Source of the DNA: Candidatus Ornithospirochaeta stercorigallinarum
GTDB lineage: Bacteria; Spirochaetota; Spirochaetia; Sphaerochaetales; Sphaerochaetaceae
Assembly (NCBI GenBank): GCA_018711525.1
Contig: DVIF01000005.1
Span: 1-35,443 of the forward strand
Reading direction: 5' to 3'
Length of the DNA stretch: 35,443 bases
Below the pieces are notes generated by a model, which was given only the letters and a program-made list of their open reading frames with translations, was not told the DNA's origin and searched no databases. The translations under genes were made by a program, and so were the position numbers. Below, one piece after another: positions 1-35,443 of this stretch (the first letter of the stretch is position 1; the number at the start of each line of letters is the position of its first letter).

Positions 1-10
1 TATTGAATAA

Positions 11-43
11 TCCGGCTTAGCTCAGGCAGGCAGAGTGCCGCTG
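11..43 (+). tRNA. tRNA 5'-half-like fragment (truncated, not a functional tRNA)
   Basis: The stretch reads as the 5' half of a tRNA: a 7-nt acceptor-like strand TCCGGCT, then T8-A9, a D-arm GCTC with a 9-nt G-rich loop closed by GAGT, and the 5' strand of an anticodon stem (CCGCT) running into a T-rich loop. No matching 3' strand of the anticodon stem, T-arm or acceptor strand follows at a normal distance. The similarity stops at the anticodon loop, just before the stop codon of the LmbE gene on the other strand. A tRNA remnant left by site-specific integration is my inference; chance similarity is possible. Confidence 0.35.
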
Positions 44-46
44 TTT

Positions 47-706
47 TTAATGTCTATTCACACAGCGAAGATACAGATATACGCTTTCAAGTCCCGCAGC
101 CTGGCTTTTATGGCACTTAAGTGCTTCAAACTGCTTCTTGATATTCCCCCCTGTCTTCACATAGACATTAGGTTTTGCAGTCATATAGAAGGCGATGGCT
201 TTCACATCAGCTTTATTGCATCCATATTGCTCCATAATGGAAGAAAAAGGTGCAAAACAAGCAAGGTTCCTTGCTGCATCTCCTACATTCAAGTGGTCCC
301 TATGACATTCATTTGAGACAAATGGATCGGGGGCGAATATGATATCAGGATTGAAATCTGAAACCGCACGAGCCATAGCATTGAAAAGTTCTTCTTCCTT
401 GTAGAACGCCCCATCACTGAGATTCAGGAACACGACATCATCCACGCCAAGCTTTGAAGCGGAAGCAATGGCCTCTTCCCGCCTTATCCCGCTCAGATCA
501 TCAGGTGTTATCACATCTGAACCATAACGTCCGTCAGTGCATATTACGAACCTTATCTTCTTTCCCAATGCAGAGAGCTTTGCTATCGTAGCACCTGCTC
601 CGATCTCTATATCATCAGGATGTGGGCCGAAGAAAAGAAAGCTCTCATAAGAGAGGATATCAGGACGCTTAAGAGCAAAATGCATCGCTACCTTAGTAAA
701 ACTCAT
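47..706 (-). CDS. PIG-L/LmbE family deacetylase, possibly C-terminally truncated
   Basis: A 219-residue zinc-dependent amide hydrolase of the PIG-L/LmbE superfamily, which removes acetyl groups from N-acetylglucosamine-type substrates. The metal-binding motif HPDD lies at residues 29-32, the second ligand motif HxxDH at 135-138, and the family's HKSQ motif at 199-202. Relatives usually continue some 20-40 residues past HKSQ with a conserved Ala-Glu-Pro/Ala-Phe stretch; here the frame stops 17 residues later, beside a tRNA-like fragment, so the tail may be lost. The start codon overlaps the stop of the upstream sugar symporter (ATGA), implying translational coupling. Pairing with a symporter suggests deacetylation of an imported amino sugar or glycoside, but substrate cannot be read from sequence. 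Confidence 0.85.
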   Translation of the reverse strand: MSFTKVAMHFALKRPDILSYESFLFFGPHPDDIEIGAGATIAKLSALGKKIRFVICTDGRYGSDVITPDDLSGIRREEAIASASKLGVDDVVFLNLSDGAFYKEEELFNAMARAVSDFNPDIIFAPDPFVSNECHRDHLNVGDAARNLACFAPFSSIMEQYGCNKADVKAIAFYMTAKPNVYVKTGGNIKKQFEALKCHKSQAAGLESVYLYLRCVNRH

Positions 707-2172
707 CTCTTCTCCTCTAAGGATGCACAGATATCATCATAATGCTTCTCATCCAGTTTATATTTCCTAAGATAGAGCCAGCTTGAAATGATGAGAAGGA
801 TTGCAGGTAGAACACACATGGTTATCAAAAGGGCATCAGCCTCACCGCTTGTCGCACTCCTTATGACGCTCTCGATTCCCATAAGCTTCTCCTCCTCTCC
901 TATAAGGCCTCTTGTAGCAAGATTCTCATAGTCGGAGATGCTGTTCGTATACTCAAGGATGCCGAACAGGATATAGCTTCCTGTCGCGATGAGAACGGTA
1001 ATGGCGGATGAAAGCTTTGTGAAGAATGGACGCATTGAAGCGATTATCGCCTCATCCCTTGTTCCATTCTTGTATTCATTATACTCAACAGTATTGAGAA
1101 TCGAGATCATGGCAATCAGATAAAGTCCATACTGACCGAAATTGGATGCCATATAGCCAAGTGTCAGGATGATGAATTTGACACTTTCCGATGGCAAGGC
1201 GAGTCCGACAAGCAGGGAAAGAGCATAGCCGGACAAGGCTATGACGCTCAATGCCTTTACAAGGCTGCGCCTTCCCCATCTCCTGCTCAGGGCGGGATAG
1301 AATATCATGAGGAAAGCCGTAGGAAGCATTCCAAGTGTCGTATAGATCGAGAAGAGCCCGCCGCAGTATCCGAATTCGAAATAGATGTATGTTGCTGCGA
1401 TTCCAGAGAGTGCAAGGCCATTTCCAATCTGCTGAAGCAGCAGGTACAGGCATCCCCATCTGAGCTGGTCGTTGTTCCTTACAGTGGAGATGATCTTCCT
1501 AAAGCTCACAGGAGGAACCTTCTCCTGCATGTAGTGCCTGTCCTCCCTTACCCCGGCTATCGTGAAAAGCAGGAAAACCGGAGCTATGAGGCAGACGATA
1601 AGGGCAATACGTCCGTATGCGATCTTCGCAGATCCTCCGATAGCAAACGCACCTGTCGTAAACATCGGAATCAGGATATTTGCAAGAGTTCCACCTATTC
1701 CTGCAATGAGGGTGGTACGTGATGTGAACTTGTTCCTCATCTCAGCATTCCTGCTGAGGGAAGGAATCATACCCCAGTATGATATGTCATGCATCGTGTA
1801 GGCGATGCTGTACATGAAATACAATATGGCGAATGTGATTACGAACGCCCATCCTTCAAAAGGATTGTTGAACATAGAGTAGACAACGAAGAATGTGAAT
1901 AGTATGCCTGAGAGCAACCAGGGCTTGAACTTGCCCCACTTCGTCCTTGTCCGCTCTATTATGTTTCCCATCACAGGATCATTTAATGCGTCAAAGACCC
2001 GTGCGCCTATCATAATGAGGGTAATGGCTGCCAGCTGACGTGCATTCAGGTTCTGGGTGAACATTATGAAGGAAAGAAGGAAGTTCGTGACGAGAGCGTA
2101 AATCATATCCCGTCCGAATGTTCCAAGAGGAAAGAGTACAAGGTTTTTTCTATCAACAGCTTTATTGTCCAT
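703..2172 (-). CDS. GPH-family (MelB-like) sugar:cation symporter
   Basis: A 12-helix major facilitator protein of about 489 residues, similar to the glycoside-pentoside-hexuronide:cation symporters. These take up oligosaccharides or glycosides with Na+ or H+ across the inner membrane. The segment 'ARVFDALNDPVMGNIIERT', with its Asp-Pro-x-x-Gly pattern, is characteristic of helix 2 and the following loop in this family, and the protein is hydrophobic throughout. A GTG start at 2187 would add five residues, but the ATG at 2172 has a GGTGG Shine-Dalgarno about 11 nt upstream and is preferred. It is the first gene of a two-gene unit with the deacetylase, whose start it overlaps by four bases. 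The transported sugar is unknown. Confidence 0.88.
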   Translation of the reverse strand: MDNKAVDRKNLVLFPLGTFGRDMIYALVTNFLLSFIMFTQNLNARQLAAITLIMIGARVFDALNDPVMGNIIERTRTKWGKFKPWLLSGILFTFFVVYSMFNNPFEGWAFVITFAILYFMYSIAYTMHDISYWGMIPSLSRNAEMRNKFTSRTTLIAGIGGTLANILIPMFTTGAFAIGGSAKIAYGRIALIVCLIAPVFLLFTIAGVREDRHYMQEKVPPVSFRKIISTVRNNDQLRWGCLYLLLQQIGNGLALSGIAATYIYFEFGYCGGLFSIYTTLGMLPTAFLMIFYPALSRRWGRRSLVKALSVIALSGYALSLLVGLALPSESVKFIILTLGYMASNFGQYGLYLIAMISILNTVEYNEYKNGTRDEAIIASMRPFFTKLSSAITVLIATGSYILFGILEYTNSISDYENLATRGLIGEEEKLMGIESVIRSATSGEADALLITMCVLPAILLIISSWLYLRKYKLDEKHYDDICASLEEKR

Positions 2173-2230
2173 TCTCTGATTGTCCACCGAGACGATTCAA
2201 AAAACAATCAATATTTTCGCTAAAGCCGTT

Positions 2231-2236
2231 TATAAT
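2231..2236 (+). promoter_or_regulatory. Perfect -10 box (TATAAT) six bases before the metallophosphoesterase ATG
   Basis: TATAAT lies at 2231-2236 and the ATG at 2243, so initiation about 7 nt downstream of the box would give an almost leaderless mRNA. Part of the spacer (GGAG) could also serve as a short ribosome site if transcription starts further upstream. No good -35 is visible (TCAATA at 17 nt). Confidence 0.4.
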
Positions 2237-2242
2237 GGAGAC

Positions 2243-2815
2243 ATGACCTACTTCACATCAGATCTGCACCTCGGACATGAGAACATAATCAGATTCTCAA
2301 ACCGCCCTTTCTCTACTCTGGATGAGATGAACAGGACATTAGTTGACAACTGGAACAGCAGGGTGACGGAACGAGATGATGTATTCGTCCTCGGGGACAT
2401 GTTCTACCGCAAAAAGGAAGGTGTTGAAGAAATACTGAAGAAGCTGAAAGGCAGGAAACATCTGATTATAGGAAACCATGATTATTCATGGATGAAAAGC
2501 ATCGAGCTTAGAAAGTATTTCGTGGAAACAGAGACCCTCCTTGTACTGAAGGAGGAAGGAAGGGTGATGACGCTATGCCACTATCCCATCATGTCATGGC
2601 CGCATATGTATCATGGCTCATACTGCATCTTCGGCCACATCCACAACAGTGCCAACAATGCAGACTACTGGCCTCTTATCGAGAGCAACCCCTATCTCTT
2701 GAATGCAGGAGTGGATGTCAACAACTTCTATCCTGTCACATTTGAAGAACTGAAAAGAAACAATGAAATCTTCAAAGAGAAGGCAAGGGAAACGAAACAA
2801 GAGATAATAACATGA
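2243..2815 (+). CDS. Calcineurin-like metallophosphoesterase
   Basis: A 190-residue cytoplasmic phosphoesterase with the full two-metal signature: DLHLGH near the N-terminus (residues 7-12), a GD motif, GNHD, an isolated His, and GHIH near residue 130. Known members hydrolyse phosphomonoesters or phosphodiesters; its compact size resembles the stand-alone bacterial/phage-type enzymes. A longer open frame begins at 2180, but that extension overlaps the divergent symporter gene and lacks family similarity. The ATG at 2243 puts the first metal motif right at the N-terminus as expected. It is transcribed away from the symporter. The natural substrate is unknown. Confidence 0.88.
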   Translation: MTYFTSDLHLGHENIIRFSNRPFSTLDEMNRTLVDNWNSRVTERDDVFVLGDMFYRKKEGVEEILKKLKGRKHLIIGNHDYSWMKSIELRKYFVETETLLVLKEEGRVMTLCHYPIMSWPHMYHGSYCIFGHIHNSANNADYWPLIESNPYLLNAGVDVNNFYPVTFEELKRNNEIFKEKARETKQEIIT

Positions 2816-2832
2816 ACCTGCATGCATCATAA

Positions 2833-2861
2833 TTGACTTTATTGTTTAAAACAAAAACAAT
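2833..2861 (+). promoter_or_regulatory. Candidate promoter of the orphan lipoprotein gene
   Basis: TTGACT at 2833-2838 and AACAAT at 2856-2861 are separated by 17 nt, upstream of the lipoprotein ATG at 2883. The -35 is strong and the -10 weak. A short inverted repeat (ATTGTTT/AAACAAT) overlaps the spacer and -10. Confidence 0.4.
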
Positions 2862-2882
2862 TAGAAAAAAAAAGGAAGGGCT

Positions 2883-4289
2883 ATGAAACATCTACTTATC
2901 GTCACAACTGTTCTAGCATCATTACTGCTGCCATCATGCACTCCACCCGCTAACGAAGAGACGGAAATAGAGAATGGAATCAAGTGGCAGGAAATAACAA
3001 CAGATACGATTACTCTAAAAGATCTGGATCCTGATTCCATCTATTCAATCCAGATAAAAGACAACGGAAGCAGGAATATGGCATTAGAGTCAGAATCTTC
3101 AGCTTTGCATCCTACAAAAGTAGGAACTTCCCTGTTCTCATCTAAAGATGGGACCTTCTCTTTTTCTCTAAAAGATATAGGAGCTACAATCGGCGATGAG
3201 TATCACATAAGCAGACTCGGTGGCAAATATGCTGATATGAAGATAGATGTAAAAGAAGACAATTACATCCCCTACTGGAAAAATGGGAAATATGGGAAGC
3301 TCTATGAGGAGTTCTATGTCATAGATACAGAAGAACTAAAAAAAGATCTTGATATCAGCAACATCGTAATAAGCGATTCCAATGTTGGAGGAGGAGAAAA
3401 ACATACAGATTACGGGTTTATTCTCAACTTAAAGGAGTTCAATCTGTCTCAGAACGCAAAAAGCTATGCGGTAACGGATTTGACAAAGTATGATCAGGTC
3501 GGCATATACAACAGTCTCTTCTTGATAGATTCAACCAATGGCAATGTCACAAAAGAGGTGAGACTCGTCAACCCTGTGACTTTAAAACTAAATAAAACAG
3601 AAGAAATCGGAGATAAGAACATGGTTTTCAGAGTCGATGTAAACTCCCTTGAAGGAGGAAAAGAATATGTATTGAAAGTAACACCTCTTGAAGGTATGCA
3701 AAGGAACAACTACGCAATAGCGACAGGAAATCCCAACCCAAGATATGCAGATAGCGGAATGCGGAGACCATATCTATTTCCTATCAACAACTCAGACGAC
3801 TCAATACTCATTTACATCGGCACAATAGAGGAGACAGAAGGTGACTTCATCTTCAACTTCAATGTCAATGTAAATAATACTTTCAGCAGATATGGAAGTG
3901 TTGAAATAGTACCCCTCACTGATGATATGAAAAAGCCTGAAACAATTACACTTGAAAACAACAAAGGTGTGTTAGAAGAATTTTATGTAAAGAACGGAGA
4001 GAGGAAAATCATTCCATTCATTATCACAGCAGATAATGAAGAGCTTCTTTCCGCCTTCAATCTGTACTTCGAGTGTACAGATGCAAACTGCAATTTAGAA
4101 GAAGATGAAATCAGGATGGTTGTACTCTCTGCCCTTGACAAGGGATTCGGGTATGCACAGACTCCAGTCGGACACGAAAAGATTGCTGAAGTATGGGACA
4201 CAGATATACTGGAATACATCTACTTTGAAATAGACGGGCCAAGTGAAGATCATCATATAGTGCTCAAGGGTAAAGAGTCTTCAAGATAG
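2883..4289 (+). CDS. Hypothetical lipoprotein (468 aa)
   Basis: The N-terminus is a lipoprotein signal peptide: Met-Lys-His, a hydrophobic run, then lipobox LLPSC with Cys19 as the predicted lipidated residue, followed by a Pro/Glu/Asn-rich linker. The rest is hydrophilic, rich in Asp, Glu, Lys and Asn, with beta-prone segments and no membrane helix, so an envelope-anchored globular protein is expected. I recognise no domain. The ribosome site GGAAGGG sits just before the ATG. Codon use is more A/T-rich than in the flanking transport genes, hinting at faster divergence or separate origin. It appears monocistronic, between the phosphoesterase and a convergent secreted-protein gene. Confidence 0.75.
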   Translation: MKHLLIVTTVLASLLLPSCTPPANEETEIENGIKWQEITTDTITLKDLDPDSIYSIQIKDNGSRNMALESESSALHPTKVGTSLFSSKDGTFSFSLKDIGATIGDEYHISRLGGKYADMKIDVKEDNYIPYWKNGKYGKLYEEFYVIDTEELKKDLDISNIVISDSNVGGGEKHTDYGFILNLKEFNLSQNAKSYAVTDLTKYDQVGIYNSLFLIDSTNGNVTKEVRLVNPVTLKLNKTEEIGDKNMVFRVDVNSLEGGKEYVLKVTPLEGMQRNNYAIATGNPNPRYADSGMRRPYLFPINNSDDSILIYIGTIEETEGDFIFNFNVNVNNTFSRYGSVEIVPLTDDMKKPETITLENNKGVLEEFYVKNGERKIIPFIITADNEELLSAFNLYFECTDANCNLEEDEIRMVVLSALDKGFGYAQTPVGHEKIAEVWDTDILEYIYFEIDGPSEDHHIVLKGKESSR

Positions 4290-4346
4290 GGACCAACTGT
4301 CAGTTGCATTTAAAACTTCTGCGTCTTTCTTCACTTTAACAATGTA

Positions 4347-4368
4347 ATCCCTGGAACAATCCAGGGAT
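4347..4368. terminator. Hairpin between convergent genes (possible bidirectional terminator)
   Basis: A perfect 9-bp stem (ATCCCTGGA/TCCAGGGAT) with a 4-nt ACAA loop lies between the lipoprotein gene and the convergent secreted-protein gene. It lacks a strong T-run on either side, so termination efficiency is uncertain. Confidence 0.5.
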
Positions 4369-4373
4369 GTCCG

Positions 4374-5297
4374 TTAAAACATTTCTGTGAAATGATAGAT
4401 CCTCACACACGATTTTATGATCTTCCCGATATCGAAATCATCCCTGGGTGTCCCATCGATACTGAGCTTAGGAGAGAAGCACATCGTGAATGGATCTGTG
4501 GAGCTCAGTCGGTAGTCATCGGATGCCATGATTATAAAGACAAGCGAATCTAGGATATCGAGCATGTTCCTCTTTTCCAAGGCAGAGACGATTTCGTCGA
4601 AATCCATATTTGTGATATCCACACCCGTGAAAACTGAAACGACCTCTGGAGAGAATTCCGTCATGAGCATCTCAAGAACATATGGCCTTAATTCGGAAAG
4701 GGTGAGACCGGATATCGAGAGATAGGAATCGAGTGTATCATAATCAAGGTAGACATCAAGGGAGATGCTGCCATTCCCCGATAAAGTAGTATTTGCATCC
4801 ACAGTGAGCGTGAAGATGGAATCTCCGCTCCAGGAGAGCCTAGCTGTCGAGATACCATCGATGGAAGATGATTCGGTGTATCCTCCCGCCTGATACATCA
4901 GAGATACATCATCATATCTCAACGACACAGAAGCATTACCTTCTGCAATACTAGACATATCAGGGGCTATGGTGAGAGTCCCAGTTCCGCTTAATGGATA
5001 GAAGTCGCTGACAGAACTTGAAAGTACGATGATATCAAAGATGGCATTCCCGACCTTGAATGGATTATTCGAAATCAGGTCGTCAAATGAAAGACCTGAG
5101 TCCTTTACAAGGAATGGAACTATGACAGGAGTCCCGTAATACTCAGGATACATTGAGATATCATAGGACTCGTCCGCCATGCTTCCTGAGTAGAGTGCCA
5201 GAGGTGAGACTGTGGAAAGGACTACGAAAGGCTCCGCTGCAAAAACAGATACTGATAGGAATGAAATAATCAGCAGTAATGATAATATCTTTTTCAT
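4374..5297 (-). CDS. Hypothetical secreted protein (307 aa)
   Basis: A probable exported protein: Met-Lys-Lys, a hydrophobic core of about 15 residues and a Val-Phe-Ala/Ala-Glu junction at residues 19-21 form a standard signal peptidase I site. The mature part is rich in Ser, Asp, Thr, Tyr and Leu, in alternating beta-like segments with no further membrane helix. I recognise no family. The frame stays open upstream to 5366, but that extension has no similarity or signal features and crosses the hairpin at 5352-5371; the ATG at 5297 gives the signal peptide. It lies downstream of the sugar operon terminator and is probably transcribed separately. Confidence 0.65.
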   Translation of the reverse strand: MKKILSLLLIISFLSVSVFAAEPFVVLSTVSPLALYSGSMADESYDISMYPEYYGTPVIVPFLVKDSGLSFDDLISNNPFKVGNAIFDIIVLSSSVSDFYPLSGTGTLTIAPDMSSIAEGNASVSLRYDDVSLMYQAGGYTESSSIDGISTARLSWSGDSIFTLTVDANTTLSGNGSISLDVYLDYDTLDSYLSISGLTLSELRPYVLEMLMTEFSPEVVSVFTGVDITNMDFDEIVSALEKRNMLDILDSLVFIIMASDDYRLSSTDPFTMCFSPKLSIDGTPRDDFDIGKIIKSCVRIYHFTEMF

Positions 5298-5351
5298 GTC
5301 CAAAGGATAACATTGAAAGAAGGCATCTACAAATCTTTCTTTCAAAAGAAC

Positions 5352-5371
5352 ACCCCTTGTCGCCAAGGGGT
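5352..5371 (-). terminator. Intrinsic terminator of the sucrose-type sugar operon
   Basis: On the minus strand, just after the phosphodiesterase stop codon, there is a perfect 8-bp stem ACCCCTTG/CAAGGGGT closed by a GCGA (GNRA) tetraloop and followed by GTTCTTTTG. This is a good rho-independent terminator for the 12.3-5.4 kb operon. Confidence 0.7.
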
Positions 5372-5379
5372 TGGAAAAG

Positions 5380-6672
5380 TCACTTAAGAATCTCCTCTAT
5401 CGCAGAGCCATCTGCACCGGGGATTTCAAAACCAAGGATCCTCGCATAGGTCGGAGCCTCATTCACGATGTGGCTCTTCTCCACTACAGCACCTGCCTTT
5501 ATATGAGGCCCCTTGGCCACCAGCAACGGCTGAGGCCCCTTTTCGGGAAGATAGCCATGTGTAGCAGCTCCGAAACGATAGTCCGAGTTATCAAGAGGTT
5601 TCACAAGTGGACGCTCATAGGAATCGGCGAACGCAGTATAGCCATCGGTCTCCAGTACAAACGAGAACGGACCTCCATATGTATAGAGCTTCATTGCCTC
5701 CTCTTCCTCGAAGATGCGAGAAAATCCATAGAGCCCCTCTTCAAGAAGACCATCAAGGAGGGAGCGGACCTCATCATGGAGGGCTTTGTCGTTCTTGTCC
5801 TTTAAAAACACGATTGCAGACATGCCGTTTGAAAGACACCATGCCTTCCAATCCCTGACATTCCCCTTCTCATCAACATCTATAAGACCATGCTCCCTGA
5901 ATATGACATTGAGAGCGATGTTCCTTCTCACATCAAGCTGTCCATGATCGCTGACGAGGAAGATGTCCGTCTCCTCCAGGATTCCCCTGTCTTCAAGGGC
6001 AGATGCAATCATCAACATCCATCTGTCAAGGTCTTTGAGAGCTTCTTTGATATGAGGACCGAAGACACCCCACTTGTGTCTTACGTCATCTATGTTCGCA
6101 GGATGTACCAGAAGCAGATCAGGCGCATATTCCCTTATGATGTCTGCTGCACAGGCCATGCCGAAATCATCCCTGTATGGATGCACTCTCTCATTGCCCT
6201 CAAAGAGATGCATGTTCTTCTCTATTATCTTCACAACGCCATCATCGGCCCCGGCACGTCTGAAGGCATCTACTGTGGTCTCCTCGTCACTTTGAGCCCA
6301 GTAATCCGCAATATGGTAATCTATCGCAGGATTGAATGCGGTCACAGGCCAGAGGACGGCAGCTGTGGAGAGTCCTTTCTTCTTCGCTTCCTTGAAGATG
6401 TCCGTCGTATGGAGGAAATCACTGTTCCATTGCCATGGGGTCGGGTCGCTTCCTGGGATGAGCTGCATATTTGAGAAGATTCCATGATGACCGGGATAGA
6501 AGCCTGTCATCATCGTGGCATGAGCGGGGAAAGTCACTGTCGGATATATCGAAGAGACCTTCCTCACCATGGCACCACCTTCGAAAAGCCTCTTATAGCT
6601 CGGCATATCCTTATAGATTTCGAGGTCCTCTCCGACCATTGCGTCGGAAGAGACTACAACAACCTTTCTCAT
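5380..6672 (-). CDS. Alkaline-phosphatase-superfamily phosphodiesterase / nucleotide pyrophosphatase (NPP type)
   Basis: A 430-residue enzyme of the type I phosphodiesterase/nucleotide pyrophosphatase family. An early metal Asp lies in VVSSDAM (D10). The nucleophile segment PTVTFPAHATMMTG has Thr47 at the expected nucleophile position. It also shows Asp-x-x-x-His in 'IDDVRHKWG', a VSDHG metal motif and a late ATHG histidine, so the two-zinc site looks complete. Relatives split NTPs, dinucleotides or other phosphodiesters. There is no signal peptide, so it should act in the cytoplasm, unlike many NPPs. Its ATG overlaps the stop of the sucrose phosphorylase gene by four bases, placing it last in the sugar operon. 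Why a phosphodiesterase is co-expressed with a sugar phosphorylase is not clear. Confidence 0.82.
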   Translation of the reverse strand: MRKVVVVSSDAMVGEDLEIYKDMPSYKRLFEGGAMVRKVSSIYPTVTFPAHATMMTGFYPGHHGIFSNMQLIPGSDPTPWQWNSDFLHTTDIFKEAKKKGLSTAAVLWPVTAFNPAIDYHIADYWAQSDEETTVDAFRRAGADDGVVKIIEKNMHLFEGNERVHPYRDDFGMACAADIIREYAPDLLLVHPANIDDVRHKWGVFGPHIKEALKDLDRWMLMIASALEDRGILEETDIFLVSDHGQLDVRRNIALNVIFREHGLIDVDEKGNVRDWKAWCLSNGMSAIVFLKDKNDKALHDEVRSLLDGLLEEGLYGFSRIFEEEEAMKLYTYGGPFSFVLETDGYTAFADSYERPLVKPLDNSDYRFGAATHGYLPEKGPQPLLVAKGPHIKAGAVVEKSHIVNEAPTYARILGFEIPGADGSAIEEILK

Positions 6673-8135
6673 TCTTCCACCTCTAGGACTTTCTCCTCAG
6701 CGTTGTCAGAATAGATAATCCTGTACTCAAGACTCTTGAAGTTCGCATAGAGCTCGGAATACTCGACTCCATTCTGCCAGCGGATTCTGACTGAGTGCTC
6801 ATCACTTGCAAGAAGAGCGAACGTTCCATTGAATGAAGGATGGTTGTTCCTGAAGAGCATGAGGCGCTTAAGGGCCTTCACAACAGGTCTCTCCATCTCC
6901 TTCTCGATATCATCAAGGGAATAGTAGTGCCTGTTCACGTTTCTAGGCTCCCCTGTCTTATGGAAAAGGTCGAAGTCGTTCCTGCTTGCAAAGAGTCCAC
7001 AGTAATACACCTGGGGGATTCCCGGTGCGAAGAACTGTACGGCACGGGAAATCAGATACTTCCTCTCATCCTCCCCGAGTGCGGAGAAATAAGTACAGTT
7101 GATCTGATAGGTATCGAAAGATGAGAATGTGATGGCCCTGTTTGTCTTTGCATATACCTCCGTGATATTAGGATTGATTTCAAAGACATGCTGCTTTGTC
7201 TTCAAAAGCTCATCATCAGGAAGAAGATAACGCACATCGACAACTCCGATACCATCATGTGTATCCAGTGTGGTGAACTGTTTCCTCGGACAGAACGTCA
7301 TCCAGTTCTTCAGGTACATGGTCCTACCTGTGAAGAATGCATTGATTATGAGCATCGGAAGCTGGAAGTCATAGGTCCAGTAGCCCCTCTCCTCAAGCTT
7401 CTTCTGGATGAAATAGTTCTCATGGATCTCGGGAAGAACCTCCACGCCATAAGGAGCGAGGAATTTCCTGCATTCATCAATCAGATCCCACACATCCGGC
7501 TCGACGAAGAAACAGTCGGTACCAGCCTTCTTTGTCGCATATGCAAACGCATCAAGACGGATCAAAGCGGCTCCGTGCTGTCCTAAAAAGCTCAGGTTCT
7601 CCTTCATGAAATCCTTGGCCACCTCAGAGCGCTGGATGTTGATGTCCATCTGATGGTCGCTGAAAGTACTCCATATCCTCTCCACGGACCCGTCTTCGAA
7701 TCTGACATCGACATATGGATGCTCCTTCCTCTTATAAAGGATTGCATCCTCTTCTTTTGTAGGATTGCCGTTCTTCCAGAAATCCTTGTACTTGATGAAG
7801 AAATCCCAATACTTGGATTTATCCTTGTTCTTTACGAAATCCTTGAAAACCTCACTCTCATCCGATATGTGGTTGATCATGTAATCATACATCAGATAGT
7901 ATTTTTGAGCGAAATTCATTATATCCTTCCAATCACCGAATGCCGAATCGACCTCCTTATATGTGATTGGAGAAAATCCACGATCTGCGGAAGATGGGAA
8001 GAAAGGCAGGATATGAAGCCCTCCAATCGCACCTTCGTAATAACGGGTAAGGAAATAATCCAGCTCATGGAAATCCTTTCCTATGCTGTCAGGATAGGTG
8101 ATCAGCATTATCTTGTTTGCAACTTTCTGCTGCAT
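6669..8135 (-). CDS. gtfA: Sucrose phosphorylase family enzyme (GH13_18)
   Basis: A 488-residue cytoplasmic GH13 glycoside phosphorylase closely resembling GtfA-type sucrose phosphorylases, which convert sucrose plus phosphate to glucose-1-phosphate and fructose. The nucleophile is Asp195 (LIRLDAFAY), the acid/base Glu236 (LPEIHE) and the third carboxylate Asp294 (DTHDG); their spacing matches the characterised enzyme family. The acceptor loop reads Asp341-Thr-Tyr-Gln, where enzymes I recall carry Asp-Leu/Ile-Tyr-Gln. The acceptor could therefore be fructose, or a related one such as fructose-6-phosphate, glycerol or glycerate, since relatives in this subfamily use these. It follows the LacI gene by 9 bp in an operon with an ABC sugar importer, favouring a non-phosphorylated imported substrate. 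Confidence 0.9.
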   Translation of the reverse strand: MQQKVANKIMLITYPDSIGKDFHELDYFLTRYYEGAIGGLHILPFFPSSADRGFSPITYKEVDSAFGDWKDIMNFAQKYYLMYDYMINHISDESEVFKDFVKNKDKSKYWDFFIKYKDFWKNGNPTKEEDAILYKRKEHPYVDVRFEDGSVERIWSTFSDHQMDINIQRSEVAKDFMKENLSFLGQHGAALIRLDAFAYATKKAGTDCFFVEPDVWDLIDECRKFLAPYGVEVLPEIHENYFIQKKLEERGYWTYDFQLPMLIINAFFTGRTMYLKNWMTFCPRKQFTTLDTHDGIGVVDVRYLLPDDELLKTKQHVFEINPNITEVYAKTNRAITFSSFDTYQINCTYFSALGEDERKYLISRAVQFFAPGIPQVYYCGLFASRNDFDLFHKTGEPRNVNRHYYSLDDIEKEMERPVVKALKRLMLFRNNHPSFNGTFALLASDEHSVRIRWQNGVEYSELYANFKSLEYRIIYSDNAEEKVLEVEE

Positions 8136-8144
8136 TGAATCCTC

Positions 8145-9116
8145 CTAAGTACTTTTTCGTTCAATCAGGGATACCGGTAGTACCTGCTTCGCAGGAACCT
8201 CCTTCCCCTCTGCGATATCAAACAGCGTTTCTATCACACGCTCTGCCAGCTTATCCACATGCTGGTGGACAGTTGTTATCTGCGGATAGATCAGAGTACA
8301 GAAATATACGTCGTCATATCCGACAATCTTAATGTCTTCAGGAATCCTGTAGCCAAGGGAATACGCAATATGGATGCAGTTCGCAGCAAGAATGTCATTA
8401 CTTGCGAAAATCCCATCCACATCGGTGTTCTCATAGAACAGCCTGCTTACAATCTGAGAGTAGTCAAGGTCGAGATTCTCCTTCTCCGTAACCTGATACA
8501 CCTTGTAGCTGACTCCTGCCTTCCTGCATTCCTCTATGAATGCGAACGACCTTGCATTACCGGAACTGCGCCCTTTCAGGTTTCCTCCGACATGTATGAG
8601 GTTCCTGCATCCCTTGGCAATAAGATGCCTGGTGGCAAGAACCCCACCCTGATAGTCATCCGAAGAGACGGAGGGGCTGTAGTTGGTATTCGCCCATATC
8701 ACCGTAGGAACAGAGGATTTCTGTATGAAGTCCTCTGTATCCGTAATATACGAGGTGATGATGCCAAGAGGTCTGCTCGCCTCAAGAGACTGGTACTTCT
8801 TCTTATATTCTGAAACATCATCTTCCGATACGGTTATCATCACCGTGTATCCGAGACTTGATGCAACACGCTCAAGTTCGTTTGCAACAAGCGCCCAATA
8901 CGGCTGTCTTATGGAGGGAAGGATCACGCCTATGCAGGTTGAAAGCCCCTTCACAAGAGAACGCGCCAGGCTGTTGGGACTGTATCCCAGATCCTCCATG
9001 GCCTTGTTGACCTTGGCAATCGTCTTCCCGCTCAAGGAGCCTTTGTTGTTTATGACCCTTGATATCGTAGCAGTCGACACCCCTGCCTTTTTCGCGACGT
9101 CCTTTATCGTAACCAT
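8145..9116 (-). CDS. LacI-family transcriptional regulator
   Basis: A 323-residue repressor. The N-terminal LacI helix-turn-helix covers residues 1-50 (MVTIKDVAKKAGVSTATISR), followed by the hinge helix with its SPNSLARSL segment and a periplasmic-binding-protein-like effector domain beginning at CIGVILP. It is encoded inside the sugar operon, 17 bp after the second permease and 9 bp before the sucrose phosphorylase gene, so it probably controls this operon in response to the imported sugar or a product. A candidate operator overlapping the -10 box upstream of the binding-protein gene (12,305-12,320) fits autoregulation of the whole unit. Confidence 0.92.
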   Translation of the reverse strand: MVTIKDVAKKAGVSTATISRVINNKGSLSGKTIAKVNKAMEDLGYSPNSLARSLVKGLSTCIGVILPSIRQPYWALVANELERVASSLGYTVMITVSEDDVSEYKKKYQSLEASRPLGIITSYITDTEDFIQKSSVPTVIWANTNYSPSVSSDDYQGGVLATRHLIAKGCRNLIHVGGNLKGRSSGNARSFAFIEECRKAGVSYKVYQVTEKENLDLDYSQIVSRLFYENTDVDGIFASNDILAANCIHIAYSLGYRIPEDIKIVGYDDVYFCTLIYPQITTVHQHVDKLAERVIETLFDIAEGKEVPAKQVLPVSLIERKST

Positions 9117-9133
9117 ATCGGAATCCCCCTAGA

Positions 9134-9985
9134 TCATGACTTTACAGCTCCTGATATTATACCCGCGGTAATGTGTTTCTGGAAGAAGATATAAATGACA
9201 ATTATCGGGAATACAGACATGACAAGCCCTGCCATGATGTTTCCATAGTCATTCGAAAAACTTCCATAGAACGTCCTGATAGCTATCGGGAGGGTATAAA
9301 GCTCCTTGTGCGTAAGTACAAGGGATGGAAGGAGGTAATCGTTCCAAAGTCCCAGTATCTCAAGAATGGCGATAGTAGAGAGAATCGGCTTCATAAGAGG
9401 GAATACGATTCTGAAGAAGACCCCCATAGGAGAACTTCCATCTATACGTGCAGCCTCTTCTATCGCCATTGGGATGCTGCTCTTTATAAAGCCATGGCAC
9501 ATGAACGTACACATCGCGGTACCGAAACCGAAGTTCATGAGTATGAGCGTCGTCTTTGAATTGAGTATTCCGAACTTCGCACCGTAAATCGATACAAGAG
9601 GGATCATGATCACCTGGAACGGGATTACCATCGATGCGACCATCACAGCAAAGCTGACCTTACAGACCTTCCAGTCCGTCCTCACGAAAAGGTATGCAGC
9701 CATCGCCGAGAATACTATGAGCAGAAGGATGCTGAAGCCTGTGATGATGAAGCTGTTCATGAACGCCTTCGGAAACTCCATGTCCACCCATGCTGTCACA
9801 TAGTTCCCCCACTGAGGCCCATTAGGATCGACAAGCTCCAGAGGATAACGTACGATGTTCACCTTGCTCTTGAGTGAGTTAATGAGAACCAGCACAAATG
9901 GAACCATATAGAGAATCAGGAGCAAGTATACGAAAACCGTCTTCACGATGGTCAATGTCTTTGTTTTTGTCATTTCTCTGTCCAT
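9134..9985 (-). CDS. Carbohydrate ABC transporter permease (MalG/MsmG type)
   Basis: A 283-residue inner-membrane permease with about six helices. The cytoplasmic EAA loop reads EEAARIDGSSPMGVFFRIVFPLM, which docks the ATPase. It belongs to the carbohydrate uptake transporter-1 family, with its partner permease one base upstream. A GGAG ribosome site precedes the ATG at 9985. With the partner permease and the binding protein it forms the membrane part of a sugar importer. No ATPase gene occurs in the operon, so a multifunctional MsmK/UgpC-like ATPase encoded elsewhere must be recruited. Confidence 0.92.
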   Translation of the reverse strand: MDREMTKTKTLTIVKTVFVYLLLILYMVPFVLVLINSLKSKVNIVRYPLELVDPNGPQWGNYVTAWVDMEFPKAFMNSFIITGFSILLLIVFSAMAAYLFVRTDWKVCKVSFAVMVASMVIPFQVIMIPLVSIYGAKFGILNSKTTLILMNFGFGTAMCTFMCHGFIKSSIPMAIEEAARIDGSSPMGVFFRIVFPLMKPILSTIAILEILGLWNDYLLPSLVLTHKELYTLPIAIRTFYGSFSNDYGNIMAGLVMSVFPIIVIYIFFQKHITAGIISGAVKS

Positions 9986-9986
9986 A

Positions 9987-10871
9987 TCACATCTCCACTT
10001 CTCTTTTCTTTCCGATATACGTCTGTGTCAGGGCAATCGCAGCGATTACGACAAAGAAGATAAGCGCTTCTGCCTGACCGATACCATAGCGGTATTCTTC
10101 AAAAGCCTTCGAGAAGATGTGCATTGAAGCCATCTTCGTCGTTCCATACGGTCCGCCCTCGGTAAGGGAGAGGTTGAGATCGTATACCTTGAATGTCCTG
10201 GTAATGGACAAAAAGAGACAGATTACGACCGACGGCATCATGAGAGGAAGACGGATCTTGCGTGTGATCGTACCCTCCTTCGCACCATCTATGCGGGCCG
10301 CCTCGATCATATCCTGAGGAATGCCTACGAACCCGGAGATGTATATGAGCATCATATACCCCGAATACTGCCATGTTGTGACTATCACAAGGGCTGCGAA
10401 TGCAAGTCCTGTGGAAGAGAGCCACGAACGGCGGAATATCTCAAGGCCGATATAATCATACAGGTTTACAAGAACACGGCTGAAAAGGAACTGCCAGATG
10501 TATCCGAGTATGATTCCTCCAATCAGGTTTGGAGTGAAGAATCCTGCACGCAGAAGATTCTGCCCTTTTATCTTCGAAGTAAGAAGATAGGCAAGACCGA
10601 ATGCGACAAGATTGGTAGTGACAACCGCAACAGCGGAATAAACGATGGTCAGACCGAGAGAACGCCAGAACACGGCATCATGGAAGACCTGTTTATAGTT
10701 CTCCAGTCCTATGAAATTCATATCCAGTGAAATTCCGTTCCAGTCTGTGAATGTAAGATAGACTCCATAAACCAGTGGAACAAGAACTACCATGATGAAG
10801 AAAAGCATTGCAGGCCCTGCAAAGCCAAGGAAATATATGGCTTTATGCTTTGCATCCAGTTTTCCCCACAT
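9987..10871 (-). CDS. Sugar ABC transporter permease (MalF/MsmF type)
   Basis: A 294-residue inner-membrane permease with about six helices and the EAA-loop sequence EAARIDGAKEGTITRKIRLP. N-terminal features (FAGPAMLFFIMVVLVP, then the TDWNG segment) are typical of the MalF-like half of CUT1 importers. A strong Shine-Dalgarno AAAGGAGG precedes the ATG. It is separated from the binding-protein gene by 65 bp containing a perfect stem-loop and abuts the second permease gene. Confidence 0.92.
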   Translation of the reverse strand: MWGKLDAKHKAIYFLGFAGPAMLFFIMVVLVPLVYGVYLTFTDWNGISLDMNFIGLENYKQVFHDAVFWRSLGLTIVYSAVAVVTTNLVAFGLAYLLTSKIKGQNLLRAGFFTPNLIGGIILGYIWQFLFSRVLVNLYDYIGLEIFRRSWLSSTGLAFAALVIVTTWQYSGYMMLIYISGFVGIPQDMIEAARIDGAKEGTITRKIRLPLMMPSVVICLFLSITRTFKVYDLNLSLTEGGPYGTTKMASMHIFSKAFEEYRYGIGQAEALIFFVVIAAIALTQTYIGKKREVEM

Positions 10872-10894
10872 AGCAACCTCCTTTTAAGAAAGAT

Positions 10895-10918
10895 GAAGGA
10901 TGCCATCCGGCATCCTTC
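10895..10918 (-). terminator. Intra-operon stem-loop after the sugar-binding-protein gene
   Basis: A perfect 10-bp stem GAAGGATGCC/GGCATCCTTC with a 4-nt loop lies between the binding-protein stop and the permease ribosome site. On the minus strand it is followed by ATCTTTCTTAAAAGG, a weak T-rich tail. It probably attenuates read-through or protects the upstream mRNA 3' end rather than ending the operon. Confidence 0.6.
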
Positions 10919-10936
10919 TCTCTGGTTAGAGCTCTA

Positions 10937-12265
10937 TCACTCTATAGGAAGATTCGCCTTCCAGTAGTCGTCGAGCGCTGTAGCGAGTTCAGCCCTTGTA
11001 ACCTCTCCAGCAACGTATGCCTGCATGGTCGGGGCAAGAACAGTCCTGTGGTCTGATGGCATGTAGGAAGCTCCATCAACAGTAAGACCGGCATTGATAT
11101 ACTCCTGGAGTCCGAGGTTGAACGGGTTCGTAGGAGGAAGTGTGATGTTCGAGAATGCTGTAACAATCTGGCACTTGTTGATGAGGACATCCTGACCAGA
11201 AGGATCCATTACGAGCCAGTTGAGGAACATCTTTGCCGCCTGCTGCTGCTCTGCAGAAGCGTTGATGATGTCGACTACGATGTACTTTGTCGAATCTACA
11301 ACAACCTTTCCCTGTCCAGGGTTGTCGTTGATCGGGAATGGAAGGATTCCATACTCAGATCCCTCTACTGCATATGGTTCGAAATCAGGCCATGCCCATG
11401 TTCCGTTCACCCAGAAAGCCGCATCTCCCTCTGCAAGGTAGCTTGCATTGAGGTCATAGTCTGCTGCCAGTGGATCATCGCGGTTGATGTTGTACTCGAT
11501 GAAGAGGTCAAGTGTGTCATATACATCGTTGAATACCTTGTCATCTTCGAATGTGGTCACACCATTGTGGACATCCTTGAGGAATGCGATTGCACCTGCC
11601 TTTGTTCCATCCTGATAGTCATAGACGTACTGGATCGGCTTATGACCGACAGCCCAGTCCTCAGAGCATAGGATCACAGGTGTCTCCATACCGGCTGCTA
11701 CGAGATCCTCTACAAGTGCTGTGAACTCATCAAGAGATGTGTAATCGGAAGGAACGAACTCTATTCCAAGAAGCTCCTCGATCACGCTCTTGTTATAGAG
11801 AAGACACATACTCTCGATTGTAAGAGGCATTCCATAGATCTTTCCATCAACCTTGTAGCCCATCACATCTCCACCTACAGCAACCCATGGCTCTGAAGAA
11901 AGATCTGCGATCCTCTGACCTGCGAGTTCCTTTACCTGGGCAGAGTCTACGATAGCGACTGTAGGAGCATCTCCGGATGCATAGCGCTGTGCGATTGTAA
12001 GTCCGGGATTATCCGTCTCCACGACTTCAATCTTAACATTGTAAGCACTTCCAAAGAGCGCAGCTCCTTCCTCTAAAGCGTCCGTGATTTCAGGCTTTGA
12101 GTTCATCAGTGTGATATTCACCGTCTGAGCAAAAGCTTCTCCGATCTCAGGATTCACAGCAACTGTGGCCTCAGCTGCGGCAGTTGCAGTCTCCTTGCTT
12201 CCGTTCGCAAAAAGCGAAAAACAGGAAAGAAGGACGATAAGAAATACTGCTAAGATTTTTTTCAT
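10937..12265 (-). CDS. Sugar ABC transporter substrate-binding protein (family 1)
   Basis: A 442-residue extracytoplasmic binding protein of the CUT1 sugar importers (MsmE/MalE-like). The signal peptide ends in LLSCFSLFANGSKE. Cys15 gives a possible lipobox (LLSC), while Phe-Ala/Asn-Gly is a possible signal peptidase I site, so anchoring is ambiguous. The mature protein shows typical features such as AQRYASGDAPTVAIVDSAQ and a Trp-rich region near FWVNGTWAWPDF likely to stack on sugar. It is the first gene of the operon, with a GGAGG ribosome site 7 nt before the ATG and its own promoter/operator. The ligand is probably the substrate of the co-encoded phosphorylase. Confidence 0.93.
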   Translation of the reverse strand: MKKILAVFLIVLLSCFSLFANGSKETATAAAEATVAVNPEIGEAFAQTVNITLMNSKPEITDALEEGAALFGSAYNVKIEVVETDNPGLTIAQRYASGDAPTVAIVDSAQVKELAGQRIADLSSEPWVAVGGDVMGYKVDGKIYGMPLTIESMCLLYNKSVIEELLGIEFVPSDYTSLDEFTALVEDLVAAGMETPVILCSEDWAVGHKPIQYVYDYQDGTKAGAIAFLKDVHNGVTTFEDDKVFNDVYDTLDLFIEYNINRDDPLAADYDLNASYLAEGDAAFWVNGTWAWPDFEPYAVEGSEYGILPFPINDNPGQGKVVVDSTKYIVVDIINASAEQQQAAKMFLNWLVMDPSGQDVLINKCQIVTAFSNITLPPTNPFNLGLQEYINAGLTVDGASYMPSDHRTVLAPTMQAYVAGEVTRAELATALDDYWKANLPIE

Positions 12266-12304
12266 GTAAAAACCTCCGTTTTTTATAGTCTTTCAAGACC
12301 TTAC

Positions 12305-12320
12305 GTTTATAATCATAAAC
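12305..12320 (-). promoter_or_regulatory. Operator-like palindrome over the -10 box of the sugar operon
   Basis: GTTTATAATCATAAAC is a perfect inverted repeat with 6-bp arms and a 4-nt centre. It covers the -10 box (12,312-12,317) of the sugar operon promoter, where repressor binding would block RNA polymerase. The operon-encoded LacI regulator is the natural candidate ligand. Confidence 0.6.
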
Positions 12321-12341
12321 CCTGTTTTTAAGAATTGTCAA
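12312..12341 (-). promoter_or_regulatory. Sigma-70-type promoter of the sugar operon
   Basis: On the minus strand, a perfect TTGACA (-35, 12,336-12,341) and TATGAT (-10, 12,312-12,317) are separated by 18 nt. Initiation near 12,305 gives a roughly 40-nt leader ending in GGAGG and the ATG at 12,265. Confidence 0.75.
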
Positions 12342-12461
12342 ACATTTACATAAAATTTTTATCTGTCGAAAATTATTCCATTTTATACAGGTGGGTATTC
12401 TGTAAATAATTACTTATATTTAAATAAATTATATAAAACATTGAAACTCAGGTATTTTTAT

Positions 12462-12479
12462 GAAAACGTTATCATTTTC
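12462..12479. promoter_or_regulatory. Second operator-like imperfect palindrome in the divergent intergenic region
   Basis: GAAAACGTTATCATTTTC is symmetric at 14 of 18 positions and resembles LacI-family sites (GAAAAC...TTTTC arms). It is followed at once by TATATA (12,480-12,485), a possible -10 for the plus-strand MATE gene, and sits about 120 bp upstream of the sugar promoter. Confidence 0.4.
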
Positions 12480-12559
12480 TATATAAAACAAACATTCCTG
12501 GGCTTTAACGGAAAACAAAGCGGAAAAATAAGTGGAAAAATTTCCCGCATGGAACTATC

Positions 12560-13966
12560 ATGCGTTTCAGTATGAGAGAGAAAACAAATGAAATAGACAT
12601 GACGAGCGGGCCGCTGATTCCCAAAATCCTCGCCTTCTCCATCCCTTTGATGCTATCAGGAATCCTTCAGCTTCTGTTCAACGCTGCGGATATCATAGTC
12701 GTAGGACAGTTCACAAGCGCACAGGCCATGGCGGCTGTAGGCTCCACCAGTTCATTGAACAACCTGATCGTGAACATATTCGTGGGACTCTCCATAGGCT
12801 CGAATGTCCTCATGGCACGCTTTTACGGGGCTCACAACCAAGAGGGCATCCACACCCTTGTACATACATCCATCCTGCTTTCTCTCATCGCTGGACTCTT
12901 TCTTGTAGTTCTTGGCGTTGCTCTTGCAAATCCATTACTGACGCTGATGGGAACACCTGATGATGTCATAGACCAATCGGTACTTTACATGCGCATAGTG
13001 TTCCTGGGAATGCCTGCCCTCCTGACTTATGATTTCGGCGCAGGAATCCTCAGGGCCATAGGGGATACGAAAAGACCACTTCTATACCTGCTCATATCCG
13101 GGATAATAAACGTATGCCTGAACCTGTTCTTCGTAATAGTATTCGGCATGGGGGTCGCCGGAGTCGCAATAGCAACCGTAGTATCACAGTACGTATCAGC
13201 ATTCCTTGTCATACGTTCCATGATGAAAACATCAAGCAGCTATAAGCTGAGGATAAAAGATCTCAGGATGGAAAAGGACATGCTGCTGCAGATTCTGAGA
13301 ATCGGGCTTCCCGCAGGAATCCAGAGCGCACTATTCAACATCTCGAATGTTCTCATCCAGTCGTCGATAAACTCTTTCGGCTCCATTGCGATGGCAGGGA
13401 ATACCGCAGCATCCAACATCGAAGGGTTCGTCTACACATCAATGAACGCCGTCTATCAGGCATCTATCAACTTCACAAGCCAGAATGTCGGAGCACATAA
13501 TACAAAGAGGATAACACCGGTCCTTCTTTCATGCCTTATGATTGTCTCAATCGTCGGAATATCGCTGAGCACAATCGTGGAGTTTTTCGACTCCGAACTC
13601 CTTGGCATATACTCAAGCGATCCAACTGTCATTTCCTACGGGATATCCAGGCTGCATGTGGTATGCATGACATACTTCCTGTGCGGACTGATGGATACCG
13701 CCTGCGGCTCGATAAGAGGACTGGGGTACTCGATGGCTCCGACCATCGTATCCCTTACAGGAGCATGCGGCCTGAGGATACTCTGGATCTGTACTGCATT
13801 CCAGATCGACCGCACCCTCTTCACCCTTTATCTCTCTTACCCCGTTTCCTGGCTTGTCACTTTCATAGCCCACATGCTCTGCTATATGAAATTCTCCCGT
13901 GACTGGAAAAGGAAGATCGAGAAGCTTGAGGGCAAGGCACAGGCAATAGGAGCAAATCAAGCATAG
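12560..13966 (+). CDS. MATE-family efflux transporter
   Basis: A 468-residue, 12-helix multidrug and toxic compound extrusion protein, which exports cationic or aromatic compounds using a Na+ or H+ gradient. The N-terminus 'NEIDMTSGPLIPKILAFSIP' and the segment 'LFNAADIIVVGQF' are hallmark MATE sequences, and the two six-helix halves are both visible. Start codons at 12,560 and 12,572 are both possible and differ by four residues; neither has a strong ribosome site. It is divergent from the sugar operon and followed by a small hypothetical gene. Confidence 0.92.
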   Translation: MRFSMREKTNEIDMTSGPLIPKILAFSIPLMLSGILQLLFNAADIIVVGQFTSAQAMAAVGSTSSLNNLIVNIFVGLSIGSNVLMARFYGAHNQEGIHTLVHTSILLSLIAGLFLVVLGVALANPLLTLMGTPDDVIDQSVLYMRIVFLGMPALLTYDFGAGILRAIGDTKRPLLYLLISGIINVCLNLFFVIVFGMGVAGVAIATVVSQYVSAFLVIRSMMKTSSSYKLRIKDLRMEKDMLLQILRIGLPAGIQSALFNISNVLIQSSINSFGSIAMAGNTAASNIEGFVYTSMNAVYQASINFTSQNVGAHNTKRITPVLLSCLMIVSIVGISLSTIVEFFDSELLGIYSSDPTVISYGISRLHVVCMTYFLCGLMDTACGSIRGLGYSMAPTIVSLTGACGLRILWICTAFQIDRTLFTLYLSYPVSWLVTFIAHMLCYMKFSRDWKRKIEKLEGKAQAIGANQA

Positions 13967-14002
13967 GTGGTTCTTGGTTACGATACCCCGTGATGATAGA
14001 AT

Positions 14003-14203
14003 ATGAATATGCTTAGAAGGAAAAAGAAGATAAGTCTTCCCCAAGGAGCTGTCCCTGCAATCAGGAAAAGCATATGCACAGGCGAGGAGACATTCGGGTA
14101 TATCAAAGACAACCATTTCACATCACTTCGCCTTATTCACAGCAGGGATGAAATATATGCAGAGTATGATGTGAAAAAAGAGAAGATAAGGGAAATCTAT
14201 TGA
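14003..14203 (+). CDS. Small hypothetical protein (66 aa)
   Basis: A short basic-then-acidic protein: a Lys/Arg-rich N-terminus (MNMLRRKKKISLP) is followed by a compact region with alternating beta-like segments and a charged C-terminus. No family is recognised. Codon choice (AGG, ATA, CTT, GGA) matches the neighbouring real genes, the frame ends just before the terminator of the next operon, and it follows the MATE gene by 36 bp in the same direction. No strong ribosome site is visible; starts at 14,003 or 14,009 are both possible. Confidence 0.5.
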   Translation: MNMLRRKKKISLPQGAVPAIRKSICTGEETFGYIKDNHFTSLRLIHSRDEIYAEYDVKKEKIREIY

Positions 14204-14236
14204 TTAATGATGCAGGCATCATCAGGATTCCAACAT

Positions 14237-14277
14237 AAAAAAGCTCCCATGAAAAGATTCTGCTTTCATGAGAGCTT
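14237..14277 (-). terminator. Intrinsic terminator of the BMP importer operon
   Basis: On the minus strand, a 14-bp stem AAGCTCTCATGAAA/TTTCATGGGAGCTT (one G-U pair) encloses a 9-nt loop and runs into TTTTTTATG. It lies about 20 bp after the last permease gene and is a strong rho-independent terminator. Confidence 0.88.
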
Positions 14278-14297
14278 CGAACCGGGATGGGATGCAT

Positions 14298-15242
14298 CTA
14301 TGTCCTTATTTCCCTATTGAACGGTTTGCCGAGAGCTGCAGGACTTGTAGTCTGGTTGCGTGATGTAAATGCGAGAACTACAACTACTACAACATATGGC
14401 AGCATTACGAAGAATTCATACGGGATGTTTATTCCAAGTCCCTGGACGTTATACTGTATCGTCTGGGTAAATGAGAAGAGAAGCGCTCCTAGCATGATCC
14501 TCACAGGCTTCCAATGCCCGAAATAGACAAGTGCGACTGCGATGAATCCCCTTCCTGCGATAAGGTCATCAGAGAACATCTTTATCTGACAGACTGAAAG
14601 ATATGCACCTGCAAGACCTGCAAGAGCCCCTCCGACGGCAAGAGCTTCATATCTGATCCTGTTTACGTTTATGCCCATGCTGTCCGCAGCCCTGGGGTAC
14701 GTTCCTACAGCCCTCACCTCCAGCCCCCAGCTGGTCTTCATGAGGATATACCAAGCGATGGGAACGAACAGGAAGGCAAGATACACCACGAGGTTATGAG
14801 AGAAGAAGATCTCTCCTATCACCGGTATGTCGGAGAGCAGCGGTATGGGGTTTGAAGGAAGTCCCGGGATGGACTGCGTTCCACCGACAAAGTGCCTGAA
14901 GAGTGTTCCAGCCGTCCCCACTCCGAACATCTGAAGCCCGATTCCTGCGATTCCCTGGGGAGCGCGGAACGTGACGACTATCAGGCCGAAGAAAAGTCCC
15001 ATCAATGCTCCGACGATGGTAGCCAGAAGCAGACCAAGGTAGTTCCAGCCGTTTGCGACAGCGCCACCGCCTCCGACAGCGAACGGGATGAGCATGCCGA
15101 CAAAGGCACCCATCGCCATTATGCCTTCACATCCAAGATTGAATACACCACTTCTCTGATTGAACATCTCTCCTATGGAGGCAAGAAGGAGGGCAACCGA
15201 GAACGGTACGGTCATGGCAAGAATGTTTATGATGATGTTCAT
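14298..15242 (-). CDS. BMP-type ABC transporter permease (second permease)
   Basis: A 314-residue membrane protein of the RbsC-like permease superfamily, in the subgroup paired with BMP binding proteins (YufQ/BmpD-like). It carries the family segment 'GEMFNQRSGVFNLGCEGIMAMGAF' near the N-terminus and 'ALAGLAGAYLSV' later, with about eight to ten helices. Its start overlaps the stop of the first permease by four bases, with AGGAGG upstream. The two permeases probably form the heterodimeric channel of a nucleoside- or related-ligand importer. Confidence 0.92.
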   Translation of the reverse strand: MNIIINILAMTVPFSVALLLASIGEMFNQRSGVFNLGCEGIMAMGAFVGMLIPFAVGGGGAVANGWNYLGLLLATIVGALMGLFFGLIVVTFRAPQGIAGIGLQMFGVGTAGTLFRHFVGGTQSIPGLPSNPIPLLSDIPVIGEIFFSHNLVVYLAFLFVPIAWYILMKTSWGLEVRAVGTYPRAADSMGINVNRIRYEALAVGGALAGLAGAYLSVCQIKMFSDDLIAGRGFIAVALVYFGHWKPVRIMLGALLFSFTQTIQYNVQGLGINIPYEFFVMLPYVVVVVVLAFTSRNQTTSPAALGKPFNREIRT

Positions 15243-16333
15243 TTCTTCTCCTCCTTAATTCTTCTCTTCTGAGAGTACCAATGCCAGACCTTATCCTCCA
15301 GATATGTGTTCTGAAGCACCATCTGAGCTGTTACGATCACTATGATTATAAGCCCCTGCATCACATCGACGATGTTTGCAGGAACACCTACAGCCCGAGG
15401 TGTGAGAGTCGAGCCATATATCAAAAGTGCGAAGAAGAACGAGGCGGGAATGATTCCGAACGGATGAAGCATTCCGAAAAGCGCTACAACGACGGCACTG
15501 AATCCATAATTGTTGGTAACACCTTCGATGGCACGTCTATGAACAGCTGCAATCTCAACTCCGCCGGCAAGTCCGGCAAAAGCCCCGGAGATGACCATTG
15601 CAAGTGTAATGTACGATGGTACGCTGATTCCGCCATAGCGTGCGGCCCTGCGCTCTGATCCACTGGCCCTCATCTTGTAGCCGAAACTGGTCTTCCATAA
15701 GAAGAAATAGACCAGGATCGCCAAAACAAGAGCGATGAATATCCCGTAATGCAGACGCCCTGTGATTCTCCCTATCTCCACATTCGCACTCAGCCTTGCA
15801 GACTGCGGTGTACCTGCACCAGAAAGCGCCTCCGCAGGATCGAGCATAGGGACACGAAGACAGAATGAATAGAACTGTGCAGCTATGTAGTTGAGCATCA
15901 CAGTCGAAAGGAGCTCGGAGACCTGAAGCTTTGCCTTAAGTATTCCCGGGATGAACCCCCATAATCCACCTGTCACGACCCCTGCAAGAAGAGCGAAAGG
16001 AAGGAGAATCGGTTTAGGCAGGTCAGGAAGGGCAAGGGCTACTGATGTAAAGCCCAGGATGCCCATCGCCATCTGCCCCTCAGCTCCGATATTGACGATT
16101 CCAGAACGGTATGCGACAGCGACTCCCAGTGCGATTATGCAAAGGGGGACAGCGCGGACGAATACCTCTGTAAGATGTCCGACCCTCGTAAGAGGGGTGA
16201 TTACAATCGTATAGAATGTCTTCCAGATATCTGCTCCAAGGATAGCGAGAATGGCAGAAGAGAGAAATATCGTTGACAGGATTGCCAGCATGATTATGAC
16301 AATCTTATAGGCTATCTTGAAATTCTTAGTCAT
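15239..16333 (-). CDS. BMP-type ABC transporter permease (first permease)
   Basis: A 364-residue RbsC-like membrane protein (YufP/BmpC-like) with about ten helices and the signature 'YRSGIVNIGAEGQMAMGILG'. The frame is open to 16,354, but the ATG at 16,333 is preferred because GAGGAGG lies 7 nt before it. This gives an 8-bp overlap with the ATPase gene, typical of coupled ABC genes. It partners with the downstream permease. Confidence 0.92.
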   Translation of the reverse strand: MTKNFKIAYKIVIIMLAILSTIFLSSAILAILGADIWKTFYTIVITPLTRVGHLTEVFVRAVPLCIIALGVAVAYRSGIVNIGAEGQMAMGILGFTSVALALPDLPKPILLPFALLAGVVTGGLWGFIPGILKAKLQVSELLSTVMLNYIAAQFYSFCLRVPMLDPAEALSGAGTPQSARLSANVEIGRITGRLHYGIFIALVLAILVYFFLWKTSFGYKMRASGSERRAARYGGISVPSYITLAMVISGAFAGLAGGVEIAAVHRRAIEGVTNNYGFSAVVVALFGMLHPFGIIPASFFFALLIYGSTLTPRAVGVPANIVDVMQGLIIIVIVTAQMVLQNTYLEDKVWHWYSQKRRIKEEKK

Positions 16334-17861
16334 TCTGAGCCTCCTCGGTATCAAGACCGGCCATCAGAACACCAAGGCTCTTCTTATTGGCCTCTCCATG
16401 ATGAAGCACCTTCTGGATCACACCTTTGTATATTACGGCGATCCTGTCAGAAAGGTTCATGATCTCATCAAGCTCTTCACTGATCAAAAGGATGCCGATA
16501 CCCTCTCTTCTCTTTTTCAACAGTTCTTCATGGATGAACTCCATGGCCCCCATATCGAGCCCCCTTGTAGGATAGACCGCGATAAGGAACTTCGGGGCGC
16601 GTGTTATCTCACGTGCGAGGATAACCTTCTGTATGTTTCCTCCGCTGAGCGCACCTGCTGCGGTATTCGTGCCGGGGCACCTGATATCGAAATCCGCCCT
16701 GAGCTTTTCAGCATTACTGTTGATCTCCTTCTTCTTAAGGAACCTGAGATGGGAGAACTTCTCATCATCACTGTCTTTGAGGATGAAGTTCTCCTTTATC
16801 TGGAACGCAGGAACTATTCCCTCGACGTTCCTCTCTTCTGGGATATAGCCCATGCCGCATCCGATTACATAATTCGGACTTTTGTTTGCAATATCCTCTC
16901 CGAAGAACTCTATCCTGCCCTTTTCAACCTTCCTCAGCCCGTTGATTGCCTCTGCAAGCTCCTTCTGTCCGTTTCCAGAGACCCCTGCAAGACCGACGAT
17001 CTCCCCTTCATGGATATCCAGATCAAGTCCGTTTACAGCGAAGAAACCCCTGTCTGAGCGGACAAAGAGATCTTTAATCGAAAGAGCGATGCCTCCATGC
17101 AGGTCCTCCTCCTTGTTCTCTGGAAGGACTATCTCATGGCCAGTCATCAGAGCTGCTATCTCACTAGGAGAATAATCGGCGGTATTGCCTGAGAACACCA
17201 CAGCACCATGCCTTAGGATCACGACCTTGTCACTGAGGGCTTTGACCTCATTAAGCTTATGGGAGATGAAGATGATTGAGATCTCGTTCTTCATCTTCTT
17301 TAAAAGTTCAATCAGCTCATCGGTCTCCTGAGGTGTGAGTGCGGATGTCGGCTCATCCAGGATGATGAACTTAGCTCCGAGACAGAGGGTCTTTACAAGC
17401 TCCACCCTCTGCTGCTCCCCAACCGAAAGCTGCCATATATATGCATCTGGGTTTACAGCAAGGCCATAGCGGGAGCTTATCTCCTCAACCCTGCTGCGTA
17501 CCATATCCAAATCCAGTTTAAAAGGTTTCCATGCCTTCTTATATCCAAGTGCGACATTCTCTGTCACCGTCATGTTCGGAACGAGCATATACTGCTGATG
17601 AACCATCCCAAGTCCCGCTTTGAAGGCATCTTCCGGACCGCGGAACCTCACTTCCTCATCGTTGATGAAAATACTTCCCTCATCCTGCTGGTAGATTCCC
17701 ATAAGGATGTTCATCAGAGTCGTCTTACCTGCACCATTTTCACCGACAAGGGCAAGAATCTCACCCCTACCGACACTCAGAGAAATATCGTCTGAGGCAA
17801 GAACGCCTGGAAAGCGCTTGGTTATATGCTCCATTCTCAGCGATTTGATATTATCTTCCAT
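16326..17861 (-). CDS. BMP-type ABC transporter ATPase (two nucleotide-binding domains)
   Basis: A 511-residue cytoplasmic ATPase with fused nucleotide-binding domains, related to RbsA/MglA and YufO. Domain 1 is complete: Walker A GENGAGKTT, signature LSVGEQQR, Walker B ILDEPTSAL. Domain 2 is degenerate: the Walker A position reads GVSGNGQK, the signature LSGGNIQK is intact, and the Walker B region reads VYPTRGLD, lacking the usual Asp-Glu. Such asymmetry is common in this family and implies one working ATP site. The ATG at 17,861 is chosen over upstream codons because AGGA lies close before it and the next residues match family N-termini. Confidence 0.92.
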   Translation of the reverse strand: MEDNIKSLRMEHITKRFPGVLASDDISLSVGRGEILALVGENGAGKTTLMNILMGIYQQDEGSIFINDEEVRFRGPEDAFKAGLGMVHQQYMLVPNMTVTENVALGYKKAWKPFKLDLDMVRSRVEEISSRYGLAVNPDAYIWQLSVGEQQRVELVKTLCLGAKFIILDEPTSALTPQETDELIELLKKMKNEISIIFISHKLNEVKALSDKVVILRHGAVVFSGNTADYSPSEIAALMTGHEIVLPENKEEDLHGGIALSIKDLFVRSDRGFFAVNGLDLDIHEGEIVGLAGVSGNGQKELAEAINGLRKVEKGRIEFFGEDIANKSPNYVIGCGMGYIPEERNVEGIVPAFQIKENFILKDSDDEKFSHLRFLKKKEINSNAEKLRADFDIRCPGTNTAAGALSGGNIQKVILAREITRAPKFLIAVYPTRGLDMGAMEFIHEELLKKRREGIGILLISEELDEIMNLSDRIAVIYKGVIQKVLHHGEANKKSLGVLMAGLDTEEAQND

Positions 17862-17871
17862 CTCTTTTCCT

Positions 17872-17911
17872 AAAAACAAGGGCATCAGTCCTTTTGGAGA
17901 AATGATGCCCT
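17872..17911 (-). terminator. Intra-operon stem-loop with T-run after the BMP binding-protein gene
   Basis: On the minus strand, stem AGGGCATCA/TGATGCCCT with a 15-nt loop is followed by TGTTTTTAGG, between the binding-protein stop and the ATPase start. It resembles a leaky intrinsic terminator that would lower expression of the membrane components relative to the binding protein. Confidence 0.65.
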
Positions 17912-17927
17912 GTCCTGCAAAAAACTT

Positions 17928-18947
17928 TTAAAGCTGAACGTCTGCCCAGTTTGAAATAACACCAGGGGCGGCCTTGAAAGATTCAAGAGCTGCATCAACC
18001 TTGGCTCTGATTTCATCTGTAACAAGGTTGCTGAGTGCCGGGTTGTAATCGAATACGAAACCATCGTTGTTGAAGTTCATAGGAATACATACACCGCCCT
18101 TTACTCCTTCATCAAGACTGTTGATAAGACCGACAACGACAGCTGTATAGTTGTATGCGGAGGCAGCTACGCACTTTGCCTGCCCCTCAGGAGTCTCAAG
18201 CTGTGCAAGATCCTGTCCAAGCCAGAGGACATCAGGATACTCTGCACAAGCTCTTAAAGCGCCAATCGCCTGCTGGGAAGCACCAGTGAGGACATCAGCT
18301 CCAGCGAGAATCTGAGTCGTTGCAAGTTCGCCTGAACGTACATAGTCTGAGAAGCTTCCAATGAATGCGACATTGAGGGTTGCATCAGGATTGACCTCCT
18401 TGACTCCGAGTACGAAACCTCTTGCATAACGTGCGGCATCACCACTGTCGACAGGTCCGACGAATCCGATATTGTTCTTCTTCGTCAGCATACCTGCAAG
18501 AAGGCCTGAAAGATATCCTGTCTCCTCGGACTCCGGCATATATGTGAATACGTTATCACCTACGATATCGCTTGAAGTTCCAAATGCAAATGATACATCA
18601 GGGAATTCGGCTGCAAGATCGGAGACCATGTTCTTGTACTGCGCACCATGGGCGATGATCAAATCGAAACCATCGGCGATATACTGCCTTGCGATTGATT
18701 CTGAATCCACGGTTGTCATTCTTTCGGAATATTCATAATGAATCTTTCCCGGGAGCTGCTCCATTGCACCAAGGATTCCTTCATGCATGGACTGGCACCA
18801 GCCTCTGTCATCGATAGTATTCTCGATTATGAGAGCGACCTTGTACTGTCCGTCATCAGAGCTCTCTGCGGCTTCCGCACTTCCTCCTGCGAAAACGAAT
18901 GAGCATGATACGAGCAGGACAACTAGAGCTAAAAATAGTTTCTTCAT
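17928..18947 (-). CDS. BMP-family (TmpC/PnrA-like) ABC substrate-binding protein
   Basis: A 339-residue extracytoplasmic binding protein of the basic membrane protein family; T. pallidum TmpC/PnrA of this family binds purine nucleosides. The signal peptide contains LVSC (Cys15, possible lipobox) and then FVFAGGSAEA. The mature protein shows ALIIENTIDDRGWCQSMHEG, comparable to the ligand-contacting IDD...G segment of the family, plus 'GFVGPVDSGDAARYARGFVLG'. The Trp-Cys there differs from PnrA's Ser-Phe, so a ligand other than purine nucleosides is possible. Start ATG at 18,947 has only a weak ribosome site; a strong GGAGG lies about 45 nt upstream within an inverted-repeat leader. Confidence 0.92.
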   Translation of the reverse strand: MKKLFLALVVLLVSCSFVFAGGSAEAAESSDDGQYKVALIIENTIDDRGWCQSMHEGILGAMEQLPGKIHYEYSERMTTVDSESIARQYIADGFDLIIAHGAQYKNMVSDLAAEFPDVSFAFGTSSDIVGDNVFTYMPESEETGYLSGLLAGMLTKKNNIGFVGPVDSGDAARYARGFVLGVKEVNPDATLNVAFIGSFSDYVRSGELATTQILAGADVLTGASQQAIGALRACAEYPDVLWLGQDLAQLETPEGQAKCVAASAYNYTAVVVGLINSLDEGVKGGVCIPMNFNNDGFVFDYNPALSNLVTDEIRAKVDAALESFKAAPGVISNWADVQL

Positions 18948-18961
18948 AAACCCTACGCAAG

Positions 18962-19034
18962 GAAAACAGGCCGTGTCTTCCCCGCTTCCTCCTTAATCTG
19001 AATTTAGACCTATTGTAGATATAGTCCTGTTTTC
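18962..19034 (-). repeat. Long-range inverted repeat in the BMP operon leader
   Basis: GAAAACAGG (minus-strand 19,034-19,026) and CCTGTTTTC (18,970-18,962) are perfect 9-nt inverted arms 55 nt apart, spanning most of the leader and enclosing a GGAGG. They could pair in RNA if transcription starts at or before 19,034. The predicted start near 19,028 would remove part of the first arm, so a DNA-level role is also possible. Confidence 0.4.
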
Positions 19035-19064
19035 ATTATGAGGAACAAGTTAACTTTGTGTCAA
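19035..19064 (-). promoter_or_regulatory. Promoter of the BMP importer operon
   Basis: On the minus strand, perfect TTGACA (19,059-19,064) and CATAAT (19,035-19,040) are separated by 18 nt. A 10-bp palindrome ACAATATTGT at 19,066-19,075 abuts the -35 and could be a regulator site. Confidence 0.65.
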
Positions 19065-19120
19065 AACAATATTGTCCTTAAGTAGACTAAAAAGATGTAA
19101 AAATTAAAGAAAATGCGTTT

Positions 19121-19747
19121 TCAGCTATTTCTCAAGGCTTTCGGCGACAGTACGATTACACCTGACTCAGATACCGCATCAGTGTCGATTGAACTCCCGT
19201 CAAGATACGAAACATGCTTAAAACATTTGACAAAGGGCTCAAGCGTACTGAGGACATCAAAACCAAAACCTTTCTCATCATTCCTGTAATGCATGGGTAC
19301 TGCAATCCTCGGGTTTATCTTTTCTATAATCTCTGCCGCAGTGCTTCCATCGATTGAGAAAAAGCCTCCTACGGGAACTAAAGCGACATCGAGACCTTTG
19401 AGCATCCCGATATCCTCAGGGCACTCTCCAAGGTCCCCGAAATGGGCTATCCTGGTCCTCCCATCGGAGATGATGAAGATTTTGTTCCGCCCTCTTTTTG
19501 CACCATGGGCATCATCGTGGAATGATTCAATGGTCTCTATGCTCAGCGGACTGAAAGAAGAGGCAAGAATCTCAACCCCATCCCTGAAGTTATGGTCTCC
19601 ATGGTCATGAGTACAGAGCACCATGCAGGCCTTCTCCCTCACAGGGGCAAGACCGTCCACACTTCCATCTTCGTATGGGTCAATCACCAAAGAATAATCG
19701 TTGCTTTCAATTTTGAAACAGGAATGACCTATCCATGTTATTTTCAT
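19121..19747 (-). CDS. MBL-fold metal-dependent hydrolase (UPF0173/UlaG-like)
   Basis: A 208-residue metallo-beta-lactamase-fold protein with HDHGDH at residues 47-52 (HxHxDH zinc motif), an early GHSCFKI strand, an Asp-Pro loop and a late 'PMHYRND' histidine. This is the layout of short UPF0173-like hydrolases, whose substrates are mostly unknown. The frame is open to 19,774, but ATG 19,747 has AGGAGGGG directly upstream. It lies upstream of the BMP operon in the same direction, but a strong promoter intervenes. Confidence 0.88.
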   Translation of the reverse strand: MKITWIGHSCFKIESNDYSLVIDPYEDGSVDGLAPVREKACMVLCTHDHGDHNFRDGVEILASSFSPLSIETIESFHDDAHGAKRGRNKIFIISDGRTRIAHFGDLGECPEDIGMLKGLDVALVPVGGFFSIDGSTAAEIIEKINPRIAVPMHYRNDEKGFGFDVLSTLEPFVKCFKHVSYLDGSSIDTDAVSESGVIVLSPKALRNS

Positions 19748-19846
19748 AAGTCCCCTCCTTTTTTCAGTATACACCTATATGTAATTATGATTATATTGAT
19801 TTTATATTTTGTTATAATAATAACATCACGTTTTATCAGTAACATA

Positions 19847-19875
19847 TTGACAATATTTTTCTTTTCCATTTAAAT
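19847..19875 (+). promoter_or_regulatory. Promoter of the amino acid importer operon
   Basis: TTGACA at 19,847-19,852 and TTAAAT at 19,870-19,875 are spaced by 17 nt in an A/T-rich divergent region, followed by the ribosome site TAGGAGG (19,891-19,897) and ATG at 19,903. Confidence 0.6.
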
Positions 19876-19902
19876 ACTCATCATGTAGCTTAGGAGGCTT
19901 AT

Positions 19903-20754
19903 ATGAGAAACAGGAAACTTATTGCTTTTGTATTGATCATGATAACCGCAGTAGCATTTGCATTCGCAGGTGGCTCAAAGGAGGAAGCAGCAAGCTCTTC
20001 AGGACGCCCTGTGCTTCGCGTCGCAATGGAATGCGGATATGCACCATATAACTGGACACAGCCGACAGACGCAAACGGAGCTGTTCCAATCGCAGATTCT
20101 CCGGACTATGCATACGGCTATGATGTAATGATGGCTAAACTCATTGCAGAGGAAATCGGATACGACCTTGAAATCGTACGCCTCGACTGGGACTCACTTG
20201 TACCTGCCGTACAGAGCGGAACAGTCGATTGTGCGATTGCAGGACAGTCGATAACATCCGACCGTCTTCAGATGGTCGACTTCACATCACCCTACTATTA
20301 TGCAACCGTGGTATGTCTTGCAAACAATGACAGCCCATATGCAAGTGCAAAGGGAGTAGCAGACCTGGAAGGGGCCACATGCACAAGCCAGCTTGGAACA
20401 ATCTGGTATGATGTATGTCTTCCTCAGATTCCGAATGCAAACATCCTCCCGGCACAGGACAGTGCACCTGCAATGCTTGTCGCCCTTAACAGCAGAAGAT
20501 GTGATATCGTATGCACCGACATGCCTACGGCACAGGCTGCACTCATGGTATACCCGGACATGACCCTTCTCGATTTCTCAACAGGGGATGACGACTTTGC
20601 GGTAAGTGAAGAGGAGATCAACATCGGCATCTCTGTAAGGAAGGGGAACACGGAACTTCTTGATGCCATGAATTCTGTCCTCTCCACCCTCACTGTCGAT
20701 GACTTCAACAGGATGATGGATGAGGCAATCCAAGTCCAGCCATTAAATCAGTAA
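19903..20754 (+). CDS. Polar amino acid ABC transporter substrate-binding protein (family 3)
   Basis: A 283-residue extracytoplasmic binding protein of the HisJ/GlnH type. The signal peptide ends in FAFAGGSKEE with no Cys, so signal peptidase I processing is likely. The mature N-terminus RVAMECGYAPYNWTQ, the GYDVMMAKLIAEEIGYDLE stretch and 'AGQSITSDRLQMVDFTSPYYY' are diagnostic for family 3 binding proteins; the Arg-x-x-x-Asp segment normally contacts the alpha-carboxylate of the ligand. It is first in a three-gene operon with permease and ATPase. The amino acid bound is not predictable here. Confidence 0.93.
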   Translation: MRNRKLIAFVLIMITAVAFAFAGGSKEEAASSSGRPVLRVAMECGYAPYNWTQPTDANGAVPIADSPDYAYGYDVMMAKLIAEEIGYDLEIVRLDWDSLVPAVQSGTVDCAIAGQSITSDRLQMVDFTSPYYYATVVCLANNDSPYASAKGVADLEGATCTSQLGTIWYDVCLPQIPNANILPAQDSAPAMLVALNSRRCDIVCTDMPTAQAALMVYPDMTLLDFSTGDDDFAVSEEEINIGISVRKGNTELLDAMNSVLSTLTVDDFNRMMDEAIQVQPLNQ

Positions 20755-20765
20755 TAGAGGAATAA

Positions 20766-21566
20766 ATGACACTTGCAGAAATGAATTTCTTTCAGAGGAT
20801 GCTCTACATCCTCTCACGTTACAGCGGCTCCCTTGTAAGGGGAGCTGCTACTACGATGGCCATCGCCCTCATCTGTACGGCACTGGGATGCGTCATCGGA
20901 TTCGCAGTCGGCCTTGTACAGACAATAGAGCCGCAGAAGAAAGACGGTGCATTCAAACGGGCAGTCTTGAAAGTCGTAAAAGTCATACTGAACATATATG
21001 TCGAAGTATTCAGAGGCACACCTATGATGCTTCAGGCGGCATTCATATACTATGGAGCAAGTTCACTATTCAACATCAACCTTGGAATGTGGACTGCGGC
21101 CATCATCATCGTCTCAGTGAACACAGGTGCATACATGGCGGAGACAGTAAGAGGAGGAATCCTTTCTGTCGACCCGGGACAGAAAGAAGGAGCCAGGGCA
21201 ATCGGACTCACACAGAGCCAGTCGATGCTTCTTGTAATACTGCCTCAGGCATTGAGGAACGTAATGCCTCAGATCGGCAACAACCTCATCATCAACATCA
21301 AGGATACATGCGTACTTTCAATCATCGGAACAGTAGAGCTTTTCTTCACGTTCAGAAGCATCTCAGGTGCACTCTATACATATTTCGAGGCGGCAACCAT
21401 CACGATGGCGATCTATTTCATCCTTACGTTCGCCTGTTCCAGGATACTCAGATGGGTCGAATCGAAGATGGACGGGCCTTCCAACTTCGATCTTGCAACA
21501 ACCGATATGCTCGCATTCACAAGCGGCATGACGAAGTATGATGAGAAGAAAGGAGGAACACACTGA
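20766..21566 (+). CDS. Polar amino acid ABC transporter permease
   Basis: A 266-residue inner-membrane permease of the His/Glu/Gln/Arg/opine family. The ATPase-docking loop reads [20 protein letters not shown] and is followed by '[14 protein letters not shown]'; about five helices are visible. A single permease gene implies a homodimer. It begins 11 bp after the binding-protein gene and its stop codon shares one base with the ATPase start. Confidence 0.93.
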
Positions 21567-22303
21567 TGGAAGAGATCCTCAAAATAGAACATCTTGTAAA
21601 AGACTTCGGGACGAACAAAGTATTGAAAGACATCGATTTCTCCGTATTTAAGGGTGATGTAATCAGCATCATCGGTTCTTCCGGAAGCGGCAAGTCGACA
21701 CTGCTCAGATGCATAAACATGCTTGAAGACGCCACTGCGGGAAGCATCCTGTACCATGGCAAGGATATCCTCAAAGGTGGAGTCAACGAAGATGCATACA
21801 GGACGAAGGTAGGAATGGTATTCCAGTCTTTCAACCTCTTCAACAACTACACCGTACTCGAGAACTGCATCATCGGGCAGACTCATGCTCTGAAGAGAAA
21901 CAAAGCGGAAGCCAAGGAAAAAGCAATGACATACCTGAAGAAAGTGGGTATGGACCAGTATATAAATGCAAAACCACGTCAGCTATCAGGAGGACAGAAG
22001 CAGAGGGTTGCCATTGCAAGGGCTCTTGCAATGGATCCTGAAGTACTGCTCTTCGATGAACCTACATCCGCCCTGGATCCGGAGATGGTAGGAGAAGTAC
22101 TTGATGTAATGAGCAATCTTGCAAAGACGGGAATGACCATGCTTGTCGTAACACATGAGATGGCCTTTGCAAGAGACATATCTTCAAGGGTGATCTTCAT
22201 GTCGGATGGAAAGATTGAAGAAGAGGGTTCTCCGAAGGAAATCTTCTATAATCCGAGAAGCGAGAGGACAAAGGAATTCCTCTCAAGATTCACAAATGGT
22301 TGA
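21566..22303 (+). CDS. Polar amino acid ABC transporter ATPase (GlnQ/HisP type)
   Basis: A 245-residue ATPase with all motifs intact: Walker [11 protein letters not shown]-loop FQSFNLF, signature LSGGQKQR, Walker [15 protein letters not shown] and switch His in VVTHEM. It powers the importer formed with the preceding permease and binding protein. It ends the operon just before a strong hairpin shared with the convergent tryptophanase-like gene. Confidence 0.95.
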
Positions 22304-22342
22304 TTCAAATAACTTTCTATTGATTATCGGATTATTCATGTA

Positions 22343-22375
22343 AAGAGCAGGAAGAGCCATACCCTTCCTGCTCTT
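22343..22375. terminator. Bidirectional hairpin terminator between convergent genes
   Basis: A perfect 12-bp stem AAGAGCAGGAAG/CTTCCTGCTCTT with a 9-nt loop separates the amino acid operon from the tryptophanase-like gene. On the minus strand TTTACATG follows; on the plus strand CTGTTC follows. Either transcript may end here. Confidence 0.75.
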
Positions 22376-22382
22376 CTGTTCA

Positions 22383-23828
22383 TCAAAGGCTATCACCGAA
22401 ATCTGCTTTAAACTTCTTTACAAGCTTATCCTGCCAATCTGATGTAGGCTCAAGACGACCGAAGAAGAATCTCAGGGAAGATGGTTCCTCTACGAATCTA
22501 AGTCCTCCTACGAGCTCTCTGTTATCATACAGCCACTTGATCCTATCCACTGCATATTTAACCTGAGAGAGTGTGAATACCCTTCTTGGCATTGCAAGGC
22601 GGAGAAGTTCAACAGAAGCAAGATGCTCACTTCCATCCTCCTCCCTCTGCTCGGAGATAGTACCTCTCTCCATTCCCCTTATGCCACCGGCAATATATAC
22701 AGCCGCTGCAAGCGCCCCGGCAGGATACTCCTCCTGCCTTACCTGAGGAATGAATTCAAGGGCATTTAGGTGGCAACCCAGCCCTCCTGCAGGAGTTACG
22801 ACGGGGACCCCGTTTTTAACAAGCTCATCTGTCATGTATTCAATGAAGAGCGGCCCTTGTGATATGACATCCATATCCATCGTCTCTTCTAGTCCGACAG
22901 CCATAGCCTCCATCTCTCTCACACTCATACCACCATAGGTGAGAAAACCTTCGAACATAGGTACAAGCTCACGCATCTTCAGATAAAGGTCCTTACGCTT
23001 CGTAGCAATTCCACCGCCACGGGCGAAACCAAGCTTGCGGGCAGAGAAGTATATGATATCCATCGCATCCGAAATCTCTTTCGTGATCTCTCTTATACTC
23101 TTATTCCTACAGCTTTCCTCCCTGGTCTTTATGAAATAGAGATTATCCTGCAAAAGGGAGGCGTCCATCACCGTAAGGATTCCGTTCTCTCTTGCAATAC
23201 GGGAGACTTCCTTTATGTTCTCAAGTGATAGCGGCTGACCTCCGATAAGGTTTGTTCCAGCCTCTAAACGGATGAATGGAATGTTCTTTCTCTCACGCTC
23301 TATAAGGGAGCATAGCTTATCCAGGTCGAAATTCCCTTTGAACGGATATTCGCTTGTGGTCTTCACACCTTCATCTATCACAAGCTCCTCCACCCTTCCT
23401 CCGAGCCTTGTGATATGCGCCTTGGTGGTTGTGAAATGATAGTTCATCGGGATGATCGTACCCTTCTTCACATATGTCATGGCGAGGATGTTCTCTGCAG
23501 CCCTACCCTGATGCGCAGGAAGGAAATAAGGTGTATCGAATATCTCTTTCAGTTTGTCGGTAAGACGGGTGAACGTGGCACTTCCGGCATAGCTGTCGTC
23601 AGCCACCATCATCGCAGCCAGCTGGTTATCACTCATCGCGTTGACACCGCTGTCAGTAAGCATATCGAGGAATATGTCCTTGTTTTTAAGGAGGAACGTG
23701 TTGTTTCCAGCCTCCTTTATCGCCTCTGCCCTTCTATCGACATCCACAAGATCGAGCTTCTGGACTATTTTGACCTTGTGAAGCTCCAATGGAATCTTCT
23801 CGCCTGAGTAGAACTTTATCTCTGCCAT
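22383..23828 (-). CDS. Tryptophanase-like PLP beta-eliminating lyase (divergent active site)
   Basis: A 481-residue PLP enzyme of the tryptophanase/tyrosine phenol-lyase family, which splits aromatic amino acids to pyruvate, ammonia and indole or phenol. Conserved features are Tyr80 (DDSYAGS), the HQGR motif (106-109), Asn193 before GGQP, Asp222, and the PLP Lys265. Two usually invariant positions differ: the Arg three residues after the cofactor Asp is Leu225, and the Lys before the Schiff-base Lys is Arg264 (SARKL instead of S-A/G-KKD). The reaction may thus differ from indole formation. The ribosome site AGAGG precedes the ATG. The gene converges on an amino acid importer operon, and repeated ATGCA motifs lie upstream. 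Confidence 0.85.
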   Translation of the reverse strand: MAEIKFYSGEKIPLELHKVKIVQKLDLVDVDRRAEAIKEAGNNTFLLKNKDIFLDMLTDSGVNAMSDNQLAAMMVADDSYAGSATFTRLTDKLKEIFDTPYFLPAHQGRAAENILAMTYVKKGTIIPMNYHFTTTKAHITRLGGRVEELVIDEGVKTTSEYPFKGNFDLDKLCSLIERERKNIPFIRLEAGTNLIGGQPLSLENIKEVSRIARENGILTVMDASLLQDNLYFIKTREESCRNKSIREITKEISDAMDIIYFSARKLGFARGGGIATKRKDLYLKMRELVPMFEGFLTYGGMSVREMEAMAVGLEETMDMDVISQGPLFIEYMTDELVKNGVPVVTPAGGLGCHLNALEFIPQVRQEEYPAGALAAAVYIAGGIRGMERGTISEQREEDGSEHLASVELLRLAMPRRVFTLSQVKYAVDRIKWLYDNRELVGGLRFVEEPSSLRFFFGRLEPTSDWQDKLVKKFKADFGDSL

Positions 23829-23877
23829 GGGGAACCTCTTTTTTTATATGGAATAAAAAGATTTTCCCATGTTAAGA

Positions 23878-23932
23878 ATGCAAATTCAAGTAAAATATGC
23901 AAAATTATGCATATTTATTTAAATATTATGCA
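23878..23932. repeat. Helically phased ATGCA repeats upstream of the tryptophanase-like gene
   Basis: ATGCA occurs at 23,878, 23,897, 23,907 and 23,928, spaced 19, 10 and 21 bp, close to whole helical turns. Within the cluster, AAATATGCA-N6-TGCATATTT (23,893-23,916) is a perfect 24-bp inverted repeat. It fills the gap between the antitoxin-like gene and the lyase start and is a likely regulator binding region. Confidence 0.5.
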
Positions 23933-23933
23933 A

Positions 23934-24200
23934 TCATATTGGATTGTTCTCAAGTTTCAGGTCTTCAAGGAGGGCCTCATTGAGCCTGTTTATCTCTTCC
24001 AGCTCCTCTGGAGGGCCGTCCCAATCAATCAACTCCTGGTCATTTATCTCATACTCTCTTGAATAAGGGATGACCACATATTTAGGAACGCTGTCCTTAT
24101 AGATTACGGCAACACCGTCCTCATCTACAGCATCAAATATCTTGCGATGGTCGTTTTCCACTTCACTGATGTTGAAAATGTCTTTTAATTCTACCTTCAT
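23934..24200 (-). CDS. Phd/YefM-like antitoxin, no partner toxin visible
   Basis: An 88-residue acidic protein whose N-terminal 50 residues follow the Phd/YefM pattern (FNISEVENDHRKIFDAVDED, then AVIYKDSVPKYVVIP): a short helix, a 'set element aside' region and a beta hairpin used for DNA binding. The C-terminal half is Glu/Leu-rich and probably disordered until bound to a partner. No small toxin gene lies on either side. A TATAAT box six bases before the ATG and a 14-bp palindrome next to it suggest autoregulated, nearly leaderless expression. Confidence 0.7.
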   Translation of the reverse strand: MKVELKDIFNISEVENDHRKIFDAVDEDGVAVIYKDSVPKYVVIPYSREYEINDQELIDWDGPPEELEEINRLNEALLEDLKLENNPI

Positions 24201-24206
24201 GGAATG

Positions 24207-24230
24207 ATTATAACATACGCAGCACTGCGT
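24207..24230 (-). promoter_or_regulatory. Promoter -10 plus palindromic operator of the antitoxin-like gene
   Basis: On the minus strand, TATAAT (24,207-24,212) lies six bases before the ATG. The perfect inverted repeat ACGCAG-CA-CTGCGT (24,217-24,230) covers the spacer, where a bound autorepressor would block polymerase. No convincing -35 is seen (CCTCAA at 17 nt). Confidence 0.55.
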
Positions 24231-24236
24231 TGAGGC

Positions 24237-24265
24237 AAAAATTATGGAGGTAGTCGCCTACCTCC
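24237..24265 (-). terminator. Intrinsic terminator of the DUF3798 ABC operon
   Basis: On the minus strand, stem GGAGGTAG/CTACCTCC is closed by a GCGA (GNRA) tetraloop and followed by ATAATTTTTG. It sits about 20 bp after the last gene of the operon. Confidence 0.8.
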
Positions 24266-24285
24266 GGTAAAAAAGATACATGCAA

Positions 24286-24747
24286 TCAGAAAGCCATGAG
24301 GCTTGCACTGTCATCAAGCACAACCTCGTCTGCACTCGGGTCTTCTGCTACGATGGCCTGACTTTCGAAATGCTTGAGCCATTCCTCCTGAGGAGAGTCC
24401 GGGTTGGCAACAAGATACGGCAGATAGAGAATCATCATGTTCTCCCCGACTGGGATCTTGATGTCCCTTTCGAACGTGTGCTCTTCCCAGTTGCTGTCCA
24501 CATATGTAACAGCAATCGTATGCCTCTGTCCTGTAACAATCGACTGGTCCCTCATCCTGGAATAGATCGGGAGCCCTTCGACTCCATCAATTGCAACAGT
24601 CACCTCATCAAGGGCTTTGATATCTTCAATCTTGTTGTTATCCAAAAGGATTGTATGCTGCTTGCCGATGAAGAACATCAATACGCCGAGAAGGATTACA
24701 AGAACAATCGCAGCGATGCGGATATAAAATGATCTTCCCATTTTCAT
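24286..24747 (-). CDS. Small membrane-anchored protein of the DUF3798 ABC operon
   Basis: A 153-residue protein with one N-terminal membrane helix (about residues 6-27, IAAIVLVILLGVLMFFIG) followed by an extracytoplasmic domain of roughly 120 residues, rich in beta-prone segments, with an acidic tail. I do not recognise a characterised family. ATG 24,747 has GAGGAGG 7 nt upstream and overlaps the previous permease's stop by one base; a GTG one codon earlier is too close to that site. Tight coupling to the permeases suggests an accessory subunit of the importer, perhaps contacting the binding protein or permeases outside the membrane. Confidence 0.78.
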   Translation of the reverse strand: MKMGRSFYIRIAAIVLVILLGVLMFFIGKQHTILLDNNKIEDIKALDEVTVAIDGVEGLPIYSRMRDQSIVTGQRHTIAVTYVDSNWEEHTFERDIKIPVGENMMILYLPYLVANPDSPQEEWLKHFESQAIVAEDPSADEVVLDDSASLMAF

Positions 24748-25847
24748 CACTCTGCCTCCTCAAGTGCCTTCCTGGCTTCTCTTCTCGTCCTGATTTCATA
24801 AAGGACAAGAGCAAGTGTGATAACGCCATAGCTGACGAATACACGGAAATACTCTCCAAGCTGAGCCTCTCCGATAAGGTTTCTTCCGACAGTAGGTGCG
24901 ATTGTAAACATAGTATGGAAGAGAATGATTCCAATGAAAACATTCTTTATACTTGCCTTATCGACGCTGGCACCACCGACGAGAAGAGCTGCAATTGAGA
25001 ACATACCAATCTGTGAATGGCTGTTATAGGTGTTAAGGGTTCCGATGTTCTGAAGGTAGATGATCATACCGAATCCGGCGAATACCGTTGAGAGTATGAT
25101 TGAGAGGACCCTTGTCTTCTCGACCTTGATACCTGCCTGGCGTGCAACCTCCATATCCTGGCCTACAGCTCTCATATCCTGTCCGAGCTTCGTCTTTCTG
25201 AACCATATGATTACAAGACAGAATACTGCAACAAGGATGAATGTGGCGACAGGAACACTTGCACCGAAGATGTTGAGCGGAATCAGGTTATCAAGACTCT
25301 TTCTCATCGTCTCCAGGTTTACGGTGTTTCTTATACCATAACCACGAGGAAGTACGAGTGCGGAAGATGAGATAGGTATGATGGAGCCCATGAAGTAGAG
25401 TACGACGAGCTGATATACACCATTCATGAAGAATCCGATGATATAGCTCGTAACCATCTCCCTTCCCTTCGCATTGTTCAGGATGGTTCCACAAAGCCAT
25501 CCAAGAAGGATGGAAATAGGTGTGGAGATTATCGCGGCAAGCACCATTGCCGGGATTCCCACTACATTCCAATCAGAAACAAAGATAAGTCCGATCTGTC
25601 CGGCCATGGCTCCGAGAGTCATACCAAAGTTAAGTCCCATACCTGCCATGACAGGAATAAGAAGGGAGAGAACCAGGAAAGAGTTCCTTCCCAGACGGGA
25701 AAGTATCTCATTGAGAAGATATGATCCCGAATATCCTGAAAGAGGAATTCCAATTATACAGATACAGATGAAGAGAATTGGAACAAGATTGTTTATAGCA
25801 AGTTCTTTTACTGAGATCTTATTTTTCATATCTAGATTCCTACTCAT
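24747..25847 (-). CDS. DUF3798-system ABC permease (second permease)
   Basis: A 366-residue RbsC-superfamily permease with about ten helices. Characteristic segments are 'MAGMGLNFGMTLGAMAGQIG' near residue 70 and 'RQAGIKVEKTRVLSIILSTVFAGFGMIIY', the loop likely to face the ATPase. The N-rich GLNFG pattern is shared with the partner permease and differs from typical ribose permeases. AGGAGG precedes the ATG, which overlaps the upstream permease stop by four bases. Confidence 0.9.
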   Translation of the reverse strand: MSRNLDMKNKISVKELAINNLVPILFICICIIGIPLSGYSGSYLLNEILSRLGRNSFLVLSLLIPVMAGMGLNFGMTLGAMAGQIGLIFVSDWNVVGIPAMVLAAIISTPISILLGWLCGTILNNAKGREMVTSYIIGFFMNGVYQLVVLYFMGSIIPISSSALVLPRGYGIRNTVNLETMRKSLDNLIPLNIFGASVPVATFILVAVFCLVIIWFRKTKLGQDMRAVGQDMEVARQAGIKVEKTRVLSIILSTVFAGFGMIIYLQNIGTLNTYNSHSQIGMFSIAALLVGGASVDKASIKNVFIGIILFHTMFTIAPTVGRNLIGEAQLGEYFRVFVSYGVITLALVLYEIRTRREARKALEEAE

Positions 25848-26905
25848 CTTGTGACCTCCTGCTTTCTTGTCAGAGCGTAGAGGATCATACCGTTGGAGAC
25901 GATGATTCTGATAACCTCGGAAACATCCATCTGGATCAATCCGTTCATGACGCTCGGCGTCATAGTAAGGATTCCCTGGAAGAGAAGAGTACCGATGACA
26001 ACGTTGGCGATCGAGGCCTTATTGACGCTTGCTCCACCCAAGAGAACAGCACTTACAGCAGGAAGTGCCATATTGAACGGTCCCATATAAAGCTGAATGA
26101 AACCGAAAGACTGCTCATACACGATGATACCGACAGCTCCAAGCCATGTTGAAAGGATTACGGAAAGAGTCCTCATCCTGTCGACACTTACACCGCTTGC
26201 AGTTGCGAAAATCGGGTTTGAACCTACGGCTGTCATCGCAGTTCCTGTCTTTGTCCTGAGGAAAAGCCAGATCAGGAGGGAAAGGAATGCGAAGAACAGG
26301 ATGGTTCCTGTAGGAATTGCAAGGTGTCCGATCTTGATCCTGAGGAAGTTATCAAGGACTCCAAGATAAGCACCTTCGACGGAGATGGTCGTTCTCAGAC
26401 CGGTTCCAGCATATCCCCACACCATGGTCGGATTATCGTAAGGGAGGAGGAGCCACATGATACACATGAATGCGACAGATGAGAATCCTACATATGTAGC
26501 AATCATCATCTCTCCACCTTTAACCCTGTTCAAAAGTGCTCCATACCCCGCACCGAGGATTATCGCAAACGGAGTTGCAAACACTATGGCCATGAGGAAG
26601 CTTGAGAATCCTGTGAAACCGAACTCAATCGTCATGGTCGCGCCGAGGAGACCTGAGATGATTCCAAGAGGGAGACCGAAGTTAAGGCCACAACCGGAAT
26701 GCACCATCGGAACCATGGCAAGGACAAGGACGGCATTCATTCCGAACCTTGTAAGCATATCTGAGATTCCAGATGCGATGTTTACTTTCGCAAACGGTGC
26801 GATGATAAACAAAAGCACCAGGAAAAGAGTGATAATGAGTCTAGGCAGACCGAATGACTTAATAGCCTGCATCGACTTTTCCTTTAAAGCTGCTGCATCC
26901 ATCAT
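25844..26905 (-). CDS. DUF3798-system ABC permease (first permease)
   Basis: A 353-residue RbsC-superfamily permease paralogous to the next gene: it has HSGCGLNFGLPLGIISGLLG near residue 70 and 'TASGVSVDRMRTLSVILSTWLGAVGIIVY' in the cytoplasmic loop. The two probably form a heterodimer. Tandem ATGs at 26,905 and 26,902 both suit the GGAGG upstream. The gene overlaps the ATPase stop by four bases. Confidence 0.9.
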   Translation of the reverse strand: MMDAAALKEKSMQAIKSFGLPRLIITLFLVLLFIIAPFAKVNIASGISDMLTRFGMNAVLVLAMVPMVHSGCGLNFGLPLGIISGLLGATMTIEFGFTGFSSFLMAIVFATPFAIILGAGYGALLNRVKGGEMMIATYVGFSSVAFMCIMWLLLPYDNPTMVWGYAGTGLRTTISVEGAYLGVLDNFLRIKIGHLAIPTGTILFFAFLSLLIWLFLRTKTGTAMTAVGSNPIFATASGVSVDRMRTLSVILSTWLGAVGIIVYEQSFGFIQLYMGPFNMALPAVSAVLLGGASVNKASIANVVIGTLLFQGILTMTPSVMNGLIQMDVSEVIRIIVSNGMILYALTRKQEVTR

Positions 26906-28521
26906 TCAGCCTCCTTCATCTCACCAAGCATGAGAACTCCGAAGTCCTCACTTGGACGTGTAGCATCAAGAGTACCTGCTATCTTGCCATCATGGACGAC
27001 AGCAATCCTATCACAGATACTTCTAAGCTCTTCAAGCTCACTGGAAATCATGACGATGGTAGTACCATTCTCCTCATTGTATTTCTTAAGGGCTTCAAGA
27101 ACGAGCGCCTTCGCACCTACGTCGATACCACGTGTAGGCTCAGAAACGAAAAGCAGCTTAGGCTTCAGGGCAAAAGCTTTTGCCAGACAGATCTTCTGCT
27201 GGTTTCCACCTGAGAGCTGACGTGCCCTCTGCTTAGAGGATGTGCACTTGATCTGGAGGAGGTCGATGTATTCCTCTGTGACTTTCCTAATCGCGTCGTT
27301 ATCGCGGAACTTCACAGGTCCTATCTTCTTGAGGAAACTCTCATTAACCTGCATGGCCCCGAAGGATACGTTCCACTCAAGGGATTCATCGAGGAGAAGA
27401 CCTACTCCACGTCTGTCTTCCGACACGAATGCGATTCCAGAAGAAAGCGGATCGGATGGGGTGTTGAGCTTTACACTCTTTCCTTCAAACTCGACAGAGC
27501 CGAGTGCATAATAGAGCCCCATGATTCCATTTGGAATGCCGATCTTACCCTGGCCGGCAAGACCTCCAAGTCCGAAAATCTCACCTTTTCTTACTTCAAA
27601 CGAGACATCCTTTACCATCTCACCGGGCATATCTACACGAAGATTGGATACCTTCAGTGCGATTTCATCGCTTATGTGGCTTGTGTCGCGGACGACTCTT
27701 TCCTGTTTTACAGAGCGTCCTACCATCCAAGAAGCGATCTTCTGCACATCGGCTTCCTTCTTGTCCACATGCTTGATGATAAGGCCATCCCTCATGACCA
27801 TGATGGAGTCACAGACATCTATGATCTCCTGAAGGCGGTGGGAGATGAAGATGATTGCAATACCTGCTTCAGAAAGCATCCTCATTGCCTTGAGGAGGGC
27901 AATCGCCTCATGCTCTGAAAGAACCGCTGTCGGTTCATCAAGGACAAGGAGCCTGATGCCTTTGGCATCGGCGCTCTTCTTATCATCCTCCTTGCTCAGC
28001 TCTCTGGCAATCTCCGTGAACTGCTTATAGCCTACAGGGAGTGTTGATATCTTTTTATTTGCATCGAGTTCAACTCCAAGGCGTTCAATCGCCAAAAGAG
28101 CTCTTCTCTGCATTTCTTTCCTATCTACTGTATTGAGCCTTTTTCCAAAAAGCTCACTCATGACACTGTATTTCTCAGGTTCTCTGTTAAGAAGAATGTT
28201 TTCAGAAACCGTGAAATCCGGAATAAGGGAGAACTCCTGATGAACCATTCCGATGCCTTCTTTGATAGCATCTTCAGAAGAACGGAACTCAACTTTCTTT
28301 CCGTCTATGAGAATATCTCCGCCATAACCACCGGTGTCCCTAATCTCATCCATTCCGAAAAGGATTTTCATCAATGTGCTTTTTCCAGCACCATTCTCAC
28401 CGACGAGACCGAGAATCTCGCCTGGATATAGTTTGAAATTGATGTCATTAAGGACTTTGTTACCTGAGAATTCCTTACTGATTCCCTTCATCTCAAGAAG
28501 GGGTGTAGAAGAATATTCCAT
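26902..28521 (-). CDS. DUF3798-system ABC ATPase (two nucleotide-binding domains)
   Basis: A 539-residue RbsA/MglA-like double ATPase. Domain 1 has Walker A GENGAGKST, a modified signature LPVGYKQF and Walker B VLDEPTAVL. Domain 2 has a Walker-A-like GLAGQGK, a canonical signature LSGGNQQK and a Walker B of FVSEPTRGID, in which the Asp is replaced by Ser. One site is likely dominant for hydrolysis. The ATG at 28,521 with AAGGTG upstream is preferred over an upstream TTG at 28,548, which would start inside the intra-operon hairpin region. Followed by two permeases and the membrane-anchored protein in overlapping order. Confidence 0.9.
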   Translation of the reverse strand: MEYSSTPLLEMKGISKEFSGNKVLNDINFKLYPGEILGLVGENGAGKSTLMKILFGMDEIRDTGGYGGDILIDGKKVEFRSSEDAIKEGIGMVHQEFSLIPDFTVSENILLNREPEKYSVMSELFGKRLNTVDRKEMQRRALLAIERLGVELDANKKISTLPVGYKQFTEIARELSKEDDKKSADAKGIRLLVLDEPTAVLSEHEAIALLKAMRMLSEAGIAIIFISHRLQEIIDVCDSIMVMRDGLIIKHVDKKEADVQKIASWMVGRSVKQERVVRDTSHISDEIALKVSNLRVDMPGEMVKDVSFEVRKGEIFGLGGLAGQGKIGIPNGIMGLYYALGSVEFEGKSVKLNTPSDPLSSGIAFVSEDRRGVGLLLDESLEWNVSFGAMQVNESFLKKIGPVKFRDNDAIRKVTEEYIDLLQIKCTSSKQRARQLSGGNQQKICLAKAFALKPKLLFVSEPTRGIDVGAKALVLEALKKYNEENGTTIVMISSELEELRSICDRIAVVHDGKIAGTLDATRPSEDFGVLMLGEMKEAE

Positions 28522-28552
28522 TGCTTTAATCACCTTAATTGCAAACAAAATG

Positions 28553-28579
28553 CAAGGGGAGGCGTCCTCCCTCCCCTTG
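28553..28579 (-). terminator. Intra-operon stem-loop after the DUF3798 binding-protein gene
   Basis: A perfect 10-bp stem CAAGGGGAGG/CCTCCCCTTG with a 7-nt loop, followed on the minus strand by CATTTTGTTTG. It lies between the binding-protein stop and the ATPase start and probably acts as an attenuator or mRNA 3'-end stabiliser. Confidence 0.65.
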
Positions 28580-28603
28580 TGAAAAGTCAGCTATAAAAAT
28601 AGC

Positions 28604-29841
28604 TTACTTAACTGTATAAGCCCACTCAGGAACCTCAACTTCTGTAACGTGCATGTAACCCTTGCCCATTACATATGTATCCTGGTATACGAGGAAGTAG
28701 TTTCTAAGTCCTACGCCTGTATCAGCATTTACATAGTTGGCTCCGTTCCAAGATGCTCCTGGTGAATACTTTGCGAATGCCTTCATGATATCTGCTCTGT
28801 TGAGAAGCTCGCTCTCTCCACGGATAACGTTGATAGCATGCTGTCCGAGACCAGCAGATACTGTGTAGCCGTAGCTGTAAGCCCATGTTCCGAATCTTCC
28901 AGCACCACCGCGCTCTACAACTGTATCCTCAACTCTCTTGAGAATTGCAGGGAAGTCTCCTGATACGTCATCAAGCTGAACACCAAGAGCTCCAGGATAA
29001 CCCATGAGAGGAGAAGGAAGGTCGGCTTCGATGAAGTAACCAGCGCCAAGATTGATCAGCTGGCGGAGAAGCGGCTCTGTATGAGCATCGTTAGTACAGA
29101 AGAATGCTGTATTCGGTCCATACTGCTCGATCCATGTAGGAGTCTGCTCAAGGATGTACTGCTGAGCTCCTGCGATACCAACGTCGCTTGTCGGGTCTGG
29201 AGCGGAAACAGATACGAACTCCATTCCGAGCTCTTCACATGTCCTCTGCATGATTGCAAGACGGCGGCTCATTGTCTCCATTGAGAGGTGACGTGGGAAT
29301 GAGATGTGTACGAATGTATCACATCCAAGCTCATGAGCTGTATTGATGATGAGATATCCACGGGATACGAAGTCGTTGTTACTTACGAGGTCTGCAGCAG
29401 ATGCGATTACAGCAGGATCCTCATGAGCCTCACCTGCGAGACAGATGATGTCAGGTCTTGCTTCCTTGATTCTTCTGAAAGCCTCTGTTGTTCCAGGAAC
29501 AGCCTGGTTTACGATGACAGCCTTCATGAGAGGATCGTCGGCAAGTCCTGCGATAACGCTGATTGTCGTCTCCTGCTCTTCCATGAAGTTGTCAGGATAT
29601 GTCAGGTGCTGGATCATACCACCGTCTGCGACTGAGCCGTACTCTGCGATGAGAGCCTCAGCACCACGAAGGTCGTCCTCGCTCTGGCTGACAGTTCGGT
29701 TACGATTCCGATATGGAATTCCTCAGGAACAGCAGCAGCCTGAGTTTCTGTAGCAGCAGTTGTTGTACTCTCGGAAGCACCACCTGCAAATACAAATGAA
29801 GCTGTGAGGAGTACTAAGAGCAATGCTAATGCTTTTTTCAT
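28604..29841 (-). pseudogene. DUF3798 periplasmic binding protein, interrupted by a one-base frameshift
   Basis: The reading frame from ATG 29,841 (AGGAGG upstream) encodes a signal peptide ending FVFAGGASES and a Thr/Ala linker, then runs out of frame after HIGIVTEL. The continuation is in the -1 frame. Adding one C beside 29,697 on the plus strand (one G in the coding strand) restores IVTGTVSQSEDDLRGAEALI, leading into the rest of a roughly 412-residue protein. Downstream segments such as TYPDNFMEEQETTI, AVPGTTEAFRRIKEARPD and 'HISFPRHLSMETMSRR' match the DUF3798 family as I know it, a periplasmic-binding-protein-like family without an assigned ligand. All other operon genes are intact, so a sequencing error or recent mutation are both possible. 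Confidence 0.88.
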
Positions 29842-29877
29842 TTAATTCCTCCTAAATTAAATCAGATATTCTATCTT

Positions 29878-29919
29878 AACTGTATTGGTTAAGAGGGTCT
29901 ACTGCATAATAATACAGTT
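29878..29919 (-). repeat. Inverted repeat in the DUF3798 operon leader
   Basis: AACTGTATT (29,878-29,886) and AATACAGTT (29,911-29,919) are perfect 9-bp inverted arms separated by 24 nt, about 40 bp upstream of the binding-protein start. They could form an RNA hairpin or flank a regulator site. Confidence 0.45.
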
Positions 29920-29934
29920 TTTATAAAAAATAAT

Positions 29935-29986
29935 AAATATTTTCCCCTTTCCGGTTCAAGTCCGAGGCGGTAAAGGAAAAATATTT
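29935..29986 (-). promoter_or_regulatory. Terminator-like leader hairpin upstream of the DUF3798 operon
   Basis: Two 19-nt arms match at 16 positions; in minus-strand RNA two of the mismatches become G-U pairs, leaving one unpaired position. The stem closes a 14-nt loop and is followed by ATTATTTTTTAT. This looks like an intrinsic terminator inside the leader (attenuator) or a second terminator for the upstream operon. A weak promoter (TTGAAA-N16-TAAATT) can be drawn just upstream at about 30,032-30,060. Confidence 0.45.
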
Positions 29987-30059
29987 GATTTTTCTCGTTA
30001 TATTACAACAATATATTTTATTTACTATTTAATTTATCGTTGCAAAATGTATTTTCAAA

Positions 30060-30089
30060 GGAGGAGTCCGTCATGCAGGACGGTCCTCC
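30060..30089 (-). terminator. Terminator hairpin after the M20 peptidase gene
   Basis: On the minus strand GGAGGA-CCGTC pairs with GACGG-TCCTCC (2-nt bulge, 6-nt loop), 10 bp after the peptidase stop. The tail CTTTGAAAATAC is only weakly T-rich, so strength is uncertain. Confidence 0.55.
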
Positions 30090-30098
30090 ACTGAAAAC

Positions 30099-31409
30099 CT
30101 ATTTATACAAGTCTTTTATTATCTTCTGATAGAAAAGGACACCCTTTTCAAGGCAGGAGATTGATATGTTCTCATCCAATCCATGTATGCTCTGATACTG
30201 CTGTTCGTTTATCTCCAGGGGAGCGAAACGTATTACGTTCTCCGAAATCCTCGAGTAGTTCCTTCCATCCGTTCCACCTGTCATGGCATACGGACAGGTT
30301 ATGACATCGGGAAAGACCTCATGTACAGCCTCTTCAACGAATCTGAAAGCAGTTCCATCATGATCCACGACAGGACAGGCGTAATGCTTCATTATGACCT
30401 CGACATCTATATCGTATTTGGAAGCGATCGCCCTGAGCTTGTTTTCCGTGTAATCGGCATCCTCATGATGGATTACACGGCTGTTGCCGGTGACATACGC
30501 CCTCTCAGGAAGGACATTCAATCCGTTGGAGCCTCCTGCGGTTGTAAAAGCGAGGGTTGTTTTGATCATTGCAGTAGCAAGCAGGTTCATCCTTGGAAGG
30601 ACTCTGTTGAGCACTGGAGAGAGAAGTTTTGCATGGCGCAGAGCAAACCCCATCGCACCGGGGGTGTGCCTTCCCAGACGTCGGAACATCTCTATCGTCG
30701 TGTCGTTCATCTTCGCTTTGAACGGATCATGCCTTTCGATATCAGCCATGAACTTTCCAAGCCTTACAAGAGGAGTGTTCTTTCCAGGAGCAGATGCATG
30801 CCCTCCCTTTCCTTTTGCTACGAAACGGAAATTGCATGTACCCTTCTCAAGCGTCCCCATCATGGCAAAACGCCCTTTTGCACCTTTGAGCGGCTCGGAT
30901 TTTATCATCCCCCCTTCATCAAGGACTAAAAGAGGCTTGATCCCCCTCTCATCAAGATAATCCACAGCCATCTCAGCCCCCGGGCCTGAAGTCTCTTCGT
31001 TGTTTGAGGATGAGATATATACATCCATCTCAGGCACATACCCCGACTCTATCAGACGCTCACATGCTTCAAATATCGTACAAAGGGACCCCTTTGTATC
31101 GACAGTCCCGCGCCCCCAGACGCATCCTTCCGCGATATCTCCTGAGAACGGACCATGCTTCCATTCTCCTGTCGCCTCGACAACATCCTGATGACTCATC
31201 AGCACCAGAGGACGCTTTGAGCTGTCCTTCCCCTTCCACCTGAGAAGAAGCGCACCATCGAAAGAGTTGAATTCCACCGCGCCGAATACAGCGGGGAAAA
31301 GTTCTTTCAGTTTCGCCTGGAAACGCTCGAACTTCTCCTCGTTGTATTTTCCTATCTCACTGACAGTCTCTATCTGTATCATCTGAGAGAGCTTTTCTTC
31401 TATTTTCAT
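30099..31409 (-). CDS. M20-family metallopeptidase (carboxypeptidase S / PM20D1-like)
   Basis: A 436-residue two-zinc peptidase or amidohydrolase. The metal ligands are His73 and Asp75 (SHQDVVE), Asp104 (GRGTVDTKG), and the catalytic Glu138-Glu139 (NNEETSGPG); the VLDEGG segment and the late GGTDGRNY stretch are typical of the carboxypeptidase S/PM20D1 branch, which cleaves dipeptides or N-acyl amino acids. A dimerisation domain lies in the middle. There is no signal peptide, so it acts in the cytoplasm. ATG 31,409 has AGGTGG 8 nt upstream and is preferred to a GTG four codons earlier. It ends an operon with two membrane proteins, suggesting it processes what they import. Confidence 0.88.
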   Translation of the reverse strand: MKIEEKLSQMIQIETVSEIGKYNEEKFERFQAKLKELFPAVFGAVEFNSFDGALLLRWKGKDSSKRPLVLMSHQDVVEATGEWKHGPFSGDIAEGCVWGRGTVDTKGSLCTIFEACERLIESGYVPEMDVYISSSNNEETSGPGAEMAVDYLDERGIKPLLVLDEGGMIKSEPLKGAKGRFAMMGTLEKGTCNFRFVAKGKGGHASAPGKNTPLVRLGKFMADIERHDPFKAKMNDTTIEMFRRLGRHTPGAMGFALRHAKLLSPVLNRVLPRMNLLATAMIKTTLAFTTAGGSNGLNVLPERAYVTGNSRVIHHEDADYTENKLRAIASKYDIDVEVIMKHYACPVVDHDGTAFRFVEEAVHEVFPDVITCPYAMTGGTDGRNYSRISENVIRFAPLEINEQQYQSIHGLDENISISCLEKGVLFYQKIIKDLYK

Positions 31410-31421
31410 TTCCAATACCAC

Positions 31422-32099
31422 CTATTTCAAAATATGTTTTTTCCAGAGAATCCATGACAGCCCGATACTCAAGGCACCGCATGCGATGATCATTATGCTT
31501 GTCTGATTCATCAGAGACGGAACGATAATGCATATCAGAGTCATGAAAGAAAGAGGAAGCACCGTCAGTCGGAGGCTCTTCCTGAAATACTGGTATCCAA
31601 GAGCTCCGAAGAGCGCTGGAAGGACATTGTCGAATGCAGGACGGAGCACAGGATTCTCCAGAACCGGGGTCAGAGGAATCAGCAGAAGTACCCCTATGAA
31701 TATCACGACCATTGTGACAAGGGATGATGTTGCGACCGAAAGCGTCGATATGATCTCATTCTCCTTGCTTCCAACTTCAGCCTGTGCGATCTCCCGTGCA
31801 TTCGCAGCACATGGCAGCTTCAGGTTCGTGATGTTACCCGTTATGAACGAAAGATAGCTGGCACCGGGGCCAAGCAAAGGAACATATATCAGGTATTCAA
31901 CGATGCATGACGGAACATAGACGATCAGGACAGACCAGATAGCACTGAGAAAACCATTCCATTCGATTTCTGCATCAAGGAAATATGCAAAGAGAAAAGG
32001 AGCAGAAAGCAGCATCACAGCACCGATTGAGAGTCCAATGCGACCCATGCGATGCACGGAATCCGTATATTTTGAATAATCAAAGACTTCTTTTTCCAT
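31422..32099 (-). CDS. Uncharacterised polytopic membrane protein (partner of the DUF5058 protein)
   Basis: A 225-residue integral membrane protein with about six helices. A conserved-looking loop, 'GPGASYLSFITGNITNLKLP', lies between the helices and has the glycine/proline/asparagine character of a transport pathway. I do not recognise a characterised family. ATG 32,099 has AGGAGG 5 nt upstream; a GTG one codon earlier is too close to it. It starts 9 bp after the DUF5058 gene and is followed by the M20 peptidase gene, so a two-subunit transporter with a dedicated hydrolase is my inference. Confidence 0.75.
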   Translation of the reverse strand: MEKEVFDYSKYTDSVHRMGRIGLSIGAVMLLSAPFLFAYFLDAEIEWNGFLSAIWSVLIVYVPSCIVEYLIYVPLLGPGASYLSFITGNITNLKLPCAANAREIAQAEVGSKENEIISTLSVATSSLVTMVVIFIGVLLLIPLTPVLENPVLRPAFDNVLPALFGALGYQYFRKSLRLTVLPLSFMTLICIIVPSLMNQTSIMIIACGALSIGLSWILWKKHILK

Positions 32100-32108
32100 C
32101 ACATCCTC

Positions 32109-32834
32109 CTAAACGAACATCGACACCACGACAGCTCCAATCATCGCAAGGAGCATCGACAAGGCAAGAGAGAAGTTCTCAAACACCTTGTGCCTCCTGC
32201 TCACCAACTCGAAGAGGGCCATGAAAAGGGATGCCACTATGACAGTTGTGACAGGCACAAGATTCACAGATACGAACGCCTCTGCTATATACGAGCCGAC
32301 AAAAGTCGAACAGAGCCCTATCATCATGGCGACCATGGCCCATGATGCGTATCCTCCTCCACTGGTGTTGCTCTTCCTTCCTATCGCAAGTTTCGATGAA
32401 TACTTCTTCATCGTGAAAATCGACAGCAGACAGCCCCATATTATGCCTACGGTCATGACCAGCAATATAGTTGAAAGAGCAGAGACATCAAGGGATGACG
32501 AATTGAGGCTGAGGCCCATGCTGTTTGCGGCGATTTCCGCGACAGTCGCCTCATACTGCAGGTTGCCGATGACTGAGAGCCTGAGCCATGATGCGGGGAT
32601 TCCAAGGGAGCCGGAAAGGGCTATGACTCCCAGGAGTATGGAAACAGATGGAAGAACGGTGAAAGTGGCGGAACTCGTTATGGCTCGCCTGAGAACCCTC
32701 CTGTCCATTCCTATCTTTATACCCGCCCTGTAGCTTCTTACGATGAAAAGCACGCACAAGAGTGCTATAAAAAGGAGTATACCTCCAACGATTAGATAAA
32801 GTGGCAATGAATTTGCCGCTTCAATATATGGCAT
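32109..32834 (-). CDS. DUF5058-family membrane protein
   Basis: A 241-residue membrane protein with about six to seven helices. The N-terminal helix is followed by a basic loop (RSYRAGIKIGMDRRVLRRAI) and a hydrophobic 'FTVLPSVSILLGVIALSGSLGIPASWLRLSVIG' region that I recognise as the DUF5058 family, of unknown function. GGAGG lies 6 nt before the ATG. It is upstream of the second membrane protein and the M20 peptidase and 29 bp after the alcohol dehydrogenase gene, so all four may be one transcript. Confidence 0.78.
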   Translation of the reverse strand: MPYIEAANSLPLYLIVGGILLFIALLCVLFIVRSYRAGIKIGMDRRVLRRAITSSATFTVLPSVSILLGVIALSGSLGIPASWLRLSVIGNLQYEATVAEIAANSMGLSLNSSSLDVSALSTILLVMTVGIIWGCLLSIFTMKKYSSKLAIGRKSNTSGGGYASWAMVAMMIGLCSTFVGSYIAEAFVSVNLVPVTTVIVASLFMALFELVSRRHKVFENFSLALSMLLAMIGAVVVSMFV

Positions 32835-32863
32835 AATAGTCCTCCATAAATGATGAGATTATA

Positions 32864-33907
32864 TTAATCATTCGGATGTACGACAACCTTTATGGAATCA
32901 GAGGACATCTGCATCCTTATCGCATCCTCAAGTCTTTCTTTCGGATAGACATGTGTGATAAGAGGTTCAACCCTGATCCTTCCGCTGTTTATGAGGTTGA
33001 CTGCCCTCTGATACGTATCCGGGTTTATCATGGAGCCCACTATCTTAAGTTCCTTCTTATAGACATCAAACAAAGGAAGCTCTAATTTCGCATCGACTTT
33101 CGGAACACTGAAAAAGAGGATCGTCCCTCCTGTGTCCGCAGATGAGATTGCGTCCCGGGCGGCAGAAGGGCTGCCGACACACTCAACGACCTTATCAACA
33201 CCATCACGGCCTGTCATCTTCCTTATTTCCTCTGAAAGGTCTGAATTCACAGGGTCGATCACATAATCGATGCCTAATGAAAGAGCAATCTCCCTTCTCT
33301 TCTCCACAGGTTCGGAAACCAAAACGGTATCAGCCCCTGAGATTTTCATCACCTGTGCCATCATAAGGCCGATCGTACCGCCTCCGATGATGAGCACGCT
33401 CTCCCCGCTTTTCATATCTGCCAGGTCAACCCCATGAAGAACACAGGAAATAGGCTCCGTCATAGCCCCGATATCGAAAGGAATATCATCATTGAGTTTG
33501 AAACACTGGGTATTAGGGCAGATTGAATACTCTGCGAAACCACCGTCGACGTTCACCCCCAGAGCGAAAAGATTCTCACAGTTCTGCTTATGCCCCATCC
33601 TGCATGGACGGCACTTTCCGCAGTATATGTTTGGATCCACAGTCACATGATCCCCTACCTTCACATTTTGGACTGAAGCACCAATCTTCTCGACAACTCC
33701 CGAGTATTCATGACCAAGGACGACGGGAGGAGTCACTTCAGCAGAGTCTTTCTCCCCCAGATATATATGAACATCCGTACCGCATATTCCAGCAGCCATG
33801 TTTTTCACCAGGACATCATGCTCCCCGAGTAAAAGACCAAGGTCTCCCATCTCCCGTACTTCAAACTTCCTATCACTATCTGAACCCAAAAAGAATGTAC
33901 CTTTCAT
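32864..33907 (-). CDS. Zinc-dependent medium-chain alcohol/polyol dehydrogenase
   Basis: A 347-residue NAD(P)-dependent dehydrogenase of the sorbitol/threonine dehydrogenase type. Catalytic zinc ligands are Cys42 (GICGTD) and His66-Glu67 (GHE). The structural zinc cysteines are 96, 99, 102 and 110 (CGKCRPC...C). The Rossmann motif is IIGGGTIGL. The frame is open to 33,952, overlapping the upstream gene, but ATG 33,907 with GGGGAGG just before it gives the usual family N-terminus and length. Substrate is probably a polyol or secondary alcohol; which one is not evident. Confidence 0.88.
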   Translation of the reverse strand: MKGTFFLGSDSDRKFEVREMGDLGLLLGEHDVLVKNMAAGICGTDVHIYLGEKDSAEVTPPVVLGHEYSGVVEKIGASVQNVKVGDHVTVDPNIYCGKCRPCRMGHKQNCENLFALGVNVDGGFAEYSICPNTQCFKLNDDIPFDIGAMTEPISCVLHGVDLADMKSGESVLIIGGGTIGLMMAQVMKISGADTVLVSEPVEKRREIALSLGIDYVIDPVNSDLSEEIRKMTGRDGVDKVVECVGSPSAARDAISSADTGGTILFFSVPKVDAKLELPLFDVYKKELKIVGSMINPDTYQRAVNLINSGRIRVEPLITHVYPKERLEDAIRMQMSSDSIKVVVHPND

Positions 33908-33948
33908 AATCCTCCCCACGTTTTCATCCATGAATGACGAATACTTGT

Positions 33949-35151
33949 TCATTCAAAAGTTTCAACTCTAATAATCCTATCACTCCACAGTTCTTCAAGA
34001 AACGTTTCAAACGGGTAGATATAGATTCCATCTTCTGTCTTCCTCTTATGTCCTTCTCTGCAGACGACAATATATTTTCGGCAGGAATTCTCATCTTTTA
34101 ATGCTCTAAGACCTCTTAAATCCTTTTTCTCATTTATAAGCTTTGTTGTTTTTACTTCTATAGCAACTTGATCCTTGTAAACAAAATCCACTTCCAACCC
34201 GCTTTGTGTCCGCCAATAAAACAATCCCCTGTTTCTGTAATCAGCACCGTTATAATCAAGATATGCAACCAATTCGTGGCAAATATAGTGTTCAAAGAAT
34301 TTCCCATACTCACTGGTATTTTCACTGGGAGGGGCCATGTTCAATATCGCCCTTAGCACACCAACATCAAAAAGATAATACTTTGATATGACCATTGCTT
34401 TTCTTTTCTTTGTTGCTGTAAAGGCAGGAATTTCACTTCCAACAAGCATATCTGTAAGTATTGAATACCAAGCCTTGATTGAATTCTGAGACATACCGAC
34501 ATCATTTGCAATATTGCTATAGTTTATCTGTTCACCTGATGAAATAGCGGCAAAAAGCAGAAAATGGGAGAAAGCAGGAATATTTCTGACACAACCTTCC
34601 GACTGCACTTGAGTTAAAAGGTAACTTGTCCAGTAGCTTGTAAGCAATTTCCCCGGTCTTGAAGATAGATACATTTGAGGCAGAAGCCCTGTTCTGAAAA
34701 CATGTTCCAGAGAGTAATCGATATCCTTTATCTCCGGCCACACAAGAGGATGGAAAATAAATTCCCCTGCTCTACCTCCTAACATATCAGCCCCTGAACG
34801 TATTAGATTCCTTACTCCGGACCCCGTAAGAAGAAAAGTAAAATCAGTAGATTCCATCAACCTATGGACTTCACTCAACAACGATGGAACAAGCTGAATT
34901 TCATCGATTACAACCAATCCTTTGTCCTTGTCCAAAGCTCTGATTTCATCAACAAGAATACCAGGATTCCGACTAAGCCTGGTACGTTCACCCGTATCAA
35001 GCAAATCAATGAGGAGATCGATTTTACTCTTCATCTGTCTTGTAAGGTAACTAGTCTTGCCCGTCTGTCTAGCACCAAACAAAAACACGGACTGTATGCC
35101 AAGTGCTTTTGATATATCAATTTTTCTTTGTATATAAATATAGTTTTTCAT
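33949..35151 (-). CDS. AAA ATPase with C-terminal DUF4143 (nuclease-like) domain
   Basis: A 400-residue P-loop protein of the widespread AAA_14/DUF4143 family, of unknown function. Walker A is GARQTGKT (residues 26-33), Walker B VVIDEI (about 80-85), and the sensor-like LLTGSGVRN follows. The C-terminal part has a winged-helix-like stretch and then 'GLEVDFVYKDQVAIEVKTTK', the Asp...Glu-x-Lys pattern of PD-(D/E)xK-fold domains. ATG 35,151 has AGGAAAG upstream; the longer open frame to 35,202 overlaps the promoter. Copies of this family are often mobile or scattered, fitting its position beside an insertion-sequence remnant. Confidence 0.85.
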   Translation of the reverse strand: MKNYIYIQRKIDISKALGIQSVFLFGARQTGKTSYLTRQMKSKIDLLIDLLDTGERTRLSRNPGILVDEIRALDKDKGLVVIDEIQLVPSLLSEVHRLMESTDFTFLLTGSGVRNLIRSGADMLGGRAGEFIFHPLVWPEIKDIDYSLEHVFRTGLLPQMYLSSRPGKLLTSYWTSYLLTQVQSEGCVRNIPAFSHFLLFAAISSGEQINYSNIANDVGMSQNSIKAWYSILTDMLVGSEIPAFTATKKRKAMVISKYYLFDVGVLRAILNMAPPSENTSEYGKFFEHYICHELVAYLDYNGADYRNRGLFYWRTQSGLEVDFVYKDQVAIEVKTTKLINEKKDLRGLRALKDENSCRKYIVVCREGHKRKTEDGIYIYPFETFLEELWSDRIIRVETFE

Positions 35152-35174
35152 TAATTCTTTCCTATACAAAGAAT

Positions 35175-35202
35175 ATAATACTTTACTACTGCGAAAAATC
35201 AA
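35175..35202 (-). promoter_or_regulatory. Promoter of the AAA/DUF4143 ATPase gene
   Basis: On the minus strand TTGATT (35,197-35,202) and TATTAT (35,175-35,180) are spaced by 16 nt. The -35 lies inside the first 31-bp repeat, so anything binding the repeats would control this gene. Confidence 0.5.
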
Positions 35203-35248
35203 GAAAAATCTGCAGTGCTACTGCGAAAAATCAGGAAAAATCTGCAGT
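35186..35248. repeat. Two tandem 31-bp repeats with internal GAAAAATC pairs
   Basis: Two copies (35,186-35,216 and 35,218-35,248) differ at one base. Each is bounded by ACTGC/GCAGT inverted ends and holds two GAAAAATC motifs 10 bp apart, so four motifs in all at 35,193, 35,203, 35,225 and 35,235. They lie between the ATPase start and the transposase remnant. Confidence 0.75.
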
Positions 35249-35287
35249 AAAAAAAGGAAAACCTTCCACTTCCATAGAAGCAAATGA

Positions 35288-35314
35288 ACTACCGCGAGGC
35301 AGAGCCATCGCAGT
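35288..35314 (-). mobile_element. Imperfect hairpin, candidate right end of an IS200/IS605-like element
   Basis: Arms ACT-GCGA and TCGC-(GGT)-AGT pair around a 10-nt loop with a 3-nt bulge. The hairpin lies 6 bp after the stop codon of the transposase-like frame. Subterminal imperfect hairpins of this kind are the binding sites of single-strand Y1 transposases. Confidence 0.35.
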
Positions 35315-35319
35315 ATCCT

Positions 35320-35442
35320 TCAAAGCGGCGCCTCTCGTGAGGGGAAGTTGAGATATAGTTGTCTGTACTCATTCTCCTTCCCCTGATTCTTTACATATTG
35401 CCGTATCAAACTTTCACTCCCGCTCTTCCCCACGCTCGACAC
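35320..35442 (-). CDS. Partial C-terminus of a probable IS200/IS605-type transposase
   Basis: The last 40 codons of a gene that continues beyond the window edge. The segment SSVGKSGSESLIRQYVKNQG, followed by KENEYRQLYLNF, resembles the C-terminal helix of Y1 (TnpA-type) transposases, in which a Val-Gly turn is followed by Ile/Leu-x-x-Tyr-Ile/Val-x-x-Gln. The catalytic Tyr and HUH motif would lie outside. An alternative is another small transposase family with a similar tail. Confidence 0.4.
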   Translation of the reverse strand: MSSVGKSGSESLIRQYVKNQGKENEYRQLYLNFPSREAPL

Positions 35443-35443
35443 G

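Follow-up and report, generated by a model that had tools for sequence, protein, structure and literature searches.

A five-gene operon in the genome of Candidatus Ornithospirochaeta stercorigallinarum has the gene content of an ABC importer built on a DUF3798 solute-binding protein, and its promoter carries an ARG-box-like palindrome that is also found before the argR and ornithine carbamoyltransferase (OTC) genes of the same genus. Our preferred explanation, held tentatively and at a little below an even chance, is an ArgR-controlled DUF3798 importer with arginine-type cargo, in which a DUF6672 small protein serves as a subunit or docking partner. DUF3798 is a common family with a solved structure (at least 566 loci were confirmed in a genome scan), and the importer occurs in many gut and sediment bacteria. 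The initial annotation had named a characterised ligand as grounds against its proposal of an importer with no assigned ligand; none for DUF3798 was found in the literature searched. Since the switch of the operon resembles an arginine switch, its cargo can be guessed, and the likely regulator yields a short ligand list for a DUF3798 importer.

Gene content and state of the operon

The window (the whole 35,443-nucleotide stretch analyzed) carries the operon on the minus strand, from 29841 to 24286, in the order binding protein, double ATPase, two RbsC/LivH-type permeases and DUF6672 protein. The features are:

23896..23913, no strand assigned, second ARG-box-like palindrome, upstream of a tryptophanase-family gene at 22383-23828 (motif scan)
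24246..24265, minus strand, terminator-like hairpin after the DUF6672 gene (folding of 24230-24290, z -2.75)
24286..24750, minus strand, DUF6672 small membrane protein (PF20377)
24747..25847, minus strand, permease 2, with MGLNFGMTLG (BPD_transp_2)
25844..26905, minus strand, permease 1, with CGLNFGLPLG (BPD_transp_2)
26902..28548, minus strand, double ATP-binding subunit, RbsA/XylG-like (ABC_tran, two stretches); translation may actually begin a few codons further in
28553..28579, minus strand, hairpin between the binding-protein and ATPase genes (folding of 28545-28610, z -5.0)
28604..29841, minus strand, DUF3798 solute-binding protein gene, frame broken, signal peptide at the 29841 end (PF12683)
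29901..29918, no strand assigned, ARG-box-like palindrome lying 60-77 bases upstream of the start of the binding-protein gene (argR/OTC-trained model)
29930..30010, minus strand, foldable leader stretch (z -3.4)

All five genes described in the initial annotation are in place on one strand, and the 4-base overlaps (ATPase/permease 1, permease 1/permease 2 and permease 2/DUF6672 gene) were confirmed; 55 bases separate the binding-protein gene from the ATPase gene. The shared GLNFG motif is present in the translations of both permeases. The supposed 153-aa single-helix protein does have one helix in its AlphaFold model, and is 154 aa long. It belongs to a described Pfam family, DUF6672 (E 3.3e-35, 121.5 bits, curated cut-off 24.3).

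The binding protein matches DUF3798 (PF12683) with an E-value of 1.6e-110 and 369.3 bits (curated cut-off 24.6), its only other Pfam match being a weak one to PF13377. An intact relative is predicted to have the type I periplasmic binding protein fold. The ATPase matches ABC_tran in two stretches (E 9.9e-43) and the permeases match BPD_transp_2 (PF02653) with E-values of 2e-16 and 3e-17 (63.1 and 60.4 bits, cut-off 26.8), which together place the system among the RbsC/LivH-type ABC importers. Neither the ATPase nor the permeases reached a cut-off of the NCBIfam equivalogs for ribose, xylose, arabinose, galactose or AI-2 importers: the best ATPase match, an XylG-type model, scored 398.8 bits against a cut-off of 699, permease 2 at most 28.5 against 398, and permease 1 19.6 against 379.

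In the window, the binding-protein gene is frame-broken: it runs over two open frames that overlap, 29614-29841 and 28604-29617. The source assembly is a draft in 92 contigs with a completeness of 83%, such that an assembly error and a real loss of the frame look the same. In 30 loci of relatives, drawn from 34 genomes with a match, the gene is unbroken over the stretch read; two are cut by contig ends. The frame break would fit a decaying pseudo-operon. We regard this as rather unlikely for the window's copy, as the downstream frame retains a strong match to the family (614 bits), the remaining four frames are open, the upstream operator is the best site in the window, and the genome is only a draft.

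The leader hairpin and terminator of the initial annotation correspond to the foldable stretches listed above. A further stretch, 30040-30100, also folds (z -4.1) and is probably the terminator of the upstream peptidase gene. One possible role of the hairpin that separates the binding-protein gene from the ATPase gene is to keep the membrane genes expressed at a lower level than the binding protein. Because a simple terminator scan was near chance (6 found, 4.4 expected), these hairpins rest on folding z-scores, and no conserved structure was apparent for the leader in an alignment of relatives' upstream regions. At Rfam gathering scores, a search for riboswitches found only tRNAs in 25 loci (19 of branch A and 6 of branch B, defined below) and nothing in the window.

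Distribution of the importer and the DUF6672 protein

The importer is widespread and falls into two branches, branch A with DUF6672 and branch B, a four-gene importer without it. The five-gene order recurs in Spirochaetota, Synergistota, Thermotogota, one Bacteriovoracaceae MAG and Fusobacterium, which bears out the earlier proposal of a self-contained importer with an unassigned ligand. Of 71 branch A loci, 68 have DUF6672 behind the permeases (66 of them no more than 192 bases from permease 2); none of the 9 branch B loci has it, and the branch A loci lacking it are L117, L151 and L187. A search of 392 genomes of the phylum found DUF6672 in 77, all but one of which (76) contain DUF3798 as well. 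Thus, DUF6672 is a near-constant companion of branch A and not of DUF3798 importers generally. The neighborhood comparison proposed in the initial annotation accordingly supports the association in branch A and not in branch B, and the claim that the small protein is obligatory for DUF3798 importers fails on branch B and on the three branch A exceptions. In a tree of the ATPases, all branch B loci except L173 form one group (support 100), and the DUF6672-bearing loci except Fusobacterium form a second with three losses (support 98). The window's ATPase places it in the Sphaerochaeta clade.

The AlphaFold model of the DUF6672 protein (mean pLDDT 92.5) consists of one membrane helix and an Ig-like sandwich, which is presumed to be periplasmic. 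A Foldseek search gave no match at E<=0.001, and the PDB contains no sequence match. The best structural match, to the extracellular domain of PepT1 (Z 8.3), may merely reflect a common sandwich. No papers on DUF6672 were found in the literature searched.

In G247, a single-contig genome, the ATPase-permease-permease-DUF6672 block is 43 kb from the binding-protein gene, which indicates that DUF6672 is linked to the membrane complex and not to DUF3798. A different possibility is that DUF6672 is no subunit at all and is carried in the operon as a mere rider, whether it serves folding, quality control or some unrelated envelope function. Its absence from L117, L151, L187 and nine branch B loci is consistent with such a rider, as are its variable sequence (mean column identity 31%, compared to 61% for the binding protein) and its position 2.5 kb off in L204. 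However, it is found with the ATPase-permease block wherever the surroundings are readable, even in G247, and we consider the rider improbable, if still worth weighing.

Pfam analysis of 30 flanking proteins from 20 branch A or lone binding-protein loci revealed no common pathway and no arginine enzyme by name (0/30). Most are housekeeping proteins (grpE-dnaK-dnaJ-spoU, GARS, cyclase, leuS, trigger factor, groEL, PGI, FTHFS and tRNA synthetase); the rest include some other transporters, a LacI regulator, an adenosine-specific kinase and six proteins without a family. A link with chaperones was dropped as local synteny.

A T. pallidum-like genome keeps two DUF3798 genes, apparently without an importer. 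CD2699-CD2702, which we had taken to be possible DUF3798 loci of Clostridium difficile, were rejected, as the available passages show other genes. TP0007 is listed in the accessible part of a relative protein abundance table for T. pallidum.

The ARG-box-like operator

The palindrome at 29901..29918, which the initial annotation did not include, is the best site in the 35-kb window when scored with a model built solely from argR and OTC promoters (18.3 bits; runner-up 13.7). The motif emerged de novo from a set of 26 non-redundant binding-protein promoters (24 from the genus and two from the class; log-likelihood 115.6, compared to 33-37 in six shuffles), and independently from 16 non-redundant argR promoters (168.2, compared to 34-39 in four shuffles). 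Within the Sphaerochaeta clade, the argR/OTC model identified 24 of 44 binding-protein promoters at p<=0.05 and 1 of 70 controls (Fisher 1.3e-11); with the window's genus left out, 10 of 21 passed (5.3e-7).

Under a reciprocal model trained on binding-protein promoters, 16 of the 20 argR loci of the genus passed at p<=0.01, as did 4 of 10 outside the genus. The OTC gene passed at p<=0.01 in 7 of 16 cases and at p<=0.05 in 13; the copy in the window's own genome failed (p 0.24). Tryptophanase-family genes passed at p<=0.01 in 6 of 14. Across all 113 binding-protein promoters, 26 fell below 0.05 and 10 below 0.01. The box is weak or mostly absent outside the Sphaerochaeta clade: at p<=0.01 and 0.05, respectively, it was detected in 3 and 6 of 31 Treponema-side promoters (controls, 1 and 6 of 119), in 0 and 1 of 16 from Synergistota and others, and in 0 and 2 of 10 from branch B.

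Allowing at most one mismatch, the palindrome has 41 sites in the window's genome, several of them inside genes; the backwards pattern has 5. The palindrome precedes a tryptophanase-family gene, an NlpA-type binding protein gene and a regulator gene that heads a BMP-type importer region; the tryptophanase-family site suggests that ArgR may act more widely. Both a DNA-binding and an arginine-binding domain are present in this genome's ArgR, and ArgR is present in all 27 genus genomes searched. Arginine deiminase was considered as a partner and dropped, since the genus lacks it (0 of 27).

As the promoter contains an ARG-box-like palindrome shared with argR, we infer that the operon is under ArgR control in the Sphaerochaeta clade. 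The half-sites are mostly TGCAT, not the TGAAT of the E. coli ARG box, and could thus belong to a different regulator with argR and OTC among its targets. We consider this very unlikely, given that the palindrome's length and promoter position match ARG boxes as described in the source passages available, that TGAAT halves occur in several OTC promoters, L098 and L144, and that ArgR is universal among the genus genomes searched. Furthermore, the ArgR-bound fragment of Streptomyces coelicolor argG, in the accessible portion of PMC5839063, contains a box with TGCAT and ATGC halves.

Possible cargo and relation to known systems

In the proposed mechanism, the DUF3798 protein would catch a small polar solute in the periplasm and pass it on to a permease composed of two BPD_transp_2 paralogues, with one double ATPase driving import. 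The DUF6672 protein would contribute to, or dock on, the membrane complex through its one-helix anchor, with the Ig-like domain in the periplasm. If ArgR controls the operon in the Sphaerochaeta clade, the likeliest cargo is arginine or a compound close to it (ornithine, citrulline, agmatine or a different cationic amino acid).

There is a substantial chance, though short of even, that the importer and its ArgR control stand while the cargo is not related to arginine, ArgR being a broader nitrogen or amino-acid regulator. The solute envisaged would be another amino acid, a peptide fragment, a nucleoside or a sugar. The boxes before the tryptophanase-family, NlpA-type and BMP-type-region regulator genes fit such a role, the fold of the binding protein is as compatible with sugars as with amino acids, and branch B neighbors include adenine deaminase, cytosine permease and a RidA/amidohydrolase/aminotransferase set. 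However, the box is common to argR and OTC of the genus (16/20 and 13/16 at the thresholds above), tying the motif to arginine. Several observations weigh against our preferred explanation as a whole: the weakness or absence of the box outside the Sphaerochaeta clade, the box at the tryptophanase-family gene, the lack of arginine deiminase in the genus and of arginine enzymes among the flanking proteins, the different family of the E. coli importers described below, the frame-broken binding-protein gene and, under the first, binding-protein-trained model, the failure of the window's OTC gene and the modest pass rates of OTC at p<=0.01 and of argR outside the genus. It is possible, but doubtful, that the system represents a new class of arginine (or arginine-derivative) importer of RbsC/LivH type, with a type I binding protein and a DUF6672 subunit, distributed over several phyla and controlled by ArgR in the Sphaerochaeta clade.

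The ArgR-controlled arginine importers of E. coli (ArtPIQM/ArtJ and HisJQMP) use other binding-protein and permease families, the ArtPIQM type being assembled from SBP_bac_3 and BPD_transp_1 subunits; neither domain was detected in the five proteins at E<=0.001. The likeness lies in the ARG boxes before importer genes, as far as the available portions of the sources describe them. RbsABC/XylFGH-type sugar importers share the type I binding protein, fused double ATPase and BPD_transp_2 permeases. In contrast, the window has two distinct GLNFG permeases, a DUF3798 binding protein and the additional DUF6672, and its proteins reach no equivalog cut-off. The RfuABCD riboflavin and PnrA/BMP purine-nucleoside importers of Treponema have the same subunit set, a binding protein, a double ATPase and two permeases; we know of no DUF6672 in these systems. 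RfuA (4iil) is among the fold matches of the binding protein, whereas the window's protein belongs to DUF3798 and has no match to PF02608, the BMP/PnrA family. LivJ/LivK/AmiC, kainate-receptor and sugar-binding domains match at Z 18-20. The closest known structure is 3qi7, a DUF3798 protein of C. difficile with the same fold (phmmer E 8.1e-26; Z 36.9, rmsd 3.4 over 345 residues, 21% identity), which is filed as a 'putative transcriptional regulator'.

A five-gene operon and its predicted products

Five genes on the minus strand of the window encode, in order, a binding protein, a double ATPase, permeases 1 and 2 and a small membrane protein. Their Pfam assignments are DUF3798, ABC_tran, BPD_transp_2, BPD_transp_2 and DUF6672, and none of the five proteins reaches an NCBIfam equivalog cut-off.

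29841 to 24286, minus strand: the five-gene operon
29614–29841 and 28604–29617: the two open frames of the broken binding-protein gene

The ATPase/permease 1, permease 1/permease 2 and permease 2/DUF6672 gene pairs each overlap by 4 bases, while 55 bases, predicted by folding to contain a strong hairpin (z −5.0), separate the binding-protein and ATPase genes. No same-strand gene was called starting within 35 bases 3' of DUF6672 in 45 loci, and at Rfam gathering scores neither a set of 25 loci nor the window showed a riboswitch. The operon looks like a self-contained unit. The binding-protein gene was unbroken, over the stretch read, in the 30 relatives' loci retrieved out of 34 genomes with a match, two being cut by contig ends. 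The window's genome is a draft (92 contigs, 83% completeness), so an assembly error and a true loss of the frame are indistinguishable here.

The binding protein of an intact relative (locus L158) is predicted to adopt a type I periplasmic-binding fold (pLDDT 88.4). Its best match is the C. difficile DUF3798 structure 3qi7 (Z 36.9), followed by amino-acid, receptor and sugar-binding domains at Z 18–20; these latter scores lie too near one another for the fold to name a ligand. The AlphaFold2 model of DUF6672 (mean pLDDT 92.5) combines one helix (residues 6–29) with a sandwich made up of about seven strands; Foldseek returned no match for it at E≤0.001, and the best Z in structure comparison is 8.3. 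Conservation of the binding protein is strong, with a mean column identity of 61% (40 sequences, several phyla) versus 31% for DUF6672 (45 sequences). The five genes very probably encode an ATP-driven importer, and DUF6672 is probably part of its membrane complex.

Two branches of DUF3798 importers

A DUF3798 alignment scan of named genomes confirmed at least 566 loci, of which the best 80 were retained; these fall in Spirochaetota, Synergistota, Thermotogota, one Caldisericota MAG, one Bacteriovoracaceae MAG and other bacteria. Among them, 59 loci were assessable, having both the ATPase gene and permease 2 with over 600 further bases behind the latter, and DUF6672 follows permease 2 in 57. 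It was also present in 11 of 21 further loci, most of them chosen for some oddity. The initial annotation regarded the small protein as an obligatory accessory subunit. When the loci are split by ATPase score, DUF6672 occurs in 68/71 of branch A, a count in which one locus was entered twice (L163 and L188), and in 0/9 of branch B, the four-gene importers. "Obligatory" is therefore nearly true of branch A and fails for the DUF3798 family as a whole. Branch A loci L117, L151 and L187 lack the gene, and no one-helix DUF6672-type protein was found after permease 2 in branch B (L179 and L193 lie outside this reading).

In a quickly computed ATPase tree, branch B without L173 forms a group (SH-aLRT 100). 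A second group (support 98) takes in the loci that carry DUF6672 and contains three losses. Fusobacterium lies beside both groups; the placement of L173, a long branch, is unsure. All five genes occur in Fusobacterium vincentii, where the fifth scores 37 bits; Acetoanaerobium noterae has four. Both chromosomes are filed as plasmids.

Of 392 genomes in the window's phylum, 92 have DUF3798 above cut-off and 77 have DUF6672. DUF3798 is present in 76 of these 77, in a comparison that counts 89 DUF3798 genomes, with places above about 130 bits. The sole exception, G350, has a contig that begins inside the ATPase gene. For 71/80 DUF6672 places the DUF3798 gene is on the same strand, 4.1–6.6 kb upstream. 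One of the nine unlinked places is a true separation: genome G247 has an ATPase-permease-permease-DUF6672 block without an adjoining binding-protein gene, which lies 43 kb away. Contigs stop within the operon in G350, G404:C95, G401 and G087, and coordinates leave less than 4.1 kb of contig upstream in G029, G017 and G404:C100. In G352, no binding-protein gene lies in the 1.7 kb ahead of the ATPase gene; the genome has it on another contig. The converse is looser: 26 DUF3798 places have no downstream DUF6672, and among those retrieved some belong to branch B operons and others are binding-protein genes that stand by themselves.

Several loci depart from these arrangements. In one Treponema-side clade (L196, L204, L187), DUF6672 is either separated from permease 2, by 384 or 2478 bases, or absent, as if the gene were being lost. 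L180, L183, L184, L189, L190 and L191 are solitary DUF3798 genes, the retrieved stretch being without such ATPase or permease genes. L181 (G113:C1:7317-13778) comes from a 1.1-Mb genome that resembles the T. pallidum group and contains two DUF3798 genes, of which one has an internal stop; no DUF6672 was found in this genome and no permease 1 match, though the lack of a permease 1 match alone shows little.

Genomic surroundings and published records

Neighbour genes do not point to a pathway. By Pfam, most of the 30 flanking proteins scanned at 20 loci are housekeeping proteins, with no arginine enzyme by name among them. Branch B neighbours are varied, including adenine deaminase, cytosine permease and a RidA-amidohydrolase-aminotransferase set. 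Other features of the window are:

30099–32834, immediately upstream of the operon: M20 peptidase gene, family-less frame and DUF5058 gene
23934–24200, between the operon and the tryptophanase-family gene: 88-aa frame, Phd/YefM antitoxin likeness below cut-off (18.6 vs 29.8 bits)
17928–18947, heading a minus-strand gene run to 14298: BMP/PnrA-like binding-protein gene (PF02608), perhaps with that run a second importer

DUF3798 (PF12683) and DUF6672 are both already Pfam families. In the full-text literature searched, DUF3798 is mentioned in two papers and DUF6672 in none. The passages concerned name no ligand: Fusobacterium FN1590 and FN1899 appear in candidate-virulence and expression lists, T. 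pallidum TP0007 in proteomics (a relative-abundance table) and resequencing, and PF12683 as a solute-binding signature in a survey. No description of the five-gene system, the two-branch split or the operator discussed below was found in the same literature.

A probable ARG-box-like operator

Aligned upstream regions of relatives' binding-protein genes contain recurring TGCAT pieces without apparent shared structure. A de novo palindrome search of 26 non-redundant binding-protein promoters (24 from the genus and two from the class, the window's own being left out as redundant) gave tATGCA.AATT.TGCATa, with a log-likelihood of 115.6 versus 33–37 for six shuffled sets. In the genome of the window, pattern matching located the same palindrome directly ahead of argR (G000:C68), the arginine repressor gene. 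ArgR is present in 27/27 genus genomes searched, and that of the window's genome has an arginine-binding domain and a GSIAGDDT stretch. An independent de novo run on 16 non-redundant argR promoters yielded AtTGCATAatTATGCAaT (168.2 versus 34–39 shuffled). The first model, trained on binding-protein promoters, detected 13/16 ornithine carbamoyltransferase (OTC) promoters at p≤0.05 and 7/16 at 0.01, several with one TGAAT half; the OTC promoter of the window's own genome fails (p 0.24).

A second model was built exclusively from 36 argR and OTC promoters, with zero binding-protein promoters. We then scanned binding-protein promoters with it. "Sphaerochaeta clade" here denotes the group (29 rows, support 99) of the ATPase tree to which both the window and Sphaerochaeta belong, together with L119, L120 and L143, in which the ATPase is truncated; NCBI taxonomy places Sphaerochaeta and Bullifex under the order Spirochaetales. 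For this clade, 70 control promoters were drawn from these loci, from five genus loci and from the window itself.

Binding-protein promoters matching the second model (p by shuffling)
Genus, non-redundant: 14/23 at p≤0.05
Remaining Sphaerochaeta clade, non-redundant: 10/21 at p≤0.05
Sphaerochaeta clade: 16/44 at p≤0.01
Controls: 1/70 at p≤0.05, 0/70 at p≤0.01
Treponema side: 6/31 at p≤0.05, 3/31 at p≤0.01 (controls 6/119 and 1/119)
Synergistota and others: 1/16 at p≤0.05, 0/16 at p≤0.01
Branch B: 2/10 at p≤0.05, 0/10 at p≤0.01

Fisher values at p≤0.05 are 1.3e-11 for the clade and 5.3e-7 without the genus. The window site, 29901–29918, scores highest across the 35 kb (18.3 bits); the runner-up (13.7 bits) is upstream of the adjoining tryptophanase-family gene. 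This tryptophanase/tyrosine phenol-lyase-family gene (22383–23828) has a near-perfect palindrome copy upstream, at 23896–23913, and with the first model such genes of the genus have the palindrome upstream in 6/14 cases at p≤0.01.

Judging from these promoters, the importer operon is likely to be under ArgR in the Sphaerochaeta clade. Its putative cargo could quite possibly be arginine or a close relative, a tentative assignment and the weakest step, because regulators of amino-acid metabolism can govern other transporters and the box is mostly absent outside this clade.

In E. coli, arginine importers are controlled through ARG boxes, which PMC6640053 describes as 18-bp semi-palindromes, and a Streptomyces coelicolor argG box, as given in PMC5839063, contains TGCAT. 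From these published boxes and the motif shared at argR and OTC, we strongly infer that the motif is an ARG box and the site to which ArgR binds.

Follow-up and report, generated by a model that had tools for sequence, protein, structure and literature searches.

The locus considered here lies in a 35,443-nucleotide stretch of DNA from Candidatus Ornithospirochaeta stercorigallinarum (hereafter the window), where two unlike membrane proteins are encoded next to a metallohydrolase. It raises the question of whether the three genes form one working unit and, if so, what the membrane pair does beside the enzyme. The initial annotation had read them as a possible transporter that takes up a dipeptide or an N-acyl amino acid and a hydrolase that cleaves it inside the cell. 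The features of the locus are as follows:

32864..33952, minus strand: zinc alcohol dehydrogenase, threonine-dehydrogenase-like (Pfam ADH_N and ADH_zinc_N)
32109..32834, minus strand: protein A, a DUF5058 (PF16481) polytopic membrane protein of 241 amino acids, proposed transporter subunit 1 (Pfam match)
32100..32111, minus strand: overlap between the stop codon of A and the Shine-Dalgarno sequence of B (TAGGAGG), read from the sequence
31422..32102, minus strand: protein B, a polytopic membrane protein, proposed transporter subunit 2 (ORF call; no Pfam or NCBIfam family)
30099..31409, minus strand: M20 metallohydrolase of the carboxypeptidase S (CPS) / PRK08262 type, 436 amino acids (ATG start; Pfam PF01546 and PF07687)
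30051..30098, minus strand: strong hairpin, possible terminator (folding energy versus shuffles)

Transcription on the minus strand runs from an AAA_14/DUF4143 gene through the alcohol dehydrogenase, A and B to the M20 hydrolase, and the last four genes are separated by same-strand gaps of 29, 6 or 9, and 12 nt. The second gap depends on the start of B, which is either the GTG at 32102 (226 amino acids) or the following ATG at 32099 (225 amino acids); counted from the ATG it is 9 nt, so that the open reading frames confirm two unlike membrane genes 9 bp apart with the M20 gene directly after them. The limit first given for the alcohol dehydrogenase, 33907, corresponds to an internal ATG, the reading frame starting at 33952. 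The stop codon of A overlaps the Shine-Dalgarno sequence of B (TAGGAGGATGTGATG), which suggests that the two genes are translationally coupled. Promoter-like sites in the region did not rise above shuffled sequences.

The genes on either side of A, B and the M20 gene do not belong to the conserved part of this row. The alcohol dehydrogenase, which matches the NCBIfam tdh model below its cut-off, is indeed just upstream of A, as had been noted, but it adjoins A-B only in the closest relatives and is thus a local neighbour, outside the conserved cassette. On the other side, the hairpin just 3' of the M20 gene (−24.2 kcal/mol; z −5.4 versus shuffles) possibly acts as a terminator separating this gene from the DUF3798/ABC operon beyond; it has no clean U-run and is not among the terminator-scan results. 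That operon adjoins the A-B unit within the group of the window and otherwise in just one locus, from another family of the phylum (L248), in which it directly follows A-B and the M20 gene is absent. The conserved unit is composed of A, B and a hydrolase, and not of the linked ATPase and binding protein of an ABC importer.

Protein A is a full-length member of DUF5058, as it matches positions 1-222 of the 222-position PF16481 model (E-value 1.1e-60) with a score of 205.4 bits, above the Pfam gathering cut-off of 28.2. Alignments of its relatives revealed invariant residues (P62, G78, R85, G90, E95, M127 and G173) and a central conserved segment, LGxPxxWxRLSVIGxxxYE, which includes W83-E95. The Pfam entry gives no function for DUF5058, and the obligatory partner of this family, protein B, has no model. 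Hence, the view that the locus encodes two membrane families held for A, and not in the same form for B, which is without any family model in the libraries searched (neither a Pfam match above cut-off nor any NCBIfam match). B nevertheless has invariant residues of its own (E69, P75, G78, G89, N90 and P97), borne by the central motif LGxGGxYLxFxTGNxxNLKxP, which includes Y83-P97, and invariant polar or charged residues occur in both proteins. No paper naming DUF5058 or PF16481 was found in the open-access literature searched, work outside that set being possible, and we know of no transport assay on a DUF5058 pair. A sequence search of the PDB returned no match for A, and for B only weak MerF matches confined to one hydrophobic stretch, which were taken as chance. 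Weak matches in Clostridia were likewise taken as chance: those to PF16481 cover part of the model only (mostly its C-terminal half) and fall in other membrane proteins, of which two were inspected and resemble UppP, and those to B include a MATE-like protein.

Using genome scans, we found that A and B go together. First, PF16481 scored over its cut-off in 47 of 393 sampled Spirochaetota genomes and occurred in 16 of 60 near relatives, and B was directly downstream of A in all 44 Spirochaetota A loci inspected. Second, when B was used as the query against 84,980 species genomes, at least 577 relatives were found; among the best 80 of these taken from other genomes, 78 have A immediately upstream in the same orientation, and in the remaining two the contig ended where A would be. 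Third, among 291 Clostridia genomes, A exceeded its cut-off in 27 and B was present in the same 27, whereas four further B-only genomes proved to hold broken fragments or weak matches. The gap between the two genes is usually about 10-15 nt. Because every locus that allows the assessment shows this adjacency, the arrangement is far beyond chance; occurrence of the two genes apart was looked for and not found, so that the pairing proposed at the outset stands. The sequence distances of A and B are also correlated over 110 pairs (r = 0.94), which is what joint inheritance of the two genes would give, this value not being separated from species relatedness. No A-B gene fusion occurred among the loci inspected; two candidates (L065 and L104) turned out to be long reading frames produced by upstream read-through. 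Each of A and B was present in about one in ten of the Spirochaetota and Clostridia genomes sampled, many of these being from gut or rumen; cultured bacteria with the pair include Fusibacter bizertensis and Acetanaerobacterium elongatum. Together they constitute a widespread, previously unrecognised two-gene membrane module, for which the flanking genes provide a strong functional hint.

This hint comes from the hydrolases. From the 116 distinct pairs with A present, six were left out (L065, L071, L072, L080 and L228, which lack sequence, and L101, which is masked), and 102 of the 110 pairs with readable flanks are touched by a same-strand hydrolase gene. The other eight (about 7%) have no adjacent hydrolase, an example being L245, which sits beside gyrB; L048 and L059 look like orphans, yet an M20 gene is present beyond the distance limit. 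The commonest partner is a CPS-like M20 enzyme. M20D partners are of two kinds, the nearest solved relatives of which are YxeP, IAA-amino acid hydrolase and N-acyl-glutamine aminoacylase for the first, and HmrA, PM20D2 and AbgB for the second. The further partners are an ArgE/DapE deacylase, a PepT-like enzyme, an Amidohydro_1 protein whose nearest model is Xaa-Pro dipeptidase, Amidohydro_3 proteins, an S58 D-/beta-aminopeptidase, an M19 dipeptidase and a glutaminase, and in one pair an AstE/AspA-type deacylase lies upstream. Many of these families have unrelated folds, and the chemistry common to them is the cleavage of small amides of amino acids. Mapping ten partner types on the tree of B required 13 changes, versus at least 22 in 200 shuffles, and CPS versus any other type required only two; when the non-CPS rows are taken alone, the order of partner types is not significant (11 changes, a value as low being reached in 13 of 200 shuffles). 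The partner type thus tracks the B phylogeny, and the changes indicate that A-B was kept while the enzyme was repeatedly exchanged, always for a different amide hydrolase. The association of the membrane pair with a hydrolase thus survives the swap to unrelated enzymes, and comparative evidence gives strong support to the core of the initial reading, i.e., the pair plus the hydrolase; the part that fell away is the alcohol dehydrogenase.

Such a tight linkage could also mean that A-B is no transporter at all, and serves as a membrane platform or a maturation factor for the neighbouring hydrolase, as the membrane anchoring of many Clostridial partners might be taken to indicate. We regard this as very improbable: pairs without a hydrolase exist, the anchored enzymes bring their own helix, and the partner folds are unrelated, which makes a common maturation need unlikely.

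In the window, the partner enzyme carries the Peptidase_M20 (PF01546, 2.3e-25) and M20_dimer (PF07687, 7.5e-10) domains. Its nearest NCBIfam models are those of PRK08262 (5.5e-72), of which it reaches none of the cut-offs (226-243 bits versus 503-825), so that by sequence it is related to the PRK08262 type and is not a named equivalog. The peptidase and dimerisation domains and all metal and catalytic residues are common to this enzyme and to the carboxypeptidase S / PM20D1 branch of M20, from which it differs in scoring below every PRK08262 cut-off. The metal and catalytic residues (H77, D79, D108, E142, E143, D168 and H413 in a 440-residue frame) are invariant in 67 of 67 CPS-type partners, and the di-metal site with the catalytic glutamate is complete in the window enzyme. 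Carboxypeptidase S and PM20D1 act on N-acyl amino acids, or on dipeptides whose N-terminal residue is small or blocked, and by analogy the CPS-type enzyme points to these compounds as the probable substrate class in the window.

The place of cleavage could be approached through the N-termini of these enzymes. The window M20 protein has neither a signal nor an N-terminal anchor or helix, and is predicted to be cytoplasmic; the helix-less state is found in 17 of the 67 full-length CPS-type partners, namely those of the Spirochaete group and L093. The other 50 have a single N-terminal hydrophobic helix, which typically begins at residue 1, is preceded by no positive charge and is followed by R-T/A-x-x-F-x-P-K. 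The charge is more positive after the helix in 44 of the 50, tied in three, and more positive before it in three, which are probably mechanical starts extended too far. A cytoplasmic orientation of the catalytic domain of the anchored partners is therefore supported by the positive-inside rule, albeit only a rule of thumb, and these anchors lend weight to the cytoplasmic cleavage proposed for the locus. PM20D1 and yeast carboxypeptidase S are secreted or luminal, unlike the partners described here, which are predicted to lie in the cytoplasm, either free or tethered to the inner membrane face. With the enzyme inside the cell, a substrate must cross the membrane before being cleaved, hence the job that would fall to A-B.

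From these lines of evidence we propose, as a reading that we find likely though well short of assured, that A-B imports dipeptides or N-acyl amino acids as a transporter of two subunits, and that the neighbouring enzyme then hydrolyses them in the cytoplasm. The data show the linkage of the genes, their conservation and the predicted place of the enzyme; complex formation, transport, its inward direction, the substrate class and the energy source are what we infer in this model. A and B would be two obligatory subunits of one heteromeric secondary transporter in the membrane, importing small amino acid derivatives with an amide linkage (dipeptides, N-acyl amino acids or similar conjugates) to the cytoplasm, and the energy source is probably an ion gradient because no ATPase is linked. 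The cargo would be handed to the hydrolase, whether adjacent or tethered; in the window this is a CPS-type M20 metallohydrolase, which would cut the amide inside to yield amino acids for catabolism. In most Clostridia, the helix would tether the CPS-type enzyme to the inner membrane face, and thereby keep it beside the transporter. Lineages would have retuned the same transporter by swapping the enzyme. The eight pairs without an adjacent hydrolase speak against this proposal, and gene order does not give the direction of transport. An exporter is indeed compatible with a gene order that is silent on direction: the product would be made inside by the hydrolase, acting as such or in the synthetic direction described for mammalian PM20D1, and pumped out. 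However, the swapped partners (prolidase-like enzymes, M19 dipeptidase, S58 aminopeptidase, glutaminase, ArgE/DapE and PepT-like enzymes) are typically degradative, and the hosts, mostly gut and sediment anaerobes, are probably amino acid users, so that we consider export to be quite unlikely.

The importer proposal has counterparts in Escherichia coli. In abgT-abgB-abgA (p-aminobenzoyl-glutamate symporter and M20D hydrolase), a transporter gene likewise lies beside genes of M20-family amidohydrolases, and the M20D partner of some A-B pairs also matches a solved AbgB-type protein (3io1), although it is closer to HmrA and PM20D2 than to AbgB. However, where AbgT is one large protein (about 508 amino acids), the A-B loci encode two small, unrelated-looking proteins, neither of which gave a Pfam match to the AbgT family at E <= 1. 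In yjiH-yjiG-iadA (a Gate pair and isoaspartyl dipeptidase), two small membrane proteins are likewise followed by a dipeptidase on one strand, with genes that overlap or nearly touch; no function or transport role of YjiH/YjiG was found in the open-access literature searched. This identical layout, together with similarity noticed by eye, raised the possibility that A-B belongs, as a divergent member, to the superfamily of YjiH/YjiG, Gate (nucleoside recognition), which would be compatible with import. A local alignment of B with YjiH around PLLGxPG/ANLQN (P about 0.02-0.03) goes in the same direction. Conversely, YjiH and YjiG match Gate PF07670 whereas A and B do not (no Gate match at E <= 1), and 12 Gate proteins scored against the A and B profiles no better than 106 unrelated membrane-like ORFs and reversed sequences. 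Homology to Gate proteins (YjiH/YjiG or SpmA/SpmB) was thus not above controls, and we hold such an ancestry to be rather unlikely. For this reason, we assign A to DUF5058, leave B in a family without a name, and call the cassette analogous to abgT-abgB and yjiHG-iadA, without membership of either.

Structure prediction from 19-sequence alignments gave weak AlphaFold models (pLDDT 74 and pTM 0.53 for B; pLDDT 69 and pTM 0.47 for A). Compared with the PDB by Foldseek, these weak models had best E-values of 0.83 and 2.9, i.e., no credible match and no known transporter fold, which also counts against the importer proposal. They gave no relevant match on the side of a Gate fold either, the models being too weak for this comparison. 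The order of helices is similar in the two models, mediocre as they are, and a profile alignment of A with B gave one in-register match of 83 columns around the conserved segments (hhalign P 0.03), a score reached by 3 of 120 block-shuffled or reversed/rotated control profiles. These data are suggestive of a mutual homology of A and B, which we do not claim. A more daring picture, which we deem doubtful, is that A and B are diverged copies of one ancestor, forming a heterodimeric secondary transporter of an undescribed fold class for amino acid amides; bacteria would have used it as a general uptake chassis for intracellular hydrolases of several unrelated folds, the CPS-type enzyme being docked beside it on the inner membrane face.

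The importer proposal places the locus in a known kind of system, a transporter with an intracellular amidohydrolase, and there is a chance that the transporter itself is of a new class. If true, it would provide a function for DUF5058 and for a second protein family without a model, and add a two-subunit type of transporter to peptide and acyl-amino-acid uptake. As the enzyme of each lineage hints at the substrate, the hypothesis is testable substrate by substrate. It also bears on how gut anaerobes might use unusual dipeptides and N-acyl amino acids, compounds that in some cases serve as signals in the host.

The pair formed by the DUF5058 membrane protein (A) and the polytopic membrane protein encoded directly downstream of it (B) lies, in another genome (L230:2725-8954, + strand), between two deacylase-type genes, and this deacylase/A-B group is preceded by a sigma-54 activator. 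The two flanking genes are as follows:

L230, + strand, upstream of A-B: AstE/AspA-like gene
L230, + strand, downstream of A-B: M20D gene

A-B pairs also occur with no hydrolase adjoining. One of the two pairs of a complete genome (L245:1684-5057) directly follows a gyrB gene near contig position 1 and has no such neighbor, and close relatives (e.g., L002) likewise possess an A-B pair in which B is not followed by an M20 gene. In three Fournierella-type genomes (L061, L062 and L066), the gene after A-B, which replaces the hydrolase, is CCA-adding tRNA nucleotidyltransferase-like (as named by eye). At L217 (8139-9524, + strand) a polytopic membrane protein without a Pfam family stands directly after B, in the hydrolase's place.

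On both sides of the window's cassette (A-B and the M20 gene), further genes were noticed:

Window 24747-29842, - strand: DUF3798 protein, RbsA-like ABC ATPase and two permeases
Window 33949-35202, - strand: AAA_14/DUF4143 ATPase gene

In the window's group, the cassette is closely followed on its downstream side by the DUF3798/ABC genes; at L248 (6688-13351), from the same phylum and a different family, they directly follow A-B, and there is no M20 gene. Near 29690 the reading frame of the window's DUF3798 gene (28604-29842, - strand) shifts and breaks the gene, leaving the ATG that begins the signal peptide (near 29841) in one frame and the remainder of the protein in another. The gene is uninterrupted in the relatives L046 and L047, and the frame change is either an assembly error or a recent mutation. 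The AAA_14/DUF4143 gene, whose L046 counterpart is fragmented, has 4 bases in common with the beginning of the alcohol dehydrogenase gene.

The layout of the cassette is identical to that of yjiH-yjiG-iadA in E. coli K-12 (L125:8355-10681), namely two membrane proteins and a dipeptidase. Isoaspartyl dipeptides may be the cargo of YjiH/YjiG, as a putative transporter.
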